NCBI GenBank assembly: GCA_030605835.1
Contig: JAUWHO010000025.1
Span: 1 to 64,000 of the forward strand
Source of the DNA: Candidatus Zixiibacteriota bacterium
GTDB lineage: Bacteria > Zixibacteria > MSB-5A5 > DG-27
Reading direction: 5' to 3'
Length of the DNA stretch: 64,000 nucleotides
Positions 1-64,000 of the stretch are shown piece by piece; position 1 is the stretch's first letter; the number at the start of each line of letters is the position of its first letter. The notes below the pieces were generated by a model, which saw nothing but the letters and a program-made list of their open reading frames with translations, was not told the DNA's origin and made no database searches. Position numbers and translations under genes: made by a program.

Positions 1-963
1 CGCTGCGAGAATCCGGTGGAGAAGGTATTTGAGACTGGCGGGATTGTGGGGCTTGCCAACGATACTGTTCTTGTGGCCAGAGATGGCACCGAAAGAGTCG
101 TTGCCGACAGCGGTGCGCCCATTCGTGATGATAAAGACAACGTCATCGGGGTTATTCTGGTTTTTCGAGACATGACCGAGAAGAGGCGGGCGGAGGAAGA
201 ATTGGAGAAACATCGCCACCATCTTGAGGAGCTGGTGGAGGAGCGCACGGGGGAGCTTCAAGAGGCACAAGAGCGGCTAGTGCGCTCCGAGAAGTTGGCG
301 GTCCTTGGCCAGTTGGCCGGCGGAGTGGGCCACGAGCTGCGCAACCCTCTGGGAGCGATCAAGAACGCCGCTTACTTCCTCAATATGGCTATAGAAGAGC
401 CTGAAGCTGAGGTGAAAGAGACGCTGGAGATCTTAGAGAAGGAGGTGGCGGCCTCCGAGAGGATCATCTCCAGCCTCCTGGGCTTTGCTCGTCCAAAGCC
501 TCCCAGTCTGCGCAAGGTGGACATAAACAACCTCGTCCGGGACATCCTGCCCAGTGTGTCCGTGCCGGAAAACGTTGAGGTAGCAACTGAGTTGCAGTCG
601 TTGCCAGGGATTCTTGCCGACCCGGATCAACTCGGCCAGGTCTTCGGGAACATCCTGTCCAACGGAATTCAGGCCATGTCTCAGGGCGGTCGGTTGGTCA
701 TCAAGTCCGGGACCCGGGATCCAGGGTGGGTGACGGTCTCTATCACCGATACAGGCGTAGGCATACCCGAGGAGGTCCGGCAGAAGGTATTCGAACCGCT
801 CTTCACCACCAAGGCCAAGGGGATTGGCCTTGGCCTGGCAGTCTCCAGGACCCTGGTGGAGGGGAATGGAGGCACCATCGAGGTGGAGAGCGAGGTAGGA
901 GAAGGCAGCACCTTCACGCTAAGATTGCCCATCGGGCAAGAGGAGAAAGAATTACATGAATGA
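1..963 (+). CDS. PAS sensor histidine kinase, 5'-truncated by window edge
   Basis: C-terminal part of a two-component sensor kinase. The frame is open from base 1, so the true start lies upstream; the GTG at 16 falls inside a PAS fold (GLANDTVLVARDGTER, then VILVFRDMTEKR). Next come a short coiled coil (about residues 60-95), a HisKA dimerisation helix with phospho-acceptor His106 in GHELRNPLGAI (numbered from the GTG), and a HATPase domain with the N box (GNILSNGIQAM), G1 box (DTGVGIPEE) and FEPLFTTKAKGIGLGLAVS. No membrane segment is visible in the part present. It overlaps the next gene by 8 bp, so the two are probably translationally coupled, with the double receiver as the likely phosphoryl acceptor. 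Confidence 0.93.
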   Translation, partial: RCENPVEKVFETGGIVGLANDTVLVARDGTERVVADSGAPIRDDKDNVIGVILVFRDMTEKRRAEEELEKHRHHLEELVEERTGELQEAQERLVRSEKLAVLGQLAGGVGHELRNPLGAIKNAAYFLNMAIEEPEAEVKETLEILEKEVAASERIISSLLGFARPKPPSLRKVDINNLVRDILPSVSVPENVEVATELQSLPGILADPDQLGQVFGNILSNGIQAMSQGGRLVIKSGTRDPGWVTVSITDTGVGIPEEVRQKVFEPLFTTKAKGIGLGLAVSRTLVEGNGGTIEVESEVGEGSTFTLRLPIGQEEKELHE

Positions 964-1708
964 GAAGGCCAGCGTACTCATAGCGGATGACAATCTCAGC
1001 CTCTGTAAGACGATGTCCTTTACCCTGAAGCGCAAGGGTTACGCAGTCACCATCGCCAGGGACGGGATGGAGGCGCTCGAGAAGGTCAAGCAGAAACCCT
1101 TCGACATGATCTTCATGGACATCAAGATGCCGCTTATGGACGGGGTGGAGACATATAAAAGGATTAAGAAAACCAGGCCGGAGGCGGTGGTGATGATGAT
1201 GACCGCCTATGCGGTCGAGGAGCTGGTTCAGGAGGCACTGGAAGAGGGAGCCTATGGGGTCATATACAAGCCTCTGGACATTGAAAGAGTGGTCTCGCTC
1301 ATTGAGGAAGCAAGGCAAGCCAAGCGAGGGGCACTGATCTTGGTAGTTGACGATGACCCTGGCACGTGCACGACTCTGAAGAACATCCTGGTGAAAAGAG
1401 GCCACAAACTGGGCATTGCTCAGAGCGGCGAGGAGGCCATCGCCACGGCGCGGGAGAGGGCTTATGATATCATATTCATAGACGTGAGACTCCCAACCAT
1501 AAACGGTCTCGAGACCTACCTGCGTCTGAAAAAGATCAACCCCGAAGCTGTGGCCATCATGATGACGGCCTATCGCCAGGAGGTGGCCGACCTGGTCGAG
1601 AAGGCCATCAAGAGTCACGCATACACCTGCTTATACAAGCCATTCGAAATGGAGGAAATGCTTAGATTGGTTGATGAGATCTCGGCGAAGAAACAGGAGG
1701 TGGTGTAA
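956..1708 (+). CDS. Double-receiver response regulator (REC-REC)
   Basis: 250 residues made of two complete receiver domains and nothing else. REC1 (about 5-120) has the acidic pair D11/D12, phospho-acceptor D55 in FMDIKMP and K105. REC2 (about 126-245) has the DDD at 132-134, D176 in FIDVRLP and K228 in LYKPF. Both retain the residues needed for phosphorylation. No DNA-binding, enzymatic or His-phosphotransfer domain follows, so it probably works by protein contact or as a phosphate relay or sink. The ATG lies inside the end of the upstream kinase gene. Tandem receivers in one small protein are known but uncommon. Confidence 0.92.
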   Translation: MNEKASVLIADDNLSLCKTMSFTLKRKGYAVTIARDGMEALEKVKQKPFDMIFMDIKMPLMDGVETYKRIKKTRPEAVVMMMTAYAVEELVQEALEEGAYGVIYKPLDIERVVSLIEEARQAKRGALILVVDDDPGTCTTLKNILVKRGHKLGIAQSGEEAIATARERAYDIIFIDVRLPTINGLETYLRLKKINPEAVAIMMTAYRQEVADLVEKAIKSHAYTCLYKPFEMEEMLRLVDEISAKKQEVV

Positions 1709-1735
1709 AGAGTAGCGTGAAGGGGGGAGAGAGCC

Positions 1736-3298
1736 ATGGATGAGAAAGAAAGCATCCTCATCGTTGACGACGACGAGAGCATCTGCAGGACCCTGGCGCT
1801 CGTATTTGGAAAGAAGGGATACCATATCGAGACGGCCCGGACCGGGTGCAGGGCGATAGAGAAGGCGAAGGGGAGGTTCTTCAACGTGGCTCTGCTGGAC
1901 ATCAAGTTACCCGACATGGGAGGGATAGAGCTACTGGGCCCTTTGAAGGCAATACACCCCGACATGGAGACCATGATGATCACCGGGCATGCCTGTATTG
2001 AAACCACGGTGCAGGCTCTGAACCACGGTGCATTCGCCTACCTCACCAAGCCTCTCAACATGGATCAGGTGCTGGCCACGGTGCAGAACGCCATCGAGAA
2101 GCAACGCCTGGTGAGTGAGAAGCGGCAAGCGGAGGAGGCCCTGCGCCGTTCCGAACAGCGCTTCAGCCAGGTTGCAGCCAGTACTGGCGATTGGACCTGG
2201 GAGGTGGATCCCGAGGGTCGTTATCTTTACTCCAGCGGCGCCGTCAAAGATATTCTCGGTTACACCCCGCAGGAGATTTTGGGAAAATACTTCTACGAGC
2301 TGTTTCATCCCGAAGATAGGGAGACCATCAAGGCCCAGGCGTTTGAGACCTTCCACAAGCGCGAACCAATCGCGAAGTTGGTCAACCGCAACCTGCACAA
2401 GGATGGACATACTGTGATTCTGGAGACCAGCGGCTTCCCCCTGATCGACGAAAATGGCGAGCTGCTCGGTTACCGGGGCGCCGACCGAGATATAACCGAA
2501 CGGGTGCAGGCACAGAAGGTCCTGCAGAAAGCCCACCAGGAACTCGCAGCTCAGATTCAGGAGCTAGCACGAGCCAACGAGGAGATGCAGTCCTTCATCT
2601 ACTCCATCTCCCACGACCTGCGCATGCCGTTGGTGGCGGTGCAGGGCTTCGCGAATCTCCTGAAGGAGGAGTACGGAGATGATTTGAAGGGTGAGGCGGA
2701 GCACTACCTCTCTGCTATTCTGCAATCTACTGGAAAGATGTCGGATCTGATCGAAGACCTCCTGCAACTCTCCCGAGTCGGGCGAATGGACACTGAACCG
2801 GAAGAGGTCGCGCTCGAAAGCCTGCTCGAAGCCATCACCACCGAATTGGAGGTGAAGGTCCCGAAACGGAAGCTGAACTTCAGAATAAAAGAACCTCTCC
2901 CCGAAACTTACTGCAATCGCAAAAGACTCTATCAGGTATTCTCGAATCTCTTAGGCAACGCCGTCAAGTTCACGCGCGATATGCCCGAAGCTAAAATCGA
3001 GGTAGGAGTTAGGAAACAGGGGAGCAAGAGGGAATTTTACGTCCGGGACAACGGCCCGGGAATCGACCCCCAGTATCACCAGGAGATATTTAAGGTCTTC
3101 AGAAGACTCCACGGAAGCGCATACGAGGGCTCCGGGATGGGTCTGACCTTTGCTAAAAAGATCGTCGAGTCCTGGGGAGGAAACCTACGGCTCGAATCCA
3201 AGCCCGGAAAGGGAGCAACCTTCTATTTCACCGTTCCTGAAGCTCAAAAATCAAGCAGGGCTAAGTCGGAGAGAGTGAGTTCCGATAGTAGTGGGTGA
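1736..3298 (+). CDS. Hybrid sensor kinase, REC-PAS-HisKA-HATPase
   Basis: 520-residue soluble kinase. The N-terminal receiver (5-120) has the DDD at 11-13, phospho-acceptor D55 in LLDIKLP and K105. A PAS domain (about 140-258) ends in GYRGADRDITERV. A helix leads to HisKA with His293 in ISHDLRMPLVAVQGFANLL, then HATPase with FSNLLGNAVKF, RDNGPGIDPQ and GSGMGLTFAKKIVE, the subtype common in phytochrome-like kinases. An N-terminal receiver means it is itself controlled by phosphorylation, plausibly by the upstream kinase. A purine-rich GGGGGGAGAG site precedes the ATG. There is no membrane segment, so it senses a cytoplasmic signal or only relays. Confidence 0.93.
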   Translation: MDEKESILIVDDDESICRTLALVFGKKGYHIETARTGCRAIEKAKGRFFNVALLDIKLPDMGGIELLGPLKAIHPDMETMMITGHACIETTVQALNHGAFAYLTKPLNMDQVLATVQNAIEKQRLVSEKRQAEEALRRSEQRFSQVAASTGDWTWEVDPEGRYLYSSGAVKDILGYTPQEILGKYFYELFHPEDRETIKAQAFETFHKREPIAKLVNRNLHKDGHTVILETSGFPLIDENGELLGYRGADRDITERVQAQKVLQKAHQELAAQIQELARANEEMQSFIYSISHDLRMPLVAVQGFANLLKEEYGDDLKGEAEHYLSAILQSTGKMSDLIEDLLQLSRVGRMDTEPEEVALESLLEAITTELEVKVPKRKLNFRIKEPLPETYCNRKRLYQVFSNLLGNAVKFTRDMPEAKIEVGVRKQGSKREFYVRDNGPGIDPQYHQEIFKVFRRLHGSAYEGSGMGLTFAKKIVESWGGNLRLESKPGKGATFYFTVPEAQKSSRAKSERVSSDSSG

Positions 3299-3329
3299 CC
3301 GATCAGGTCCACAAGCCAAAGGAGAAGAC

Positions 3330-3845
3330 ATGATTCCGACCCGGACTATCCACATCCTTCTGGTTGACGATGACCCTGACCACCGTTTCTTGATTCGTAA
3401 GCTTCTGTCGAAAAACAGCGTCAGGAATGAAGTAACCGAACTCGAGGATGGCCAACAGGCCCTCGATTACATGTATCGACGTGGGATATACTCTGACCGA
3501 GGGAAATTCCCGGATCCGGATTTCATTCTACTGGATATCAAAATGCCCGGGATTGACGGGCTGAAGGTGCTAAAAGTCATAAAGCACGATGAGCAAACCC
3601 AGCAGATCCCGGTGGTTATGCTGACCACCTCCACCCTGGAAGAAGAGATAATTCAAAGCTATAAGGATGGGGCCAACGCCTTCGTCACGAAGCCCATCAG
3701 CTACGAGGACTTCGCCAGGACTATAACCGCCCTGGGAAAGTTCTGGGTGTCCGCGGTAGAGTTCCCCCCCAGAGTTCCCCCCCAAAAGGGCCAAGAGAGG
3801 ATCAGGCCCACCCTCCCGGCGCAATCCTCGTCTCAGAACCGGTAA
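3330..3845 (+). CDS. Single-domain response regulator, Rcp1-like
   Basis: 171 residues from the ATG at 3330, chosen because GGAGAAG (3321-3327) precedes it; an in-frame GTG at 3291 would overlap the previous gene and has no such site. It is a single receiver: LLVDDDPDHRF, then the long insertion DYMYRRGIYSDRGKFPDP before LLDIKMPG, then VVMLTTS and TKPISY. The insertion and TTS motif are typical of Rcp1-type regulators that partner phytochrome-like kinases such as the one just upstream. A Pro/Gln-rich tail (about 140-171) follows. Its 3' end overlaps the convergent gene by 13 bp. Confidence 0.92.
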   Translation: MIPTRTIHILLVDDDPDHRFLIRKLLSKNSVRNEVTELEDGQQALDYMYRRGIYSDRGKFPDPDFILLDIKMPGIDGLKVLKVIKHDEQTQQIPVVMLTTSTLEEEIIQSYKDGANAFVTKPISYEDFARTITALGKFWVSAVEFPPRVPPQKGQERIRPTLPAQSSSQNR

Positions 3846-5107
3846 GCCGCAGAGAGAAAGAATCTGTCAGCCTTATACTCCTCGCTGGTCGAGATCTGTG
3901 GATCTCTCACCTCCCACAATCCCCGAACGTAGGCGAAATCCAGGGTGACCAGCCGGTCGATGAGAAAGCCTGCGCCAGCGGTGATGAAGTGACGCTCCCG
4001 TTCAACATTCGTGGTCCTGAAGGGAATGGGGTCGTAATAGTACCCACCTCGCAACCTTCCCGAGATCTTCGGCAGGAAGAGTTCAGCTCCAAGATGATAA
4101 CGGAGAACATCAGTGTAGTTCTCGCGGAGGGCTATATTCTCTTCCTCCAGCCCCAGGGGGCTTTTGTACTCCATCTGAGCCCAGTCGGTGAAGTTCACAT
4201 CGCAAGCCAAAAGGAGATGATCGATGTTCAGAGCCAAACCCACTCCCAGCGAGTAGGGAAGCGAGAGCTTGTATTCATAGAAGCCGGGCTCCGTCACACT
4301 CGCGTAGCTGTACTGCGGCGAATAGGTGATGTACTCCTCGGTGACTCTCCAATCCTGTCTTATGGTATAAGTGGTGGGAAAATCGACGGTGGCGCCAAGG
4401 GTCAAGTATTTGTTGGCTCGTATCAGAGCGCCCAATTTCACTCCCACTCCGGAATAGTCGTCATCGCTGGCGCTGGTGAAGAGGTAACGACCGGATTGCG
4501 TCAAATCTGTATAGCTGGAATCGAACTCGAAATTGTAGAGATCCCTTCCGGAGTAATAGCTCAGCGCTAAACCACAGGAGACCGCGGGAGAGAGGTCAAC
4601 GGCGCCACCGACAGTCCACTGGTAGATTCCGCCGGACTCGGTTTCCACTCCGGTTAAATCTCCTCCGGGGAATTCATCAAAATACTGAAACACCTTATCG
4701 AAGCTTTTTACTCGGTTGACCCCGAAGCCGAAAACTAAAGAGCCACGATAAGTCGGCACGGGAACGGTCAGGTTGACTCCCGAAAACCTGGTGTTGGAAG
4801 CGGAGCGCAACCCCGAGCTGTTTTTGAAGATGGTTTCGTTGGTCATCCTCTGGTGGGAAAGGGAGGTCGAAAGCTCCATTCTTCTGACTCTCACCAGGGC
4901 CGCGGGATTATAGATCAAGGCAGTTCCGTCGTCGCAGGCGGCGATCTGCGCTCCCCCCATCGCCATCGCCCTAGCTCCAGCTCCAAAAAAGTTCCCAGCA
5001 ACGACCTCATTGATATAAACTTCTTCTTGAGCTAACCCAATGTTACTTATGAAAAGCCAACTACTTAGGAGCAGAATGTATTTCATTGTTTGATTCTTGT
5101 TTTTCAT
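3833..5107 (-). CDS. FadL/PorV-like outer-membrane beta-barrel
   Basis: 424 residues with a signal peptide (MKYILLLSSWLFISNIGLAQ, preceded by seven residues) and alternating aromatic-rich strands throughout, ending in Phe as outer-membrane barrels do. The start NFFGAGARAMAMGGA and DDGTALIYNPAAL is the pattern of the OmpP1/FadL/TodX superfamily: a small-residue segment followed by NPA. This family includes fatty-acid/hydrophobe channels and the type IX secretion protein PorV; which applies here cannot be told from sequence alone. The first ATG was kept because AGGGTGATGG lies upstream and nothing comparable precedes the second. It is the last gene of a three-gene envelope cluster, 43 bp after the lipoprotein gene. 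Confidence 0.8.
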   Translation of the reverse strand: MKNKNQTMKYILLLSSWLFISNIGLAQEEVYINEVVAGNFFGAGARAMAMGGAQIAACDDGTALIYNPAALVRVRRMELSTSLSHQRMTNETIFKNSSGLRSASNTRFSGVNLTVPVPTYRGSLVFGFGVNRVKSFDKVFQYFDEFPGGDLTGVETESGGIYQWTVGGAVDLSPAVSCGLALSYYSGRDLYNFEFDSSYTDLTQSGRYLFTSASDDDYSGVGVKLGALIRANKYLTLGATVDFPTTYTIRQDWRVTEEYITYSPQYSYASVTEPGFYEYKLSLPYSLGVGLALNIDHLLLACDVNFTDWAQMEYKSPLGLEEENIALRENYTDVLRYHLGAELFLPKISGRLRGGYYYDPIPFRTTNVERERHFITAGAGFLIDRLVTLDFAYVRGLWEVRDPQISTSEEYKADRFFLSAAYRF

Positions 5108-5150
5108 TAACCATCACCCTTTCCGGTTCGCGAAAGTGGAACTTGATAGC

Positions 5151-5579
5151 TCACTTTCGCCCTCTTCTGGTCGGTTTCTTAGCCGTCTTCTTCTTGGACT
5201 TCTCCCCTTGCTCTTCTTTCAGCTTCTCTTTGGGCTCAGACTTACTACGCCGCTCGAATCCTTCCTCACCCTGGGGTGGGAATTCTCTTCTCCGACCGAA
5301 CTTATCCCCGGTTCTGTGGTCACCATTCTCCTCCTCAGGGTACCACCAATAGGGTTCATACCACCAGGGCCAATCGTAAAAGTAGCCCCAGCGATCATAA
5401 CCCCAGTAACAATCGGTATAGAAACCCCAATAATACTCTGGCGGAGGATAATAGCCTCCACGGAAGCCTCCATCTGGCCGTCCTTCAGTTTTCAGGAGGG
5501 GATGCTTTATCACAGTATAGCAGCCTGAAAGGGAAAGACATAGGAATATGCTCAAAATACAGATTATGCTCTTTTTCAT
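5151..5579 (-). CDS. Small YW-rich lipoprotein
   Basis: 142 residues from an ATG preceded by GGAGG with good spacing; a longer in-frame version would run into the upstream gene. The signal peptide ends in the lipobox LSGC, so it should be lipidated on the Cys. The middle (about 35-85) is extremely rich in Tyr, Trp, Pro and Gly (YWGFYTDCYWGYDRWGYFYD). The tail (about 95-142) is highly charged, first Glu/Arg then almost pure Lys/Arg (KSKKKTAKKPTRRGRK). I do not recognise the family. The aromatic core suggests carbohydrate or envelope contact and the basic tail contact with a polyanion, but both are guesses. It lies between two outer-membrane protein genes on the same strand. Confidence 0.75.
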   Translation of the reverse strand: MKKSIICILSIFLCLSLSGCYTVIKHPLLKTEGRPDGGFRGGYYPPPEYYWGFYTDCYWGYDRWGYFYDWPWWYEPYWWYPEEENGDHRTGDKFGRRREFPPQGEEGFERRSKSEPKEKLKEEQGEKSKKKTAKKPTRRGRK

Positions 5580-5599
5580 ATTTCCTCCACCAATCTTGC

Positions 5600-6385
5600 T
5601 CACAAATACTGGAGGACTAAGAGTCTCACCTCTCTATCCGGAGCGGTGGCTGCCTCCTTATTCACAAGCAGATCTCTGACGTCGAGCTCCACCGAAATTG
5701 TCGGAATGATCACCCACTCGAAACCTATATTGAGATAACCGTGTCCCGAGCCGTAGGGGTAGCCGTCAGGGTGGTCGTTGTCGTTCATGGCCAGGTCGTA
5801 TTCGCCTAAGAGGGCGAAACGGTCCAGGATATTAGCGTCAAAGCCGAGAAATACGGTGGGATCGTCGTCCGGGTGTTTCCCCTCTGGAGTGTAGTTCACC
5901 CCTAGATGCCAGGTGGTGAGTTTCCCTGAGAAGAGAAAGCTTTTGGAGAAAACCGCATAGAACCCCTTTGCCTTCTGGGAATAGCGCTCCCACTCGTCAT
6001 CCCAGGCACCGAAGCCCTGGGGGTCGTAACCGATCGCCAAGCCGGGCCAGCTCAACCCCTCCGACAGAAGCCGTAATTTAACCGAAACCTCCATGCGCGG
6101 GTTCCCTTGGGCTTTGGTTTCTCCCAGGATCTTCTCGGCACCATACGAGAGACCTATCATGAACTGGTCTAATAGCCCGATGTGGACCGCACCCTGCACC
6201 CCCCCGTTGGGGAAAGTGTGTATGTCGAAGTCGAACGAAGCCCGGGGAAGGGTGAAGGCGGTGGGGCAACCGACCAGGGAGCGCCGTTCTGCCCTCTCCG
6301 AGACCAAATCCTGACCGAAGCTTGAAAAAGATGTCAGCAAAACGCAACCCATGATCAGACCGACAATTCTTCCTGTTCTTTTCAT
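5600..6385 (-). CDS. Predicted outer-membrane beta-barrel, unknown family
   Basis: 261 residues from the ATG at 6385, five bases after GGAGG; a second ATG sits one codon upstream. A signal peptide (MKRTGRIVGLIMGCVLLTSF...SFG) is followed by beta-strand-like segments (MIGLSYGAEKILGE, MEVSVKLRLLSEG, LTTWHLGVNYTPEG, FALLGEYDLAMND, GHGYLNIGFEWVI). The pattern suits a small 10-12 stranded barrel. 'GLAIGYDPQGFGAWDD' and 'GVNYTPEGKHPDDDPTVFLGFD' resemble uncharacterised outer-membrane proteins of FCB-group genomes that I cannot name. It is the first gene of a minus-strand trio with the lipoprotein (20 bp gap) and the FadL/PorV-like barrel. Confidence 0.7.
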   Translation of the reverse strand: MKRTGRIVGLIMGCVLLTSFSSFGQDLVSERAERRSLVGCPTAFTLPRASFDFDIHTFPNGGVQGAVHIGLLDQFMIGLSYGAEKILGETKAQGNPRMEVSVKLRLLSEGLSWPGLAIGYDPQGFGAWDDEWERYSQKAKGFYAVFSKSFLFSGKLTTWHLGVNYTPEGKHPDDDPTVFLGFDANILDRFALLGEYDLAMNDNDHPDGYPYGSGHGYLNIGFEWVIIPTISVELDVRDLLVNKEAATAPDREVRLLVLQYL

Positions 6386-6761
6386 CATTGCCTCCGGGAA
6401 TTGGGGTGTTAGATTTTTTTTGAATTTAACAGTGCCGAATTGGAGAGTCAACAGCAAATCCCTTTCAGCTCATCGCCGATTCCCGAAGACTGATCTTCGC
6501 GTTATTTAGAGTGCAACTCATGTGCCAAAAAATGAACATATCCTATTAGTTGTAATCAATTGAAGAACAGCAGGATACGTGCGGCGGTCTGTCCGTCGCA
6601 ATTCTGTCGAGGCATAAAACTTGTGCAACTAGGGATGAATGCACAATTCTTTGTTATTCTTATTGAATCGTCCGTTAAGAAAATGGAGACAGAGAACGGG
6701 AGTTGTTGGAAAGCTTTTCGCTGATTTTGGATTAGTTCAGACAACAAGCAGTAAATAAAGA

Positions 6762-6786
6762 AGCGCCCGGGAGAGACCCGAGCGCT
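6762..6786 (-). terminator. Intrinsic terminator, probably bidirectional
   Basis: A 10-bp stem AGCGCCCGGG / CCCGAGCGCT (one G-T pair) closes a 5-nt loop. On the minus strand TTCTTTATTT follows it, as expected for the end of the repeat-protein transcript; on the plus strand GTTATTTTT follows, so it could work both ways. Confidence 0.75.
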
Positions 6787-6807
6787 GTTATTTTTCCAGA
6801 CCACCTC

Positions 6808-6830
6808 CGGGGCAGGAATGCCCCGGCTAC
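6808..6830 (+). repeat. NGAN-loop hairpin, copy 1
   Basis: CGGGGCA-GGAA-TGCCCCG followed by GCTAC. First member of a dispersed hairpin set with varied stems, a central GA in the loop and a 3' CTA-type flank. Confidence 0.6.
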
Positions 6831-6915
6831 GCCGAGGTATTTATTCTATTTGAATAGGCTGGGCTTTTCCGCCGAAGGCGGATCAGCCTCTGGCTGACCA
6901 GCCCAGCAAGACAGC

Positions 6916-8775
6916 TCACTTCACCAGCATCATCCTCTTGGTCTCGGTGAAGTCCCCAGCGGTCAGCTTGTAGAAGTAAATGCCGGAGGAGACCTCGGAG
7001 GCATCCCAGACAACTGACCTGTATCCTGTCTGCTGCCTGCCATCTACTAATGTCGCTACCCTCTCGCCGAGGAGATTGAAAACTTCCAATTTCACTCTGC
7101 TGACTACTGGCAACTGGTAGCGGATTACCGTCTTGGCATTGAAGGGATTGGGATAATTGCTCTGCAAGGTGAATTCGGTTGGAAGCCCGACTTCAACACC
7201 TTTACCAATGAGGTCTTGGTCTCCGAGTCTTGCGAGGACTGTCTGCCACTCCTCGAAAGGAAATTCCAGGCTGGTAAGTTGTCCATCGCCGGTGACGGTG
7301 AAAGCCATCGAATCTCTTGCGGAGACTTCAAGGTTGTAGACTTCAGCGAAAAGCCAGTAATCTCCCACGGGGGCCTGCCGAGGAATAAAGTGGCACATAT
7401 CGCCTTCCGAAATACCGTTACCGAACATCCCGAAACGTGCCGGACCGAAAATGGGGCCGTAAAGATATCCGTTGGGCAACCGCACCTCAACTTCGAACGA
7501 CAGTTCGAGATAATCCGGGATATGGTTCTCGCAGATCAGATGATAACAGAGGGTGTCACCGTGGGTCACTACTGTATCGCCGGGAACAATGGTCAAGGTG
7601 ACGCTTGGGGGCCGTGCCGCCACGCGCACAAGGTACATATCCATGCCGCCTGCTCCGAAAGAGCGGGTTGCACCTGCCGCGATATACCCGCCGTCGGTGG
7701 TCTGGACAACACTGTATCCCCGATCTCTCTGAATCCCCCCGTAGGTGCGTGTCCAAAGGGTATAGCCGTTGGCGTCGGTCTTTACCAAGTACACATCTGA
7801 ATTGCCTGCGCCGAAGGAAAAGGTGTGTCCGGCAACGATATAGCCGCCGTCGGTGGTCTGCTGGACACAGTAAGCCCTATCATGACTGTCCCCACCGTAA
7901 GTCTTTGTCCACTGGGGGATTCCCAGAGAATCGGTCTTGACCAAGTAGAAATCGTAAAGACCTGCCCCGAAGGAGCGAGTATAACCCGCCACGATATATC
8001 CACCGTCGATGGTCTGCTGGACGGAGCGGGCATAATCGTCGCCGCTCCCTCCGTATGTACGCGTCCAGAGGGTGTTGCCAATAGAATCGGTCTTGACCAG
8101 GTAGAAATCGTAAAGACCTGCCCCGAAGGAGTTGGTATAACCGGCGACGATGTATCCACCGTCGGAGGTCTGCTGGATGGAGCGGGCATAATCATCGCCG
8201 CTCCCCCAATATGTACGGCTCCAGAGGGTGCCGCCCAGAGAATCGGTCTTCACCACGTAATAGTCGTAATCACCTGCGCCGAAGGAGTTGGTGGCTCCTG
8301 TGACGATGTACCCGCCGTCGGTGGTCTGCTGGACTGAGTGGGCATAATCATGGTTGCTCCCACCCTCGGTTACGGTCCAGAGGGTGTAGCCAAGAGGATC
8401 CGTCTTCACGAGGTAAAAATCGGCTTCACCTGCACCGAAGGAGTATGTTCCACCTGCTATGATATACCCACCGTCGGTGGTCTGGTGCACGGAGTGGGCA
8501 TAATCACCATCACTCCCACCATATGTTCGGGTCCAGACCGTATCGCCAAGAGAATCGGTCTTCACGAGGTAGAAATCCTCATAACCTGCGCCAAAAGACT
8601 GGGTATAACCTGCAGTGATATACCCGCCGTCGGAGGTCTGCTGGACGGAATAACCGACATCATTATCGCTCCCTCCGTAGGTCCGGGTCCAGAGGGTGTC
8701 GCCGGGTTCCTGGGCAATGGCTGTTGATACAAGAAATAGAACACAGAGAACCGTCAAAAGTGTCACTTTCATCAT
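6916..8775 (-). CDS. Secreted seven-repeat (propeller-like) protein with T9SS sorting tag
   Basis: 619 residues. A signal peptide (cleavage near ...STAIAQ) is followed at once by seven repeats of exactly 52 residues (29-392). Each reads W(T/S)-x-T-Y-G-G..., QQT(T/S)DGGYI, a SFGAG turn and DFYLVKTD-x-LG. Seven such units fit a seven-bladed propeller, though the fold is inferred. An Ig-like stretch (about 395-500) follows, then a C-terminal type A sorting domain with NYPNPFNAKTVIRYQL, VFNLLGERV and SSGIYFYKL, ending KRMMLVK. That tag in FCB bacteria directs export by type IX secretion and surface attachment. The ligand is unknown. Confidence 0.88.
   Translation of the reverse strand: MMKVTLLTVLCVLFLVSTAIAQEPGDTLWTRTYGGSDNDVGYSVQQTSDGGYITAGYTQSFGAGYEDFYLVKTDSLGDTVWTRTYGGSDGDYAHSVHQTTDGGYIIAGGTYSFGAGEADFYLVKTDPLGYTLWTVTEGGSNHDYAHSVQQTTDGGYIVTGATNSFGAGDYDYYVVKTDSLGGTLWSRTYWGSGDDYARSIQQTSDGGYIVAGYTNSFGAGLYDFYLVKTDSIGNTLWTRTYGGSGDDYARSVQQTIDGGYIVAGYTRSFGAGLYDFYLVKTDSLGIPQWTKTYGGDSHDRAYCVQQTTDGGYIVAGHTFSFGAGNSDVYLVKTDANGYTLWTRTYGGIQRDRGYSVVQTTDGGYIAAGATRSFGAGGMDMYLVRVAARPPSVTLTIVPGDTVVTHGDTLCYHLICENHIPDYLELSFEVEVRLPNGYLYGPIFGPARFGMFGNGISEGDMCHFIPRQAPVGDYWLFAEVYNLEVSARDSMAFTVTGDGQLTSLEFPFEEWQTVLARLGDQDLIGKGVEVGLPTEFTLQSNYPNPFNAKTVIRYQLPVVSRVKLEVFNLLGERVATLVDGRQQTGYRSVVWDASEVSSGIYFYKLTAGDFTETKRMMLVK
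7600..8691 (-). repeat. Seven tandem 156-bp coding repeats
   Basis: Seven in-frame units of exactly 156 bp, without spacers, encode residues 29-392 of the secreted protein. Units are similar at DNA level (the string ccgccgtcggtggtctgctgg recurs), so recombination could change the number of units. Confidence 0.9.
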
Positions 8776-8850
8776 TGTTTTCCCTTCTTTTTAAAAATTC
8801 CAAATTTACGGTTTCAAAACTGACTTGTAGACGACTTCCAATCTGCCTTT

Positions 8851-8870
8851 TTACATACTATCACCTCCTC
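8851..8870 (-). promoter_or_regulatory. Perfect Shine-Dalgarno followed by ATG-TAA
   Basis: On the minus strand AGGAGGTGA is followed, 7 nt after GGAGG, by ATG and immediately TAA. It lies about 80 nt upstream of the repeat-protein start. It could be a ribosome-standby or attenuating start-stop element, or the relic of a lost gene. Confidence 0.4.
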
Positions 8871-9192
8871 AAAATGAATGAAGTTTCTGCCAGCCTGCGG
8901 TAGTCACCGGCACGAATACAGTACCCGTTGCAACATGTATCTGTCCAGGTCACCTTCGAAGTCTCTCCCCTCAAGGAAGCAATTATCGAGGTTGTTAGAA
9001 ACTTACACTCTCCCCTTCTGTCTGTCAAGTGTTTTTTCAGGGATTTCCCGCCTGAGGTCTGCCCGAGGCAGACAGGCGACCCGCCTCAGACAGCAGGAAA
9101 GGCCCGAGCCACAGTGTAATTCCCGACTTACGGGAACCCCAACCGCCGTAGCGGGCGGAATTTATCCGCCCGAAATGAGGTCGGGGAAATAG

Positions 9193-9276
9193 TTAATGGT
9201 GAATGGTTAATAGTCCCCCCTAATCCCGGTTCCCGGTCTCCGGTTTCCTATTCCCTATCTACTATCTACTATTTCC
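9193..9276. repeat. Heptanucleotide array (12 units)
   Basis: Twelve contiguous 7-mers in register: TTAATGG TGAATGG, then TTAATAG, TCCCCCC, TAATCCC, GGTTCCC, GGTCTCC, GGTTTCC, TATTCCC, TATCTAC, TATCTAC, TATTTCC. It ends about 40 bp from the nitroreductase stop. Resembles the short tandemly repeated repetitive (STRR) sequences of cyanobacteria in design. Confidence 0.75.
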
Positions 9277-9314
9277 TAAAGGTCGAATGTAAAAATAGAA
9301 ATGAGCAGTTGATC

Positions 9315-9833
9315 TTAGCTGCTTCCCCAATAATCGTAGGACACTATCTCATCCGGTCTCTTTCGTGATTTCGGAGGTGGGTTCTCCTCGAAGTAACCGA
9401 GGGTCAAAAGCTGGACGACCCTGACAGTCTCCGGGATTTTCAGAATCTCTTTGACCTCTCCCTCCTCGAAATGCCCAATCCAGCAGCAACCCAAACCCAG
9501 CTCCGTGGCCTGCAGATTCATGAAAGACAAGGCGATGGCCACGTCGATGCTGTAGGAGGGCTGCCCGCATTTCATTACGTGGCTACTATCGAGGGCACAG
9601 GCGGCGATCACCACCGGAGCCTCGGCCACGAATTTCTGATCCCCAGCGGCTTTCATGAGCTTCTCCCGAAGCTCTTTATCCCTCACGATGATGAAGTGCC
9701 ACTCCTGCTTGTTCGCGGCCGAGGGAGCCAGTCTCCCAGCTTCCAAGACCCTTTCGATCTTCTCCTCTTCGACCGGCTTATCCAGATAATTCCTTATGCT
9801 CCGCCGATAGGCAATCGCTTCGTAAACCTCCAT
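9315..9833 (-). CDS. Nitroreductase-family FMN oxidoreductase
   Basis: 172 residues from the ATG at 9833, which has GAGG five bases upstream; an in-frame GTG two codons earlier is less well placed. It is a short member of the FMN-binding nitroreductase fold: YRRSIRNYLDKPVEEEKI at the N-terminus (phosphate-binding RRSxR), LAPSAANKQEWHFIIV (flavin contact), then LQATELGLGCCWIGHF and VVQLLTLGYFEENPPPKSRK. Such enzymes reduce diverse substrates with NAD(P)H, and the substrate cannot be deduced. It is the last gene of the minus-strand run beginning at rplU, 42 bp after the rhomboid gene. Confidence 0.9.
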   Translation of the reverse strand: MEVYEAIAYRRSIRNYLDKPVEEEKIERVLEAGRLAPSAANKQEWHFIIVRDKELREKLMKAAGDQKFVAEAPVVIAACALDSSHVMKCGQPSYSIDVAIALSFMNLQATELGLGCCWIGHFEEGEVKEILKIPETVRVVQLLTLGYFEENPPPKSRKRPDEIVSYDYWGSS

Positions 9834-9875
9834 GGCCACCTCAGTTTGTCTTGGTCGTTATGAGTTCAAGAGTCA

Positions 9876-10685
9876 TTATCTGTCTTCAGAGAGTTCCTTG
9901 CTGGCCTTCTCCAATATTTCTCTTTCTTCTTCGGTGAGATTCTCATATCCGACCTGATTTATCTTATCCAGGATGGCATCCACCTTGTCCATCAATTCCT
10001 GGCTCTGCTCTCTTTTCTTGACGATCTTGTCCAACCTTCTTCGGTAGCGGACGTCCCTGACCTTGCTGAAGAATGAGGGCAGGCGCCAATCGCTTTTCAG
10101 GTAGAGGAAACCGACCACCATGCCTCCCAGGTGGGCGAAATGCGCCACCCCACCCTGGGATTGACCTAAAGAGGCGAAAAACTCTATCGCCGCGAAAATT
10201 ATGACCAGATACTTCGCCTTGATCGGGAAGAGGAAATAGATGTAGACCAGCCGATTCGGGAACAGCATCGCGAAAGCGACCAGGACTCCATATATGGCTC
10301 CGGAGGCCCCAATCACCGGAATGGGGGAATTTATCGCTAAAACGAAATTAAAGGCACCCGCCCCCAGACCACATATGAGATAATACTTGAGAAACGCGCG
10401 GCTTCCCCACGCTCTCTCTATGTCCGAACCGAACATCCACAAAACGAACATATTGAAGAGCAGATGAAAGAAGCCCCCGTGCAAAAACATGTAGGTGAAG
10501 AATTGCCAGACCATGAACTGACCTGTGATCAGACGCGGCACCAGCCCGAAGTAGTAAATCATTGACCCCCCGATCACAAGCTCTAAGAGAAAAACCACTC
10601 CGTTGGCAATAAGGAGGTACTTAACCGTCTGTGGCAGGCCGCCTCCGGGGCCAAAGGAAGAAGCTCTGTGGCGGTAGTAACTCAT
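9876..10685 (-). CDS. Rhomboid intramembrane serine protease
   Basis: 269 residues with six predicted membrane helices (about 20-200). Catalytic Ser128 lies in GASGAIYG and His185 in AHFAHLGG. The HxxxN motif of the second helix (HLLFNMF, H74/N78) forms the oxyanion pocket, and the L1 loop Trp-Arg type motif is present as ERAWGSRAFL. The family cleaves transmembrane substrates within or near the membrane. A hydrophilic, helix-rich tail (about 205-269, KKREQSQELMDKVDAILDKINQ) is extra to the core. The neighbours lpxD, skp and bamA suggest an envelope-quality role, which is inference. It starts 42 bp after lpxD in the same direction. Confidence 0.93.
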   Translation of the reverse strand: MSYYRHRASSFGPGGGLPQTVKYLLIANGVVFLLELVIGGSMIYYFGLVPRLITGQFMVWQFFTYMFLHGGFFHLLFNMFVLWMFGSDIERAWGSRAFLKYYLICGLGAGAFNFVLAINSPIPVIGASGAIYGVLVAFAMLFPNRLVYIYFLFPIKAKYLVIIFAAIEFFASLGQSQGGVAHFAHLGGMVVGFLYLKSDWRLPSFFSKVRDVRYRRRLDKIVKKREQSQELMDKVDAILDKINQVGYENLTEEEREILEKASKELSEDR

Positions 10686-10727
10686 GGCTTCGCTTTCTAC
10701 CTATGTCGAGCTGGAGTCTGGTTGCCT

Positions 10728-11765
10728 TTAGAGAGCGGGGTCTGCTTTCGCGACTTTGGCTACCTGCTCTTCCAGCTTACGGATTTTCTTGACCAGATCC
10801 GGGAGCTTGCTTACGGTCGCCACGATGCGTCGCTCTTTTTGTATTTCCCTGGCGGGGGAACCCAAGACCGTAATCCCTTCGGGGAGAGATTTGCGGATGC
10901 CAGACTGGGCCGCAACGGTGACGTTGTCCCCGATCTCTAAATGCCCGGCAATTCCCACCTGACCTGCCAGGGTGCAGCCCTTCCCGATCTTAACGCTCCC
11001 GGAGATTCCCACCTGAGCAGCGATTACGGTGTTCTCGCCGATTGTGACATTGTGTCCCACCTGCACCAGGTTGTCGATCTTGGTACCCCGGCCGATGACG
11101 GTCGAGCCCATGGTGGCCCTATCGATGGTAACGTTGGCACCGATTTCCACCTCGTCCTCGATGACGACATTACCGGCCTGGGGGATTTTCTTATACACCC
11201 CCTCCTCTCTCGCAAATCCGAAGCCGTCTGAGCCGATAACGACTCCACTGTGAATCACGACGTTGTTCCCTACCTGGCATCTGTGCAGGACAGTCACTCT
11301 CGGGTGGAGCAGACAGTTCTTTCCGATCCGAGACTCTTTACCCAAGAAACACCCCGGTTGAATGACGCTGCCGCTGCCGATTCTGACCCCCTCTTCAACC
11401 ACCACATACTCCCCTATGAAAATGTCCTCTGCCAGGTGAGCTCCGGAAGAGATGACCGCAGTGGAGCTGACTTCTCCGAGCTTGTGCTTCTCGGGAGGGT
11501 TGAAAACCTCCATCACCTTCAGGAAACCAATGTAGGGGTCTTTGACTCTCACGGCCGGAACTGGAGAGTCTTTGATCTCCTGGGAGACTATCACCGCGGA
11601 GGCTTTAGTCTCCTTCAGAAAGGAGAAGTATTTGGGATTGGCCAGGAAGGTGATGTCACCCTCTACCGCCTCTTTGATCCCCTTCACTCCGGTGATGATC
11701 ACGGAGCCGTTTCCGCTGAGATTCCCCTCCAGAAATTCACTGATCTCATTCAGGCTTTTCTCCAT
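10728..11765 (-). CDS. lpxD: UDP-3-O-acylglucosamine N-acyltransferase
   Basis: 345 residues from the ATG at 11765 (AGGAG five bases upstream); the preceding skp stop codon lies two bases before it. LpxD adds the second hydroxyacyl chain to UDP-acylglucosamine in lipid A synthesis, in the cytoplasm. It has the uridine-binding N-terminal domain (ITFLANPKYFSFL, ASAVIV) and then a left-handed beta-helix of hexapeptide repeats (about 100-310). The catalytic His is in NLVQVGHNVTIGENTVIAAQ, and GIAGHLEIGDNVTVAAQSG follows. Length and motifs match the family. skp-lpxD order after bamA is the classic arrangement, here without fabZ or lpxA. Confidence 0.96.
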   Translation of the reverse strand: MEKSLNEISEFLEGNLSGNGSVIITGVKGIKEAVEGDITFLANPKYFSFLKETKASAVIVSQEIKDSPVPAVRVKDPYIGFLKVMEVFNPPEKHKLGEVSSTAVISSGAHLAEDIFIGEYVVVEEGVRIGSGSVIQPGCFLGKESRIGKNCLLHPRVTVLHRCQVGNNVVIHSGVVIGSDGFGFAREEGVYKKIPQAGNVVIEDEVEIGANVTIDRATMGSTVIGRGTKIDNLVQVGHNVTIGENTVIAAQVGISGSVKIGKGCTLAGQVGIAGHLEIGDNVTVAAQSGIRKSLPEGITVLGSPAREIQKERRIVATVSKLPDLVKKIRKLEEQVAKVAKADPAL

Positions 11766-11767
11766 CG

Positions 11768-12304
11768 TCACTCCTGCTTCTTGGTCTCCTCGATGACCCG
11801 CTCAGTCAAATCCAGGCTCCTTTTGCCGTAAGCGATGGAGGTGGTGCTGGCATCCAAGACTATGGCATAGTTCTCTTCGATGGCGATCTTCTCGATGACG
11901 GCAATGACTCTGTCCCTGATCGGCTTGATTAACTCTGCATTACGCCTTTCCGCCTTCCCCCCGGGTCCGAAGGTGCCTTCGACATACTGCTGGTAAGCAT
12001 CCTTCTTAGCCTGTAGGGCTCTCTCCTTCTCCTCCCTTTTCTCCTTGCTCAGCATGAGGCTCTGCGACTTTAAATCCTGCTCCAATTGTTCGATTTCAGT
12101 CTGCATCTCCTCTGCCTGCTTGTTCCAGGCGGCTACGTCCTTGTCGAACTTGGCCTGAGCGTCCGCGAAATCTTTGGATTCCGCAAAAATCCTCTGGGAA
12201 TCGACGTAGCCGATTTTTCCCTCCTGAGCCGAGGCCACACTCAGCGGTAAACAAAGCAAAGCCACAAGCAGAACCAATCCCAAAGAAGAGATTCTTCTCA
12301 TCAT
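11768..12304 (-). CDS. skp: Periplasmic chaperone Skp/OmpH
   Basis: 178 residues with a signal peptide (about 1-27, ending SVASAQ). EGKIGYVDSQRIFAESKDF begins the trimerisation body, a long charged coiled coil (about 55-115, EEMQTEIEQLEQDLKSQ) follows, and the chain returns to the body through GPGGKAERRNAELIKPIRDRV and YAIVLDASTTSIAYG. Skp holds unfolded outer-membrane proteins between the Sec translocon and BamA. Two ATGs stand in tandem at the start, with AAGGAG upstream. It lies 55 bp after bamA and its stop almost touches the lpxD start, consistent with one operon. Confidence 0.94.
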   Translation of the reverse strand: MMRRISSLGLVLLVALLCLPLSVASAQEGKIGYVDSQRIFAESKDFADAQAKFDKDVAAWNKQAEEMQTEIEQLEQDLKSQSLMLSKEKREEKERALQAKKDAYQQYVEGTFGPGGKAERRNAELIKPIRDRVIAVIEKIAIEENYAIVLDASTTSIAYGKRSLDLTERVIEETKKQE

Positions 12305-12359
12305 CTCAATTGACTCCTTTTTTGACTACCCCGAACTACCTTTCTCTATACAGCGCGTA

Positions 12360-14633
12360 TCAATATCCCGGTCCAATCTGGAAGTGTGGCATCCAGCTCC
12401 CCTTGTCCGGGCCGTCAAGGGGATAGGCGAAATCGAACCCGATAATCCCAACCATGGGGGCAACAACCCTGAAGCCCAATCCAAAGGAGCGGTAGAAATT
12501 ACTGGTGGGTTTCAACTCGCTGATATGGTTGTAAGCATTGCCGGCGTCAACGAAGGCGATCACGTAAAACTGTTGAGCGGACAGAGGGATTTGATATTCC
12601 AAGTTGTAAACGATCAAGGCTCTCCCTCCCAGAATCCTCCGGTAGGCGTCTCGGGGGCCGACTCGACTATCGTCATAGCCTCTGATGACGCCATCAGGGT
12701 CTGTGCCTCCGGGAGTGAAGCGCTCGCTGAAGGGAATCTCACTGCCGCCGTCGTAGTTGGCGACGATCCCCAACTTCCCCTTCAACACCAAAGCCCAGTC
12801 CATCACGGTGCGGAAATACCAGCTGGAGGAGATAATCTCCTTGTGATAATCCCAACTTCCGCCCAACGGACCCCCGCCAAGTTCGGTGGAGAAGGAGTTG
12901 ACCGAACCGCTGGTGGCGAATTGCGCCAGATCTCTGCTGTCACGGACCAGGGTGGTGGTCATCGCCGAGGTCTGGTAGTGGTCGTGTTCCTGAAGATAAC
13001 TGTAAGTCTCGCTTATGTCGGTATATTTTATGTCCTCGAAGCGATAGCGCCAATACACACGAAAATAGTTGTCGGGCCAGCGCAGCCGACGCCCCAGGCG
13101 CAGGCCGAAACCCTTGCGCCTTTCATCGTAGTAGCCATAGAAGCTCCGGATAACAGAGTAGACGTCAATACCGACGGAGGTAGGGGTATCTAAAAACCAG
13201 GGCTCGGTAAAGGAGAAATCGATGGAGTTGCGGTATTTCCCGAATTCCCAGCTTATGGAGACAAATTGACCGTTGCCAAGGAAATTGGGGATCCCCAGGC
13301 CCAGGGTACCCACCACCTTATCCCTCTGGGAGTAACCGGCGCCGACGGAGGCCTGTCCCGTCGGTTTCTCCTCCACGTTCAATATCAGGTTTATATCGCC
13401 GCTCTCTAAAACCTCCCAGTCCGGGGTCACGTTAGAAAAGTAGTTGAGTATCATAACGTCGCGGAGAGAGCGCCCCAGAACGGACCTTTTGAACACCTGC
13501 TTGGGCTTAATTGAGAGTTCCCGCCGGATCACCTTCTCCTTGGTCTTGGTGTTGCCCTGAATCCTTATGAGGTTTACGTGAACCGGACTTCCCTCCTCCA
13601 GGCGATAGTTCACATCCAACTCCAAGCCCCTCTCTTTGGCTTCATCATTGAGCTTAAGATACCAGTATCCTTCATCCTGATAGGAGGTGGCGATATTCTC
13701 CAGGGTTTTGTCATATTTCTCCTGGTTGTAGAAATCTCCCTCGCTGAATGCCACCAGCTTCAAAAGCCTCTCCCTTGGGAAAACCTCATTCCCGGAGAAG
13801 CTCACCTTGCCGAAGCGACAGCGATTCCCCTCCGAGACTTCGATCTGGATATACATATGTTTGCGGGATTCATCATACCAGATGGAGTCGGAGAGGATGG
13901 TGAAATTGATGAATCCCTTCTTGCGATAGTATGCATAGAGTTTGTCTTTATCCTCCTCGTATTTCTCCTCATCGAACTCACCACCTCTCCAGAAGCTGTC
14001 CTCTTTGTTCGACATCTTGGAACGCAGACGCTTGTCGGTGAAGGCGTGGTTGCCGACAAAGTTGATCTTCTTGATTTTGACCTTGCTCCCCTCCTTTATT
14101 CTGAATTTCAGAACCACCTCCCCAGGCTTCTGTTTGGATTCATACATCTCCGATTCCACCTGGGCCAAGCGATAACCCTTCTCCTCGTATAGCTTCTTTA
14201 TGCTATTGAGGTTGTTTCTGACCTCGTAAGGGCTGACCAGCTTCCCGGTGCTGATGCTCAGAACCTCCTCAATATCGCTCTCCTTGATCTTTTTCTCGCC
14301 ATCGATTTTGATCTCCGCCACCCTCGGGTATTCTTCCACTCTGATAATAAGATTAACCCCCTCCGAAGTTGGGTCGGCAAACACCTGCACATCGGAGAAA
14401 AGCCCCAGGCCGTATATATGCTTGATGGCGTCCTGGACTGCCCCGGCGTTTAGCTCCTCTCCAGTCTCCAGACCGCAGACGCTTAGGATCAGAGCCGCGG
14501 AGGTGGTGCGGTTCCCTTCCACCTCTATAGACAGGATCTCCAGATTCTGCTCTTGCCCGAAACTGGGGCTGAGAAGCCAAAGGCTGGCAATCAAAAGAGC
14601 AATGGATGAGAATCTGGTCGGAGAGGAGAGCAT
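12360..14633 (-). CDS. bamA: Outer-membrane protein assembly factor BamA (Omp85)
   Basis: 757 residues: signal peptide (LLIASLWLLSPSFGQ), five POTRA domains (about 28-430, for example LEILSIEVEGNRTTSAALIL, RVAEIKIDGEKKIKESDIEE, VKIKKINFVGNHAFTDKRLR) and a 16-strand barrel. The barrel contains the conserved RGYDDSRVGP (equivalent of the VRGF/Y motif in L6) and ends with a family-typical strand. BamA folds and inserts beta-barrel proteins into the outer membrane. It follows rplU by only 16 bp and no clear Shine-Dalgarno is visible, so it probably depends on coupling to rplU translation. The bamD-like gene of this window lies far away at 50408. Confidence 0.96.
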   Translation of the reverse strand: MLSSPTRFSSIALLIASLWLLSPSFGQEQNLEILSIEVEGNRTTSAALILSVCGLETGEELNAGAVQDAIKHIYGLGLFSDVQVFADPTSEGVNLIIRVEEYPRVAEIKIDGEKKIKESDIEEVLSISTGKLVSPYEVRNNLNSIKKLYEEKGYRLAQVESEMYESKQKPGEVVLKFRIKEGSKVKIKKINFVGNHAFTDKRLRSKMSNKEDSFWRGGEFDEEKYEEDKDKLYAYYRKKGFINFTILSDSIWYDESRKHMYIQIEVSEGNRCRFGKVSFSGNEVFPRERLLKLVAFSEGDFYNQEKYDKTLENIATSYQDEGYWYLKLNDEAKERGLELDVNYRLEEGSPVHVNLIRIQGNTKTKEKVIRRELSIKPKQVFKRSVLGRSLRDVMILNYFSNVTPDWEVLESGDINLILNVEEKPTGQASVGAGYSQRDKVVGTLGLGIPNFLGNGQFVSISWEFGKYRNSIDFSFTEPWFLDTPTSVGIDVYSVIRSFYGYYDERRKGFGLRLGRRLRWPDNYFRVYWRYRFEDIKYTDISETYSYLQEHDHYQTSAMTTTLVRDSRDLAQFATSGSVNSFSTELGGGPLGGSWDYHKEIISSSWYFRTVMDWALVLKGKLGIVANYDGGSEIPFSERFTPGGTDPDGVIRGYDDSRVGPRDAYRRILGGRALIVYNLEYQIPLSAQQFYVIAFVDAGNAYNHISELKPTSNFYRSFGLGFRVVAPMVGIIGFDFAYPLDGPDKGSWMPHFQIGPGY

Positions 14634-14649
14634 ACGACTGCGACGGCGC

Positions 14650-14964
14650 TCACTTAATCTTGATGGAGCTCACTTTGATTTCAGTGTAAGGTTGACGGTG
14701 ACCGATTTTACGGCGATATTTGACCCTACGTTTGAACTTGAAAACGGTCACTTTCTTCTCTTTACCGGAGCCGACAACCTCTGCCTCGACACTGACCCCT
14801 TCTAGATAAGGATGTCCGATCTTAACCTCTTGACCGTCGGCCACCAACAGAACCTTATCGAGGGAAATCCTCTGGTTTATCTCCGTCTCTATCTTGGGAA
14901 TTCTGAGAATCTCCCCCTCAGAGACCTTTATCTGCGTCCCACCAGTCTCCACAATGGCATACAT
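14650..14964 (-). CDS. rplU: 50S ribosomal protein L21
   Basis: 104 residues, full length. It opens MYAIVETGGTQIKVSEGE and has EAEVVGSGKEKKVTVFKFKRR and YRRKIGHRQPYTEIKV, the L21 signature. GGAGG lies 12 nt before the ATG. L21 binds 23S rRNA in the large subunit. In most bacteria rpmA (L27) follows; here bamA follows at once and no rpmA is found on either side. The leader between its promoter (15053-15080) and the start is about 80 nt and contains a GC palindrome at 15001-15016, a possible site for L21 autogenous control. Confidence 0.97.
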   Translation of the reverse strand: MYAIVETGGTQIKVSEGEILRIPKIETEINQRISLDKVLLVADGQEVKIGHPYLEGVSVEAEVVGSGKEKKVTVFKFKRRVKYRRKIGHRQPYTEIKVSSIKIK

Positions 14965-15052
14965 TTTATTTCTATACCTCCAGTTCGGTATTGTTCCCTG
15001 CCCGCCGGGCGGGCGGTCTCAGGTAGAAAACCAGACAAATGTTCAACTGCGA

Positions 15053-15080
15053 AATATATCCAAAATGCGATTGAAGTCAA
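15053..15080 (-). promoter_or_regulatory. Sigma-70 promoter of rplU-bamA operon
   Basis: Minus-strand TTGACT (15075-15080), 16-bp spacer, TATATT (15053-15058). It predicts a transcript start near 15046 and a leader of about 80 nt. Confidence 0.7.
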
Positions 15081-15318
15081 GATAATTGAAGCCATGACCG
15101 CATCTGTCCTTCAGCCAACGGCGGTGCTATTGAATCCTCAGGATGCTGGGATACTTGAAGAGATGTGCGAACAACAGCCCTCCTCTGTATTCAAGCCGCA
15201 CTGCGCCATCAAGAAGCGTCTATTGTAGATATTCCAGAGAGGAGTTGTTCGAGGCCTCAGGGGGGTTTTCAGCGACAGTAAACGAATCTCAGATGGCGCC
15301 AGTTTGCAGGCTTCAACG

Positions 15319-15346
15319 TTGACTTAAGCCGACGATAAGTTATATT
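15319..15346 (+). promoter_or_regulatory. Sigma-70 promoter of phosphomannomutase gene
   Basis: TTGACT (15319-15324), 16-bp spacer, TATATT (15341-15346), 30 bp before the ATG. The same hexamers and spacing occur at the divergent rplU promoter. Confidence 0.7.
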
Positions 15347-15375
15347 GGTTCTCACGTTTTCCGAGGAGCAAAGAG

Positions 15376-16722
15376 ATGCCAAGATTTGAGTCCAACATAT
15401 TTAAGGCTTATGACGTTCGAGGAATCGTCCCCGAGGAGCTGAACTCAGAATTCGCCCATCACCTGGGAAGAGCCCTGGTCAGTTATTTGAGACCCAAGAA
15501 AGTGGCGGTTGGACGGGATATGCGTCTCTCTTCCCCGGAGCTGTTCAAGTCCCTGTGTGAAGGTATCACCTCGCAGGGCGCGGAAGTCGTCGACTTAGGT
15601 TTGACCTCAACCGATGGACTTTACTTCGCCGTCGGCAAGTTCGGTTATGAGGCCGGAGTGATGGTTACTGCCTCCCACAATCCTCGGGAATATAACGGCT
15701 TCAAAATCTGCAAGGGCGGTGCGGTACCGCTCTCCGGTCAACAAGGATTAGATGAGATAAAAGGGCTTGTGATCTCAGAAAACTACCCTCAGGTTGGCTC
15801 CAAAGGCAGAATTGTCACTAAAGATATCACCGCTGCATATACCGAGCACGTCCTGTCCTTCATCGATAAGGACAAAATCAAGCCCTTCAAGATCGTTATC
15901 GATGCCGGCAACGGAATGGCGGGAAAAATCGTTCCCCAGGTCTTCTCCCACCTTCCCTGTGAGGTTGTCCCGATGTATTTTGAACTCGATGGGCGCTTTC
16001 CCAACCACCTCGCAAGCCCCATCGAGCCAGAGAACACGGAGGATCTTAGAAAGAAGGTTGTTGCTGAAAAAGCCGACTTCGGAGCCGCCTTCGACGGAGA
16101 TGCCGACCGGATGTTTCTTGTCGACGAGAAGGGAAAGACCTTAGGAGGAGATATGGTGACCGCTCTGGTCGCCAAGAATCTCTTAGAAAAACATCCCGGA
16201 GCAAAAGTCCTGTACAATTTGATATGTTCTAAAACTGTTCCTGAAACGGTCACGGCCAGTGGAGGTAAAGCGATCAGAACCAGGGTGGGACATGCCCTGA
16301 TAAAGCCGCTGATGAAAAAACACAACGGCATCTTCGGGGGGGAGCACTCCGGTCATTTCTATTTCCGCGACAACTGGTATGCAGACAGCGGGCTCATCGC
16401 TCTTTTGGTTTGCACAGAGCTTCTATCCACCGAGAATAAACCCCTCTCCGAACTGGTAGCTACTATCGACCACTATTATCGCTCCGGTGAAATCAACAGC
16501 TACGTTGAGGACATCCCCGCCAAGCTGCGGAAATTAGAAGAGGTTTTCTCTCTCGGGGGCGTAGTTGACCATCTCGACGGGTTGACCATCGATTACGGTG
16601 ATTGGTGGTTTAACGTACGTGGCTCCAACACTGAACCGCTGATACGTTTGAACATTGAAGCCGAGGACCCGGACGTTCTGGAGGAGAAAAAGGAGAAACT
16701 ACTGACCATTATTGGAAGTTGA
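15376..16722 (+). CDS. Phosphomannomutase/phosphoglucomutase
   Basis: 448 residues, typical of the bacterial alpha-D-phosphohexomutase family (ManB/AlgC type). It interconverts hexose 6- and 1-phosphates for nucleotide-sugar synthesis. The phosphoserine loop is TASHNPREYNGFK with Ser100; the metal loop is DGDADRM; the sugar-specificity loop is GGEHSGHFYF, where GEHSGH suits mannose/glucose; the phosphate-binding loop is RGSNTEPLIRL. GAGGAG precedes the ATG by seven bases. It has its own promoter and is a single gene, convergent with the inositol monophosphatase gene. Mannose versus glucose preference cannot be settled by eye. Confidence 0.94.
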   Translation: MPRFESNIFKAYDVRGIVPEELNSEFAHHLGRALVSYLRPKKVAVGRDMRLSSPELFKSLCEGITSQGAEVVDLGLTSTDGLYFAVGKFGYEAGVMVTASHNPREYNGFKICKGGAVPLSGQQGLDEIKGLVISENYPQVGSKGRIVTKDITAAYTEHVLSFIDKDKIKPFKIVIDAGNGMAGKIVPQVFSHLPCEVVPMYFELDGRFPNHLASPIEPENTEDLRKKVVAEKADFGAAFDGDADRMFLVDEKGKTLGGDMVTALVAKNLLEKHPGAKVLYNLICSKTVPETVTASGGKAIRTRVGHALIKPLMKKHNGIFGGEHSGHFYFRDNWYADSGLIALLVCTELLSTENKPLSELVATIDHYYRSGEINSYVEDIPAKLRKLEEVFSLGGVVDHLDGLTIDYGDWWFNVRGSNTEPLIRLNIEAEDPDVLEEKKEKLLTIIGS

Positions 16723-16729
16723 CACCGAG

Positions 16730-16757
16730 GTGATTGGTGAGTGGTTGGTGGTGAGTA
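16730..16757. repeat. Short heptanucleotide array (4 units)
   Basis: GTGATTG GTGAGTG GTTGGTG GTGAGTA, starting eight bases after the phosphomannomutase stop codon. Confidence 0.6.
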
Positions 16758-16770
16758 GTCCGCGCCGTCC

Positions 16771-16797
16771 CATTGGCAGAGGCCACTGGGCTACCCT
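16771..16797 (+). repeat. NGAN-loop hairpin, decayed copy
   Basis: CCCATTGGC-AGAG-GCCACTGGG followed by CTACCC. It differs at two positions from the copy at 33913, one of them a mismatch in the stem. Confidence 0.5.
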
Positions 16798-16808
16798 GGT
16801 ATTCGTTC

Positions 16809-16955
16809 GCAGTTCACAGTTCATAGCCCACAGTTGGTGATCAACAGACAATCGCCTATCCCCTGTTTCCTATTCCCTATCTCCTGTTTCCTGTTCCCCC
16901 GCCATAGGCGGGTCGCCTCCGGCGACTGTCTCCTATCTCCTGTTTGCTGTTTGTT
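16809..16955. repeat. Heptanucleotide arrays at the 3' end of the inositol monophosphatase gene
   Basis: Thirteen 7-mers in register at 16809-16899 (ACAGTTC, ATAGCCC, ATCCCCT, GTTTCCT, ATTCCCT, ATCTCCT, GTTTCCT and others). A palindrome CCCGCC-ATA-GGCGGG follows, then four more units at 16928-16955. The last block crosses the stop codon of the inositol monophosphatase gene. Confidence 0.75.
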
Positions 16956-17730
16956 TTCTTGTATTTCTGATGATTTGCAGCATCTGGTCGTGGATTGTGT
17001 CGTTGGAGGCTAAGACCTCGCCGGTGAAGAGATCAACCCTCCTCCCTTTGAAATTCGTCACCCTGCCTCCGGCTTCCTCAACCAGCAAGCAGCCGGCGGC
17101 AATGTCCCAGGCGCCCAGTTTGAACTCCCAGAAACCGTCAAACCTCCCGCAGGCGGTGTATGCCAAGTCCAGTGCGGCGGAGCCAGCTCTGCGAACCGCT
17201 TGAGCCTTCATGACGAAGCTGCAAAAATAGTCGAGGTTATTATCCTCGCTCTCCCTGAGATCGTAAGGGAAGCCGGTTGCAAGAAGGCTGTCGTTGAGAT
17301 CTTCAGTCCCGCTTATCTGAATTCTACGTCGGTTTAGGAAGGCGCCGGCACCTTTCTCTGCATAAAACATCTCGCCCAGCATGGGATTATAAGTCAAGCC
17401 CATTATGACCTCCCCCTTTTTCAGCAGCGAAATCGTAACACAGAAAATTGGGAAGCCGTGGGCGTAGTTGGTGGTTCCGTCCAGGGGGTCGATGGTCCAG
17501 AGGTAATCCGAGGAGGTCTTTTCCCGAACCTCCTCCTCTGCAAAGAAAGAGTGATTCGGGAAATGCGATCTTAGAATTCTGTGAATCAACCTTTCTGATT
17601 TGCGGTCGACGTCGGTAACCAGATTCACCACACCCTTGTGGTCGACCTTCTTGACCTTGTTGAGGTTCTTGACCAGTAGTTCCCCGGCTTTGAGAGCGGC
17701 CTCCGTGGCCACCTTTCTGTATTCTTTCAT
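16933..17730 (-). CDS. suhB: Inositol-1-monophosphatase family (SuhB-like)
   Basis: 265 residues from the second of two tandem ATGs, five bases after GAGG. It is an Mg-dependent phosphatase of the FBPase/IMPase fold. Metal ligands are visible in FAEEEVRE, WTIDPLDGTTNYAHG (Asp of DPLDG) and GAWDIAAGCLLVEEAGG. It may act on inositol phosphates, fructose bisphosphate or nucleotide phosphates; SuhB can also bind ribosomal RNA factors. The last seven codons (KQTANRR) and the stop are made of the heptanucleotide repeat, so the native C-terminus seems to have been overwritten. It follows the ABC exporter genes by 30 bp. Confidence 0.93.
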   Translation of the reverse strand: MKEYRKVATEAALKAGELLVKNLNKVKKVDHKGVVNLVTDVDRKSERLIHRILRSHFPNHSFFAEEEVREKTSSDYLWTIDPLDGTTNYAHGFPIFCVTISLLKKGEVIMGLTYNPMLGEMFYAEKGAGAFLNRRRIQISGTEDLNDSLLATGFPYDLRESEDNNLDYFCSFVMKAQAVRRAGSAALDLAYTACGRFDGFWEFKLGAWDIAAGCLLVEEAGGRVTNFKGRRVDLFTGEVLASNDTIHDQMLQIIRNTRKQTANRR

Positions 17731-17760
17731 CATAACCTCTTCGAAGTCAGAGGAGTTAAC

Positions 17761-19572
17761 CTACCTGACTTCTGGCTCCTGCTCCCTGACGCCCACCTCC
17801 TGGTCTTTGTACTGAAGCTGATACAGGCGATAATAGATGCCCCTCTTTCTCAGAAGCTCCCCGTGAGTTCCCTCCTCCCGGACCTTCCCCTTGTGGATTA
17901 CAATGATCTTGTCACAATCTTGAATCGTCGAGAGACGATGTGCGATGATGAGGGAGGTGCGTCCCCGGATAAGCTTCCCCACGGCCTCCCGAATCAGAAG
18001 CTCGGTCTCGGTGTCGACCGAAGAGGTGGCCTCGTCCAAGATTAGTATCCTGGGGTCGAACACCAAAGCGCGGGCGAAGGCCAGAAGTTGCTTCTGGCCC
18101 CCTGAGAGGTTAGAGCCCCGCTCCCCCACGGGCTCTCCGTATCCCTCCCGGAAAGAGGAAATGAATTGATCGGCGTTCACATATTCGGAAACCTCTTTCA
18201 CCTTCTCCAGAGAGATCTCTTCATTCCCCAGGCGGATGTTGGCGAGTATGTCCCCGGAAAACAGAAAAACATCTTGCAGAACCAAAGCCATCTGCCTGCG
18301 GAGTTCCTGAGGATCTATCCGCCTCAGGTCTTTGCCGTCGATCAGGATTTCCCCCTTCTGGTATTCGTAGAATCGACAGAGCAAGCTTATGATGGAACTC
18401 TTTCCGGCGCCGGTCGCGCCCACGAAGGCCACTCTCTCCCCTGGCTGGATCTTGAAACTCACTCCTTCCAGAACCGGCTCCCCTTGGTTGTACGCAAAGT
18501 GAACCTCCCGGAACTCTATCTCACCCTTCAAAGTCTCAAGCTTGACGCTCCTCTCAGGAGGAAGTATAGAGGGTTTGGTATCCAGAAGCCCAAAGATTCT
18601 TTCCGAAGAGGCCATCGCCGATTGAAGAATATTATATTTTTCGGACAGATCCCGGATGGGATGATAGAACATCTCCGCATATTGAATGAACGCCACCAGA
18701 ACACCGAGACTTATACTCCCCGCCAGCACCCCACCGCCTCCGTACCAGATAATCAAACCTAACGACACCGCCCCGATCACCTCCACGACCGGGAAGAAGA
18801 TGGCATAGTAGAACACGGTCTTGAGGTAGGCCTGTCTCAGAGAGGAGTTGACATCATCGAAGTCGTTGAGGATTTTCCGCTCCTGGGCAAAAAGCTGAAT
18901 CACCGCCATCCCGCTGATGTGCTCCTGCATGAAGGCATTGAGTCTGGCGGTCCGAGTTCTCACCAGTCGATAAACCCCTCGCACCTTCTTCCGAAATATA
19001 GCCGTCGCCAGAATCAAAAGCGGAAGGGTCACAAAGGTCACCAGGGCCAACCGGTAGTCGACCGCCAGCATCACCGCCACGATACCGATCAGAATGAAGA
19101 TGTCCCCGAAGATTGCGACCACCCCCTCGGTGAACATCTGGTTCAGAACCTGCACATCGGAGGTCAAGCGGGTCATCAGACGACCGACGGGATTCTTGTC
19201 GAAGAAAGACAGCGACATTTTCTGAAGATGAGAAAAGAGCTGCATCCGAAGGTCGTACATCGCCTTCTGTCCCATAAGCTGCATGATGTAGGTCTGGATA
19301 TACCTTACGGTGAACTGGAAAACTAAAACCGCCAGATACAGGACTGCAATCTCGGTCAACCCGGACAGGTTCTTGAAAGCAATGTAGTTGTCGATGGCTA
19401 CCTTGGTAAGATAAGGACCAACCAACTGTAAACCAGCAACAATCAAGAGCAACGCCACCGAGATAACTACGGTGACTCGGTAGGGTCTCAGATACCTCAA
19501 CAGCCGTCGCATCAGGCGATGGTCGTATGCTTTGCCTAGTTTCTCTTCTTCGTGATAGCTCGAGGTTGTCAT
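17761..19572 (-). CDS. ABC exporter half-transporter, catalytically complete subunit
   Basis: 603 residues. Six membrane helices (about 33-305) are followed by a nucleotide-binding domain with Walker A GATGAGKS (385-392), Q loop VLQDVFLF, signature LSGGQ (489-493) and Walker B ILILDEATSS with catalytic Glu514, then a His switch (IIAHRLSTI). It belongs to the multidrug/lipid exporter type (MsbA/BmrA/TM288-like). The upstream gene encodes a second half-transporter with a degenerate Walker B, so the two probably form a heterodimer. Gap to that gene is 51 bp. Substrate unknown; lipid, drug or peptide are all possible. Confidence 0.93.
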   Translation of the reverse strand: MTTSSYHEEEKLGKAYDHRLMRRLLRYLRPYRVTVVISVALLLIVAGLQLVGPYLTKVAIDNYIAFKNLSGLTEIAVLYLAVLVFQFTVRYIQTYIMQLMGQKAMYDLRMQLFSHLQKMSLSFFDKNPVGRLMTRLTSDVQVLNQMFTEGVVAIFGDIFILIGIVAVMLAVDYRLALVTFVTLPLLILATAIFRKKVRGVYRLVRTRTARLNAFMQEHISGMAVIQLFAQERKILNDFDDVNSSLRQAYLKTVFYYAIFFPVVEVIGAVSLGLIIWYGGGGVLAGSISLGVLVAFIQYAEMFYHPIRDLSEKYNILQSAMASSERIFGLLDTKPSILPPERSVKLETLKGEIEFREVHFAYNQGEPVLEGVSFKIQPGERVAFVGATGAGKSSIISLLCRFYEYQKGEILIDGKDLRRIDPQELRRQMALVLQDVFLFSGDILANIRLGNEEISLEKVKEVSEYVNADQFISSFREGYGEPVGERGSNLSGGQKQLLAFARALVFDPRILILDEATSSVDTETELLIREAVGKLIRGRTSLIIAHRLSTIQDCDKIIVIHKGKVREEGTHGELLRKRGIYYRLYQLQYKDQEVGVREQEPEVR

Positions 19573-19623
19573 ATTCTATACACAGTGTTCAGACACAACT
19601 AGCAACTGTGACCTGGATCTTCG

Positions 19624-21387
19624 CTACGAGATAACCTCTAACTCCTCCGCCAGGAGCTGTTTTTCGTGAATCCGGGAGTAAAGACCTCCTAAACTGACCA
19701 GAGAATCGTCAGTGCCCTGCTCTACTATCTCTCCCCGTTCCAAGACGACAATGTGGTCGGCGCTTCTCACCGTGGAGATGCGATGGGAAATCACAATGAC
19801 GGTTCTCCCGAAAAAGACATTCTTGAAGTTATTGAGAATCTCCTCCTCGGTGTAAGTGTCCACGGAGGAAAAAGCATCGTCTAAGATCAAGATAGGAGGG
19901 TTGAGCATCAAAGCCCGGGCAATTGCGGTTCGCTGTTTCTGCCCCCCTGATAGGGTTATGCCCCTCTCGCCGAGAACGGTCTGGTAACCTTCGGGGAACT
20001 CCAGGATCTCTCTCTCGATGGCAGCACAACGGGCTTTCACTCTAATATCCTCTAAGTCGCTGGCGGTCTCGAGCCCGAAGGCGATATTGCTGCGGACAGT
20101 GTCAGAGAATAGGAAAGTCTCCTGCGGAACAAAACCGACACTTCTTCGCAACGATTTCAGGGAAATGTCGTTGATGTCCACGCCATCGATGAACAACTGC
20201 CCCCTTTCCACCGGATACACCCTTGAAATCAAGCTGACCATGGTGGTCTTGCCGGAGCCGGTGGAGCCGACTATCGCCACCGTCTGCCCGGCGTCTATCT
20301 TTAAAGTGATGTTTTTGAGAACCGTGGTCTCTGCTCCTGGATAAGAGAAGCTTAGATTCCTGAATTCGATCTCTCCGCGAATCTGAGGCAGTTGCGCTGG
20401 CGTCGGCGATTCTTCAACCAGTGGCTTTTTCTGGAGAATCTTAATGATTCGTCCCATGGAGGCCATCCCCCTTTGATAGAGTCCCATCACCCAACCTAAG
20501 GCGATCATGGGCCAGACCAGAAGGCCCAGATAAGCGGTGAAGGCTACGAACTCTCCCAAAGTCATGCTTCCGGCGATTACATATCTTCCCCCGACCAGAA
20601 TGACTATCACCATCATCGCCCCCGCAAGCAGCGACAGCACCGGGAAGAGAGCACCCCAGATTCTGATCATATCCATGTTTTTCTTGATATAGTCTTTGGT
20701 CAATCTGCGAAATGCTCCGCGCTCGTTTGCCTCCTGGACGTAAGCTTTGATTACCCGGATGCCGGAAAGGCTCTCTTGAGCTTTGGCGGAGATCTTGGAG
20801 TACTGCTCCTGAATCCTTTCGTATCGGGGATAGATCAGCTTCACGAACAAAAAGGTGACAAGCGAAAGCACCGGGAAGGGGATAAATATGTAGAGGGTCA
20901 ATCTCCAGTGCAGACTCAACATCAGAACTAAACCAATAACCACCGCGACGATGGTGTTGGTGAAATTCATTATCCCGGGACCTAGCATCATTCTCACCGA
21001 CTCGACGTCGTTGGTGGCCCGGGCCATGATGTCCCCGGTCTGGCTTCTATCGTAATAGGCTCTGTCGAGCTTCTCCAGGTGAGCGAAGAAGTCCTGGCGA
21101 AGGTCGTATTCGACCTTTCGGGAGGCCACGATCATCGTCTGGCGCATAAAGTAGCGGAAAACCCCCTGGAAGATTGCTAATCCTACGATCAAACCCGCAT
21201 ATCCGAGAAGATCAGTAGTTCGTGCACCTCTGGAAATGCTATCGATTGCGTATTTCAGAACCCAGGGGGTGATCAGGGTGAAGATGTTCGTCAATACTAC
21301 GGCAACAAAACCCCAAAGCCACAGGTGTCTGTAACGCAGAATGTATCTTTTTAGAAGCTTTCGGCTTTCTCTTTGAACGGCTCTCAA
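19624..21387 (-). CDS. ABC exporter half-transporter with degenerate catalytic site
   Basis: 587 residues. Six membrane helices (about 25-305) precede a nucleotide-binding domain with Walker A GSTGSGKTT (374-382), signature LSGGQ (479-483) and Walker B ILILDDAFSSVD. The usual catalytic Glu is Asp504. This Glu-to-Asp change marks the non-canonical site of heterodimeric exporters such as TM287/288 and BmrCD, and the gene order (degenerate subunit first) matches those. The start overlaps the end of the HAD phosphatase gene by 4 bp (ATGA), so the two are co-translated. Confidence 0.93.
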   Translation of the reverse strand: MRAVQRESRKLLKRYILRYRHLWLWGFVAVVLTNIFTLITPWVLKYAIDSISRGARTTDLLGYAGLIVGLAIFQGVFRYFMRQTMIVASRKVEYDLRQDFFAHLEKLDRAYYDRSQTGDIMARATNDVESVRMMLGPGIMNFTNTIVAVVIGLVLMLSLHWRLTLYIFIPFPVLSLVTFLFVKLIYPRYERIQEQYSKISAKAQESLSGIRVIKAYVQEANERGAFRRLTKDYIKKNMDMIRIWGALFPVLSLLAGAMMVIVILVGGRYVIAGSMTLGEFVAFTAYLGLLVWPMIALGWVMGLYQRGMASMGRIIKILQKKPLVEESPTPAQLPQIRGEIEFRNLSFSYPGAETTVLKNITLKIDAGQTVAIVGSTGSGKTTMVSLISRVYPVERGQLFIDGVDINDISLKSLRRSVGFVPQETFLFSDTVRSNIAFGLETASDLEDIRVKARCAAIEREILEFPEGYQTVLGERGITLSGGQKQRTAIARALMLNPPILILDDAFSSVDTYTEEEILNNFKNVFFGRTVIVISHRISTVRSADHIVVLERGEIVEQGTDDSLVSLGGLYSRIHEKQLLAEELEVIS

Positions 21388-22025
21388 GACAGAAGCTTTA
21401 TCAAGTCACCGACGGTGTCGATGAGGTAATCAGGTTTCTCGTTTAGGAGTTTCCACTTCGGGTCCACCCCGGAGGTGACGGAGACTGAGGTTGCGCCGGC
21501 GGCCTTGGCGGCCATGACATCATTTATGGTATCCCCCACCACAAGCGTCTCTTCCGGTTTTGCACTTAGTTTCTCCGCCATTCGATAGATAATCCCGGGA
21601 TGAGGCTTGACGAACTCGACCTCGTCCCCAAAGAGGATAACGTCAAAACAGTTGTCGATTTCCAACTTGGTCAAAACCTTCATTCCATTTTCTCGATATT
21701 TGGTAGTGGCCATGCCGCACTTGAATCCATTGCGGTGGCAGAATTCCAGTGTTTCTCTGGCCCCGGGCAACAATCGACTTTTTTCAGCCATCACCTCTTT
21801 TGCCCTCTCTAGCAATTTCCGGTGCAGGAACTCAACCTTGCTCTTCGAATACCTCTTGAAGACTTCCTTCGGCGGATAGCCAATGGTGCTCTTGATTTCT
21901 TCCGCCGGGGCTGGTTTCAAACCCGCCTCTTTTAAGGCGTAGTTGAAGCACTCCACCACCCCGTCGGAGGCGTCGATCAAAGTGCCGTCTAAGTCGAAAA
22001 TGATGGCTTTTATCCCTTTAATCAC
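21384..22025 (-). CDS. HAD-family phosphatase (Gph/PpaX-like), GTG start
   Basis: 213 residues from the GTG at 22025, giving (M)IKGIKAIIFDLDGTLID, the usual start of this family. A longer reading from a TTG at 22064 is rejected because that TTG is the first base triplet of a perfect -35 box. Motif I is FDLDGTLID with both Asp, motif II MATTKY, motif III Lys in VKPHPG and motif IV VVGDTINDVMAAKAAG; a helical cap lies at about 15-80. Likely substrates are phosphoglycolate or another small phosphate ester. The gene heads the exporter operon and its mRNA appears almost leaderless. Confidence 0.85.
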   Translation of the reverse strand: MIKGIKAIIFDLDGTLIDASDGVVECFNYALKEAGLKPAPAEEIKSTIGYPPKEVFKRYSKSKVEFLHRKLLERAKEVMAEKSRLLPGARETLEFCHRNGFKCGMATTKYRENGMKVLTKLEIDNCFDVILFGDEVEFVKPHPGIIYRMAEKLSAKPEETLVVGDTINDVMAAKAAGATSVSVTSGVDPKWKLLNEKPDYLIDTVGDLIKLLS

Positions 22026-22035
22026 AACGTGAACG

Positions 22036-22064
22036 AATATATGCACCCTATGATGTTTTGTCAA
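22036..22064 (-). promoter_or_regulatory. Sigma-70 promoter giving near-leaderless mRNA
   Basis: Minus-strand TTGACA (22059-22064), 17-bp spacer, TATATT (22036-22041). The GTG start at 22025 lies only 10 bp past the -10 box, so the expected transcript start (about 22029) leaves 0-6 nt of leader and no room for a Shine-Dalgarno. Confidence 0.75.
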
Positions 22065-22091
22065 ACAGGGTAGCAGACGCTGCTTGGCTCA

Positions 22092-22116
22092 CCGGGCAGG
22101 AATGCCCGGCCTATTC
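22092..22116 (+). repeat. NGAN-loop hairpin, copy
   Basis: CCGGGCA-GGAA-TGCCCGG followed by CCTATT, between the rfbD-like stop and the HAD promoter. Confidence 0.6.
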
Positions 22117-22139
22117 GTCTGGAAAGGAGCGGTGTGGAT

Positions 22140-23039
22140 TCAAGGCTTGCCCTGAACTTGTCTTTTCATAACCTCCAATCCCTCTCTGGCATCGAGCAGC
22201 TTCGTTGACAGGAGCCTCCTTGCCAGGGTTTCATCCAATCCACCCTTCAGAGGTCGGGGCGCCACCTGTCCCAGGTCTTTGGTCACGATCGGCGTGATTA
22301 GGTTTCGGTCCAACGTGAAAACTTCGGCGATCTTCAAGGCGAAATCGTAGCGGGATAGATATTCGCCACCGCCCAAATTCAAGATTCCGGTCAAGTCCAT
22401 TTCGGCACACTCACGGAGGGCCTCCGCCAGGTTGTCCACCAATATGGGATTATTGTACTGGTCGGTGACGATGCGGACTGGTTTGCCATCCTTAAGTGTT
22501 TCGATCAACCAGGTTACGAAGTTCGATCTCACCTTGTTGGCGATTCCGTATAAGACGTTAGTCCGCGCAATGAGGTAGTTTTTCAAGTTGGCCTTTATCA
22601 GTTGCTCGGCTTCGAATTTGGTCTGGCCGTAGTATCCTACCGGATTCTCTTCGGCGTTCTCTGGATATGGTCCCTCCTTCCCATCGAAAAGGTAGTCAGT
22701 GGATAGTTGGATGAGCTTGCAATTTTCACCCGAACAATATTCCACCAGATTCTGAACCGCTCCGACATTCGCCCGAAAAGCGGCCTCCTTTTCCTTCTCG
22801 CAGCCATCCACGTCGGTGAAAGCTCCAGCATTCAGGATGACATCAGGGTGAAACTCCTCCAGAGACTCCAGTAACGTTTCCTTATCTGTGAAGTCTATTC
22901 CCCGATAGGTGGCATTCTTTGAATCCAAAAAGGAGGTTTGGTGAAGGTCAATCCCCAAAACCTCCCATCTCTTCGAGAAAACGCTCACAGACTTCTGGCC
23001 TAAAAGACCGTTAGCGCCGGTGATGAAGACTCTTTTCAT
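22140..23039 (-). CDS. rfbD: dTDP-4-dehydrorhamnose reductase family
   Basis: 299 residues from the ATG at 23039, which gives MKRVFITGANGLLGQ; a longer in-frame version would run 82 bp into the upstream gene. It is an extended short-chain dehydrogenase of the RmlD type: Rossmann GANGLLGQ, LNAGAFTDVDGCEKE, STDYLFDG and the YYGQTKFEAE pair (Tyr/Lys of YxxxK). RmlD reduces dTDP-4-keto-rhamnose to dTDP-rhamnose; SAM synthetase beta-like relatives look similar. It follows the 4,6-dehydratase by 17 bp, which supports a deoxysugar role. Upstream Shine-Dalgarno is weak. Confidence 0.87.
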   Translation of the reverse strand: MKRVFITGANGLLGQKSVSVFSKRWEVLGIDLHQTSFLDSKNATYRGIDFTDKETLLESLEEFHPDVILNAGAFTDVDGCEKEKEAAFRANVGAVQNLVEYCSGENCKLIQLSTDYLFDGKEGPYPENAEENPVGYYGQTKFEAEQLIKANLKNYLIARTNVLYGIANKVRSNFVTWLIETLKDGKPVRIVTDQYNNPILVDNLAEALRECAEMDLTGILNLGGGEYLSRYDFALKIAEVFTLDRNLITPIVTKDLGQVAPRPLKGGLDETLARRLLSTKLLDAREGLEVMKRQVQGKP

Positions 23040-23056
23040 CTCTGTGGAGGGCAACT

Positions 23057-24082
23057 TCACCTTTCGAAGGTTTTCTCTCTGTCGGCGTAGTGGCGGTGAT
23101 AGTACTCCCGATACTCTCCGGAGCGAACCTTCTCCCACCAGGGACGATTCTGAATATACCAGTCCATGGTCTGCTTGAGACCCTTCTCCAATGTCATGCT
23201 CGTTTCGAAGCCTAGCTCCTCTTTGATCTTGCTACAGTCGATCGCATAACGGCGGTCGTGCCCGGGGCGATCTTTCACATGGGTGATAAGAGATTCCGAC
23301 TTCTTCAGATGCTTGAGAATCAGTTTGGTGATCTCCAGATTAGTGCGCTCACTACCCCCGCCGATGTTGTAAATCTCGCCGGGCTTGCCTCGGTGCAGCG
23401 CCAGATCTAGGGCTCGACAGTGGTCGATAACGTGAATCCAGTCGCGGATGTAAAGACCATCACCGTAAACTGGCAAAGGTATATTCTCTAAAGCATTGGT
23501 GATAAACAGCGGAATCAATTTCTCCGGAAATTGATACGGACCATAGTTGTTGGAACAGCGGGTTATTATCGCCTGGACGCTGAAGGATTCGAAATAAGCT
23601 CTGACCATCAGATCCGCGGCGGCCTTGGTGGCGGCATAAGGTGAGTTCGGAGAAAGAGGGGTCTTCTCGGTGAAACTTCCACTTGGCCCTAAGGAGCCGT
23701 AGACCTCGTCGGTCGAAATCTGGATGAACCTGTCAACCTTATGCTTCAGAGCCGCCTCTAAAAGAACCTGGGTGCCCAAGACGTTCGTCCCGATGAACAC
23801 TGCAGCCTCCTCCAGGCTCCTGTCGACGTGAGATTCTGCGGCAAAGTTCAAGACTACGTCGACTCCAGCTGACATAACCTCACCGACCTGCTTGCGGTCG
23901 GCGATGTCCCCTCTTACAAAGGTATAGTTGCGGTTATCTTCCAGACCCGCAAGATTTTCGAGATTGCCGGCATAGGTTAGCTTGTCGTAGTTGATGAGCT
24001 TGTAATCAGGGTATGTCTCTAAGATATGCCTGACGAAGTTAGCCCCGATGAAACCGGCGCCTCCGGTGATTAGGAGTTTCAT
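23057..24082 (-). CDS. rfbB: dTDP-glucose 4,6-dehydratase
   Basis: 341 residues, full length. NAD-binding TGGAGFIGANFVRHI, NFAAESHVDRSL, catalytic STDEVYGSLG (Thr, Asp, Glu) and SPYAATKAAADLMV (YxxxK), then NNYGPYQFPEKLIPLF and RDWIHVIDHCRALD, all RmlB hallmarks. It makes dTDP-4-keto-6-deoxyglucose, the branch point for rhamnose and other deoxysugars of surface glycans. GGAAGGA stands before the ATG, and the start is directly adjacent to the stop codon of the upstream cupin gene (TAA-ATG). The nucleotidyltransferase rfbA is not in the cluster. Confidence 0.96.
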   Translation of the reverse strand: MKLLITGGAGFIGANFVRHILETYPDYKLINYDKLTYAGNLENLAGLEDNRNYTFVRGDIADRKQVGEVMSAGVDVVLNFAAESHVDRSLEEAAVFIGTNVLGTQVLLEAALKHKVDRFIQISTDEVYGSLGPSGSFTEKTPLSPNSPYAATKAAADLMVRAYFESFSVQAIITRCSNNYGPYQFPEKLIPLFITNALENIPLPVYGDGLYIRDWIHVIDHCRALDLALHRGKPGEIYNIGGGSERTNLEITKLILKHLKKSESLITHVKDRPGHDRRYAIDCSKIKEELGFETSMTLEKGLKQTMDWYIQNRPWWEKVRSGEYREYYHRHYADREKTFER

Positions 24083-24538
24083 TTAACCGTCCTTCCTCGC
24101 CCAATCGTAAGGGATCTCAACGGTGTGGGGATCCAATCGGTATTCGTCTGGCTTTTCGCAGTTATAGACCTCCGTGGGAATATTTATGACCATGGCCTCC
24201 TGCTCGGAGATGCACTTGAAACCGTGATAGACATAGGGTGGAATTTGCAGGAGTTTCTGATTGTGCTCTCCCAGAAAGAATTCGTTCACCTGTCCGTGTG
24301 TGGGGGAATCCTCCCGGGAATCATAAAGCACAACCTTCATCATCCCTTTGATCACCACGAAGTTGTCAGTCTGAATCTTGTGGTAGTGCCAGGCTTTCGT
24401 CACCCCGGGATAGGCGGTGGTGAGATAGGCCTGCCCGAATTTTGTGAACAACCCATCGTCGGAGCGCAGAATCTCCATCAGGCGTCCGCGCTCATCGGGA
24501 ATGACCTTTAAATCCTTTATCTTAACACCATGAATCAT
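24083..24538 (-). CDS. dTDP-sugar epimerase-like cupin (RmlC-related)
   Basis: 151 residues, a compact RmlC-like cupin: IPDERGRLMEILRSDD, KAWHYHKIQTDNFVVIKG, VVLYDSREDSPTHGQV and IPPYVYHGFKCISEQEA. RmlC itself is about 180 residues. This shorter form fits dTDP-4-dehydrorhamnose 3,5-epimerase-related proteins, including FdtA-like isomerases and WxcM-type cupins. The position at the head of an rfbB-rfbD operon favours epimerisation of the dTDP-keto sugar, but the exact product is uncertain. A promoter (24603-24631) precedes it. Confidence 0.85.
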   Translation of the reverse strand: MIHGVKIKDLKVIPDERGRLMEILRSDDGLFTKFGQAYLTTAYPGVTKAWHYHKIQTDNFVVIKGMMKVVLYDSREDSPTHGQVNEFFLGEHNQKLLQIPPYVYHGFKCISEQEAMVINIPTEVYNCEKPDEYRLDPHTVEIPYDWARKDG

Positions 24539-24602
24539 CAGATGACCTTTCTTCGAGGTTGGTTGCCACTACTCTTTAGAACCGGCTCAGCACGATGCCG
24601 TA

Positions 24603-24631
24603 AATAAATCCAGCCGGTATAGGTTTGTCAA
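24603..24631 (-). promoter_or_regulatory. Promoter of dTDP-sugar operon
   Basis: Minus-strand TTGACA (24626-24631), 17-bp spacer, TTTATT (24603-24608); about 65 bp before the cupin gene start. Confidence 0.55.
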
Positions 24632-24673
24632 TAATCTAGTAGGTTTATCGGTCGGAGAGAGGGGATTCTGTTG

Positions 24674-26521
24674 CTATTTCAGGAAGAGCATCTTCTTCGA
24701 AGTCGAATTGCCATCCACATTGATGGTATAGATGTAGACTCCGGAGGAAACACTCTTGCCCTCCTTAGTTTTACCATCCCAAATCACTTCATGGATGCCT
24801 GCGGTCTGACAATCATCGACGAGTCTGCTTACAACTTGTCCCTGAAGGTTATAGACTTCAAGGATGACTTTGGAGGGAAGGGGATTTACAAGCTGGTAAG
24901 TTATCCTCGTGGTCGCATTAAATGGATTCGGGTAGTTCTGGGAAAGCTCAAGCTCGTTCGGTAGAACCTCTGCTGTGGTCTCGGAGACCGGAGTATAGCC
25001 CAGCCAGAAAGCACCAATGTCGTTTCTGGAGCCATCAGGGTCATTGTATTGGGGATCGGGGTCACCGGCGTCAATACAGGGAGATTCCTCCGTCAGACGG
25101 AAATCGCCCCTTTCAGGGTCGACAAAGAGCGGATCTTCGTGAATGTCGAACTCCCCGGGCTCTAAGCCCTGATAATTGCCACCAGCATTGTTCCAGACAT
25201 CGTTGTAATAAAGCTCCGGAGTATAAGCTCCCTCCGAGATGATTCCCGGACCGTCCACAGTGCTAGCGATGATGTTGTTCCTTATCTGAAGGTCAAGGCT
25301 ATCCGCCAGTGAAGTCTTGATTCCATAACTGTAAGTTGAGTAGATCGTGTTATTCTCAATCCTGGGGCCGCAGTTCTGGCAGCAGATTCCGAGGGAATCA
25401 CCATACACCACGTTACACGTGACCAAGAACGAATCTGTTGGCACCGGACATCTCAAAAAGAGAGCCTCACCATGGTTTCTTTCGAACCTGTTCCAAGTCA
25501 CTTCAACTTCCGTGGGGCAGCCTCCTACTAGCATCCCAGCTGCCAGAAGCGTGAAGGGAAAGCCGGCGAAAATTGTATAGTTTCTGGTCACTTCGTTGTG
25601 GTTGATTGAGACCGCACCACCGGCCTGGATGTAGGCTCCCGCGCCAGCCACTTCCCCCGGCCAGTATCCGTCTTTCCAGCAGGCATTGGAGTCTAAGACA
25701 TTGCACTCAAATACGAGGTCTCCCGAAGAGCTTGCGAACGCTCCTCCTCCCACAGCCTCAGTGCCGCCAGCGACGCTGTTTCCATCGAAGCTGTTTCCGC
25801 GTATAATCAGCTTCTGGCCTTGGGCGAAAATCCCCCCACCACCTGCCCAGCCTTGCAGGGACATGAAGCTGTGCCCATATGCGCAGTTGTGCTTTATTTC
25901 GTTGTCCTCTATCACCACTGAGTCCCCTTCGAAGTATATCCCTCCTCCATAGCCAAAGAAGTACGCAAAACAGTCGTTGAACCTGATCTTGTTTCCGACT
26001 ATCTCAGGGGAAGAGCTACCCAACACAGCAATTCCTCCCCCGTAGCCACCACAGCCCATCTCCCAATGAGTTGAGTTACCGATAATTATGTTGTTCGTTA
26101 TTCGAGGCGACGAGTTCTCACAGAGTATTCCTGCCCCGTACCAGTCCCAGACTTCTCTCAGCGTGCCCTGTCCGTTGGTTACAGTGAAACCATTCAGAAC
26201 AGCATCGGACGACTCCCCGGACACAAAGCAGACGACGCTGGCTGTGTCCATGGCATTGAGGTAAGAGCCATCAATCACGGTGTTTTCAATGGTGCGTCGG
26301 TCACGGTCGAAGATGAAGTTGCTGGTCACCAGGATGTTCTTGCCCCTGAAGTTGATACCTTCGAAGTAGGTGCCCAGGTCAACCCAGACGGTGTCGCCGT
26401 TCACGGCGGCGTCTATCCCCTCCTGGATTTTAAAATAGTCGTATGGAATGCGGATTATCGTTGCAAAGAGCAGTTGCGGAAGGACAAGCAAAACGAGAAG
26501 TGCGGAAATCTTTTCTTTCAT
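24674..26521 (-). CDS. Secreted beta-helix protein with T9SS sorting tag
   Basis: 615 residues. Signal peptide (KISALLVLLVLPQLLFA), then a right-handed parallel beta-helix (about 30-500) recognisable by repeated N-x-I/F-x-x-N coils: ITNNIIIGNSTHWEMG, GNKIRFNDC, IEDNEIKHNC, IRGNSFDGNSVAGG, INHNEVTRNYTI. PCIDAGDPDPQYNDPDGSRND is the usual end of such helices. The C-terminal domain (about 525-615) has SQNYPNPFNATTRITYQL, VYNLQGQVVSRLVD and SSGVYIYTIN, a type A sorting tag. Such proteins often bind or cleave polysaccharide; no pectate-lyase catalytic set is obvious. An extended -10 TGC-TATATT lies upstream at 26588-26596. Confidence 0.86.
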   Translation of the reverse strand: MKEKISALLVLLVLPQLLFATIIRIPYDYFKIQEGIDAAVNGDTVWVDLGTYFEGINFRGKNILVTSNFIFDRDRRTIENTVIDGSYLNAMDTASVVCFVSGESSDAVLNGFTVTNGQGTLREVWDWYGAGILCENSSPRITNNIIIGNSTHWEMGCGGYGGGIAVLGSSSPEIVGNKIRFNDCFAYFFGYGGGIYFEGDSVVIEDNEIKHNCAYGHSFMSLQGWAGGGGIFAQGQKLIIRGNSFDGNSVAGGTEAVGGGAFASSSGDLVFECNVLDSNACWKDGYWPGEVAGAGAYIQAGGAVSINHNEVTRNYTIFAGFPFTLLAAGMLVGGCPTEVEVTWNRFERNHGEALFLRCPVPTDSFLVTCNVVYGDSLGICCQNCGPRIENNTIYSTYSYGIKTSLADSLDLQIRNNIIASTVDGPGIISEGAYTPELYYNDVWNNAGGNYQGLEPGEFDIHEDPLFVDPERGDFRLTEESPCIDAGDPDPQYNDPDGSRNDIGAFWLGYTPVSETTAEVLPNELELSQNYPNPFNATTRITYQLVNPLPSKVILEVYNLQGQVVSRLVDDCQTAGIHEVIWDGKTKEGKSVSSGVYIYTINVDGNSTSKKMLFLK

Positions 26522-26836
26522 TGTTATCCCCCATTTCTATCTCATATGGAAAGTCACAACTCCCTGTCTTTTAGACTCTCACAGTATAATATAGCACAGA
26601 AAATGAAAAACACCACAAGAAAAATAACGGCTAACCAGAGGAAAAGGAACCGTCGAATTTGGGTTCCAAGCGCTGGTCAAGCCGAGAAAATCAAACGTTG
26701 ACAGAACGATGAACTACCTATATATTTAATTAAAGTGGGTGGAGCCTCTTTTTATTTGGGTTACTGAAGTCTTACGATAGTATAAACCGCTTGTGCTGAA
26801 AATCGAACACCTTGATAGAACTTAAAAAGCTATAAC
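26522..26836. other. Divergent intergenic region
   Basis: No gene. It contains the likely extended -10 promoter of the beta-helix gene (minus, 26588-26596) and the promoter at 26698-26726 for the phosphodiesterase gene. Low-complexity A-rich sequence lies between. Confidence 0.6.
26698..26726 (+). promoter_or_regulatory. Sigma-70 promoter of membrane phosphodiesterase gene
   Basis: TTGACA (26698-26703), 17-bp spacer, TATATT (26721-26726). It predicts a leader of about 100 nt. Confidence 0.7.
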
Positions 26837-28906
26837 ATGACGATTGTCAAAAGGTCTTTTTTGTGGGGAGAAAGCTTCCTCGTTTTCGCCCTCTTGCTCC
26901 TGTTTGTGCTGAGCTATAACAATCCATTTTTTATCGATTCTGCTCTTTCCCTTATTTTCTATTCTGTCCTCTTGCCGTTTGTTCTGGGAGGCATATTCGG
27001 TCTCGTATCCTACCCCGCCGCGAGGCTGATATCAAGTGATAGGGCTGCTCGCAAAAGCGAGCGAGCAGGGATGTGGTCCGTGAGCGGTTTCCTTTTCTGC
27101 ATCTTTCTGCTGTATCTGTTCCTCCTTTTCATTTGGAGCGGTGGGCTCTTCTTGAAGCTTATTGCCCTAATTGTGGGAGCGGTCTTTTTGTGGTTACTCA
27201 GCCGCTTGTTCCGTCCCCTGGTCAGGACTCTCTGCAGAAGCTCAATTGCTCGCTTAGTCAGACCCATTGTATATGCAGTCTTGATCTTGCTTCTGGTGGT
27301 GGGAACTGTCGGTCGCCGAGCTTTCTTTGACCACCAGCGCTTGAGCTCCGCCGGCGATGAACCGAAGTTGCTTCTTGTCGGCTTCGATGGCGCCACCTGG
27401 AAACTGATTAAGCCTATGATGCAGAGGGGAGAACTACCCCACTACAAATCTCTGGTCGAAACCGGGTCTTACGCCAACCTGGAATCTTCCGACCCGATGC
27501 TCTCTCCCCAAATATGGGCCAGCATCGCCTCCGGGAAGCTGCCAGAGAAGCACGGGGTCCTGGATTTTCTTGCGACCACTGAAGATCTCTTGGTGAAACG
27601 GATTTGGGACATTCTCGATGAGAGAGGTCATACCATAGGAATTTTCGGATACTTCACCACCTCACCTCCCTACCCGGTCAATGGCTTTATGATTCCTAGC
27701 CACCAGGCCCTCGGCTCGGAAACCTATCCGGAAAAGTATTCTTTTTACAGAAAGCTTCACTTAGACCTGGCGGGCCTCCGCGGTCAGCAATCCGGGGTGC
27801 GGCTTGTTCCTCTGGAAGAAAGAATCTCGATACGAGAATCCATCCCTTACTTCATCCAGGCCATACGTTATGGGGTGAGGCTGTCCACCCTGGATTATAT
27901 GTCCCGCGTCCTCCTCAGCCAGATGGGCACCAAGGACAAACTCACCAGGTACAGAAACACGGGGCGGATCAAACTCGCCAAACTTAGAATATCATCTGAT
28001 ATCTTCGCCTACCTTACCGCCCGGGAGATGCCTGACCTGGCGATCTACTACAACAAAACACCGGACAACATCTCTCACCCCTATTGGAAGTTTCTGGAGC
28101 CAATGAAGTTTCCGGGTGTGAGTGAGAAGGCGGTGGAACGGCTACGCGATATGATTCCGGAAAGCTACCGGGAGACCGACCTCGCCCTGGGTAAGTTGCT
28201 GCGCAATCGTACCAAGAATCAAACCGTGCTCATCTGTTCAGACCATGGCTTCAAAGCCGCCGACAGCAAGGTCTATTCCCTGAAGGGTTACACTCTCATG
28301 AAGGCGATGGACCTCCAAGTTGGCGCCAGGATCTGGTCGGTGATGGACGACAGCTACTTGGTGGTGGACGACCAGGAACTGATAGAGTCGATCGTGAAGC
28401 GCTTAAAGGAACTCACCTTCGGGAAGGAGGGGCTACCGTTTCTGGAGGTTGAGCCGATGCCCCGGCGTCCCGGCTATTATCAGCTGAAGGTCAATCCCTT
28501 ACTGAGATACTCTCCAGGTGACAGGCAACTTCGCTGTGGTGAGCAGTCCTTTCCTCTCTCCGATTTCCTTCAGAGGACCAGTCAAATTATCTCCGGGGTG
28601 CATGCCCGAGATGGTGTTTTCCTAATCAACGGGGCAGAGATTAAACAGAATCACGAGATCTCCGAAGCATCGGTTCTGGATATGACCCCGACAATGTTGG
28701 CCCTCTACCGCTATCCCATCGCCAGGGATTTCGACGGGACCGTTCTAAAAGATGTATTTCAGGATGAGTTCTTCGCTCAAGCAGAGCTTCAGTTCATCGA
28801 CTCCTACGAAGAGGAAAGCACCGCCACTGTTAAGAAGAAACGGAGAATAAAGGAGCTCAGCGAGGACATGATTCAGCAATTGAAAGCGTTGGGGTACCTA
28901 CGATAG
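26837..28906 (+). CDS. Membrane-anchored alkaline-phosphatase-superfamily phosphodiesterase
   Basis: 689 residues. Five hydrophobic helices (about 8-158) anchor the protein. A type I phosphodiesterase/nucleotide pyrophosphatase domain then starts at LLLVGFDGATWKLIKPMM (metal Asp184). The probable nucleophile is Ser223 in PMLSPQIWASIASGKLPEKHG, and the second metal site is VLICSDHGFK (Asp-His). A C-terminal basic stretch KKKRRIKELSEDMIQQLKALGYL is common in this subgroup, which often sits beside glycan or phospholipid-headgroup genes. The convergent GT4 gene overlaps its 3' end by 9 bp. No clear Shine-Dalgarno precedes the ATG. Substrate unknown. Confidence 0.88.
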   Translation: MTIVKRSFLWGESFLVFALLLLFVLSYNNPFFIDSALSLIFYSVLLPFVLGGIFGLVSYPAARLISSDRAARKSERAGMWSVSGFLFCIFLLYLFLLFIWSGGLFLKLIALIVGAVFLWLLSRLFRPLVRTLCRSSIARLVRPIVYAVLILLLVVGTVGRRAFFDHQRLSSAGDEPKLLLVGFDGATWKLIKPMMQRGELPHYKSLVETGSYANLESSDPMLSPQIWASIASGKLPEKHGVLDFLATTEDLLVKRIWDILDERGHTIGIFGYFTTSPPYPVNGFMIPSHQALGSETYPEKYSFYRKLHLDLAGLRGQQSGVRLVPLEERISIRESIPYFIQAIRYGVRLSTLDYMSRVLLSQMGTKDKLTRYRNTGRIKLAKLRISSDIFAYLTAREMPDLAIYYNKTPDNISHPYWKFLEPMKFPGVSEKAVERLRDMIPESYRETDLALGKLLRNRTKNQTVLICSDHGFKAADSKVYSLKGYTLMKAMDLQVGARIWSVMDDSYLVVDDQELIESIVKRLKELTFGKEGLPFLEVEPMPRRPGYYQLKVNPLLRYSPGDRQLRCGEQSFPLSDFLQRTSQIISGVHARDGVFLINGAEIKQNHEISEASVLDMTPTMLALYRYPIARDFDGTVLKDVFQDEFFAQAELQFIDSYEEESTATVKKKRRIKELSEDMIQQLKALGYLR

Positions 28907-30058
28907 AAGAATTTGCCGGTATATGGATTCCACCTCAGTTATGATTTTCGTCCAAGAGTAATTCTGGACCTCCATCAGCGCATTCTTGCTCAGTCTGGCT
29001 CTGAGCTCCCTATCTTCCAGAAGCATTATCATTCCCCGAGCGTAATCCTCTAAATCTCCGTCGCGGGCAACGTAGCCGTTGTGCAGATGTTTTACCGCCG
29101 TTGCGCTGGATTTGAAGGTAACCACCGGCAGTCCCACAGCGATATAGTTGAGCACCTTAATGGGGAAGCCGCCTCGAAGGGATCGGGCAGACAGAGCTAT
29201 GTGGCCTGTCACAAGCGTCGCCAGCGTCCGCTCGAAAGAGCTGGCGTTCACGAATTCGACTTTGTCGCCAATCGCCAGCCCCTCCGCCAACTTCTTCAAC
29301 ACGGTGAAATCGCCTGCTGAGATTATCAGAAGCTTCGCCTCCGGAAGTTCTGCAATCACCTTCTTAAACGCCTCAAGAACCAAGGGGAGATTCTGATAGG
29401 AGTCGAGGTTACCGGCGTAGATGACTCTTGGGTCTGGAGATCTTTCGGGCACTTCGGGAATCTCAAAATCCTCAAGGAAGATTCCGGGAGGGACGACCTT
29501 TACCCTCTCGGAGGGAATTCCAAACCTCTGAAGTATCGCCCTCTCTTCCTCGGTGAAGACAAGATTACAGGCCACCACGCGAGGGGCATATCGGTCGAAG
29601 AGAAGACCGAAGCGCCGTGCAAGACCTCTGAGAAGGCTGTTCGTGAAGTAGGTGGGCAGTTCCTCCGAGAGAAGGCCGTGGCTGTGATAAACCACCGGAA
29701 GTCTGGAGACCTTCCCAACGATGGTGGCTATAACAGTAGCTTCGTAATTGTGAGCCGAGATTAACTGCACCCCGTGAAGCCTGCAGACTCTCCACAGTTT
29801 GAAAAGCAGGAGGAGGTCAAACAGGAGTCTCATCAAAGTTGGTCCAGAGTAGAATCTCCGATACCAGGGGAAATCTCTGACACGGTGAATGCGGAACTCA
29901 GCGCTGTAGGGGAACTGCCCGTAGCCGTAAGTTACCAGGTGAACCTCATGACCTTTTTCACTCAAGCTTTCACAGAACTGGCGTACCAGCACCTGCGAAC
30001 CCTGAAGTGTGGGAAAGGGGAAAGCTGAGACTACCGCGATTTTGAGTTTTGCTTCCAC
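28898..30058 (-). CDS. Group 1 glycosyltransferase (GT4)
   Basis: 386 residues, GT-B fold. The N-terminal domain reads KIAVVSAFPFPTLQGSQVLV, FCESLSEKGHEVHLVTYG and LISAHNYEATVIA. The C-terminal domain reads VVPPGIFLEDFEIPE, RVIYAGNLDSYQNLPLVLEAF and GGFPIKVLNYIAVGLPVVTF; the usual ExxxxE is altered to this KVLNY form. It transfers an activated sugar to an unknown acceptor. The in-frame start is a GTG without a Shine-Dalgarno; a strong one (AAAGGAGGT) upstream leads a different frame (30031-30078). Either translation is coupled to that mini-ORF or an indel near 30065 hides the true start. Confidence 0.9.
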   Translation of the reverse strand: MEAKLKIAVVSAFPFPTLQGSQVLVRQFCESLSEKGHEVHLVTYGYGQFPYSAEFRIHRVRDFPWYRRFYSGPTLMRLLFDLLLLFKLWRVCRLHGVQLISAHNYEATVIATIVGKVSRLPVVYHSHGLLSEELPTYFTNSLLRGLARRFGLLFDRYAPRVVACNLVFTEEERAILQRFGIPSERVKVVPPGIFLEDFEIPEVPERSPDPRVIYAGNLDSYQNLPLVLEAFKKVIAELPEAKLLIISAGDFTVLKKLAEGLAIGDKVEFVNASSFERTLATLVTGHIALSARSLRGGFPIKVLNYIAVGLPVVTFKSSATAVKHLHNGYVARDGDLEDYARGMIMLLEDRELRARLSKNALMEVQNYSWTKIITEVESIYRQILLS

Positions 30059-30078
30059 ATTCGGGTTCTGAGAACCAT
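30031..30078 (-). CDS. 15-codon mini-ORF overlapping the GT4 start
   Basis: AAAGGAGGT, three bases of spacer and ATG begin a 15-codon frame (MVLRTRMWKQNSKSR) that ends inside the GT4 gene, 25 nt past its GTG. It may be a coupling or attenuating leader, or the displaced start of the GT4 gene after a frameshift. No similarity recognised. Confidence 0.35.
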   Translation of the reverse strand: MVLRTRMWKQNSKSR

Positions 30079-30141
30079 TGACCTCCTTTTCAATCTAAAT
30101 TCGATAATTGTGAAACTCAACACAAAAGATGCTGGTTGGTG

Positions 30142-30175
30142 GTAAAAATAGGGGCAGGAGTTCAACTCCTGCCCC
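30142..30175 (-). terminator. Intrinsic terminator after the PDZ gene
   Basis: Perfect 12-bp stem GGGGCAGGAGTT / AACTCCTGCCCC with a 1-nt centre; on the minus strand TATTTTTAC follows directly. It ends the PDZ-protein transcript. Confidence 0.85.
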
Positions 30176-30205
30176 GGCTGGAGAACGAGAATCTGACAGT
30201 GAACG

Positions 30206-31162
30206 TTAGATACCTTTCTCTTTCAATTCTTTGAGCTCCTCCTTTAACTCCTTGAGCTCCTCCTTCAGCTTTTCCATGTCCTCTTTGAACCTCTCCTTGT
30301 CGATTTCGATGCGGATGCCGGCGCTCGATCCTCGCCTGGGAGAATCGAGGATCTTGAGATGTTTCAGCCCCTTGAGAGAACCGAAAGTCGACTCCCGTTC
30401 GGCAACTTCGAGGGTGAAGGTCTTTTTCTTCTTGTTGCGGAGCACGTCGAGTTTGACCCTGTCTCCCTCCTCCTTGTCCGTTACTACTTTAACGACGTCT
30501 CCGGGGTCTTCGACCTCCTCGCCGTCAATCTTGACGATGACGTCGCCGGCTTTCAACCCGGCCTTCTCGGCGGGGCTATCCTCCATGACCTCGGTAATCA
30601 GGGCTCCATCTCCATCCTTGGCTCCGAAGTAGTCGCCCAACTGTTCGGTGAGTCCCTCCAGCACCACGCCGAGGTAGCCTCTTTTCCCCCCAAAGGAGAA
30701 GCTGTGATACCCGGGGGTGAAATCCCAGTCTTCACCGTAAAAGTAAGAATAACTCCTAGGCAGTTTCCCGATGATAACCTTCGGCTTCTTTTTCTTCCCA
30801 TCCCTGATAATCTCAAGCCTTACCTCTTCTCCAGGTTTAGTTTCTCGCACCCAGGTGGTCAGATCGCCAGTATCTTTAACCTTCTTTCCCTTGTACTTTA
30901 TGATGACATCCTTCTTTTTGATGCCAGCTTCTTCGGCAGGGCTGTCCTCAACCACTTCGTTGACCAACACCCCCTCAGTGGACTTCAAATCCAGAGCCTC
31001 TTTCAAATCTTCATCCACGTCCTGTATAGAGACGCCCAGCCATCCCTTTTTAGCGGTGTCCTTCTTCGCCTCAGCTGGAAGGTTAAGAACTAACAGGGTC
31101 AAGAACACAACTACCCCCAGCAGAACCAGAGTCCGCCCTTTCTTAGGTAGCCAACTCATCAT
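30206..31162 (-). CDS. Secreted double-PDZ protein without protease domain
   Basis: 318 residues. A hydrophobic N-terminal signal or anchor (TLVLLGVVVFLTLLVLNLPAEA) precedes PDZ1 (about 40-130, GWLGVSIQDVDEDL, EDSPAEEAGIKKKDVII) and PDZ2 (about 160-255, GYLGVVLEGLTEQL, EDSPAEKAGLKAGDVIV). A coiled coil of repeated KELKEE units ends the chain (about 290-318). No trypsin-like catalytic triad is present, unlike DegP/HtrA. It may act as a periplasmic scaffold or adaptor. GAGGAGAGG precedes two tandem ATGs. It ends at a strong terminator and is divergent from the NTPase gene. Confidence 0.88.
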   Translation of the reverse strand: MMSWLPKKGRTLVLLGVVVFLTLLVLNLPAEAKKDTAKKGWLGVSIQDVDEDLKEALDLKSTEGVLVNEVVEDSPAEEAGIKKKDVIIKYKGKKVKDTGDLTTWVRETKPGEEVRLEIIRDGKKKKPKVIIGKLPRSYSYFYGEDWDFTPGYHSFSFGGKRGYLGVVLEGLTEQLGDYFGAKDGDGALITEVMEDSPAEKAGLKAGDVIVKIDGEEVEDPGDVVKVVTDKEEGDRVKLDVLRNKKKKTFTLEVAERESTFGSLKGLKHLKILDSPRRGSSAGIRIEIDKERFKEDMEKLKEELKELKEELKELKEKGI

Positions 31163-31295
31163 CCTCTCCTCTTTTTGTAGTTCAATCTCTCTGTCTTCTC
31201 AATTCTTTTCTATGTGTATCGATTGGAAAAGTTCCACTTCGAGTAAGAGAATTCCCTTGAAGTCTGTCAACTGGTCAAATATCTTCCGGAGAGTG

Positions 31296-31850
31296 ATGGC
31301 TAAGAGGTCAATTGTCAACATTCTAATAACTGGCGTTCCCGGGGTGGGAAAAACAACCCTGTTGAAGAGGGTTGTTGAGAAGTTGAACTGTCCAGCATTC
31401 GGTTTCTACACCTCGGAGCTGAGAGAAGCCGGCAATCGGGTGGGCTTTTCTGTTGAAAGCCTCTCCGGAGAGAAGGGGATTTTATCTCACAAGGATATTA
31501 AGTCACCGTATCGAGTCGGCAAGTACGGGGTTGATCTGAGAAGTTTCGAGAGCATCGGAGTGAGCGAACTCGAGAAAGGGCTGGCGGCTGACAGCTTGAT
31601 CGTCATCGATGAGATCGGCAAGATGGAGCTCTTCAGCGAGAAATTCAAAGAGGTTCTCTTGAAGGCGATGGAGGTCCCCAATCCGCTCTTGGCAACCATT
31701 CTCTATAAGAGCCATCCTTTCTGTGATAGATTGAAAAAGAGGACGGACACCGAATTGATCAAGATAGATCCAAGGAACCGGGAGGAGCTTGTCGATATTT
31801 TGGTTAAGAGGTTCGCTAGTCTGGTTGGCGCTGGGTTGAATGCCGGGTAA
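31296..31850 (+). CDS. THEP1-type nucleoside-triphosphatase
   Basis: 184 residues from the ATG at 31296 with GGAG four bases upstream. The open frame continues far upstream, but that part is only the antisense of the PDZ gene. Walker A is ITGVPGVGKTTL; FGFYTSELREAGNRVGF is the family's second motif; Walker B is LIVIDEIGKMELFS, which is diagnostic. THEP1/NTPCR proteins hydrolyse NTPs slowly in vitro and their cellular role is unclear. It lies upstream of nadA, but that gene has its own promoter. Confidence 0.9.
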   Translation: MAKRSIVNILITGVPGVGKTTLLKRVVEKLNCPAFGFYTSELREAGNRVGFSVESLSGEKGILSHKDIKSPYRVGKYGVDLRSFESIGVSELEKGLAADSLIVIDEIGKMELFSEKFKEVLLKAMEVPNPLLATILYKSHPFCDRLKKRTDTELIKIDPRNREELVDILVKRFASLVGAGLNAG

Positions 31851-31893
31851 CGAAGAGCGAAGTCAGGAACTGTCTGCCAATTGCCGACTGTTA

Positions 31894-31921
31894 TTGACAC
31901 CGTGAGAGAATTGGGTATATT
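31894..31921 (+). promoter_or_regulatory. Sigma-70 promoter of nadA operon
   Basis: TTGACA (31894-31899), 16-bp spacer, TATATT (31916-31921); leader of about 85 nt before nadA. Confidence 0.7.
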
Positions 31922-32011
31922 TATTTGTGTGACGGAACTTGAAACCCATTTTGCAGTTAGCGGATTAGAGAAGCGTTGACTTGTACATCGGTAGAAGAGA
32001 CAACGTGACAC

Positions 32012-32959
32012 ATGAGTAGAGAGAGCAATCTGGTAAAGCAAGTAAAGGGCCTTAAGGAAGACAGGAAGGCAGTAATCCTGGCCCACAATTATCAGCTTCC
32101 TGAGGTCCAGGATATTGCGGATTTCGTGGGTGACTCTCTCGGTTTGGCACGAAGAGCCGCGGAGCTGCAACCCGATGTCATACTCTTCTGCGGAGTCCAT
32201 TTCATGGCTGAAACCGCCGCTATCCTCTGTCCTAATAGCACCGTGCTGATGCCGGATTCGAACGCTGGTTGCCCCATGGCTAACATGATTAATGTTCGCC
32301 AACTGAAAAACCTGAAAGCGAAACATCATCAGGCGGTTGTGGTCTGCTATGTGAATTCCTCGGCGGCAGTGAAAGCGGAATCCGATTACTGTTGCACCTC
32401 TTCAAACGCTTCCAGTGTCATGGAGGCGATTCCCGAAGATAGACAGATAGTCTTTGTTCCGGATAAATACCTGGGGAGCTGGGCCGCCCGACAGACTTCC
32501 CGAAAGGTGATCCTCTGGGAAGGTTATTGCCCCACCCACGTACGTATACTGCCGGAACACATTCTGGCTCAAAAGAAGAAGCATCCCAAGGCACTGGTTC
32601 TGGCCCACCCAGAGTGTCTGACCGAAGTCTCTGAAATGGCGGATGTAGTCACCTCCACCTCCGGGATGGTGAGATTCTGTCGGGAATCGCCGGCTGCGGA
32701 GTTCATCATCGCCACCGAGATCGGCATCTTGCATCAGTTGAAGACCAACAGCCCGAAAAAACAGTTCTACCCCGCGACCGAGTTGGCAGATTGCCCCAAT
32801 ATGAAGCTCAACAATCTGGAAAAGATGTTGTGGGCGCTGGAGGATATGTCACCCCAGGTGACAGTTCCCGGAGAGATTGCAGAACGGGCAAAGCTGGCCA
32901 TCGATCAGATGGTCTCCATTGGCTGGAAGCGTGAGCCCGCCATGAAGAATTCGAGCTAA
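32012..32959 (+). CDS. nadA: Quinolinate synthase
   Basis: 315 residues, full length. NadA condenses iminoaspartate with dihydroxyacetone phosphate to quinolinate for NAD synthesis. The three cysteines that hold its oxygen-sensitive [4Fe-4S] cluster are Cys87 (SNAGCPMA), Cys173 (WEGYCPTHV) and Cys261 (LADCPNMKLNNLEK). Substrate-binding AHNYQLPEVQDIADFVGDS and GVHFMAETAA are present. Neither nadB nor nadC adjoins; instead a U-type iron-sulfur scaffold gene follows after 17 bp, suggesting dedicated cluster supply. nadD, which acts later in the pathway, is elsewhere in the window at 49743. Confidence 0.97.
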   Translation: MSRESNLVKQVKGLKEDRKAVILAHNYQLPEVQDIADFVGDSLGLARRAAELQPDVILFCGVHFMAETAAILCPNSTVLMPDSNAGCPMANMINVRQLKNLKAKHHQAVVVCYVNSSAAVKAESDYCCTSSNASSVMEAIPEDRQIVFVPDKYLGSWAARQTSRKVILWEGYCPTHVRILPEHILAQKKKHPKALVLAHPECLTEVSEMADVVTSTSGMVRFCRESPAAEFIIATEIGILHQLKTNSPKKQFYPATELADCPNMKLNNLEKMLWALEDMSPQVTVPGEIAERAKLAIDQMVSIGWKREPAMKNSS

Positions 32960-32976
32960 CTAAAAACCGAGGCGAT

Positions 32977-33399
32977 ATGGAAAAGACCCTACCATACAGC
33001 GAAAAGGTGATGGACCATTTCATGAATCCCCGCAACATGGGGGAGATCGAGAATGCCGACGGAGTGGGGACGGTGGGGAACCCGGTCTGCGGAGATGTCA
33101 TGCGTCTTTATCTGAAGATAAAAGATAGTGTCATCGTTGACGCCAAATTTAAGACCTTCGGGTGTGGGGCCGCTATCGCCTCCTCCTCCATATTGACGGA
33201 GATGCTCAAAGGCAAACCGATAGAGGAGGCCAAGAAGATCTCCAACGAAGCCGTTGTTGAAGCTCTGGACGGTCTTCCTGCAGTGAAGCGGCATTGCTCG
33301 GTTCTGGCAGAGGAGGCCCTGGAAGCCGCTCTGAAAGACTATTATCAAAAACAGCAGGAGAAGGCCAGCAGCGGTACTGCTTCTCAATCAACCGGGTAG
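32977..33399 (+). CDS. IscU/NifU-type Fe-S cluster scaffold
   Basis: 140 residues. YSEKVMDHFMNPRNMGEI opens the classic U-type fold. Cluster ligands are Cys38 with Asp40 (VCGD), Cys63 (FGCGAAIASSS) and Cys107 (KRHCSVLAEEAL). The length and lack of a C-terminal Nfu or central ferredoxin domain fit IscU or the N-terminal domain of NifU. A low-complexity tail (QQEKASSGTASQSTG) ends it. No cysteine desulfurase gene adjoins, so sulfur must come from elsewhere. It is co-directional with nadA, whose product needs a [4Fe-4S] cluster. Confidence 0.94.
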   Translation: MEKTLPYSEKVMDHFMNPRNMGEIENADGVGTVGNPVCGDVMRLYLKIKDSVIVDAKFKTFGCGAAIASSSILTEMLKGKPIEEAKKISNEAVVEALDGLPAVKRHCSVLAEEALEAALKDYYQKQQEKASSGTASQSTG

Positions 33400-33520
33400 C
33401 CGAGGTGCTACTTTGTGGAGTTCCTCTCGAAATATGTTCACATAATACATAATTTTCGGGGTTGGTACCTGTAATTCAAAAGACTACGGGGAACTGCTCC
33501 ATTTGTAAAAGGAGGTTCAA

Positions 33521-33775
33521 ATGAGACTAAACCTGAAGGCTTTGGCCCTGAGCTGCGGCATCCTCTGGGCTCTCTGTCTGTTCTTGGTGACCTTGATCTC
33601 TCTGGTGACAGGCTATGCCGATGCGCTCTTGGAGGTGGTGGCCTCCATCTACCCCGGTTACTCGGTGAGCGCTCTCGGTCTAATCCTTGGTCTGATTTAC
33701 GGGTTTGTGGATGGTGCCATCGCAGCTTTGATCTTCGGCTGGGTCTACAATCTTTTCGTTGGCAGACAGGCTTGA
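33521..33775 (+). CDS. Small two-helix membrane protein (holin-like)
   Basis: 84 residues preceded by a good AAAGGAGG. Helix 1 (about 7-31, ALALSCGILWALCLFLVTLIS) and helix 2 (about 49-78, SALGLILGLIYGFVDGAIAALI) flank a short segment with YADALLEVVASIYPGY. Proteins of this shape are often labelled bacteriophage holin in databases, but no lysis or phage gene is near, and a simple structural membrane protein is as likely. It stands alone, 121 bp after the Fe-S scaffold gene and before a hairpin-rich spacer. Confidence 0.8.
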   Translation: MRLNLKALALSCGILWALCLFLVTLISLVTGYADALLEVVASIYPGYSVSALGLILGLIYGFVDGAIAALIFGWVYNLFVGRQA

Positions 33776-34172
33776 GTGGGTCGGTCTCCTGAGGCGACCC
33801 GCCTCTGGCGGGATAAATTCCGACCCCTACAGGTTGCTGTTCCGTCAGGACCGAACCCTACCTGAGGCGGGCGAGTCCTGACGGTTAGTCCATTCCCAAC
33901 ATCACGTAAAAGCCAGTGGCAGAGGCCACTGGGCTGCCCACTTATCCACTTGCTCTTTACGACCGGTAGCGCCCTGGCGGAGGCCAGGGGGATATTCAAA
34001 GTTCCGCCAGGACCGAAAGGTAAGCGAATGCTGACCGAAAAAACACCCAGAGGATGTCCCCACGGAGTGCGGTCAGGTGTTTCCACCTGAACGCAGGTGT
34101 CGGGAAGAAATTCCCGACACCACTTAAATGTTCCTGGGAAATTGGATTTATCCCCTCGTGGGATGAATTCAG
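33776..34172. repeat. Hairpin-rich non-coding island
   Basis: No gene; a dense run of palindromes. CCCGCC-TCT-GGCGGG near 33799 is followed by GATAAATTCCG. CCGTCAGGAC and GTCCTGACGG bracket about 23 nt near 33844-33886. CCAGTGGC-AGAG-GCCACTGG lies at 33913-33932, CCCTGGC-GGAG-GCCAGGG at 33972-33989, CAGGTG-TTTC-CACCTG near 34075, and GGTGTCGGGAA-GAAA-TTCCCGACACC near 34097-34122. It looks like stacked small repeats rather than one element. Confidence 0.7.
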
Positions 34173-35504
34173 CTATTTTATCCTCTCGCTCTTCTCCCTA
34201 AAGGCTATTCCCAGTCGTTCTAGCTCCTTCAAGATTGGTTCGTAGATAGTGGGGTTTACAGGGATATGGACTCCGGTGGCGTCTATCTTTCCCTCCAGGA
34301 CTAACTTCGCCCCGATAGCAGCCGGTAAGCTCACTGTGCGGGACATGGAGGAGTCCCCGTGGGGTATCCCGAAACCTATGAGGGTTGAGAATATCTTCTC
34401 CTTTCGGTTCTCTTTTGGATATTCCGCCACGAACTCGTGATGCAGGATGATCATGTCCCTCTCCCCCTCTTCATACGGCATCTTCTCCAGCATGAGCTCA
34501 CCGAGAATGTCCATAGCCGAACCCTTCTCCAAGGGCAGAGGTTTATCGCTGAGAAGCCCCAGCCACTCGAATCTCTTCATGACCTCGGAGTCCTCATCGA
34601 TTTTGAGGTAGCTGGCCAGCTCCTCTTTCAGATTTGCCCCGTTGGAGCTCTCAATCAGCTTGGCGATGAACTGAGCGTAGGTAAGACCCTTGAGGTCATC
34701 TCTCTCGGTCTCGTCCAGAAACCCCAGCTCCACCATCTTTTTCAAGGTCTGGCACCATCCCAGATTCCGCAAAGTGGCTCGGAACATGGTTTTTGTCTTC
34801 TGGATCCCGTAAGTGTCCATATAAGGGATGGAGTCTCGATTGGGATAATATTCCAACTCTCCCAATGTCTCAATGTTGATGGTGGAATAGTGGTCGAAGA
34901 GCTCCTCTCCCGGTATGTTTATCTCCTCACCGTCCTTTAGATGGCGACCCTTATTCTTCCCGGCCAAGAGAACTCCCCTCGGGCTCCAGGAAAACTTGTA
35001 TCCGAAGGGATTGGTGTTGGCCTCCGGGGCCGGAAGTCCTCCACAGTAGGAGCAGAAGCTGGTAATTTCCCCACCACTATTCTGAACCGCATGGATGATT
35101 TTCATCGCAGACATGTGGTCGATGCCAGGGTCAAGACCGATTTCGTTGAGGATGAGAATGCCAGCCTCCTTGGCCCTAGGGCTGAGTTGTCTCATAGCCT
35201 CGCTGACATAGGAGGTAGTAACCATACTCTTCCGGTGCTTCAGGCAAAACTCAGCAACTGTCACGTGATGGATATAAGGGAGAAGGCTGATTACAAGGTC
35301 CGCTTCGTGCACCAGTTTGCCCAGGGCGGCGGTGTCTTTGACGTTCAGGGACTGAGCTTCTCCGTCAGGGTGATTGTCGATCAGTTTCTCTGCCTTGCTC
35401 ACGGTTCGGGAGGCGACCTTGACGTGAAAATCAGGTTGCTCCAGCAAATATCTGACTAAAGGTTTAGATACCAGACCAGCGCCCAAGACCAATACCTTAT
35501 GCAT
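34173..35504 (-). CDS. Saccharopine dehydrogenase-like protein (lysine catabolism)
   Basis: 443 residues from the ATG at 35504; AAGGAG stands eight bases before it. N-terminal Rossmann VLVLGAGLVSKPLVRYL, then VISLLPYIHHVTVAEFCLKHRKSMVTT and LNEIGLDPGIDHMSAMKII, the LYS9/AASS saccharopine dehydrogenase signature, and GLPAPEANTNPFGYKFSWSPRG. It oxidises saccharopine to glutamate and aminoadipate semialdehyde. Upstream lies the lysine-ketoglutarate reductase gene, so the pair matches the two halves of eukaryotic AASS as separate proteins. Its start codon overlaps the end of a 28-codon ORF, suggesting coupled translation. Confidence 0.92.
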   Translation of the reverse strand: MHKVLVLGAGLVSKPLVRYLLEQPDFHVKVASRTVSKAEKLIDNHPDGEAQSLNVKDTAALGKLVHEADLVISLLPYIHHVTVAEFCLKHRKSMVTTSYVSEAMRQLSPRAKEAGILILNEIGLDPGIDHMSAMKIIHAVQNSGGEITSFCSYCGGLPAPEANTNPFGYKFSWSPRGVLLAGKNKGRHLKDGEEINIPGEELFDHYSTINIETLGELEYYPNRDSIPYMDTYGIQKTKTMFRATLRNLGWCQTLKKMVELGFLDETERDDLKGLTYAQFIAKLIESSNGANLKEELASYLKIDEDSEVMKRFEWLGLLSDKPLPLEKGSAMDILGELMLEKMPYEEGERDMIILHHEFVAEYPKENRKEKIFSTLIGFGIPHGDSSMSRTVSLPAAIGAKLVLEGKIDATGVHIPVNPTIYEPILKELERLGIAFREKSERIK

Positions 35505-35583
35505 TCTTGACTCCTTCTTTCTTTGCGATATGTGTCTCTGCAAACCGAATTGAGTTCACTTTCTGCTCCAGACTATAGCTCAT
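35497..35583 (-). CDS. Possible 28-residue small protein between LKR and SDH genes
   Basis: An ATG six bases after a perfect GGAGG (GGAGGTGATCG-ATG) opens a 28-codon frame, MSYSLEQKVNSIRFAETH followed by IAKKEGVKNA. Its TAA lies within the first codons of the saccharopine dehydrogenase gene (overlap at 35497-35504). The arrangement is that of a coupled small gene or a leader controlling the downstream gene. It is hydrophilic with no signal peptide. Chance cannot be excluded at this length. Confidence 0.4.
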   Translation of the reverse strand: MSYSLEQKVNSIRFAETHIAKKEGVKNA

Positions 35584-35601
35584 CGATCACCTCCAGTGGT
35601 G

Positions 35602-36939
35602 TCAAATGCTCACACCTGACATCTCCGGCGACAAGAATTTCTCGATATAGCTATAATTCGGGGTGAGTTCCCCACGATATACAATAACTGCATTCTTAAC
35701 GCTCTCCGGCAGCTTCAAGCTGTCGAATGGGACCGTATAATCCGCTCTTGCGATCTCGGAGACATATTTCTTTAGAACATTACTGAAATATGCAGAAGAC
35801 TCCCGTGGCAATTCACAGGGGAGGTTATAAACCGCTAAGATAACCGGACCTCGACCCCGGTAACCGTCAGCGATCTTCTCTTTCAGAGGGTCATAAACGT
35901 AGATCGGATTCCCAGAGTCGGTAGCCTTGAGGGTGCACTCAACTGCCCCCCCAATGTCGCAACTGATGTCACCGATCACCCGCAGGTTGGGCCTCGCTCC
36001 CGAACTGAATAGGCGCTTTAAGTATCTCTTGGTTATCAATCTGGGATAGCGTTCATCCCAATAGATACAGTTCATCAGCACCGTCAAATGCGGAACATAG
36101 GAAGAGAACTTGGAGCGATATTTTTCCGGATGATCGTAATAGTCTTGCAGTTCAAAGCAGTGCTTCGGAGAAACCGGCTCCACCATGTCCTCTTCCTTGA
36201 AGACCACCTTGTAGACCTGGTTCTTCGAGTACTTCGACTGTTTCCCAATGGCCAGGAGCTCCTGAGGCGTTATCTCCCGGGTGGGCAGAAGATCAAATAT
36301 CTGTTGAGCTCCCCGGGAGACGTGACCGTAACCCGCAAAGCCACAGACAAAGGGAACCAACGAGTCAGGTAAACCCTCAGTCTTAATCTTGTTGCCGACC
36401 TCGTCGATCACCTCCGCGGCCTGATTGAGACTCTCGTACCGGTAGGCCTGACGAATCTTGCGGAAAGGATTTGGGATCTTCTCCCACTGTAACCTCTTCC
36501 CCAACGCCCACAAGGTGTCGATCATTCCCGCCAGCCCAGCATATTTGCCGAAGAAGATGAGCCTCCGCCCTCTTCTGTCTTCGATCTTTTCGTAGTCTAT
36601 CAGATTCGATTTCATCTCCAGGATCTTTTTTAGCATAGCCATATTCTGAGCTTGACCCTTGATGACGTGGGCAAAGAAAACGTAGGTGGTCTCCTCCTTG
36701 AAGACATCGAGGGGCATCTCCTTGATGCCAAAGACCGTCGAGCAAGGGGAAAGGTCTTTTTGAATTTCGGCTCCTGCTTTTATGTAATCCTCATCGGAAA
36801 AGACCCGAATTCTGGAGGGCTCAAGCAGGGTCTCTACAGAATACTTTTTCTTAAGTTCTTTGACATGTTCTGGAATCAGGGGAACTCGTCTCTCCCAGCG
36901 GTTTATATCCTCTCTTCTTATTCCGATCAGTCTATTCAT
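35602..36939 (-). CDS. Lysine-ketoglutarate reductase-like protein (AlaDH/PNT fold)
   Basis: 445 residues resembling the N-terminal (LKR) half of AASS: IGIRREDINRWERRVPLIPEH, VFGIKEMPLDVFKEETTYVFFAHVIKGQ, LIDYEKIEDRRGRRLIFFG, AGLAGMIDTLWALGKRL, FVCGFAGYGHVSRGAQQI and VIGDISCDIGGAVECTLKATDSGNP. It is predicted to condense lysine and 2-oxoglutarate to saccharopine with NADPH. The usual nucleotide-binding glycine pattern is present as GFAGYGHVSRG. It has its own promoter (37060-37088) and is followed by the 28-codon ORF and the saccharopine dehydrogenase gene. Confidence 0.91.
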   Translation of the reverse strand: MNRLIGIRREDINRWERRVPLIPEHVKELKKKYSVETLLEPSRIRVFSDEDYIKAGAEIQKDLSPCSTVFGIKEMPLDVFKEETTYVFFAHVIKGQAQNMAMLKKILEMKSNLIDYEKIEDRRGRRLIFFGKYAGLAGMIDTLWALGKRLQWEKIPNPFRKIRQAYRYESLNQAAEVIDEVGNKIKTEGLPDSLVPFVCGFAGYGHVSRGAQQIFDLLPTREITPQELLAIGKQSKYSKNQVYKVVFKEEDMVEPVSPKHCFELQDYYDHPEKYRSKFSSYVPHLTVLMNCIYWDERYPRLITKRYLKRLFSSGARPNLRVIGDISCDIGGAVECTLKATDSGNPIYVYDPLKEKIADGYRGRGPVILAVYNLPCELPRESSAYFSNVLKKYVSEIARADYTVPFDSLKLPESVKNAVIVYRGELTPNYSYIEKFLSPEMSGVSI

Positions 36940-37338
36940 CGAAGTCTACCTCTCAGCATCAGGCAACGTTGAATGACATTATCCGAGAAGCTAGGTCCCG
37001 GTGTCCTCTGAAGTGTCTCTCCAGCTTTCAAAGGAACCACGGCGATTCCAGTGAGCCCAAATGTAGCATTTCCTTGTGAGATCGTCAATATGAAAACTCA
37101 AAGGCAAGACAACATGCGGAAAGCTCAGATGCAACGTACAAGTTGACTTCAGAAAGGAGGCGGGAGGTCAGAATCTGGCAACAGTCTGTAGAAGTATGAG
37201 GTCCTCCTCCCAGTCGGAGATATAGAGCTGATACTCACCGCGAAGTTACAGCTTGGGCAATTCTCAGTTTGCTGTCTACATTTCTCCTCCGGATTTACAG
37301 TTTATTTGCAGGAATAGCCATTGAATACCAACTCAATG
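36940..37338. other. Non-coding region upstream of the lysine operon
   Basis: No gene. It holds the lysine-operon promoter and, at 37264-37347, the downstream copy of the direct repeat that flanks the outer-membrane protein gene. The stretch 37090-37260 shows nothing I can name. Confidence 0.55.
37060..37088 (-). promoter_or_regulatory. Promoter of lysine-degradation operon
   Basis: Minus-strand TTGACG (37083-37088), 17-bp spacer ending in TGC, TACATT (37060-37065); leader of about 115 nt. Confidence 0.6.
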
Positions 37339-37347
37339 TTAGAATTT
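37264..37347 (-). repeat. Flanking direct repeat, downstream copy
   Basis: Collinear with 38393-38475. Shared blocks are TCTAACATT(G/C)AGTT, then after exactly 29 divergent bases CTGTAAATC, GGAGGAGAAA and ACAGCA. The first block includes the stop codon of the outer-membrane protein gene; the GGAGGAG site leads only ATG-TAG (37276-37281). Confidence 0.7.
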
Positions 37348-38307
37348 TATCCTGCCACAAATAGCTGGCATAAAAGCAGGCGCAAAGGGTGCTTTATCAG
37401 CGTAAGGTATTCTTATACCCAGATCTATTGAGCCTGCATCTTCTTCACCAAAGGGCTGCCAACGGAACTTTGCTGCCATCCCATGAGAATAGGCATTACT
37501 GTCCTCAACTTTGTTTCCGTCTTTGTCTGCGTTGCTTCCAGCAATCCAACCCTGCAGACCTGCAATTACAACCAATTTGTGGTTGAGAAACTCGTATCCA
37601 AGAAAGGCACGATAAGCGAATCTATCACCTAAATCCCAGCTTGACTTAGAGAAACCTTCAATATCTTTAACCTCTCCCCGGTATTCATACCAAACATCGC
37701 TGCAGAGAAAGAAACTTTCGGTGAAGTGGGGATGAGAAAGAACCACCAATTTCAAATCGTGTGTTCCGCTCCCTATACCATTCTTTATCTTTCCGTCAGA
37801 GTTAATCGATGGCTTATATCCAACAGCAAGGAAAACCCCATCTTCCCATACAGGTGGTTTGGTGAATATCACATACTTTGCAGAGAGCCAGAGGTCATCA
37901 AGCCCGCTGTCGTCAATCTCCTTCCAAACCGTTTTATTACCTTTTTTCGACCAGACCTGTCTTTTCACATCCTTTATCACATACGGGAAAAAGACCCCGG
38001 CGCTCAGCCTATCTGTAATCCCATATTCTAGTCCCAGGGCAATTTTAGTCATCTTCTGATGCCAGCCATCGGGCAAATCCACCATTTCGTCATAATCTAT
38101 CAGGTATGGTGATTGACCGCGGCGAGCTTTCCACACTTCATCAGAGTAGCATTTTTGCGCCTGGATATATGCAACTTTACCGCGGATCTTAAATTTGCCC
38201 TTGCCCACAGCGTGAGGACAGCCAACAGTCTCCTCTGCAGAAGCATTCCCGAAAACCAAGAAAAAGAGATACCCAATGATCGCAATCGCGAAAAAATACC
38301 TGTTCAT
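37339..38307 (-). CDS. Outer-membrane channel-like protein of the iron cluster
   Basis: 322 residues. Signal peptide (MNRYFFAIAIIGYLFFLVFGNASA), then beta-strand-rich sequence of the 'MetA pathway of phenol degradation'/transporter type: KIALGLEYGITDRLSAGVFF, LWLSAKYVIF, DGVFLAVGYKP, FAYRAFLGYEFLNHKLVVIA, with a C-terminal Phe (GRIKF). A Cys near the mature start (GCPHA) is not a lipobox. It is likely a small outer-membrane barrel. It lies downstream of feoB, but a separate DtxR-type operator (38485-38504) about 180 bp before its start suggests its own iron-controlled promoter. GAGGAGAAAGG precedes the ATG. Confidence 0.75.
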   Translation of the reverse strand: MNRYFFAIAIIGYLFFLVFGNASAEETVGCPHAVGKGKFKIRGKVAYIQAQKCYSDEVWKARRGQSPYLIDYDEMVDLPDGWHQKMTKIALGLEYGITDRLSAGVFFPYVIKDVKRQVWSKKGNKTVWKEIDDSGLDDLWLSAKYVIFTKPPVWEDGVFLAVGYKPSINSDGKIKNGIGSGTHDLKLVVLSHPHFTESFFLCSDVWYEYRGEVKDIEGFSKSSWDLGDRFAYRAFLGYEFLNHKLVVIAGLQGWIAGSNADKDGNKVEDSNAYSHGMAAKFRWQPFGEEDAGSIDLGIRIPYADKAPFAPAFMPAICGRIKF

Positions 38308-38392
38308 CTTAACCTTTCTCCTCTTATCTGTAGTTTCAAATTAAAAGAACAGTCTGGACGATTTGTTTCTGCAACTTCCAGCTGTGCATCTG

Positions 38393-38475
38393 TCAGCCTG
38401 CTGTTTCCATTTTCTCCTCCTGATTTACAGATTACTATGACAAATACTTGTTCTCTGTTAACTGAATGTTAGAGT
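38393..38475 (-). repeat. Flanking direct repeat, upstream copy
   Basis: Partner of 37264-37347 with identical internal spacing. Its GGAGGAG leads a six-codon frame ATG GAA ACA GCA GGC TGA (38393-38410). Confidence 0.7.
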
Positions 38476-38484
38476 GCTATAACT

Positions 38485-38504
38485 ATCTAAGAACACTCTT
38501 ACTT
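38485..38504. promoter_or_regulatory. Candidate DtxR-type operator, site 3
   Basis: ATCTAAGA-ACAC-TCTTACTT: perfect TAAGA-N4-TCTTA core, and the right half identical to the complement of AAGTAAGA at sites 1 and 2. Located between the feoB stop and the outer-membrane protein gene. Confidence 0.6.
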
Positions 38505-38561
38505 TCGTTCTAAATTTTTTTGTATCCTTGATAGCAAATCTTCTTTGCTTTGAATACACGA

Positions 38562-40706
38562 TTATCCCAACCCAAGTAACATTCCGCCTTGATAGACTAA
38601 AAAAGCTACCATCCAGGCCAAGACTACCTGATACAAAACGTTGAAGAACATCCATCTGGTTCCGATTTCCCGTCGAACCGCGATCACAGCAACAACACAG
38701 GGGGTATAGAGCAAAACGAAGAGCATAAACCCCAACGCGATAAGAGGTGTGATCCCGTGTCTGGGGTCTCCCAAAGCCTCTTTTAGACTCTCTGACTCCT
38801 CCGTTTCCTCTCCCACCTGGTAGAGAATTCCCATGGAGGATATCACCACCTCCTTGGCGACAAATCCAGTGAGGAGGCTTACTCCCATCCGCCAGCCAAA
38901 ACCCAAAGGACGTATGACCGGCTCCACGAGATGCCCCAGTCTTCCGATGTAGGATTTCTCGATAGATTCGGCTGCTTTCGCGGCCTCCAGTTCGGCTATT
39001 TGAGTTTCAACCTCGGGAGTGCCCACGCTTTCAAGGGAGTTGATCTGAGCATCATAGTCGACTGAATAATCAACATTCCGGGGAAAGGCTCCCAGAAACC
39101 AGAGGACTACCGAGGCGACCAGAATAACGCCTCCCATCTTCTTCAGATATATCTTAGCCCGCTCCCACATATGAATGAAAAGACCCAGAAGGGTCGGCCA
39201 GCGGTATGGCGGCAGCTCCATCACAAAGGGAGCGACCTCGCCTCTGAAAAGGATCTTACAAAAGAACCTGCCGATCAAAAAAGCCACGACGATTCCAGTG
39301 AGATATATGAGGAAAATGACGTTTCCAGCACTATCCGGAAAGAAGACTCCGGCGAAGAGGATATAGACCGGCAGGCGCGCACTGCAGGACATAAGAGGAA
39401 TGAGAAGTGTGGTGAGAACCCGGTCCTTTCTGGACTCCAGAGTCCGGGTGGTCATTATGGCCGGGACACTGCAACCGAAGCCCATCAGCATCGGGATAAA
39501 AGATTTACCGTGAAGCCCCATGAAGTGCATGATGCGATCGGTGATAAAGGCCGCCCTGGCCATATAGCCAGTGTCCTCCAGAAAAGCGACTCCCAGAAAG
39601 AGAATCATTATGTTGGGGAGGAAGACGATCACCGAACCAACTCCTCCTATCACGCCATCGACAACCAGTTCGTGAACCAAACCAGGGGGTATGGCGGTGG
39701 TGCCCAGACCAGCTAACCATTCCACTCCAGTCTCAATCCAATTCATGGGGTAAGCACCCAAAGAGAAAGTCAACTGAAACAAAAGCCACATCAGAACCAA
39801 AAAGACTGGATATCCCAGGAGGCGATTGGTGAGGACTAAATCGATCTGACGTGACAGCTCCATGCGGTCCCTAGGTTTCTCCCTGATCACCTCCCTCAGA
39901 GCCCCGTCGATGTATCCGTAACGATTCTCGGAGATGACTCTCTCTGGGTCTGACCCAGTAGTCTTGTGGATATGCTCGCAGGCAGCCTCCACCGCCCCCT
40001 TCAGCTCCGCATTTGCGGAATTGTCATCGGAAAAGATCTTCTCGATCTCCTCATCGCCCTCCAGCAACTTGACTGCAAGCCACCTGGGAGGATAACGATT
40101 GCTAACAGAGGAGCCCTTCTCAATCAAGGTGGCGAGACCCTTGACGACGTGCTCGAGGTGAGAACCATAGGTTATGGGAACGTGACGATGTCTGTCACTC
40201 TGATTCTCCACTAACTCCACAACCATATTCAGTAGGGTGTCGACCCCCTCGCCTCGATGACCGACAGTGAGCGCCACCGGTGTGCCCAGAAGTTCCTCCA
40301 GTTTCTCAAGGTCCAAATCGGCTCCGGATTTGCAGACCTCGTCCCACATGTTAAGGTCCAAAACGACGTCGGCCCCCATCTCCAGAAGCTGGGTAGTGAG
40401 ATAAAGGTTGCGGGCGAGGTTCCCGGCATCGATCACGTTGATGACGACGTCCGGCTTCTCTTCGATGATGTATCTTCTGGCAATTCTCTCCTCCAGAGAG
40501 TAAGCGGTCAGGCTATAGGTTCCCGGCAGGTCGACGACCTCCAAACGATAGCCCTTAAAATCGGTGAATCCAGTCTTCTTTTCTACCGTCACTCCCGGCC
40601 AGTTTCCCACCTTTTGATGGGCACCAGTGATGCGGTTGAAAATGCTGGTCTTGCCGGAATTGGGATTTCCCGCTAAGGCGATTCTTATCGTCTTCCCCTT
40701 CTCCAT
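38562..40706 (-). CDS. feoB: Ferrous iron transporter FeoB
   Basis: 714 residues. The N-terminal G domain has G1 GNPNSGKT (13-20), switch GNWPGVTVEKKTG, G3 DLPG (59-62) and G4 NMWD (119-122). A helical GDI-like region follows, then the membrane channel with two Gate motifs (for example GFGCSVPAIMTTRTLESRKDR, SCSARLPVYILFAGVFF) and LGRLGHLVEP/GLVAKEVV-type GFVAKEVVISSMG. It imports Fe(II) across the inner membrane. Its start overlaps feoA by 22 bp. Size and motifs are complete, and no FeoC is present. Confidence 0.97.
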   Translation of the reverse strand: MEKGKTIRIALAGNPNSGKTSIFNRITGAHQKVGNWPGVTVEKKTGFTDFKGYRLEVVDLPGTYSLTAYSLEERIARRYIIEEKPDVVINVIDAGNLARNLYLTTQLLEMGADVVLDLNMWDEVCKSGADLDLEKLEELLGTPVALTVGHRGEGVDTLLNMVVELVENQSDRHRHVPITYGSHLEHVVKGLATLIEKGSSVSNRYPPRWLAVKLLEGDEEIEKIFSDDNSANAELKGAVEAACEHIHKTTGSDPERVISENRYGYIDGALREVIREKPRDRMELSRQIDLVLTNRLLGYPVFLVLMWLLFQLTFSLGAYPMNWIETGVEWLAGLGTTAIPPGLVHELVVDGVIGGVGSVIVFLPNIMILFLGVAFLEDTGYMARAAFITDRIMHFMGLHGKSFIPMLMGFGCSVPAIMTTRTLESRKDRVLTTLLIPLMSCSARLPVYILFAGVFFPDSAGNVIFLIYLTGIVVAFLIGRFFCKILFRGEVAPFVMELPPYRWPTLLGLFIHMWERAKIYLKKMGGVILVASVVLWFLGAFPRNVDYSVDYDAQINSLESVGTPEVETQIAELEAAKAAESIEKSYIGRLGHLVEPVIRPLGFGWRMGVSLLTGFVAKEVVISSMGILYQVGEETEESESLKEALGDPRHGITPLIALGFMLFVLLYTPCVVAVIAVRREIGTRWMFFNVLYQVVLAWMVAFLVYQGGMLLGLG

Positions 40707-40975
40707 CTGAACCTGAATCTGCCTCTATCCTTTTTCAACCTCTCCACCAGGATATCCTTCGCCTCCTCCCGACGCAGGCTGATGTGACAACCACCTAACA
40801 GATACTCAACCGGGTCAGCCAGTGGCGCTTGCTTTACCACCGTCAGGTGAACCCCGGCCCTGAAACCGATATCCAAGAGACGTCGCCTGAATGCACCTTT
40901 ACCTTTTACCGCATGTATGACAGCAGTCTCTTCAGGCTCTAACTGGGAGAGAGGAACTACTTGGGTTTCGATCAT
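40685..40975 (-). CDS. feoA: FeoA-type SH3-like protein
   Basis: 96 residues. VVPLSQLEPEETAVIHAVKG, FRRRLLDIGFRAGVHLTVVKQAPLADPVEYLLGGCHISLRREEA is the standard FeoA core, which stimulates FeoB by an unresolved contact. An unusual basic tail (KKDRGRFRFRWRRGRR) is read in the stretch that also encodes the start of feoB, so it may be a by-product of the 22-bp overlap. It follows the unknown membrane protein gene by 103 bp. Confidence 0.94.
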   Translation of the reverse strand: MIETQVVPLSQLEPEETAVIHAVKGKGAFRRRLLDIGFRAGVHLTVVKQAPLADPVEYLLGGCHISLRREEAKDILVERLKKDRGRFRFRWRRGRR

Positions 40976-41078
40976 ATTTCCCGCCTCAACATCGGTCGCC
41001 CTCAGCCGTCGGAAGCAAACACGAACTCACTCACGGTTCTTGGACTTGCAGTCTTCCTCCAACTTTGGTGCCGAATCA

Positions 41079-41906
41079 CTATCCCGGGGCCGGTGACCGC
41101 AGATGATGGAGGATGAGATAAATCGACAGTCCAAACGCGCCCAGAATGGCGCCCATAACGGGTATGTTCAAACTCACCCAGGGCTCCCGGAAGATTCCCC
41201 ACTTGGCCAATATCTCAACCCCGTTCCAGAACACAACCACCGTGGGAATAGCATATCTGATGGCGTAGCCAAGCTCTTTTATCCGAAACAGTCGAAAGAA
41301 CAAGTACATCCCGCACCCCAAGGAGAGCACGAACACGCCGTAGGTTACCGGGTGGTGCGGTCCAAAAATCGAGCGGTCATAGCACAGAAGCAGGAGGACA
41401 TAAAAGACCCACATCACCACGATTATCTCGAATGCCACCCGAGGACCGTAGTTCACGACCCTCCCGGTGGCTACATCGCCAGACATAAGTCTCAGTTTGC
41501 GCCGCAGCCAGAGGAACATATTGCAGCGAACATCCTCGTGATAGAGGAGATAAAGTATGACTATCAGCACGAGGCCCCAAGTGTGCTCCATAATACGGTA
41601 TTCCCCCAAGGTGTATATCTCCCCGCTAACGATTAGGTCTTCTACGCCCAAGGCCTGCTTAGCAAATAGGAAACCATATTCCACCGCCCCGGTCCACAGG
41701 AGAATCCCCCCGATGACTCCCACAGCTGACTGTGATACTTCCGACTTCAAACCGCGCGTCCATGCGATCAGGATGATGCCCGCGAGCGTGAGCGCTATTG
41801 CGGCAATTACCTGGGCTGATGCTCCTCCCTTATTGATCAGGATCATCATAGCGTGCCCCACCGGCATCATAAAAAAGACGAACAGAAAGGCCTTTACCCC
41901 GGTCAT
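41079..41906 (-). CDS. Unknown eight-helix membrane protein in the Feo operon
   Basis: 275 residues, about eight membrane helices (5-24, 31-49, 61-81, 108-123, 157-176, 185-207, 214-234, 247-268). Polar, potentially metal- or heme-binding residues lie in or at the helices: His18 (MMPVGHAMMIL), Glu77 (TGAVEYGFLF), His108 and His123, the His184-His185 pair (FGPHHPVTY) and Glu231. No family recognised. It sits between the DtxR-type regulator and feoA, directly after operator site 1, so an iron-related role (accessory permease, ferric reductase partner) is plausible but unproven. The start is weakly supported; no good Shine-Dalgarno. Confidence 0.75.
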   Translation of the reverse strand: MTGVKAFLFVFFMMPVGHAMMILINKGGASAQVIAAIALTLAGIILIAWTRGLKSEVSQSAVGVIGGILLWTGAVEYGFLFAKQALGVEDLIVSGEIYTLGEYRIMEHTWGLVLIVILYLLYHEDVRCNMFLWLRRKLRLMSGDVATGRVVNYGPRVAFEIIVVMWVFYVLLLLCYDRSIFGPHHPVTYGVFVLSLGCGMYLFFRLFRIKELGYAIRYAIPTVVVFWNGVEILAKWGIFREPWVSLNIPVMGAILGAFGLSIYLILHHLRSPAPG

Positions 41907-42040
41907 GGGTCTTTGCTCTTTTCCGACGAGACCGTCCGTAGCGAGATGACCTTTGACGCTGTAGTCTCCACCTCGCCCCCGATAACTCTTGAGCTTTTCA
42001 AAATTGGCAAATTCATCACGAGTGTTACAACGCTCTTAGA

Positions 42041-42060
42041 AAGTAAGAACTATCTCACTT
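42041..42060. promoter_or_regulatory. Candidate DtxR-type operator, site 1
   Basis: AAGTAAGA-ACTA-TCTCACTT: inverted repeat matching 7 of 8 positions, between the regulator gene and the unknown membrane protein/feoAB operon, 135 bp before the latter's start. Confidence 0.65.
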
Positions 42061-42074
42061 CCCTTTAAAAAAAA

Positions 42075-42500
42075 TCATTTCAGTACCAGATCTCTGTACT
42101 TGCTCAGACAGCCCAACTCACTATCGACACAATTGTTTATGGTTTTCAGAAAGGCGGTCAAACGGTTCAGAGTCCCCCGACTCAGATCGTGCTCCAATCT
42201 GCAGGCCTCAGTTTCGGCTCTCTTGGGATCGATGAGAAGTATCTCCGCCAGGAAATGATATAATATCTTGTGAACTCCATAGATAGAGGCTCCGGTTTCT
42301 TTCCCTTTGGGAGTTAAGATGATCTTGCCATAGTGCTGCTGTCTTACCATCCCTGCTTCCTGTAGCTTGACAATTGCGCTTCGGACGGTGGGAACGGCGA
42401 CACCCCTCTCCCTTGCGACCTCGGTCACACCCACGGTGTCCTCTCTCTTGGACAAAAGATATATTGTCTCTAAGTAGTCTTCTAACCTCGAACTCAGCAT
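42075..42500 (-). CDS. DtxR/MntR-family metal-dependent repressor
   Basis: 141 residues. The N-terminal winged helix (about 1-65, RLEDYLETIYLLSKRE, VTEVARERGVAVPTVRSAIVKLQEAG) is followed by a dimerisation domain with metal ligands. No SH3 domain is present, so the length is that of MntR. Ligand set: Asp8 (LEDYLE) as in MntR, but Cys100, Glu103, His104 (EACRLEHDLS) as in DtxR's Cys102/Glu105/His106, plus His77. The Cys and the feo context favour Fe(II) over Mn(II). A palindrome (42517-42536) lies in its own promoter region, so it is likely autoregulated, and similar sites precede the rest of the cluster. Confidence 0.93.
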   Translation of the reverse strand: MLSSRLEDYLETIYLLSKREDTVGVTEVARERGVAVPTVRSAIVKLQEAGMVRQQHYGKIILTPKGKETGASIYGVHKILYHFLAEILLIDPKRAETEACRLEHDLSRGTLNRLTAFLKTINNCVDSELGCLSKYRDLVLK

Positions 42501-42516
42501 CGCATCTCACACGAAT

Positions 42517-42536
42517 AAGTAAGAGTGACCTTACAT
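42517..42536. promoter_or_regulatory. Candidate DtxR-type operator, site 2 (autoregulation)
   Basis: AAGTAAGA-GTGA-CCTTACAT, with perfect GTAAG-N6-CTTAC. It lies 17 bp before the regulator start and about 19 bp after a minus-strand TTGACT (42555-42560), where a bound repressor would block transcription. Confidence 0.65.
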
Positions 42537-42931
42537 TACAATAATTTCGGCAAAAGTCAAGACTTTTTTAACACCTTTGTGAGTTCTACTCGATAGTGAA
42601 GTCGCTGAGTTCTGTCCTCCGGCGATCAAATACTGCTCACGTTCTCAGACGAGGAGCTTCTGATCACAGAAGGTGCTCGACTTGCGCTTTCGGACTCTGC
42701 AGGGAGCAACCAGTCTTATTCGACAGGAACGGTTGACTTTTGGGGATTTTCTGTTAAATTGGGAGAGCCTCGCTGCTCTACAGACTTCCTGAGCGGTATG
42801 CGATTTTGGCGACGTGGAACATTTTGGAAAGAAAACGGTTAACTGTTTTGTCCCTGAACCTCTCTCAAAGATTAGTGAAAGAAAAGCAAGTAAGCGAAAA
42901 CCCTCAACCAAGATCTGCTTGCGGAGGTAGT
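42537..42931. other. Non-coding region upstream of the BNR protein gene
   Basis: Contains the regulator's -35-like TTGACT (minus, 42555-42560) and the plus-strand promoter TTGACT-N16-TAAATT (42733-42760). The open frame from 42806 to 42931 is leader, since the signal peptide and Shine-Dalgarno belong to the ATG at 42932. Confidence 0.55.
42733..42760 (+). promoter_or_regulatory. Promoter of BNR-repeat protein gene
   Basis: TTGACT (42733-42738), 16-bp spacer, TAAATT (42755-42760); leader of about 165 nt. Confidence 0.5.
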
Positions 42932-45025
42932 ATGCAGCGGAAAAGAGCTTCTAAGCTCAAAACTGGCAAATGGGTGGGCTTAATGATGTCTCTCGCTGTT
43001 GTTGCGGTCCTCTTAGGGAGCTCTTCCCTGCTCTCGGTGGAGCGTGAATGGGAGATACCGCTTTCCGGGGTGGTGGAGTTCGAACCACCTCCAGTGGGCG
43101 AAAGAATTGAAGAAGGGCTTTTGAAGCCCAAAGAGGTAGGACCCAACATCCGGGTGAACAGCGACAACGCCGGAGCTCACCAGAACGAGACCACTATCGC
43201 CACCAACCCGGTCAATCCCCTGAACATGATCGGTGGTGCCAACGACTATCGTAACGGAGAGGTGGATGCCGGGTGGTATGCCACTCTCGATGGCGGCCAG
43301 ACCTGGTTTGACGGCACTCTGGGAGATTTCGGGGTGAATGATGCTCAGGGAGACCCGGCCATAGCCGCCGATGCCGATGGCAACTTCCATTTCTGCTACA
43401 TCGACTTTGACCGCGGCTCTGCAGACAACGGGATATTCGTCTGCAAGACCACCGATGGGGGTCTGAACTGGACTGGGCCGTATGAGGTGATATCGCACCA
43501 GGGCAATCCCAACGCCCCCTTCGAGGATAAATGCTACATCGCCGCCGACCGGACCAGCTCTCCTCACAGCAACAATGTCTATGTGACCTGGACGCACTTT
43601 TACACCGGCGGTTATCCGATCCAGTTGTCAAGATCGACGGACGGCGGCGTCACCTTCTCCACACCCATCGACATCAGCGATGGCTCGCAATACAACCAGG
43701 GCTCCTGTCCGGCCGTCGGGCCTAATGGGGAGGTTTACGTTGCCTGGTACAACTACTCGGACATAATCGAGATAACCAAATCGATCGACGGCGGGGTGAC
43801 CTTCAGCCCGGATGTGACCGTCGCTCACATGGTCCGTCTTCCCTCCCCCTTGCCCCCCACCCAGTTCCGGGTCAATAGTTTTCCCTCCCTGGATGTCGAC
43901 CAGAGCGGTGGCCCCTACAACGGTTATCTCTACATAGTCTGGGGCGATTATGCCACCGGGGATGCTGACATCCTCTTCTGTCGCTCCACCGATGGTGGCG
44001 CTACCTGGAGCAGCCCCACGAGAATCAACGATGATGATCTGTACAACGGCAAAGACCAGTTTTTCCCCTGGCTGTCGGTCGACAATGAGGGAAACCTCGA
44101 TGTGATGTTTTACGATCGCAAAAACTCCCCCGGCAACCATGACATTGACGTTTACTGGACTCGGTCCACCGATGGAGGCGTGACCTTCTCTCCTAACGAG
44201 AGGGTGACCACCCAGATGTTCGACCCCGACATCGGATTCAGCGGCACTTTCATCGGCGATTACAACGGCATCACCAACTGGAGCGGTTCGGCCTTCCCGC
44301 TGTGGACCGATACCCGTTTAGGAGACCAAGATCCGTTTGTTGCTCGTTGCTACACCGGTGGATTGATGATGACTTGCACCAGCTTGACGCCAGTCTTCTG
44401 TAGAGGTCAACAGTTCTACTTCCAGGTCACAACCAGTAATAGCACCGGCAGTCCCATCAGCACCACCTTGACTTTCACCGGCTATGCGGATCTCGATTGT
44501 GACCCCGCGAATATCTTGATCGCCATTCCTAAAACCAAGATCATTCCCACCGGCACCAATACCACCAACTATTTCTTCAAGGTTCCGAACACAGTTGGAC
44601 CCGGTGATTACAGTGCTTCCGTCAGCTTCGACTACGGCGACGACACCTACTTCTGCTGTATGGATGCCGCCATCGTCCAGTGTGGACCCTGGATGATCGG
44701 CACCAACACGGAATGGGATGTTGTGGAAGCTGATCGTCCAGATATGGAGGTGATGCTGCCGGAGATGACCTCCCTGGCTCAAAACTATCCGAATCCCTTC
44801 AATGCTACTACCAGCATCAGCTACACTCTGGCAACCCCCGGAAATGTCAGCCTGAGGATTCACGACATCACCGGTCGGTTGGTGACAACCTTAATCGATC
44901 GGCATCAGGATGCAGGTGAATATGTAATAAGCTGGGAAGCCTCCGACATCTCCAGCGGGGTCTATTTCTACAAGCTGGAAACCCCAGACTTCACCTCCAC
45001 CAAGAAGATGAACCTGCTGAGGTAA
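42932..45025 (+). CDS. Secreted BNR/sialidase-like propeller protein with T9SS tag
   Basis: 697 residues from the ATG four bases after GGAGG (42923-42927). Signal peptide (WVGLMMSLAVVAVLLGSSSL). A beta-propeller region (about 85-465) carries at least five Asp-box/BNR motifs: TTDGGLNWTG, STDGGVTFSTP, SIDGGVTFSPD, STDGGATWSSP and STDGGVTFSPN. A Cys-containing Ig-like domain (about 470-590) follows, then the sorting tag AQNYPNPFNATTSISYTL ... SSGVYFYKLE. No sialidase FRIP arginine triad is evident, so it is called a propeller protein, not an enzyme. It ends 57 bp before a strong terminator. Confidence 0.87.
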   Translation: MQRKRASKLKTGKWVGLMMSLAVVAVLLGSSSLLSVEREWEIPLSGVVEFEPPPVGERIEEGLLKPKEVGPNIRVNSDNAGAHQNETTIATNPVNPLNMIGGANDYRNGEVDAGWYATLDGGQTWFDGTLGDFGVNDAQGDPAIAADADGNFHFCYIDFDRGSADNGIFVCKTTDGGLNWTGPYEVISHQGNPNAPFEDKCYIAADRTSSPHSNNVYVTWTHFYTGGYPIQLSRSTDGGVTFSTPIDISDGSQYNQGSCPAVGPNGEVYVAWYNYSDIIEITKSIDGGVTFSPDVTVAHMVRLPSPLPPTQFRVNSFPSLDVDQSGGPYNGYLYIVWGDYATGDADILFCRSTDGGATWSSPTRINDDDLYNGKDQFFPWLSVDNEGNLDVMFYDRKNSPGNHDIDVYWTRSTDGGVTFSPNERVTTQMFDPDIGFSGTFIGDYNGITNWSGSAFPLWTDTRLGDQDPFVARCYTGGLMMTCTSLTPVFCRGQQFYFQVTTSNSTGSPISTTLTFTGYADLDCDPANILIAIPKTKIIPTGTNTTNYFFKVPNTVGPGDYSASVSFDYGDDTYFCCMDAAIVQCGPWMIGTNTEWDVVEADRPDMEVMLPEMTSLAQNYPNPFNATTSISYTLATPGNVSLRIHDITGRLVTTLIDRHQDAGEYVISWEASDISSGVYFYKLETPDFTSTKKMNLLR

Positions 45026-45081
45026 GAGACCCAGGTCACCTGATCATGGGATTGGAAGCTGAACTCCCACCCCAACAAGAA

Positions 45082-45111
45082 AACGCCAGGTTCAAGGACC
45101 TGGCGTTTTTT
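45082..45111. terminator. Bidirectional intrinsic terminator
   Basis: Perfect 10-bp stem AACGCCAGGT / ACCTGGCGTT with a 6-nt loop, followed by TTTTTT on the plus strand and TTTTCTTG on the minus. It serves both convergent genes. Confidence 0.92.
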
Positions 45112-45194
45112 ATGCTCTGGCGAGAAAGACTATGTTTAAAGCAGCGGTTGAAGCAATGCTTCCAACGCCCTTTCTCCCAACAGGTTGGCTCCGA

Positions 45195-46718
45195 CTATCT
45201 CTCGAATAGACGTATCAGCTTCCGCTTGTCGATGGAGCTCGGCTCCGCTTCCTCCGAGGGAAGGAAATAGACCGCATCGGGATACAGCTCTCTCTCCCGG
45301 CCTGCACCCGATACAGTCGAACCTCCGACAACGTACGCCCTTATCGCGAAATTGGCGTCGTTGAGGTAATACCACTGGCTGGGATCTCCGAAGTAGCTTC
45401 TCAGAGCAGGCGTGCCATCAAGATCTGCGGATAGGTAAGGTCCAAGCGTGCCAAGCTGATAATATCCCACAAAGAAGGACCCGCTGAAGTCCCAGTTGGA
45501 GACCTCGAAGTAGTTCTCTCCAAGGCTAGTGCTATGCTGAGTGGTGGGGTCATAAAGCAGGCTGTCAGGAACATAACCACCGGAGTAAATCGAGGACCAG
45601 CCACAGATCGTGATGGGCTGCGGCTGACCCGCGACATCGATCATGAACCTCTTCACGGTCGCTGGGCCGTCGCCAGAATCGTTGAATCTCACCAGAAGAT
45701 ACCCGGGGCTTACGAGCTTGAGTCCATCTTCGTATGTGCCATCATCGTAATAGAGCCACTCCCCCAAGGACATTTCCACCCTGACACTGTCTTGGCCGTT
45801 CTCGGTATCGTCGATCACAATCCAGCCGGTGTAATTATCGGGGTCCAATCCAGTTCCGTCGACAATCACGGTGAGGGTGTCTGTGGTGGTGTGAGTACAC
45901 TGCCCTGCCAGGGGAGAGACCTCCAGCCAGGAACCGCCGTCGTCGGTACGATAACTCGCGGTCCAATCCAAAGTCCCATAACCGTCATTACCTACGAAAA
46001 CGAACCCCGTGTCCGGGGAACTCATGGCCAACGAGGCCGGGCTCAGTGAAAGTTCAGGAGTTACTTCTACCGTGGCTGGCACAATAAGTGACTCCGATCC
46101 GGCGTAGAAGTAGAAGTTGCCGGTGTGGATGCCATCGACCAGGAGGATCCGGTCAGCACTGACTGTCAAGTTGACTGAGCCGGAGGCGTACAGCGTGCCT
46201 GTGTTAGGCGTGACGCCGAGGTAGCTCTCGTCAGCCGAACCCTGCCAGTTGAGAGTGTCATTGCTTTCATTCTGGAGCACAAGCTGTCGGCTAGCATAAG
46301 TGGATCCAAAGTCGACTTGGGCCGGTGTGGCTGCCAGAATCGATTTGTGCATCGTTACCGCCACGGTGGCACTGCCGCCGTTGGAGGTGAAGCTGATATT
46401 GTCGGAGTAGTCACCGCCCTGAGGAACGACATCACGGTCAATGGTGACTGTTACGGTGATGCTGGCGCCTGCCGATAGACTTCCCTGGTTTGGATTGACT
46501 GTGATCCAGATCTGCCCCGGACTGGCCGACCAATTGAGAGTGCCGCCTCCGGTGTTGCTCACCGTCAAGCTGTCCACGCTTCTGACCGATCCAAAAGCTA
46601 AAGTGCTCACGCTAACACTGAAGACTGGCTGCTTACTGCTGGTTGATTCTTTGCCACAAGAAACCATGAGCAACATAATCGCGGGTAGTAACAGAATGAA
46701 CGGTAGAATCTTTCGCAT
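45195..46718 (-). CDS. Lipoprotein with repeated Ig-like/BACON-type domains
   Basis: 507 residues from the ATG five bases after GGAGG. Lipobox LLMVSC-GK (Cys21). Three or four Ig-like repeats (about 35-330) share the pattern FGSVRSVDSLTVSNTGGGTLNWSAS...WITVNPNQGSLSAGAS and FGSTYASRQLVLQNESNDTLNWQGS...LGVTPNTGTLYASGS, typical of BACON/choice-of-anchor folds. A distinct C-terminal domain (about 330-470, EWLYYDDGTYEDGLKL, MIDVAGQPQPITICGW) follows. It is likely surface- or periplasm-facing and may bind carbohydrate. It has no T9SS tag, in contrast to its convergent neighbour. A TTGACA-N18-TATAAT promoter precedes it. Confidence 0.82.
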   Translation of the reverse strand: MRKILPFILLLPAIMLLMVSCGKESTSSKQPVFSVSVSTLAFGSVRSVDSLTVSNTGGGTLNWSASPGQIWITVNPNQGSLSAGASITVTVTIDRDVVPQGGDYSDNISFTSNGGSATVAVTMHKSILAATPAQVDFGSTYASRQLVLQNESNDTLNWQGSADESYLGVTPNTGTLYASGSVNLTVSADRILLVDGIHTGNFYFYAGSESLIVPATVEVTPELSLSPASLAMSSPDTGFVFVGNDGYGTLDWTASYRTDDGGSWLEVSPLAGQCTHTTTDTLTVIVDGTGLDPDNYTGWIVIDDTENGQDSVRVEMSLGEWLYYDDGTYEDGLKLVSPGYLLVRFNDSGDGPATVKRFMIDVAGQPQPITICGWSSIYSGGYVPDSLLYDPTTQHSTSLGENYFEVSNWDFSGSFFVGYYQLGTLGPYLSADLDGTPALRSYFGDPSQWYYLNDANFAIRAYVVGGSTVSGAGRERELYPDAVYFLPSEEAEPSSIDKRKLIRLFER

Positions 46719-46816
46719 CTCATCCTCCAAGTGTTAGTCCTTCGGTTTTCAGTTCAGGGTATCGCAAGTGCAGACTCCGCACCTATTCGACTACCACAGA
46801 CAACAATTTGAAGGGC

Positions 46817-46846
46817 ATTATAGTCAATCCCAATCTTTATTGTCAA
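46817..46846 (-). promoter_or_regulatory. Sigma-70 promoter of lipoprotein gene
   Basis: Minus-strand TTGACA (46841-46846), 18-bp spacer, TATAAT (46817-46822); leader of about 90 nt. Confidence 0.7.
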
Positions 46847-46886
46847 GGAAAATCCTGTCAGCACACTGCATAGTTAGCTAATGAGC

Positions 46887-46934
46887 GATTCCCTCTTCCC
46901 TGTCTACTGTCTACTGTCTACTGTTTGCTGTTAA
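46887..46934. repeat. Heptanucleotide array at the polA stop codon
   Basis: GATTCCC TCTTCCC TGTCTAC TGTCTAC TGTCTAC TGTTTGC TGTTAAT in register; the polA stop lies in the last unit. Confidence 0.75.
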
Positions 46935-49651
46935 TGTGCCTCCAGCCAATTGCCTGCCGCTCCGATATCGACCTTCACCGGCACTGAGAGTTTGAGTGCC
47001 GTCTCCATCTTCTTCTCGACTAGCTCTTTGACAGTCTCCAGTTCCTTTTGGGGAACCTCGAAGACCAGTTCGTCGTGAACTTGCAGAATCATCTTAGTCT
47101 CGAGTTTCCTTCTTTTCAGTTCTCGCCAGATGTTGACCATGGCGACCTTTATCATATCAGCGGCGGTCCCTTGAATCGGAGTGTTTATGGCGGTGCGCTC
47201 CGCAAATTCACGCACCTGGCGGTTTTTGGAGCTTATCTCCGGCAGGTAGCGACGGCGTCCCAGAAGAGTGGTGACATATCCCTGGCTGCGAGCAGCATTG
47301 ATAGTTCTCTCGATGTACTTTTCCACCCCGGGATAACGCCCAAAATAGATGTCCATGAATTGTTTCGCCTCTGAAGTGGACAAGTCGGTCTGCTGAGAGA
47401 GCCCGTAAGCGGTCACCCCGTACATGATCGCAAAGTTGACGGTCTTGGCCTGTCTGCGCATCTCCGGTATAACCTTATCTATCCTCACCCCGTAGATTTC
47501 AGAGGCGGTGCGGGCATGAATGTCCTCCCCTCCCCTGAAGGATTCCGTCAAAGTCTTGTCCCTGGAGAAATGTGCCAGAACTCGTAGCTCGATTTGAGAA
47601 TAATCTGCGGAGAGGATGAGGTTGTCTTCAGTAGCCGGCACGAAAGCCTTCCTCAATTCGCGACCCATTTCGGTTCTTATGGGGATGTTCTGCAGATTAG
47701 GATCTGAAGAGGACAGACGCCCGGTGGCGGTCACGGTCTGATTGAAGGAAGTGTGAACCCGATTGGTTTTGGGGTTTATCAAGTCGAAAAGGGCATCGGC
47801 ATAGGTCGATTTCAGCTTGCTGAGCTGACGGTATTCTAAGATCTTCCGGGGCAGTGGATGTAACTTCGAGAGCTGCTCCAAAACCTCCACGTCGGTCGAT
47901 CTCCCGGTCCCCTTCTCTGTTTTCCTCCCCGGTGGCAGTTTTAGATCTTCGAAGAGAATTTTGCGCAGTTGTATCGGCGAATTTATATTGAACTCGCATC
48001 CCGCCAAGCTGTAAATCTCGGAGGTGAGCCTCTCCATCTGTTTTTCCAGGGAAGCAGACATCTTCCTGAGGATCTTGGCGTCCAGGGAGACCCCGGCATA
48101 TTCCATGTCGCAGAGCACCGGCACCAGGGGCATTTCAACCTTGTGAAAGAGCTCCTCGAGTTGGTTTTTCTTGAGAAGTGGCTCTAAAACCCCTCTTAGG
48201 CGAAGAGCGATGTCGGCATCCTCGGCGGAGTACTTCAACGCCAAATCGATGGGAACCTCCGCGAAGCTCTTCTGCTTTTTTCCGGTTCCGATGAGCTCAC
48301 CGATTTCAATCATCTTATAGTCGAGATATTTTTCGGCCAGATTGGAAAGATTGTGCTGGCGAGCGGAGGGATTCAAAAGATAGGAGGCAACCATAGTGTC
48401 GAAGGCAATGCCGCGGAGCTCAATCCCGTACTTTAGAAACACCCCTCGGTCATATTTTAGATTCTGCCCCATCTTGGAGGTTTTCTCATCCTCAAGTATA
48501 GGTTTGAGAAGGGACAGAGATTCCTGAAGGCCTAAGTTCTTCTCCCTCCCCCGGGAGAGATGTCCCAGCGGCAGATAATACCCCTCCTTTGGCACCAGAG
48601 AGAAGGAGATCCCCACCAGTTCAGCGGTGATGGGGTCTAAGCTGGTGGTCTCGGTATCGAAGGAGAAAGAGCATCTCTTTTTGATTTCCGCTGTCAACTT
48701 CTTGAGCTTGGGGATCGAATCGATGAGCCTGTATCTCCCCTTCTCTTTTTCTTCAAGCTTAACGCTCTCAGCCTTCGGGATCTCGATCCACTTCACCAGG
48801 CGGGAGAACTCCAGCTCCTCGAACAGCTTTTTCAAGGCTTTGGTGTTGAAGGAAGGCTGTCTGAACTTCTCCAGGTTCAGTTCAACCGGGACCTCGGTAT
48901 CGATGGTCACCAGTTTTTTGGAAAACAGCGCCGCTTCCCTGTTGTTCTTGATCTTGTCTCTCAGCCCCTTTTGCTCGATCTTCTCGACTTCGTCCAGGAT
49001 CTCTTCTAAGCTGTCAAATTTCTGCAGCAGGGGGATGGCAGTTTTCTCACCGATGCCGGGGACTCCCGGAATGTTGTCAGATTTGTCACCCATCAAAGCC
49101 AGAGCGTCAACGATCTTCTCCGGGGGCAGTCCGAATTTCCTCTCCACGCCCTGCGGGTCGAGCCACTCCATCTCTGCTCCGCTGGTTCGGGGGTTCAAGA
49201 TCTCGATGTTCTTGCCTACCAGCTGGAAGAAATCCTTGTCTCCGGTGACCATCACCACCTTTACCCCCTTCTTTGCGGCGGCTTTGGCCAGGGTGCCGAT
49301 GATGTCATCAGCCTCGTAACCATCCATCTCGATCACCGGCATATTCATCGCCTCCAGGACTTGAAATACCCGAGGCAGAGAATCACTCATCTCCTCCGGC
49401 ATCTTGGCGCGGGTCGATTTGTACTCCGGGTAAATCTTATGCCTGAAGGTCGGTGCCTTGGTGTCGAACACCACTGCGATATACTCGGGGTTTTCATCTC
49501 TGAGGATTTTCAGTATGGAATTGGTGAATCCATACGGAGCGGAGGTATTCTCCCCTTTAGAGTTTATCAGCGGTCTGCGTATGAACGCAAAATAGCTTCG
49601 ATACGCCAGAGCAGAACCGTCGATCAAAAACAGTCTTGCAGTCTCCGCCAT
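46931..49651 (-). CDS. polA: DNA polymerase I
   Basis: 906 residues with all three domains. The 5'-3' exonuclease (about 1-290) has LFLIDGSALAYRSYFAF, DGYEADDIIGTLAK, VVMVTGDKDFFQLV and GDKSDNIPGVPGIGEKTA. The 3'-5' exonuclease (about 320-500) has SFDTETTSLDP, NLKYDRGVF and YSAEDADIAL, with its acidic residues intact, so proofreading should be active. The polymerase has DYSQIELRVLAHFS, RRQAKTVNFAIMYG and QVHDELVFEVP. It fills gaps in repair and lagging-strand synthesis. It lies last in a long minus-strand run after nadD (91 bp gap). Confidence 0.98.
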   Translation of the reverse strand: MAETARLFLIDGSALAYRSYFAFIRRPLINSKGENTSAPYGFTNSILKILRDENPEYIAVVFDTKAPTFRHKIYPEYKSTRAKMPEEMSDSLPRVFQVLEAMNMPVIEMDGYEADDIIGTLAKAAAKKGVKVVMVTGDKDFFQLVGKNIEILNPRTSGAEMEWLDPQGVERKFGLPPEKIVDALALMGDKSDNIPGVPGIGEKTAIPLLQKFDSLEEILDEVEKIEQKGLRDKIKNNREAALFSKKLVTIDTEVPVELNLEKFRQPSFNTKALKKLFEELEFSRLVKWIEIPKAESVKLEEKEKGRYRLIDSIPKLKKLTAEIKKRCSFSFDTETTSLDPITAELVGISFSLVPKEGYYLPLGHLSRGREKNLGLQESLSLLKPILEDEKTSKMGQNLKYDRGVFLKYGIELRGIAFDTMVASYLLNPSARQHNLSNLAEKYLDYKMIEIGELIGTGKKQKSFAEVPIDLALKYSAEDADIALRLRGVLEPLLKKNQLEELFHKVEMPLVPVLCDMEYAGVSLDAKILRKMSASLEKQMERLTSEIYSLAGCEFNINSPIQLRKILFEDLKLPPGRKTEKGTGRSTDVEVLEQLSKLHPLPRKILEYRQLSKLKSTYADALFDLINPKTNRVHTSFNQTVTATGRLSSSDPNLQNIPIRTEMGRELRKAFVPATEDNLILSADYSQIELRVLAHFSRDKTLTESFRGGEDIHARTASEIYGVRIDKVIPEMRRQAKTVNFAIMYGVTAYGLSQQTDLSTSEAKQFMDIYFGRYPGVEKYIERTINAARSQGYVTTLLGRRRYLPEISSKNRQVREFAERTAINTPIQGTAADMIKVAMVNIWRELKRRKLETKMILQVHDELVFEVPQKELETVKELVEKKMETALKLSVPVKVDIGAAGNWLEAH

Positions 49652-49742
49652 ATTGTTACACCCAACGAATTACCAAGCTGGTTTGCAGGTTCCCACCTGA
49701 CTTAGAGCTTCCAGGAGATGTTGCTCCCGGAGGGCACCGATC

Positions 49743-50348
49743 TTACGTGACCGAATAAAGTCCATTTTCAACGATGTATTTTGCCACCCTTTCGGGAACC
49801 AGATACTGAAACGTTTTTCCCGACTTAATTCTCTTTCTTATCTCTGTGGAGGAGATGTCGATCTCCGGTCCCGGGAAAAAAATCAAGTGCGAGGGATAGC
49901 GATCCTCACCTGGAGGTAGAACATAATTGGGGCGACGGACAGCTACTACTTTCGCCAACTTGAAAATCCGCTCCGGCTGGTGCCAATCTTTGATTTCAAC
50001 GATGTTATCTGCTCCAATGATGAGATACATCTTCGCCCCCGGGTGAGTTTTCTTAAAATACTCCAGGGTGTCGGCAGTGTATGAGAACTCCTTTTTCTGT
50101 TCAACCTCGGAGACCGCGAAATGGGGATTCGATTTCACCGCCAGTTTCACCATCTTCAGTCTATCCTGGGGAGAGGCAAAGAGGCGGCACCTTTTGTGAG
50201 GAGGTCGCGCCGTGGGAACGAAAATCACTTTCTCTAAGCTGTATCTCTCCCTGACCTCGGAGGCGACTATCAAATGCCCCATATGGATGGGGTCGAAAGT
50301 GCCGCCGAAAATGCCGATTCTCTTGGAGGGTTCTCTCTTAGGCTTCAC
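49743..50348 (-). CDS. nadD: Nicotinate-nucleotide adenylyltransferase
   Basis: 201 residues, with a GTG start as the first in-frame option. GIFGGTFDPIHMGHL (nucleotidyltransferase HxGH), VPTARPPHK, LIIGADNIVEIKDWHQPERI and ISSTEIRKRIKSGK identify NadD, which adenylates nicotinate mononucleotide in NAD synthesis. It follows the bamD-like gene by 59 bp and precedes polA; this is a genomic habit rather than a pathway link. Shine-Dalgarno is weak. Confidence 0.95.
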   Translation of the reverse strand: MKPKREPSKRIGIFGGTFDPIHMGHLIVASEVRERYSLEKVIFVPTARPPHKRCRLFASPQDRLKMVKLAVKSNPHFAVSEVEQKKEFSYTADTLEYFKKTHPGAKMYLIIGADNIVEIKDWHQPERIFKLAKVVAVRRPNYVLPPGEDRYPSHLIFFPGPEIDISSTEIRKRIKSGKTFQYLVPERVAKYIVENGLYSVT

Positions 50349-50407
50349 TCTGAAAGAAAATCAAAAGACCAATCGAGGTATTAAGGCCGACTACAAGACC
50401 GTATGAA

Positions 50408-51190
50408 TCACCCCTCACTGGTGAAAATCTCGGGGTGTTCCTGCTTGAGCTCCGAAAGCTTCTCTTCCGCCTTCCTTGTGTGTTCACTTCGGGAATAGCC
50501 GTCGATGGCTTCCATATAGGCGGATTTGGCCCGTTCCCAGCTCTTCTGCTTGCGGTAACACTCCCCCTTCTGATATTGGGCCGACTGCGCCCAGTCAGTA
50601 CCGGGAAACTCCTGCAGGAGATAGTCGAAATAGACGATGGCGGCCACGTAATCGCCCACCTTCATATAGATGATGCCATTCCTGTAAGCCTTCCGGGCCA
50701 GCTTGTTGCGCAGCTCCCCAAGCTTGACCCGGGAGCTGTCGGCAAATTCACCCTCCCCAAATGCATCCAGATAAAGCGCGAACTGCTCAACGGCCTCATA
50801 GGTGCTGCTCTGATCCAAGGAATACTTCGGCGATCTTTTGTAGTGAGTCATGGCCAAATGATAGTGCCCGGCTTCGGTGAACTCACTCGCCGGAAAAGCC
50901 GAGAGCAACCGCTGAAATTCCCCAGCCGCCAGAGCATACTCTTTGTCTTTATAGTAGGACATCGCGAGGTAATATTGGGCGGTGTCGGCCAGGCTTTCTC
51001 CCGGATAATTGAAAATCAGTCGCTGGAATTCCTCCTGAGCATCCAGGTATTTGCCTCGGTTATATTTCTCCATCGCAATCTTAAACTGGGTGCGAACGTC
51101 AGGGACCTCCTTCTCCGGTTTGCCCCCGCAGCCCAACAGTAAAAAAAAGGGCAGAAGCAGGATTAGCCAATTTCTGATAGCGGGGAACAT
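50408..51190 (-). CDS. bamD: BamD-like TPR lipoprotein
   Basis: 260 residues from the ATG at 51190, which gives a compact signal with lipobox LLLGCGG (Cys21); the longer frame lacks a sensible start. Five TPR-like repeats follow (KYNRGKYLDAQEEFQRLIFNYPGESLADTAQYYLAMSYYKDKEY..., then ...VEQFALYLDAF..., YVAAIVYFDYLLQEFPGTDWA). Size and order fit BamD/ComL, the essential outer-membrane lipoprotein that docks with BamA. Other TPR lipoproteins remain possible. The start lies 4 bp after the lytic transglycosylase stop, and its GAGG overlaps that gene's end. Confidence 0.87.
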   Translation of the reverse strand: MFPAIRNWLILLLPFFLLLGCGGKPEKEVPDVRTQFKIAMEKYNRGKYLDAQEEFQRLIFNYPGESLADTAQYYLAMSYYKDKEYALAAGEFQRLLSAFPASEFTEAGHYHLAMTHYKRSPKYSLDQSSTYEAVEQFALYLDAFGEGEFADSSRVKLGELRNKLARKAYRNGIIYMKVGDYVAAIVYFDYLLQEFPGTDWAQSAQYQKGECYRKQKSWERAKSAYMEAIDGYSRSEHTRKAEEKLSELKQEHPEIFTSEG

Positions 51191-51194
51191 AACC

Positions 51195-51920
51195 TCATCC
51201 GTTGACAGCACCTGAGACTGGAGCCAGATTCGAGCTGTCGGAGCTGTCCTCATATTTCTCTTTGAGCATAAGATAATTATCCTTTATCCTGCTGACGAAC
51301 AGCTTCGGCAACCCCATCCCCAGCGAGATTCGCTCTCGCAGCGCTCCCTCACCTATGTTATATGCGATCAGAGCCTTTTTTACATCTTTGAACTTCAGGA
51401 TCAGCTCAAAAAGATAGAGGCTCCCAATTCGGATGTTGAAGCTGGGCCTGAAGAGTGGGTATTCGCCCTCCCAACCTAAGTCATAGCGCTCGGCGACATC
51501 TTTCCCGACGAAAGGGCGAATCTGCATCAACCCCTGCGCCCCAACGTTGGAGATCTGCCCCTTCTTAAAGGAGCTCTCTGTCATTATCATCGCCAGAAGT
51601 AAGAAGGGGTCATAATCGTATTTTCTGCTCTCGGTGTAGATCACCATCCCGATCTGGGCAATCTCCTCATCGGTGAAGCCGATCTGGAAATCCTTTATCA
51701 CCTCGAAAATCTGCAGCTTCTCCTTCAAGGTGTCGATCTCCCGCTGCAAGGAGGCGATTTCAGCTTCCTGTCGATGCACCACCCTGTCCTTCTCTGCACG
51801 ATCGAAAAACAAGAAAACCGTGGCGGTGGTCTGGATCACATATATGAAGATCAGGATCAGAGTCACCGGCTTGGAGATCATTATCCCCGCCTGCCTGATG
51901 AACTTAACACCTAGTGCCAT
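51195..51920 (-). CDS. Membrane-anchored lytic transglycosylase (SLT)
   Basis: 241 residues. A membrane helix (about 18-39) is followed by a short coiled coil (about 42-72, EAEIASLQREIDTLKEKL) and a family 1 SLT domain (about 88-225). The catalytic Glu115 lies in MIMTESSFKK, with SNVGAQGLMQIRP and ALIAYNIGEGALRE as the conserved ESx, GLMQI and AYN motifs. It cleaves glycan strands of peptidoglycan to 1,6-anhydro products in the periplasm. Neighbours ftsK, lolA and bamD give a division/envelope context. Confidence 0.92.
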   Translation of the reverse strand: MALGVKFIRQAGIMISKPVTLILIFIYVIQTTATVFLFFDRAEKDRVVHRQEAEIASLQREIDTLKEKLQIFEVIKDFQIGFTDEEIAQIGMVIYTESRKYDYDPFLLLAMIMTESSFKKGQISNVGAQGLMQIRPFVGKDVAERYDLGWEGEYPLFRPSFNIRIGSLYLFELILKFKDVKKALIAYNIGEGALRERISLGMGLPKLFVSRIKDNYLMLKEKYEDSSDSSNLAPVSGAVNG

Positions 51921-51951
51921 TTTCGTTCACCTCGCCTTGGGAAGAAGCTTC

Positions 51952-51979
51952 CCCGGCGGCAGATGCCGCCGGGCTAACC
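51952..51979 (+). repeat. NGAN-loop hairpin overlapping the rimO stop
   Basis: CCCGGCGGC-AGAT-GCCGCCGGG then CTAACC. The CTA of the flank, read on the minus strand, is the TAG stop of rimO. Confidence 0.65.
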
Positions 51980-53356
51980 TGATGTCCTCAGAGCCCTGGA
52001 CGTCAAGTTGCCAGATCGCCTGGGCTCCTTCAGCTCTGCAACTAAATCGTAAACCTCCTGCCCGACTACCTTTACTCTTACGAAATCACCGGCTTTGAGG
52101 TTCAGGCCGGTTGTCAGAAAACAGTTGTCTATCTCCGGCGCTTGATGCTCACTTCGACAAACCCAGCGGCTGTCTGGCGCCGCCTCCCGACCTTCGACCA
52201 GCACCTCGAATTCCTCTCCGACTCTCTTCTCGTTCGCCTGGAAAATTATATCACTTTGCAGGCTCATAAGCAAATCTAATCTTTCCTGCTTGATTTTCGC
52301 TGGAACCTGATTCGACAAACCATACGCCTTGGTCCCCTCCTCACGAGAATAGGCAAAAGCACCCAACTGATCGAAGCGAACCTCCTGGGCGAAATCCAGA
52401 AGCTCCTGAAAATCGGCTTCGGTCTCACCGGGAAAGCCCACGATGAGAGTTGTCCTCAGGGCAACTCCAGGAACGGTAATTCTGACTCGTTCGATTAGAT
52501 CGCAAATCTGCCTTTTCGTGACTTTACGGTTCATCCTCTTCAAAATCGCATCAGAGATATGCTGCAAAGGGAGATCGATATACTTGCAGATCTTTTCATT
52601 TTCGGAGATCTCTCGAATCAATTTTTCGTCCACACCTCTCGGTTGAGCATACAAGATCCGTATCCACTTCAAATCTTCGATTCTGGAGATTTCTCGCAGT
52701 AGTCTGACGAGTTCGGGACTGCCATTAAGGTCGACCCCATAGGAAGTGGTGTCCTGAGCGATCAAGATTATCTCCTTGACTCCGGAATCGACGAGGGTTT
52801 GAGCCTCTTTGATGACGTTCTCGATGAGACGGCTTCTGAGTGGTCCCCTTATGCCGGGGATGGCACAGTAGCTGCAATGATTGTCACACCCCTCGGAGAT
52901 CTTCAGGTAGGCATGAGGACGGTCGGTTGCTATCTTTCTTTGCGAATATTCCACATAACGGGGAGCGAAGCTTCTGTCCCCTTCTGGTTCAATGGTTTTC
53001 TCATTGCGGCAGTAATTGACGAGGGAGTCTATCTCCTCCACGCCGAAGATGGCGTCCACTTCCGGAAGAAGTTTTTTGAGCTCCCTCCGGTATCTCTGCC
53101 CAAGACAGCCGTAAAGAATGAGCTTTCTGCTTTTGTTTCCATTCTTCATAGCGGCCAACGACAGAGTAGTCTGAATCGACTCCTCCTTGGCCTCCTGTAT
53201 AAAGCCACAGCTGTTGACAATAACAATGTCTGCCTCTTCGGGATCCGAACAGATACGAAAACCTTCACTTTCGAGAGAGCCCCTGATTATTTCGCTATCG
53301 ACTTCGTTTTTAGGGCAGCCTAAGGTCTGTAGGTAGACTGTTGCATTCTTAAACAT
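51974..53356 (-). CDS. rimO: Ribosomal protein S12 methylthiotransferase RimO
   Basis: 460 residues from the ATG at 53356 (MFKNATVYLQTLGCPKNEVD); the longer frame begins at a TTG. The N-terminal MTTase domain has cluster ligands Cys14, Cys50 and Cys84 (LGCPKN, VNSCGF, YGCLGQR). Radical SAM CDNHCSYC holds Cys157/161/164. GVDLNGSPELVRLLREI and YAQPRGVDEKLI separate RimO from MiaB. A C-terminal TRAM domain ends at VYDLVAELK. It adds a methylthio group to an Asp of S12. The last 18 or so residues (EPRRSGNLTSRALRTSG) are extra and end in the hairpin element. Confidence 0.95.
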   Translation of the reverse strand: MFKNATVYLQTLGCPKNEVDSEIIRGSLESEGFRICSDPEEADIVIVNSCGFIQEAKEESIQTTLSLAAMKNGNKSRKLILYGCLGQRYRRELKKLLPEVDAIFGVEEIDSLVNYCRNEKTIEPEGDRSFAPRYVEYSQRKIATDRPHAYLKISEGCDNHCSYCAIPGIRGPLRSRLIENVIKEAQTLVDSGVKEIILIAQDTTSYGVDLNGSPELVRLLREISRIEDLKWIRILYAQPRGVDEKLIREISENEKICKYIDLPLQHISDAILKRMNRKVTKRQICDLIERVRITVPGVALRTTLIVGFPGETEADFQELLDFAQEVRFDQLGAFAYSREEGTKAYGLSNQVPAKIKQERLDLLMSLQSDIIFQANEKRVGEEFEVLVEGREAAPDSRWVCRSEHQAPEIDNCFLTTGLNLKAGDFVRVKVVGQEVYDLVAELKEPRRSGNLTSRALRTSG

Positions 53357-53406
53357 GATTTCTGGAGAAAGGTCAGGCAATCTGTGAATGGGTGAAATTT
53401 CATTTT

Positions 53407-53430
53407 GGAAGCCTGAAGGCTTCCGCTACA
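53407..53430 (+). repeat. NGAN-loop hairpin, copy
   Basis: GGAAGCC-TGAA-GGCTTCC followed by GCTACA, in the 94-bp gap between lolA and rimO. Confidence 0.6.
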
Positions 53431-53450
53431 ATTATCTTGCAAAGGATTCG

Positions 53451-54080
53451 TTACCAATCGATGATTTCTACTTCTGGAGGAACAGTGAATTCGAACTGCT
53501 CATCTTTCAGGCCAACGTTGAACTCGATAGAATCGAAAAGAAACTCCACCTGGTTATCAACCCCGTCCCGATAGGTAAGTTTCCTCACGTACTGATTCTC
53601 CTTGTCCACCCATAACATAATGCTCGATATCCCCATTTCGGGTAAGCTGTCAACCGAAATCATATAGCAGTCCTGTTCACCGACCTCCTCGCTTCCCACA
53701 AGTTTGTAATCATCGCACAGCTTTCTCAAGAACTCCCCGGGATCAAAGGGACGACCCGAATAGCCTCCACTCTTGATCACCTGATTATTTCTCTTATCGT
53801 AAATCCAGAGAGTCTCACCGTCATAGATAATCTCCTGTCTTTCCTCCCTTAAAACGAATCTGTCCGGCTTCTTTACGAGAATCTCCCCCCGGGTGGAATC
53901 GGTCTTGGAGAAGAAATCGGAGCTTCTCCTTTCCCGAAAGTGCATCCGCCAATCGCTTGAATTCTCATAAAGCTGTTTGGTCTTCTCGACAATTCTCTCG
54001 ATTTCGGAACCGGAAATATCCTGATGGAGGAATATTGTAGATAGACTCAGAAAAAGGGCTGTAAGTCGGAGAGATCGCAT
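53451..54080 (-). CDS. lolA: Outer-membrane lipoprotein carrier LolA
   Basis: 209 residues. Signal peptide (LRLTALFLSLSTIFLHQDISG), then the LolA half-barrel: EIERIVEKTKQLYENSSDWRMHFRERR, GEILVKKPDRFVLREERQEIIYDGETLWIYDKRNNQVI, FDPGEFLRKLCDDYKLVG and ISSIMLWVDKENQYVRKLTYRDG. LolA ferries lipoproteins across the periplasm to the outer membrane, and the bamD-like and other lipoproteins here would be clients. It follows ftsK by 4 bp; the ftsK-lolA pair is widespread. Confidence 0.93.
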   Translation of the reverse strand: MRSLRLTALFLSLSTIFLHQDISGSEIERIVEKTKQLYENSSDWRMHFRERRSSDFFSKTDSTRGEILVKKPDRFVLREERQEIIYDGETLWIYDKRNNQVIKSGGYSGRPFDPGEFLRKLCDDYKLVGSEEVGEQDCYMISVDSLPEMGISSIMLWVDKENQYVRKLTYRDGVDNQVEFLFDSIEFNVGLKDEQFEFTVPPEVEIIDW

Positions 54081-54083
54081 ATT

Positions 54084-56249
54084 TCATGCCCAGCCCTTCT
54101 CTTTGAGGTAGCTCTGGTCGACTAAGACCTCTCGGGCCCTGCTGCCGTCGTAAGGACCGACAATTCCAGCGGCTTCTAACTGATCTATGAGCCGCGCGGC
54201 TCGCTGATAGCCGACCGCCAGCCGTCTCTGCAACAGAGAGACCGAACCTTGCTTGTGGCGAACGACTAACTCTGCGGCCTGCCTGAACAGATCTTCTGCT
54301 TCCTGCTCCTGCTGAGCATGCTCCTCGATTCTCTCCGGCTCCAAATGCTCTAAGGGCTTTACCTCCACCTCTTGAGACTTCACAAAGCTCGCCACCTGCT
54401 CAATTTCCCTGGTGGACACGTAAGCGCCGTGGAGCCTAATCGGTTCCGCCTTGCCGGTCATGAGAAATAGCATATCTCCGGCGCCCACGAGCTTCTCAGC
54501 TCCGTTGCAGTCCAGGATAGTTCGAGAATCGACCTTGCTTGCGACTTGAAAGGCAATTCGTGAGGAGAAGTTCGCCTTGATCAGCCCGGTGATGACGTCC
54601 ACCGATGGTCTCTGAGTGGCTAAGATCAAGTGAATACCGACCGCTCTGGCCATCTGGGCCAAACGCGTGATTAGAATCTCGATTCGATTGGAGGTTCCCA
54701 TCATCAGGTCCGCCAGCTCGTCAACGATTATGACCACATACGGCAATCTCTCCTGCTGGGTCACTTTAGCGTTATAATCCTCGATGCTCCTGCATCCTCT
54801 GGAGGCCAGCTTTCTATAACGCTCCTCCATCTCCACCACCACACCGGCAAAGACTTTCTCCGCCTGTTTGTAATCGGTAACAACCGCCTTCTCTAAGTGA
54901 GGCACCCCGGAGTAAACCGACAACTCCAGCATTTTGGGGTCGAAAAAGATGAAACGCAGATCCCGAGGCGGCTTCCGATAGAACAATCCGGTGATGATCC
55001 CGTTGAGGCAGACACTCTTTCCCGAGCCGGTAGCCCCCGCAATCAGAAGGTGAGGCATCTGGGTCAAGTCGGTGACATAAGGCTGTCCATTTATGCCCTT
55101 GCCCAACGGGATGGTGAGCCTTCCCGTCGAGGTCTGGAATTCTTCCGAGCCCAGAATCTCTCGGAGATAGACGGTCTGAGGTTTGCGATTGGGTACCTCC
55201 ACGCCGACGGCGGCTTTGCCGGGTATGGGGGCGACAATTCTGACCCGCTTGGCCTTCAGAGCCAAAGCCAGATCGTCGGAAAGATTAACGATCTGGCTGA
55301 CCTTGACTCCAGCGGCGGGCTTGAACTCAAAACGGGTGATCACCGGGCCCGGGAATTTCTCGATTTCACCGTCAACCTCCACTCCAAATATCGCCAGAGT
55401 CCGGCGCAGTATTTCCGTGTTCGCCTCCAGCTCAGCGTCGTCCGCCCCTCCGACATCTTCGGGAGGTGCATCTAAGAGGTCAAGTGGCGGAAATCTGTAA
55501 CCGCCGGGGAGCGAGACCGCCACCGGCGCTGCTCTGCGGGGAAGGTCTCTCTCAACCATAACATCAGAGTCTCTTGCCACATCAGTTGCTCCCCTCTCCG
55601 GTACCTTGACGGACTTCTCTTCTTTGAGCCTCTTCTCTCTTTTGATTTTCTGTCTTTTCTTGGACTTCAAAGGGATTCTCTTGACAGAGCTTAGAATCCG
55701 CAGGAGAAAACCTCCAGCTTCGACCGGCAGAGCTACCAGAGCGAAAATCAAAAGCAGAGTGACGAGCACAACGTAAGACCCAATTCCCCCGAAGATTCCC
55801 GCGACCACACCGGCTGACAGATAGCTTACCTCACCACCAAAAGTAACCACCTCCCGGTTGAAGGCACCTTTGGCGACCGATTGAAGAGAAAAAAGGGTGC
55901 CCAGGGCTAAGAGGAATAACCCAACGAAGATGAGACGTCGGCTCAAGGTCCAGAGGCCTTTGCCCAAAAGCCGATTTATTCCATAGAGGATCAAGACGAG
56001 CGGGAGAACCGAACCGAGGTAACCGAAAAACCTGAAAAGCCCGAAGGAGATCACTGCCCCGATGAAGCCACCTTGATTCTGGAAATCGAATTCAAAGGGG
56101 TTTACCAGCTTGCGACCCTGTTGCATTGCCCGCAGCTGAGCGCGGTCGAACTCATGATCGTAAGTGACAACGCTAATGAAGCAGAGAATCCCAAGCGCCA
56201 GGAGCAGAAGCCCAGCCACTCGTTGCTTTCTTTCGCGACCAACTTTCAC
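54084..56249 (-). CDS. ftsK: DNA translocase FtsK/SpoIIIE
   Basis: 721 residues with a GTG start. Four membrane helices (about 12-30, 62-90, 105-123, 145-175) are followed by a short charged linker (about 190-240, much shorter than in E. coli) and the alpha/beta motor: Walker A GATGSGKS (405-412) and Walker B YVVIIVDELADLMM, then SSRIAFQVASKVDSRTILD. The C-terminal gamma winged helix (LLQRRLAVGYQRAARLIDQLEAAGIVG) reads KOPS-type polar sequences. It pumps chromosome termini during division and activates XerCD. First gene of the run ending at polA. Confidence 0.97.
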   Translation of the reverse strand: MKVGRERKQRVAGLLLLALGILCFISVVTYDHEFDRAQLRAMQQGRKLVNPFEFDFQNQGGFIGAVISFGLFRFFGYLGSVLPLVLILYGINRLLGKGLWTLSRRLIFVGLFLLALGTLFSLQSVAKGAFNREVVTFGGEVSYLSAGVVAGIFGGIGSYVVLVTLLLIFALVALPVEAGGFLLRILSSVKRIPLKSKKRQKIKREKRLKEEKSVKVPERGATDVARDSDVMVERDLPRRAAPVAVSLPGGYRFPPLDLLDAPPEDVGGADDAELEANTEILRRTLAIFGVEVDGEIEKFPGPVITRFEFKPAAGVKVSQIVNLSDDLALALKAKRVRIVAPIPGKAAVGVEVPNRKPQTVYLREILGSEEFQTSTGRLTIPLGKGINGQPYVTDLTQMPHLLIAGATGSGKSVCLNGIITGLFYRKPPRDLRFIFFDPKMLELSVYSGVPHLEKAVVTDYKQAEKVFAGVVVEMEERYRKLASRGCRSIEDYNAKVTQQERLPYVVIIVDELADLMMGTSNRIEILITRLAQMARAVGIHLILATQRPSVDVITGLIKANFSSRIAFQVASKVDSRTILDCNGAEKLVGAGDMLFLMTGKAEPIRLHGAYVSTREIEQVASFVKSQEVEVKPLEHLEPERIEEHAQQEQEAEDLFRQAAELVVRHKQGSVSLLQRRLAVGYQRAARLIDQLEAAGIVGPYDGSRAREVLVDQSYLKEKGWA

Positions 56250-56548
56250 GATAACACCAATCTGACAAACTAAGTTCAGATCTGGTGCAAGTCAACCGTA
56301 ATATTCATCGTCTCTATTACTTCAACTTGATGCCCACCGGAGACCACTGCTCATCTTCCCACTGGTCGTTTCTCAAAGTTCGATGATTGTTGAAACACTC
56401 GCCCGTGACTAACAAATGATTGGCGGTAGAAGCTTTCTGTGCTGGTGAAGTTGTTCCACAACGTCAGTGGGAGATTCATAAGCAAGGTAGTTATATGAAC
56501 CTCTGCCGGCGGGTCAGCCCGCAGCAACCGACTGCGCGAAAGGGTATC
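56250..56548. other. Non-coding region between wzi-like gene and ftsK
   Basis: A GCGGG-CTGA-CCCGC hairpin lies about 40 nt past the wzi-like stop but lacks a T tract. A weak TTGACT-N16-TTAGTT sits before ftsK. Nothing else seen. Confidence 0.5.
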
Positions 56549-58123
56549 TCAGTTGATGAAGCTGTAAATTCCTGTGAGGCTGAGGTTCAACCATCTCTCG
56601 TTGTCTCCACGCTGATTGTTGTAGTTATCGATTTGATGGAGATTAAAGCCAAGCTTGAATTGAAGTCTGGAATCGGCGTAGTAGTGAGCTGCAAAAGAGA
56701 AGTTGTTGGTTTTCTCAACCACGCCGCTGGGAAAATCCTCTGAGTATTCCCCCGTTGAGGTGAGCCACGGCTCCTCCCAAAGGGAATTAATCCTACCCTC
56801 CCCAGAACGGAGGTGAGTGTAAACCGTGGTCATCTCCAGCCGCGGGTGAACCCAGAATTCTATGCCAACCTCCCAACGATCACCGTCGGGCCCCAAAGAA
56901 TTGCCGATAGGTCTGCCCCGGTTCTGGTAGCGATTCCAGCTGCAGCTCTGATTATACGTCCAGTTAGTTATCCGCAGATACTCCCCGAACATCTCCCAGC
57001 CGTTCAGTCCCAAAGGGTCCGCAAAAGCGAAACCGAGAAGATAAGCATAATGATTCGGCTCCTTGTCCTCCGGAAGCCTATCCTCAACCTGATAGTCATC
57101 TATTAGCAGCTCGGCATATGCCTCTGTCCCCCTTAAGGGTCGGACCAGCAAATCAAACGCGAAAAAGGTATTGTCGTCCCGGTTCTCATTGAGCTGGGCA
57201 ACGTGATACCAGACCAGAGGATTGAGGTAGTAGAACTCCAGACTCCTGCCGGGGCCACCGTAGATCACGGTCTCAGAGAGACCTACATGAAGGGCGTTTC
57301 CAATATCGAGATCAACGCGATGACCGGAGAAATATCTGTTCACATACTGCGTTGCTCCCTCATTTGCGGGGACAATCCTCTCGGTACTCAAGGAGGCGGC
57401 AAAGGAAGAAAACCGTAAGGGTCCCAGGGTCAAATCCAGATGCCCCTGGTCGATGGGGAAAGCCTCGGATGAGAAAACTAAAGACTCAATCCGGCTCACG
57501 CCCCACACGTATCTCTCGCGCCCCATCTGAAGCCTGAGTTTCCCATACGCCAGACAGAAACCCGCCCGGTCGGTAAGCGCCGTCAGGCCTCGCCAGACCT
57601 TTCCGGTGTACGTTGTATCCTGAGCCAACCTGCGATCGAAGACAAAGCGTCCATACAGGTAGAGATGTCGCCCAAACTTGGCTCCAGCGTTAAGCCATAG
57701 GGTCTCCCACAGTTCCGCCCTCTCCCCTTCAGAGAACTCCAGCAGGCCTTGAAAATCAGCCCCGTAGAAATGAGACCACCCCTGCTCTCTCCCTCCTTCA
57801 AGCCATCTCATCTCGGACGCAAATTCACGGCTTAGACGCTCGAGGAGCCTCAGCTCGACCTGTGTTAGCTCAGAACCGGAAAGGTCTCTCTGCCTCTCCA
57901 ATTCTGCCAGGCTTCGCGCAATCTCCCTGCGAAGGTAGGGTCTTGCCCCTGGATTCAGATCCAGAAGATACCCTCGAAGCTGCAGCGAACGAATGTGATC
58001 GTAAACCCACTCGTAGGAGTCATCGCCAACCGGGACCAAGGGATCCCCGGCGGCCTGGATCTCTGAGCCACCCAAGAGGATCAGGGATGGCAAAACGAGG
58101 ATCTGCAGCAGTCTCCGAAACAT
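56549..58123 (-). CDS. Wzi-like capsule-assembly outer-membrane protein
   Basis: 524 residues from the ATG at 58123, 4 bp after the upstream stop; a longer frame starts at a TTG inside that gene. A signal peptide (LLQILVLPSLILLGGSEIQA) precedes a helical N-terminal segment (about 30-105, YEWVYDHIRSLQLRGYLLDLNPGARPYLRREIARSL). A large beta-barrel with alternating aromatic residues follows, including KLRLQMGRERYVWGVS and EFYYLNPLVWYHVAQLNENRDDN. This matches the capsule-assembly Wzi family of FCB genomes, thought to help attach or export surface polysaccharide. It is translationally close to the sugar-phosphate transferase gene, which supports that role. Confidence 0.8.
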   Translation of the reverse strand: MFRRLLQILVLPSLILLGGSEIQAAGDPLVPVGDDSYEWVYDHIRSLQLRGYLLDLNPGARPYLRREIARSLAELERQRDLSGSELTQVELRLLERLSREFASEMRWLEGGREQGWSHFYGADFQGLLEFSEGERAELWETLWLNAGAKFGRHLYLYGRFVFDRRLAQDTTYTGKVWRGLTALTDRAGFCLAYGKLRLQMGRERYVWGVSRIESLVFSSEAFPIDQGHLDLTLGPLRFSSFAASLSTERIVPANEGATQYVNRYFSGHRVDLDIGNALHVGLSETVIYGGPGRSLEFYYLNPLVWYHVAQLNENRDDNTFFAFDLLVRPLRGTEAYAELLIDDYQVEDRLPEDKEPNHYAYLLGFAFADPLGLNGWEMFGEYLRITNWTYNQSCSWNRYQNRGRPIGNSLGPDGDRWEVGIEFWVHPRLEMTTVYTHLRSGEGRINSLWEEPWLTSTGEYSEDFPSGVVEKTNNFSFAAHYYADSRLQFKLGFNLHQIDNYNNQRGDNERWLNLSLTGIYSFIN

Positions 58124-58127
58124 CAAG

Positions 58128-59531
58128 CTAGTGTGCCCCCTTTCTTGAGAGAACAACTGGGAAAGTTTTCAACAGGATTTTCGTGTCCTGCCACAGAGAC
58201 CAGTTGTCGATGTATTCTAAATCCAACCGCATCCAATCCTCAAAACCGATGTTGTTCCTCCCTGAGATTTGCCACAGGCATGTGATACCAGGTTTCATCG
58301 AAAGCTTGCGCCGCTGCCAACGGTCATACTGCACCACCTCGCTCCGGAGTGGAGGCCGTGGCCCCACCAGAGACATCTGCCCGGCGATGATGTTCATCAG
58401 TTGCGGTAGTTCGTCGAAGCTGGTCTTGCGCAGGAATCTCCCGAGAGGGGTGACTCTGGGGTCATCCTTTATCTTGAAGACCGGCCCGTCCATCTCATTT
58501 TTCTCGAGGAGCGATTCCTTCATGGATTCAGCATTTCGCACCATGGTGCGGAATTTCAGAAGTGTGAACTCTCGACCGTTGAGTCCGCACCTTCTCTGCT
58601 TGAAGAAAACCGGGCCTTTGGAGGTCAACTTGATCAGAGCCGAGATTATCAAGACTAAGGGGGAAACCAGCATGAAACCCAGAAGTGCGATTATCCGGTC
58701 TAAGAGGTCCTTCGCCCACAGACCCCAATGACGAGTGCTGGTGGTAGTCAAAGAGAGAACCGGCTTGCCAAACAGGCTTTCCACCTTCCAGCGACCAACT
58801 CTGGGGCTGAAGAAATCCGCCAGTACGTGCACACAAGCTCCCATCTCCTCGCAAATGCGGATGGTGGGGTCAATGAAGTCCAGGAAGCGCCGTGGAAGGG
58901 CGAAGACCACATAATCGATGTGCCCCCTCTGAATGATTTCCGGAAGCCTCTCCAAATCCCCAACCACCGGAATGTCATAAAAGCGCTTCAGACCTCTCTG
59001 TTCTTCCGGCTCTACGATGCCGATTATCTTTAACCCCCAGCCTCGCTTTTCCTGAGCGTACTGGATGAACTCCCTGGCTTTTCTTCCAGTGCCGACCAAG
59101 AGGACCGTTTTGAAGTTATATCCTTTTCTGCGACAGAAAACCAAAAGAGCCGCCACCGAACTGCGAAATCCAAAAAGCAGCAAGAAATCGATCGCCCCAA
59201 AGGCGGCCATCACCCCTCTGCTCTGGTGTCCCCACCCGGAGAAGTAAGCAAACGCCAGCAAGACCAGCATCCCCTGAATCACGACCAAAGAAGTATTCTT
59301 CAAGACGCGCCAGTAGTCTTGCATCCGGAACTTATAAGAGTTCCTGTTTGCTGAAAGGAGCACCCCCCAGGCTACTATGATAAAGAGCGTCAGATCCCAG
59401 TAGCTTGAGTACCCCTCTTGTGGGTTGGAGTTTCCCGCGAATTTACCAGCCAGTTCAAAGGCCAGGACCGTCAACGCTAAGTCGGCTAGAAGGTGCAGCC
59501 TTCTGAAAATGTGAAGATTCTCCGTGAGCAT
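58128..59531 (-). CDS. Polyprenyl-phosphate sugar-1-phosphate transferase
   Basis: 467 residues, WbaP/WcaJ type. Five N-terminal helices (about 10-135) are followed by a CoA-binding-like domain (about 140-245, TVLLVGTGRKAREFIQYA) and the catalytic Bac_transf domain after a re-entrant helix (about 275-467): FKQRRCGLNGREFTLLKFRTM, TSFDELPQLMNIIAGQMSLVGPRP and KPGITCLWQISGRNNI. It starts glycan repeat units on undecaprenyl phosphate at the inner membrane. A GGGGGG run precedes the ATG. It lies in an operon with the wzi-like gene downstream and the carbamoyltransferase upstream. Confidence 0.93.
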   Translation of the reverse strand: MLTENLHIFRRLHLLADLALTVLAFELAGKFAGNSNPQEGYSSYWDLTLFIIVAWGVLLSANRNSYKFRMQDYWRVLKNTSLVVIQGMLVLLAFAYFSGWGHQSRGVMAAFGAIDFLLLFGFRSSVAALLVFCRRKGYNFKTVLLVGTGRKAREFIQYAQEKRGWGLKIIGIVEPEEQRGLKRFYDIPVVGDLERLPEIIQRGHIDYVVFALPRRFLDFIDPTIRICEEMGACVHVLADFFSPRVGRWKVESLFGKPVLSLTTTSTRHWGLWAKDLLDRIIALLGFMLVSPLVLIISALIKLTSKGPVFFKQRRCGLNGREFTLLKFRTMVRNAESMKESLLEKNEMDGPVFKIKDDPRVTPLGRFLRKTSFDELPQLMNIIAGQMSLVGPRPPLRSEVVQYDRWQRRKLSMKPGITCLWQISGRNNIGFEDWMRLDLEYIDNWSLWQDTKILLKTFPVVLSRKGAH

Positions 59532-59572
59532 AGCCCCCCTATTCTTGGGATAGTCTTCTCGCGGATATTAGC

Positions 59573-61489
59573 TCAAGACCTCTTCATTGTCGTTGTGGCA
59601 GTCGTGCTGGACTTTGAAGAGCTGGTCGACTTCGCGATCGAGTCCAAAGCCTCCGGCACATCCAGGTTCTCGTCTCCCACCCCCAAGGTGTGAACTGGAT
59701 CTCTGCTCTCCTCAATCAGAGATCGGATCCTGTCCCGATGTTCGAGAACCTCCTCCCCCGCTCGCCTCAACTCAATGGGTTTCTTTGAGATCAGGAAATT
59801 CCCCAGGGCCAAGTATTCAAGTCCCGATCTCTCGAAGACATCTAGGGCGTCCTCGGGGCTTGCGACTATGGGGTGACCGTGGAGATTGAAGGAGGTATTG
59901 ACAATCCCGCCTCTGCCGGTCAGATTTTCGAATCTCTTCATCAGGTCATAATAATCCGGGTTCCACTCTCTCTCGACAATCTGAGGTGTGACGGTCAGAT
60001 CGTAGGGATGAACCCCGGCGACTATGTCCCCAACCTTTTCGGTGGAGTCATAAGAGATGGTCGTGTAAGGAGAGAGAATACCTTTCGGGTTGACGATGTA
60101 ATCCTGCTCCCGCTCCTTTAGAATTGCACAGGCAAACGGCATCCAGAAATCGGGATTCTTGATCATCTGGTTGATAACCCTGATCACCTGCGGCCGGGAG
60201 GCGTCTGCCAGAATGGAACGGTTCCCCAAAGCTCTGGCACCGAACTCCATTCTCCCTTTGAAACGGGCGACCACCTCACCCCTCGCCAGAAGCTCAGCGA
60301 CCTCGTCTTCGATGTTCTCACAGGCGATGCAGAGGTAACCTTTATGACGCTGGCTCAAAAGCGATCTTTCCACCTCGTAGTCGCTGTATTCCCTCCCCCA
60401 GTATATCGGGCCCGGAGGCGGGATATCCATTGGAGAGACGTTGTTCAGACAGTTTTGCGCATATACCCAGAATGCGGCGCCGATGGCGTTGGTCTCGTCC
60501 CCGCAGGAGGGAAATATGAAGAGCTCTTCCACCTCCGGTAGCTCAGAGATGGCCTTGTTGGCCTTCACGTTCGTGAAGATTCCGCCGCTCAAGGCGAGCT
60601 TCCTCACCCCGGTGGCCTCGATACAGTTTCCGACCCAGTCGACCAGAATCTCCTCCGTCCACCTCTGCAGACCGGAAGCAACCTCATCGAAACGGTGGAA
60701 TTGCACCGCATTCTTTATACGAGAGAAAGTGAAATGAGCGTATGGGAGACCTCCGGAACGCTCGAAGATCATAGCATTCCTTCTGTTGAAGCGGAGAAGA
60801 GACCTAAAAGCCTGATAGCTTTTCTCAGCAGCCTCCCTGGAGGCGTAAGGCGCCAATTCCATGATTTTATGTTCGTGCTCGTTGGGCATCATCTCCATAA
60901 GAAAGGTAACTGTGGCGTATATAAGGCCAAGAGAGTTAGCTTCGTGGATCTCCACTAATCTCTTGATTCTGCCGTTGCAGCCAATGGAGACCGTGGCACA
61001 CAAATCATCCCCGGCACCGTCGTTGGTCAAAACTAAAACCTTCTCGTCACCAAAGCAGGAGCCGTAGTAGGCGGCGGCTGCATGAGCGGTGTGATGTTCC
61101 ACAAAGACGATCTTATCTTCGGGAAAGCCTAAGGCTTTTACCTCTCTGATCCTCGCTTTCTTGCGCTTGAACCTGTAAATGGTGTTGGCTGGGCTTTTCT
61201 TCGCCAGCCTTCTGATTGCGGTCCCCAGTGAGTTTGCTTGCCGGAGATGCCTCGATAGATCTTCCCGGGTGCGCTGATAAGCTAAGTGGTAACTGCTTAA
61301 GGCTATGTAATCGATGTCGCCGACTTCCAACCCGGTCTGATCGAGAATCTCTTTTATGGCCGCAACCGGGAAGTGGTCATCATTCTTGATTCGACTTAAC
61401 CTCTCCTCCTGGACTGCGTGCGCGATCTTCCCGTCTAACAGGAGACAGGCGGAGGCGTTGTGTCCATCGTGGACACCTATGATTTTCAT
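59573..61489 (-). CDS. NodU/CmcH-family carbamoyltransferase
   Basis: 638 residues from the ATG at 61489, preceded by GGAAGGA. The N-terminal ASKHA domain has IIGVHDGHNASACLLLDGKI, VQEERLSRIKND, VEHHTAHAAAAYYGS (metal-binding His pair) and TNDGAGDDLCATVS. The C-terminal YrdC-like carbamoylation domain has EFGARALGNRSILADASRP. These enzymes O-carbamoylate sugars or antibiotic rings using carbamoyl phosphate and ATP; here a surface sugar is most likely. An odd low-complexity Ser/Thr tail (SIAKSTSSSKSSTTATTTMK) ends it. The ATG overlaps the stop of the upstream glycosyltransferase remnant (ATGA). Confidence 0.92.
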   Translation of the reverse strand: MKIIGVHDGHNASACLLLDGKIAHAVQEERLSRIKNDDHFPVAAIKEILDQTGLEVGDIDYIALSSYHLAYQRTREDLSRHLRQANSLGTAIRRLAKKSPANTIYRFKRKKARIREVKALGFPEDKIVFVEHHTAHAAAAYYGSCFGDEKVLVLTNDGAGDDLCATVSIGCNGRIKRLVEIHEANSLGLIYATVTFLMEMMPNEHEHKIMELAPYASREAAEKSYQAFRSLLRFNRRNAMIFERSGGLPYAHFTFSRIKNAVQFHRFDEVASGLQRWTEEILVDWVGNCIEATGVRKLALSGGIFTNVKANKAISELPEVEELFIFPSCGDETNAIGAAFWVYAQNCLNNVSPMDIPPPGPIYWGREYSDYEVERSLLSQRHKGYLCIACENIEDEVAELLARGEVVARFKGRMEFGARALGNRSILADASRPQVIRVINQMIKNPDFWMPFACAILKEREQDYIVNPKGILSPYTTISYDSTEKVGDIVAGVHPYDLTVTPQIVEREWNPDYYDLMKRFENLTGRGGIVNTSFNLHGHPIVASPEDALDVFERSGLEYLALGNFLISKKPIELRRAGEEVLEHRDRIRSLIEESRDPVHTLGVGDENLDVPEALDSIAKSTSSSKSSTTATTTMKRS

Positions 61490-62294
61490 GAAGTCCTTCC
61501 TTCGCAAGATTCGTGAACACTCATAATCTCTTCGCCAACAGCCTCCTCTTCCAAACCGGAGTTCTCCGGGTGTGCCCGGCCCTCAATACAACCCAATCCA
61601 CAAGCGCGAGCGAGGGCGGAGGCTATCTCCTTTGGCTCCGGCTGACAAATGAAACAGCCTCTCAAATTCCCAAAGAGATGTCTAACATCTCCGATTTCGG
61701 TGGAGACAACCGGAACGTCACAGCACAGGGCCTCTTTGACAATCATCGGGGAGCTTTCGAACTCCGAGGTCAAGAGAACCACGTCGCAGGCGTTGATGTA
61801 GAAGTGCATGAGATCGTGATCGATTTGGCCCCCCACCAGCATCACCGCTCCGGGGGAAGACTCTGCGAAAAGCCTGAAGGCCTCCTTCGCCAATCTAAAA
61901 CTTTTCTCCTCCTGACTCGATGCCGCCGGAAATAGAACCAACTTACCATCCCGAGACAACCCCAGCTTACCCCGACTCTTACTTCTGCTCAATGGACAGA
62001 AACGCAACATATCTACTCCGGGCGAGGAAATCGAGTAGCCCCTTCTATGTTGATGAATGCGCAACAGATTGTTACAGATGAAGAAGACACTCTCAACAGA
62101 CCTCAGAAACTTTCTCAGAGAATGGTATCTAAGCCCCCCTTTCCTTCTCGGCAGGCTCCCCTCATGGCAGCTGTAAACCTTCGGTCGTGCCAGGCCAATA
62201 GCGCCAATGGGAAACGGAAGCTGTGTTGTACATTGATAGTATCGTAACGATTAAGAAGCACCTTTAATGAGAATCTCGGGAGATCCTGATGATG
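61486..62294 (-). pseudogene. Frameshifted GT4 glycosyltransferase
   Basis: The intact part (61486-62064 and upstream in frame to about 62190) encodes KVYSCHEGSLPRRKGG, SVFFICNNLLRIH, SSPGVDMLRFCPL, GKLVLFPAASSQEEKSFRLA and TSEFESSPMIVKEALCCDVPVVST, a GT4 C-terminal domain with its donor site. Before it the protein-like sequence continues in another frame: RFSLKVLLNRYDTINVQHSF then RFPLALLAWHDR (62294 to about 62190), cut off upstream by TGA. The in-phase frame upstream meets TAA at 62253. So one frameshift near 62185-62195 and a lost N-terminus are visible. It still overlaps the carbamoyltransferase start by 4 bp, showing recent membership of the operon. Confidence 0.75.
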
Positions 62295-63055
62295 TCAAGA
62301 ACTCAGGTTCAGTTGAAAACTTGTCGTGACCGAAGAGCTCCAGATACATCGGGCTAAGCCTGGGAATCTCCTCTCCCGACTGCTGATCTCCGCCTTGCCA
62401 CCCCCTCCCTCAGAGGCCTCCGGCGGGGCACCGGCAGTTGACGAGGGCCGCAAACCAGCCTCATCCACGCCGCACTACTCCGGGCCCTCACGGTATTTAT
62501 CTGTTCAGTGAAGGCTGCTTACTTTTGATCTCTTACTGATAGGTTTACCTTCGTTCCTCAGATAACGCCCGCGCACCCGCGGAATCGCGTAGGACAATCG
62601 TGAGAACAGGGAAGATAACTATCAGATGACCTCTCACCTTCGAATCAGTCCTTGTGATGCTCTCGAGCCGAAGAGAATACGGTGCGGTTTCAGTCAAGGT
62701 TGTCTAAAACTTGAGCATCGAGGTTGAAACTGAAGCTGCAAAATGTGCAGAGAGATTCAGACCTCACACCTGTCGGTTGTCAGACGCAGCGCGGAATTCT
62801 GTTTGATTATTCTCAGGTCTGCACCGGGAAAGTGGCTACAGTCCTTAAAGTAGAGCTTTTGGAGCCGTCATGAGCGAATCGGTCGAGTGAACCTTCACAC
62901 ATTTGGCATATCTTTTTAGCGTAATCCTACATAAACGCGGTTGTAATCGGCAATGAAGTAAAGCCGCCAGAGGCTTCATCCCTGAGTAGATCTTCGTTAG
63001 GCAACGCTTCGTTGTAATCAACCCAAATCGACAAATTTGTAACCGGTGTCACAGA
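62295..63055. other. Non-coding or eroded region
   Basis: No intact gene. Short open frames exist (for example 62251-62349 minus, 32 codons) but none is convincing. The GC-rich block 62390-62500 may be eroded coding sequence of the polysaccharide cluster. Confidence 0.5.
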
Positions 63056-63487
63056 ATGATCGTTCGGATTTTTCTGGCGCTCTCGCTTCTGATCTTCCTT
63101 TTTCCAGGTGTAGCTCAGCCCTGGACATACCCTTATGACGGTGAGTTCAAGCAGTTGACCGCAGAAAGGGATCCCTGGTTCTTTGTCGATCACGAGCACT
63201 GGTATATCAAGAATCCCGACAAGTGGCAGCACTTCATGGGATCTTATGTGGCTCACCAACTGCTGTCAAAACGCATGGACAAATACTTAAGCGGAGGAAT
63301 CGTGATCACCCTCGGGGTTGCAAAGGAGATTGCGGATGCCTACCGGGAGGGTTACAGCGCAAGAGATGGGTTCGCCGACCTCCTCGGCGTCAGTGCCTCC
63401 TTGTTCAACAACGGATCCTACAAACTACTCTGTACTTACGACAACGAAACGGTGCTATTGCGCTTATATTTGAAGACTCCTCTGTAA
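63056..63487 (+). CDS. YfiM/DUF2279-like exported protein
   Basis: 143 residues with a signal peptide (IVRIFLALSLLIFLFPGVAQP). The body has the pattern DKWQHFMGSYVAHQLLSK, GIVITLGVAKEIADAYREGYSARDGFADLLG, in which an Asp/Lys-His-Phe start, a short hydrophobic helix, GxxKE and a D(L/A)xADLxG end match YfiM-type proteins of unknown function found in many Gram-negatives. No lipobox Cys is present here. The stretch DPWFFVDHEHWYIKNP is aromatic-rich. It stands alone between a decayed glycosyltransferase region and a hairpin. Confidence 0.75.
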   Translation: MIVRIFLALSLLIFLFPGVAQPWTYPYDGEFKQLTAERDPWFFVDHEHWYIKNPDKWQHFMGSYVAHQLLSKRMDKYLSGGIVITLGVAKEIADAYREGYSARDGFADLLGVSASLFNNGSYKLLCTYDNETVLLRLYLKTPL

Positions 63488-63514
63488 ATCATACTCACTA
63501 GTCGAAAAGATTTA

Positions 63515-63540
63515 TCGGGCAAGAATGCCCGACCTATTTT
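63515..63540 (+). repeat. NGAN-loop hairpin, copy
   Basis: TCGGGCA-AGAA-TGCCCGA followed by CCTATTTT, 28 bp after the YfiM-like stop; the T-rich flank might let it end that transcript. Confidence 0.55.
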
Positions 63541-63661
63541 TCTTGCTCGAACGGTCCCTCTCGCAGATGCCTGGGGTCTACACCGCTGAAACCCTTTTCC
63601 AAGACACTCTCCCCCCTCCAGATGCAGTTATATGTTAAATACTATTTGGAGAATAGTATCA

Positions 63662-64000
63662 TTACTTGCGACTAACCACTAACCAAGCCAGTAGAGAAAT
63701 GCAGAGCAGGGCAAAGACCAAGAGCAGCCCCAGGGTTTCCCTCAACCCTAAGAGGGGAATGAAAAAGGCACTGCAGAAGGCGGCACCGACCCCGGAACCG
63801 AGAAGGTCCAAGCCGTAGGCGGTGCCACAGGATCTGGTGACCTCCCGGGACTGCATTCGCATTATGATATTGTTTGCGAAGACGAACTGCACCCCCCCCA
63901 ACAGACCCGCAACCAGCATATAGATGTACGTTATCGTCTCAACGACCAAAGAGGGGATGGTTCCGGAGGAGATGATGCCCAGAGAAATTATGAAGACCAA
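63662..64000 (-). CDS. Polytopic membrane protein, C-terminal part (spermidine synthase-like membrane domain)
   Basis: The last 112 codons are inside the window and the gene starts beyond 64000. Four helices are visible with AGLLGGVQFVFANNIIMRM and GTAYGLDLLGSGVGAAFCSAFFIPLLG. The segment YGLDLLGSxxGA..S..FIPLLG is typical of the membrane domain of large fused MFS/spermidine-synthase-like proteins. No aminopropyltransferase domain is in the visible part, so an ordinary transporter cannot be excluded. Confidence 0.7.
   Translation of the reverse strand: MVFIISLGIISSGTIPSLVVETITYIYMLVAGLLGGVQFVFANNIIMRMQSREVTRSCGTAYGLDLLGSGVGAAFCSAFFIPLLGLRETLGLLLVFALLCISLLAWLVVSRK

Follow-up and report, generated by a model that had tools for sequence, protein, structure and literature searches.

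How is ferrous-iron uptake controlled at a locus where feoA and feoB lie beside a gene for a DtxR/MntR-family repressor, and which DNA sites and which metal would such a repressor use? We addressed this question in a 64,000-nucleotide stretch of a Candidatus Zixiibacteriota genome (hereafter the window), where five genes follow one another on the minus strand. The regulator (42075..42500, 141 aa) comes first, followed by a membrane protein of unassigned family (41079..41906, 275 aa from the first ATG, with about 7-8 predicted long helices), FeoA (40685..40975, PF04023 above cut-off), FeoB (38562..40706, 714 aa, with PF02421, PF07664 and TIGR00437 above cut-off) and a putative outer-membrane beta-barrel protein (37339..38307, 322 aa with a signal peptide and a sub-threshold PF13557 match, E 0.0011). 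The feoA gene together with a feoB that encodes both the G domain and the membrane domain identifies a Feo ferrous-iron uptake operon, and this FeoB is the only FeoB_C protein of the genome. Our preferred reading, to which we assign a probability of roughly 0.8, is that the repressor would repress its own gene, the membrane-protein/feoAB unit and probably the outer-membrane-protein gene, in response to Fe(II) or, less likely, Mn(II). A feo-linked, autoregulated DtxR-family repressor is an ordinary control circuit of a known type.

The regulator belongs to the DtxR/MntR family by both of its domains, the winged helix (PF01325, 48.7 bits for a cut-off of 26) and the metal-binding and dimerization domain (PF02742, 58.6 bits for a cut-off of 27), and it is the only PF02742 protein encoded in the genome. 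The domain matches stop at residue 125 and the protein ends at residue 141, leaving no SH3-like or FeoA extension. When aligned with DtxR and Bacillus subtilis MntR, its metal ligands are D8, E11, H77, C100, E103 and H104, four of which (Asp8, Cys100, Glu103 and His104) had been read correctly in the first-pass annotation. This set falls between the two classical ones: from the sulfur-ligand pair of IdeR/DtxR (Met10 and Cys102) the Cys is kept and the Met is replaced by Asp8, and from the MntR pair (Asp8 and Glu99) the Asp is kept and Glu99 is replaced by Cys100. B. subtilis MntR otherwise resembles the window's protein in size and has equivalents of Asp8, Glu11, His77, Glu103 and His104, but the genes adjoining the regulator here are feo genes and not Mn transport genes. 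The same annotation had called the site an unusual hybrid, a description that had to be abandoned: D-E-H-C-E-H is found in 107 of 112 distinct homologs, which were selected for their similarity to the window's protein and so represent one part of the family rather than all of it, and the same site has been characterized in Porphyromonas gingivalis PgMntR (PMC4805248). The remaining five homologs carry M-K-F-C-E-H (four) or D-K-H-C-E-H (one). The M-K-F-C-E-H regulators include L020, L027, L036 and L038 of Zixibacteria family f2, with Met as in DtxR and His77 replaced by Phe, and because of these ligands their second metal site may be lost.

Three palindromes accompany these genes at exactly the sequences and positions first reported for them. 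Operator 1 (42517-42536), AAGTAAGA-GTGA-CCTTACAT, or ATGTAAGG-TCAC-TCTTACTT on the gene strand, lies 16 bp 5' of the regulator ATG. Operator 2 (42041-42060), AAGTAAGA-ACTA-TCTCACTT, lies in the gap between the regulator and the membrane-protein/feoAB unit; 14 bp separate it from the regulator stop and 134 bp from the first start codon of the membrane-protein ORF. Candidate operator 3 (38485-38504), ATCTAAGA-ACAC-TCTTACTT, is located between feoB and the outer-membrane-protein gene, 177 bp before the ORF of the latter. We consider it very probable that these palindromes are operators of the adjacent repressor. All three fall within 4.05 kb around the regulator and feoAB, and the palindrome is indeed absent elsewhere in the window, as had been noted: a scan for AAGTAAGA-N4-TCTTACTT at up to 3 mismatches returned these three sites only (mean of 0.26 in 100 dinucleotide shuffles, none of which reached 3). 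At up to 2 mismatches, the three operators were also the sole matches to this pattern in the whole 2.68-Mb genome, with the caveat that the pattern is derived from the three sites themselves. To lessen this circularity a second pattern was chosen, WWGTAAGA-N4-TCTTACWW, compatible with the closest relatives' operators, and at up to 1 mismatch it retrieved exactly the same three sites from the 2.68 Mb (control 0). The composition-based expectation is 0.30 matches per genome and 0.0005 per 4-kb segment. These genome scans were pattern searches with mismatch limits. A genome-wide search for further regulon members among sites with exactly 3 mismatches gave six extra sites, which is background (9 in total vs 13 for a reversed-pattern control).

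The promoter elements at these sites are weak. Operator 1 overlaps a weak -10-like TAATGT located 16 bp after TTGACT, hexamers that were picked by eye and that together score 8/12, under the threshold of the promoter tool; promoter scans at the operator sites gave no strong sigma-70 match. No terminator-like structure was seen at these sites either.

Homologs were drawn from genomes of the class and the phylum as well as from named genome contigs. The closest regulator homologs, about 46-58% identical, come from Candidatus Zixiibacteriota and Candidatus Eisenbacteria, and in nearly all of them the regulator stands directly 5' of feoA and feoB, the order of the window without the intervening gene. 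Judged by this order, the membrane-protein gene appears to have been inserted in the lineage of the window. The palindrome is conserved at the orthologous promoter in both phyla, about 26-38 bp 5' of the start codon of the feo-linked regulators, for example as AAGTAAGACGACTCTTACAT at -29 (L040) and AAGTAAGACGAATCTTACAT at -38 (L043), and as AAGTATGAGTAGGCTTACTT at -33 in the Eisenbacteria locus L045. Each regulator-feoAB operon of the relatives has one operator within the stretches compared; the L040 regulator-feoA gap contains a weak palindrome at the place matching operator 2. In Zixibacteria family f19, a perfect TTAGA-N4-TCTAA precedes the start codon by 27-30 bp in 8/8 newly fetched distinct regulators, and this TTAGA form also occurs 5' of regulators in Myxococcota, Acidobacteriota, Omnitrophota and Stahlbacteria. 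Upstream sites in relatives were accepted at up to 2 mismatches in 10, a threshold that 14% of shuffled upstream regions also pass, so single weak matches mean little and it is the many perfect ones that far exceed the shuffle rate.

The window's FeoB is 63-65% identical to Eisenbacteria proteins (L045, L049 and L050) vs 47-59% to those of other Zixibacteria, and the regulator weakly groups with Eisenbacteria on the tree (support 83/41). Because of this closeness of FeoB and the weak grouping of the regulator, the data hint that the regulator-feo module has moved from one phylum to another.

Could the palindromes be chance repeats, parts of terminators or other elements unconnected with the regulator? 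Two of the three carry two mismatches to a perfect palindrome, and in 126 other genomes of the class 2-mismatch matches to the motif stay at background (58 vs 200 for the control). This explanation is nonetheless highly improbable given the conserved position before orthologous regulators, the absence of the palindrome elsewhere in the genome and of terminator-like structure at the sites, as well as two properties considered next, the DtxR-type geometry of the palindrome and the way its half-site follows the recognition helix of the regulator.

In IdeR, one CCTAA repeat is read per monomer, and half of the classic 19-bp site is enough for a single dimer to bind; a 14-bp single-dimer consensus, TTAGG-N4-CCTAA, has been proposed (PMC8464063). 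The core of the window's sites, TAAGA-N4-TCTTA, has the half-site length and the N4 spacing of that consensus and differs from it at 2 of 5 bases per half-site (C1 to T and A4 to T). Because length and spacing equal those of IdeR, the sites are best read as predicted single-dimer DtxR-type operators. The comparison with actinobacterial IdeR/DtxR (e.g. Saccharopolyspora erythraea IdeR) extends to the fold, to the Cys, Glu and His ligands and to the control of iron uptake, which is predicted here; it ends at Asp8 in place of Met10, a 141-aa protein without SH3-like domain, TAAGA in place of TTAGG with no second overlapping dimer site visible, and three local operators vs a global regulon.

The second half-site change separates the window from most of its own relatives. 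Uncharacterized feo-linked DtxR regulators from other Zixibacteria, Eisenbacteria, Myxococcota and others share D-E-H-C-E-H and an N4-spacer palindrome near the start codon, but in most of them the palindrome is TTAGA-N4-TCTAA and helix position 40 is not Arg; the TAAGA shift occurs in one clade with a recognition-helix Arg40 (aligned to DtxR Ser42). Regulators with Arg40 are associated with 10 TAAGA-type sites (window included), 3 mixed and no TTAGA sites, and those without it with 38 TTAGA-type sites, 2 weak TAAGA-like matches and 1 tie. A single change suffices for Arg40 on the tree (support 76/85), and several independent origins were set aside on this ground; since Arg40 is one event inherited by many regulators, these helix-operator pairs are not independent evidence. 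It is plausible that Arg40 tolerates or prefers the change at base 4, because IdeR has Ser42 in contact with the phosphate backbone and Pro39 close to base pair 4 (PMC8464063). The TAAGA/Arg40 shift, apparently one evolutionary event, would be new here and is the sole part that a specialist might not expect. A broader scenario, in which a feo-linked DtxR subclade spanning at least two phyla switched from TTAGA-N4-TCTAA to TAAGA-N4-TCTTA via Arg40 and the window's lineage enlarged the regulon to the membrane protein and the outer-membrane protein, is tentative, the odds being somewhat against it.

Which metal would the repressor sense? Fe(II) is likely to be the main effector; both Cys100 and the classic feoA-feoB pair favor it over Mn(II). 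Sulfur ligands are tied to Fe(II) preference in IdeR (PMC10317159), and Cys100 is shared with DtxR and IdeR. PgMntR shows what the same Asp/Cys/Glu/His site can do, as it binds both Mn(II) and Fe(II), with the Cys needed for one Fe(II) site, and it is encoded in an operon with a FeoB-type manganese transporter whose promoter it binds (PMC4805248). A circuit sensing manganese, with an MntR-like sensor paired to a FeoB-type Mn transporter as proposed for P. gingivalis PgMntR/FB2, would fit the MntR-like Asp8, the higher Mn affinity of PgMntR and the increase of its DNA binding by Mn (PMC4805248), and also the best NCBIfam scores of the regulator, which go to MntR models, though far under their cut-offs (60.7 and 67.7 bits vs 138 and 153). 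We judge this unlikely: Cys100 points to iron, feoA and feoB are separate genes of the classic iron type, and the regulator lacks the two C-terminal FeoA domains of PgMntR.

The outer reach of the regulon is less firmly drawn than its core. The first-pass annotation had proposed one regulon covering outer membrane, inner membrane and regulator. Its center stands, with an operator conserved at the regulator-feoAB promoter and a genome that encodes a single DtxR-family protein and a single FeoB; the link to the outer-membrane gene is a sequence match, and the congener lacks an operator at the corresponding place. We lean towards operator 3 being functional. It is one of only three near-consensus sites of the genome and sits inside the feo cluster, which weighs against a smaller regulon made of operators 1 and 2 only (regulator and membrane-protein/feoAB), with operator 3 a chance or decayed palindrome. 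That smaller regulon, which we find unlikely, would be in line with the distance of operator 3 from its ORF, with the single operator of the relatives' operons, and with the outer-membrane-protein gene itself, for which no ortholog with a site was found in the class, where relatives were limited to one marginal match and no close one. In the only congener (G001, 52%-complete), the contig begins inside feoB (87% identical), and 3 bp past the feoB stop lies a porin-like 317-aa frame (L154 955-1908) non-homologous to the window's outer-membrane protein; no operator was found at this feoB/porin-like junction. That feoB is followed by an outer-membrane-type gene in each of the two congeners may point to a functional slot. 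A structural model of the window's outer-membrane protein was unusable (pLDDT 36). In the leader of its gene, a tiny minus-strand frame (38393-38410, ATG GAA ACA GCA GGC TGA) stands behind a strong AGGAGG and could encode a leader peptide or simply be noise.

The membrane protein has no match in Pfam or NCBIfam and one relative in 133 class genomes (G037, 41% identity). A model built from this 2-sequence alignment is helical and of low confidence (mean pLDDT 59.6) and matched nothing in the PDB at E<=0.001. The G037 relative (L121 1402-2268) adjoins genes that appear by eye to be band-7/HflC-like, not feo. Elsewhere in the congener, a near-copy of operator 2 with the same ACTA spacer, AAGTAAGAACTATCTTACGG (L128 1501-1520; G001:C124:4031-4050), lies across the stop codon of a gene for a secreted protease-like protein; it is probably a chance match and was rejected as an operator.

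Altogether, the preferred reading is favored because the regulator has the family domains, the only three sites in 2.68 Mb cluster around it and feoAB, the position before orthologous regulators is conserved, their geometry is that of IdeR sites, the half-site form tracks residue 40, and the genome encodes one DtxR and one FeoB protein. Against it speak the weak promoter elements at the sites, the congener's different gene and missing site at the place of operator 3, the control of Mn transport by PgMntR with its identical ligands, and one Fur-family protein encoded elsewhere in the genome, which could be the iron sensor. From the computed features, we infer DNA binding, repression, the identity of the metal and the membership of the membrane-protein and outer-membrane-protein genes as follows. 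The repressor would dimerize, and a single dimer carrying Fe(II) or, less likely, Mn(II) would occupy each 20-bp palindrome at the core promoters, shutting off its own gene, the membrane-protein/feoAB unit and probably the outer-membrane-protein gene. Upon a drop in metal, the apo-repressor would leave the DNA and ferrous uptake would be switched on.

These findings amount to a concrete prediction of a metal regulon in an uncultured phylum. They also indicate that, across a large section of the DtxR family whose members are mostly feo-linked, an Asp/Cys metal site is the norm. Members of this family are reported to read DNA mainly indirectly, and it is in this context that the linked change of one helix residue and one operator base would offer a small, testable case of a shift in DNA specificity.
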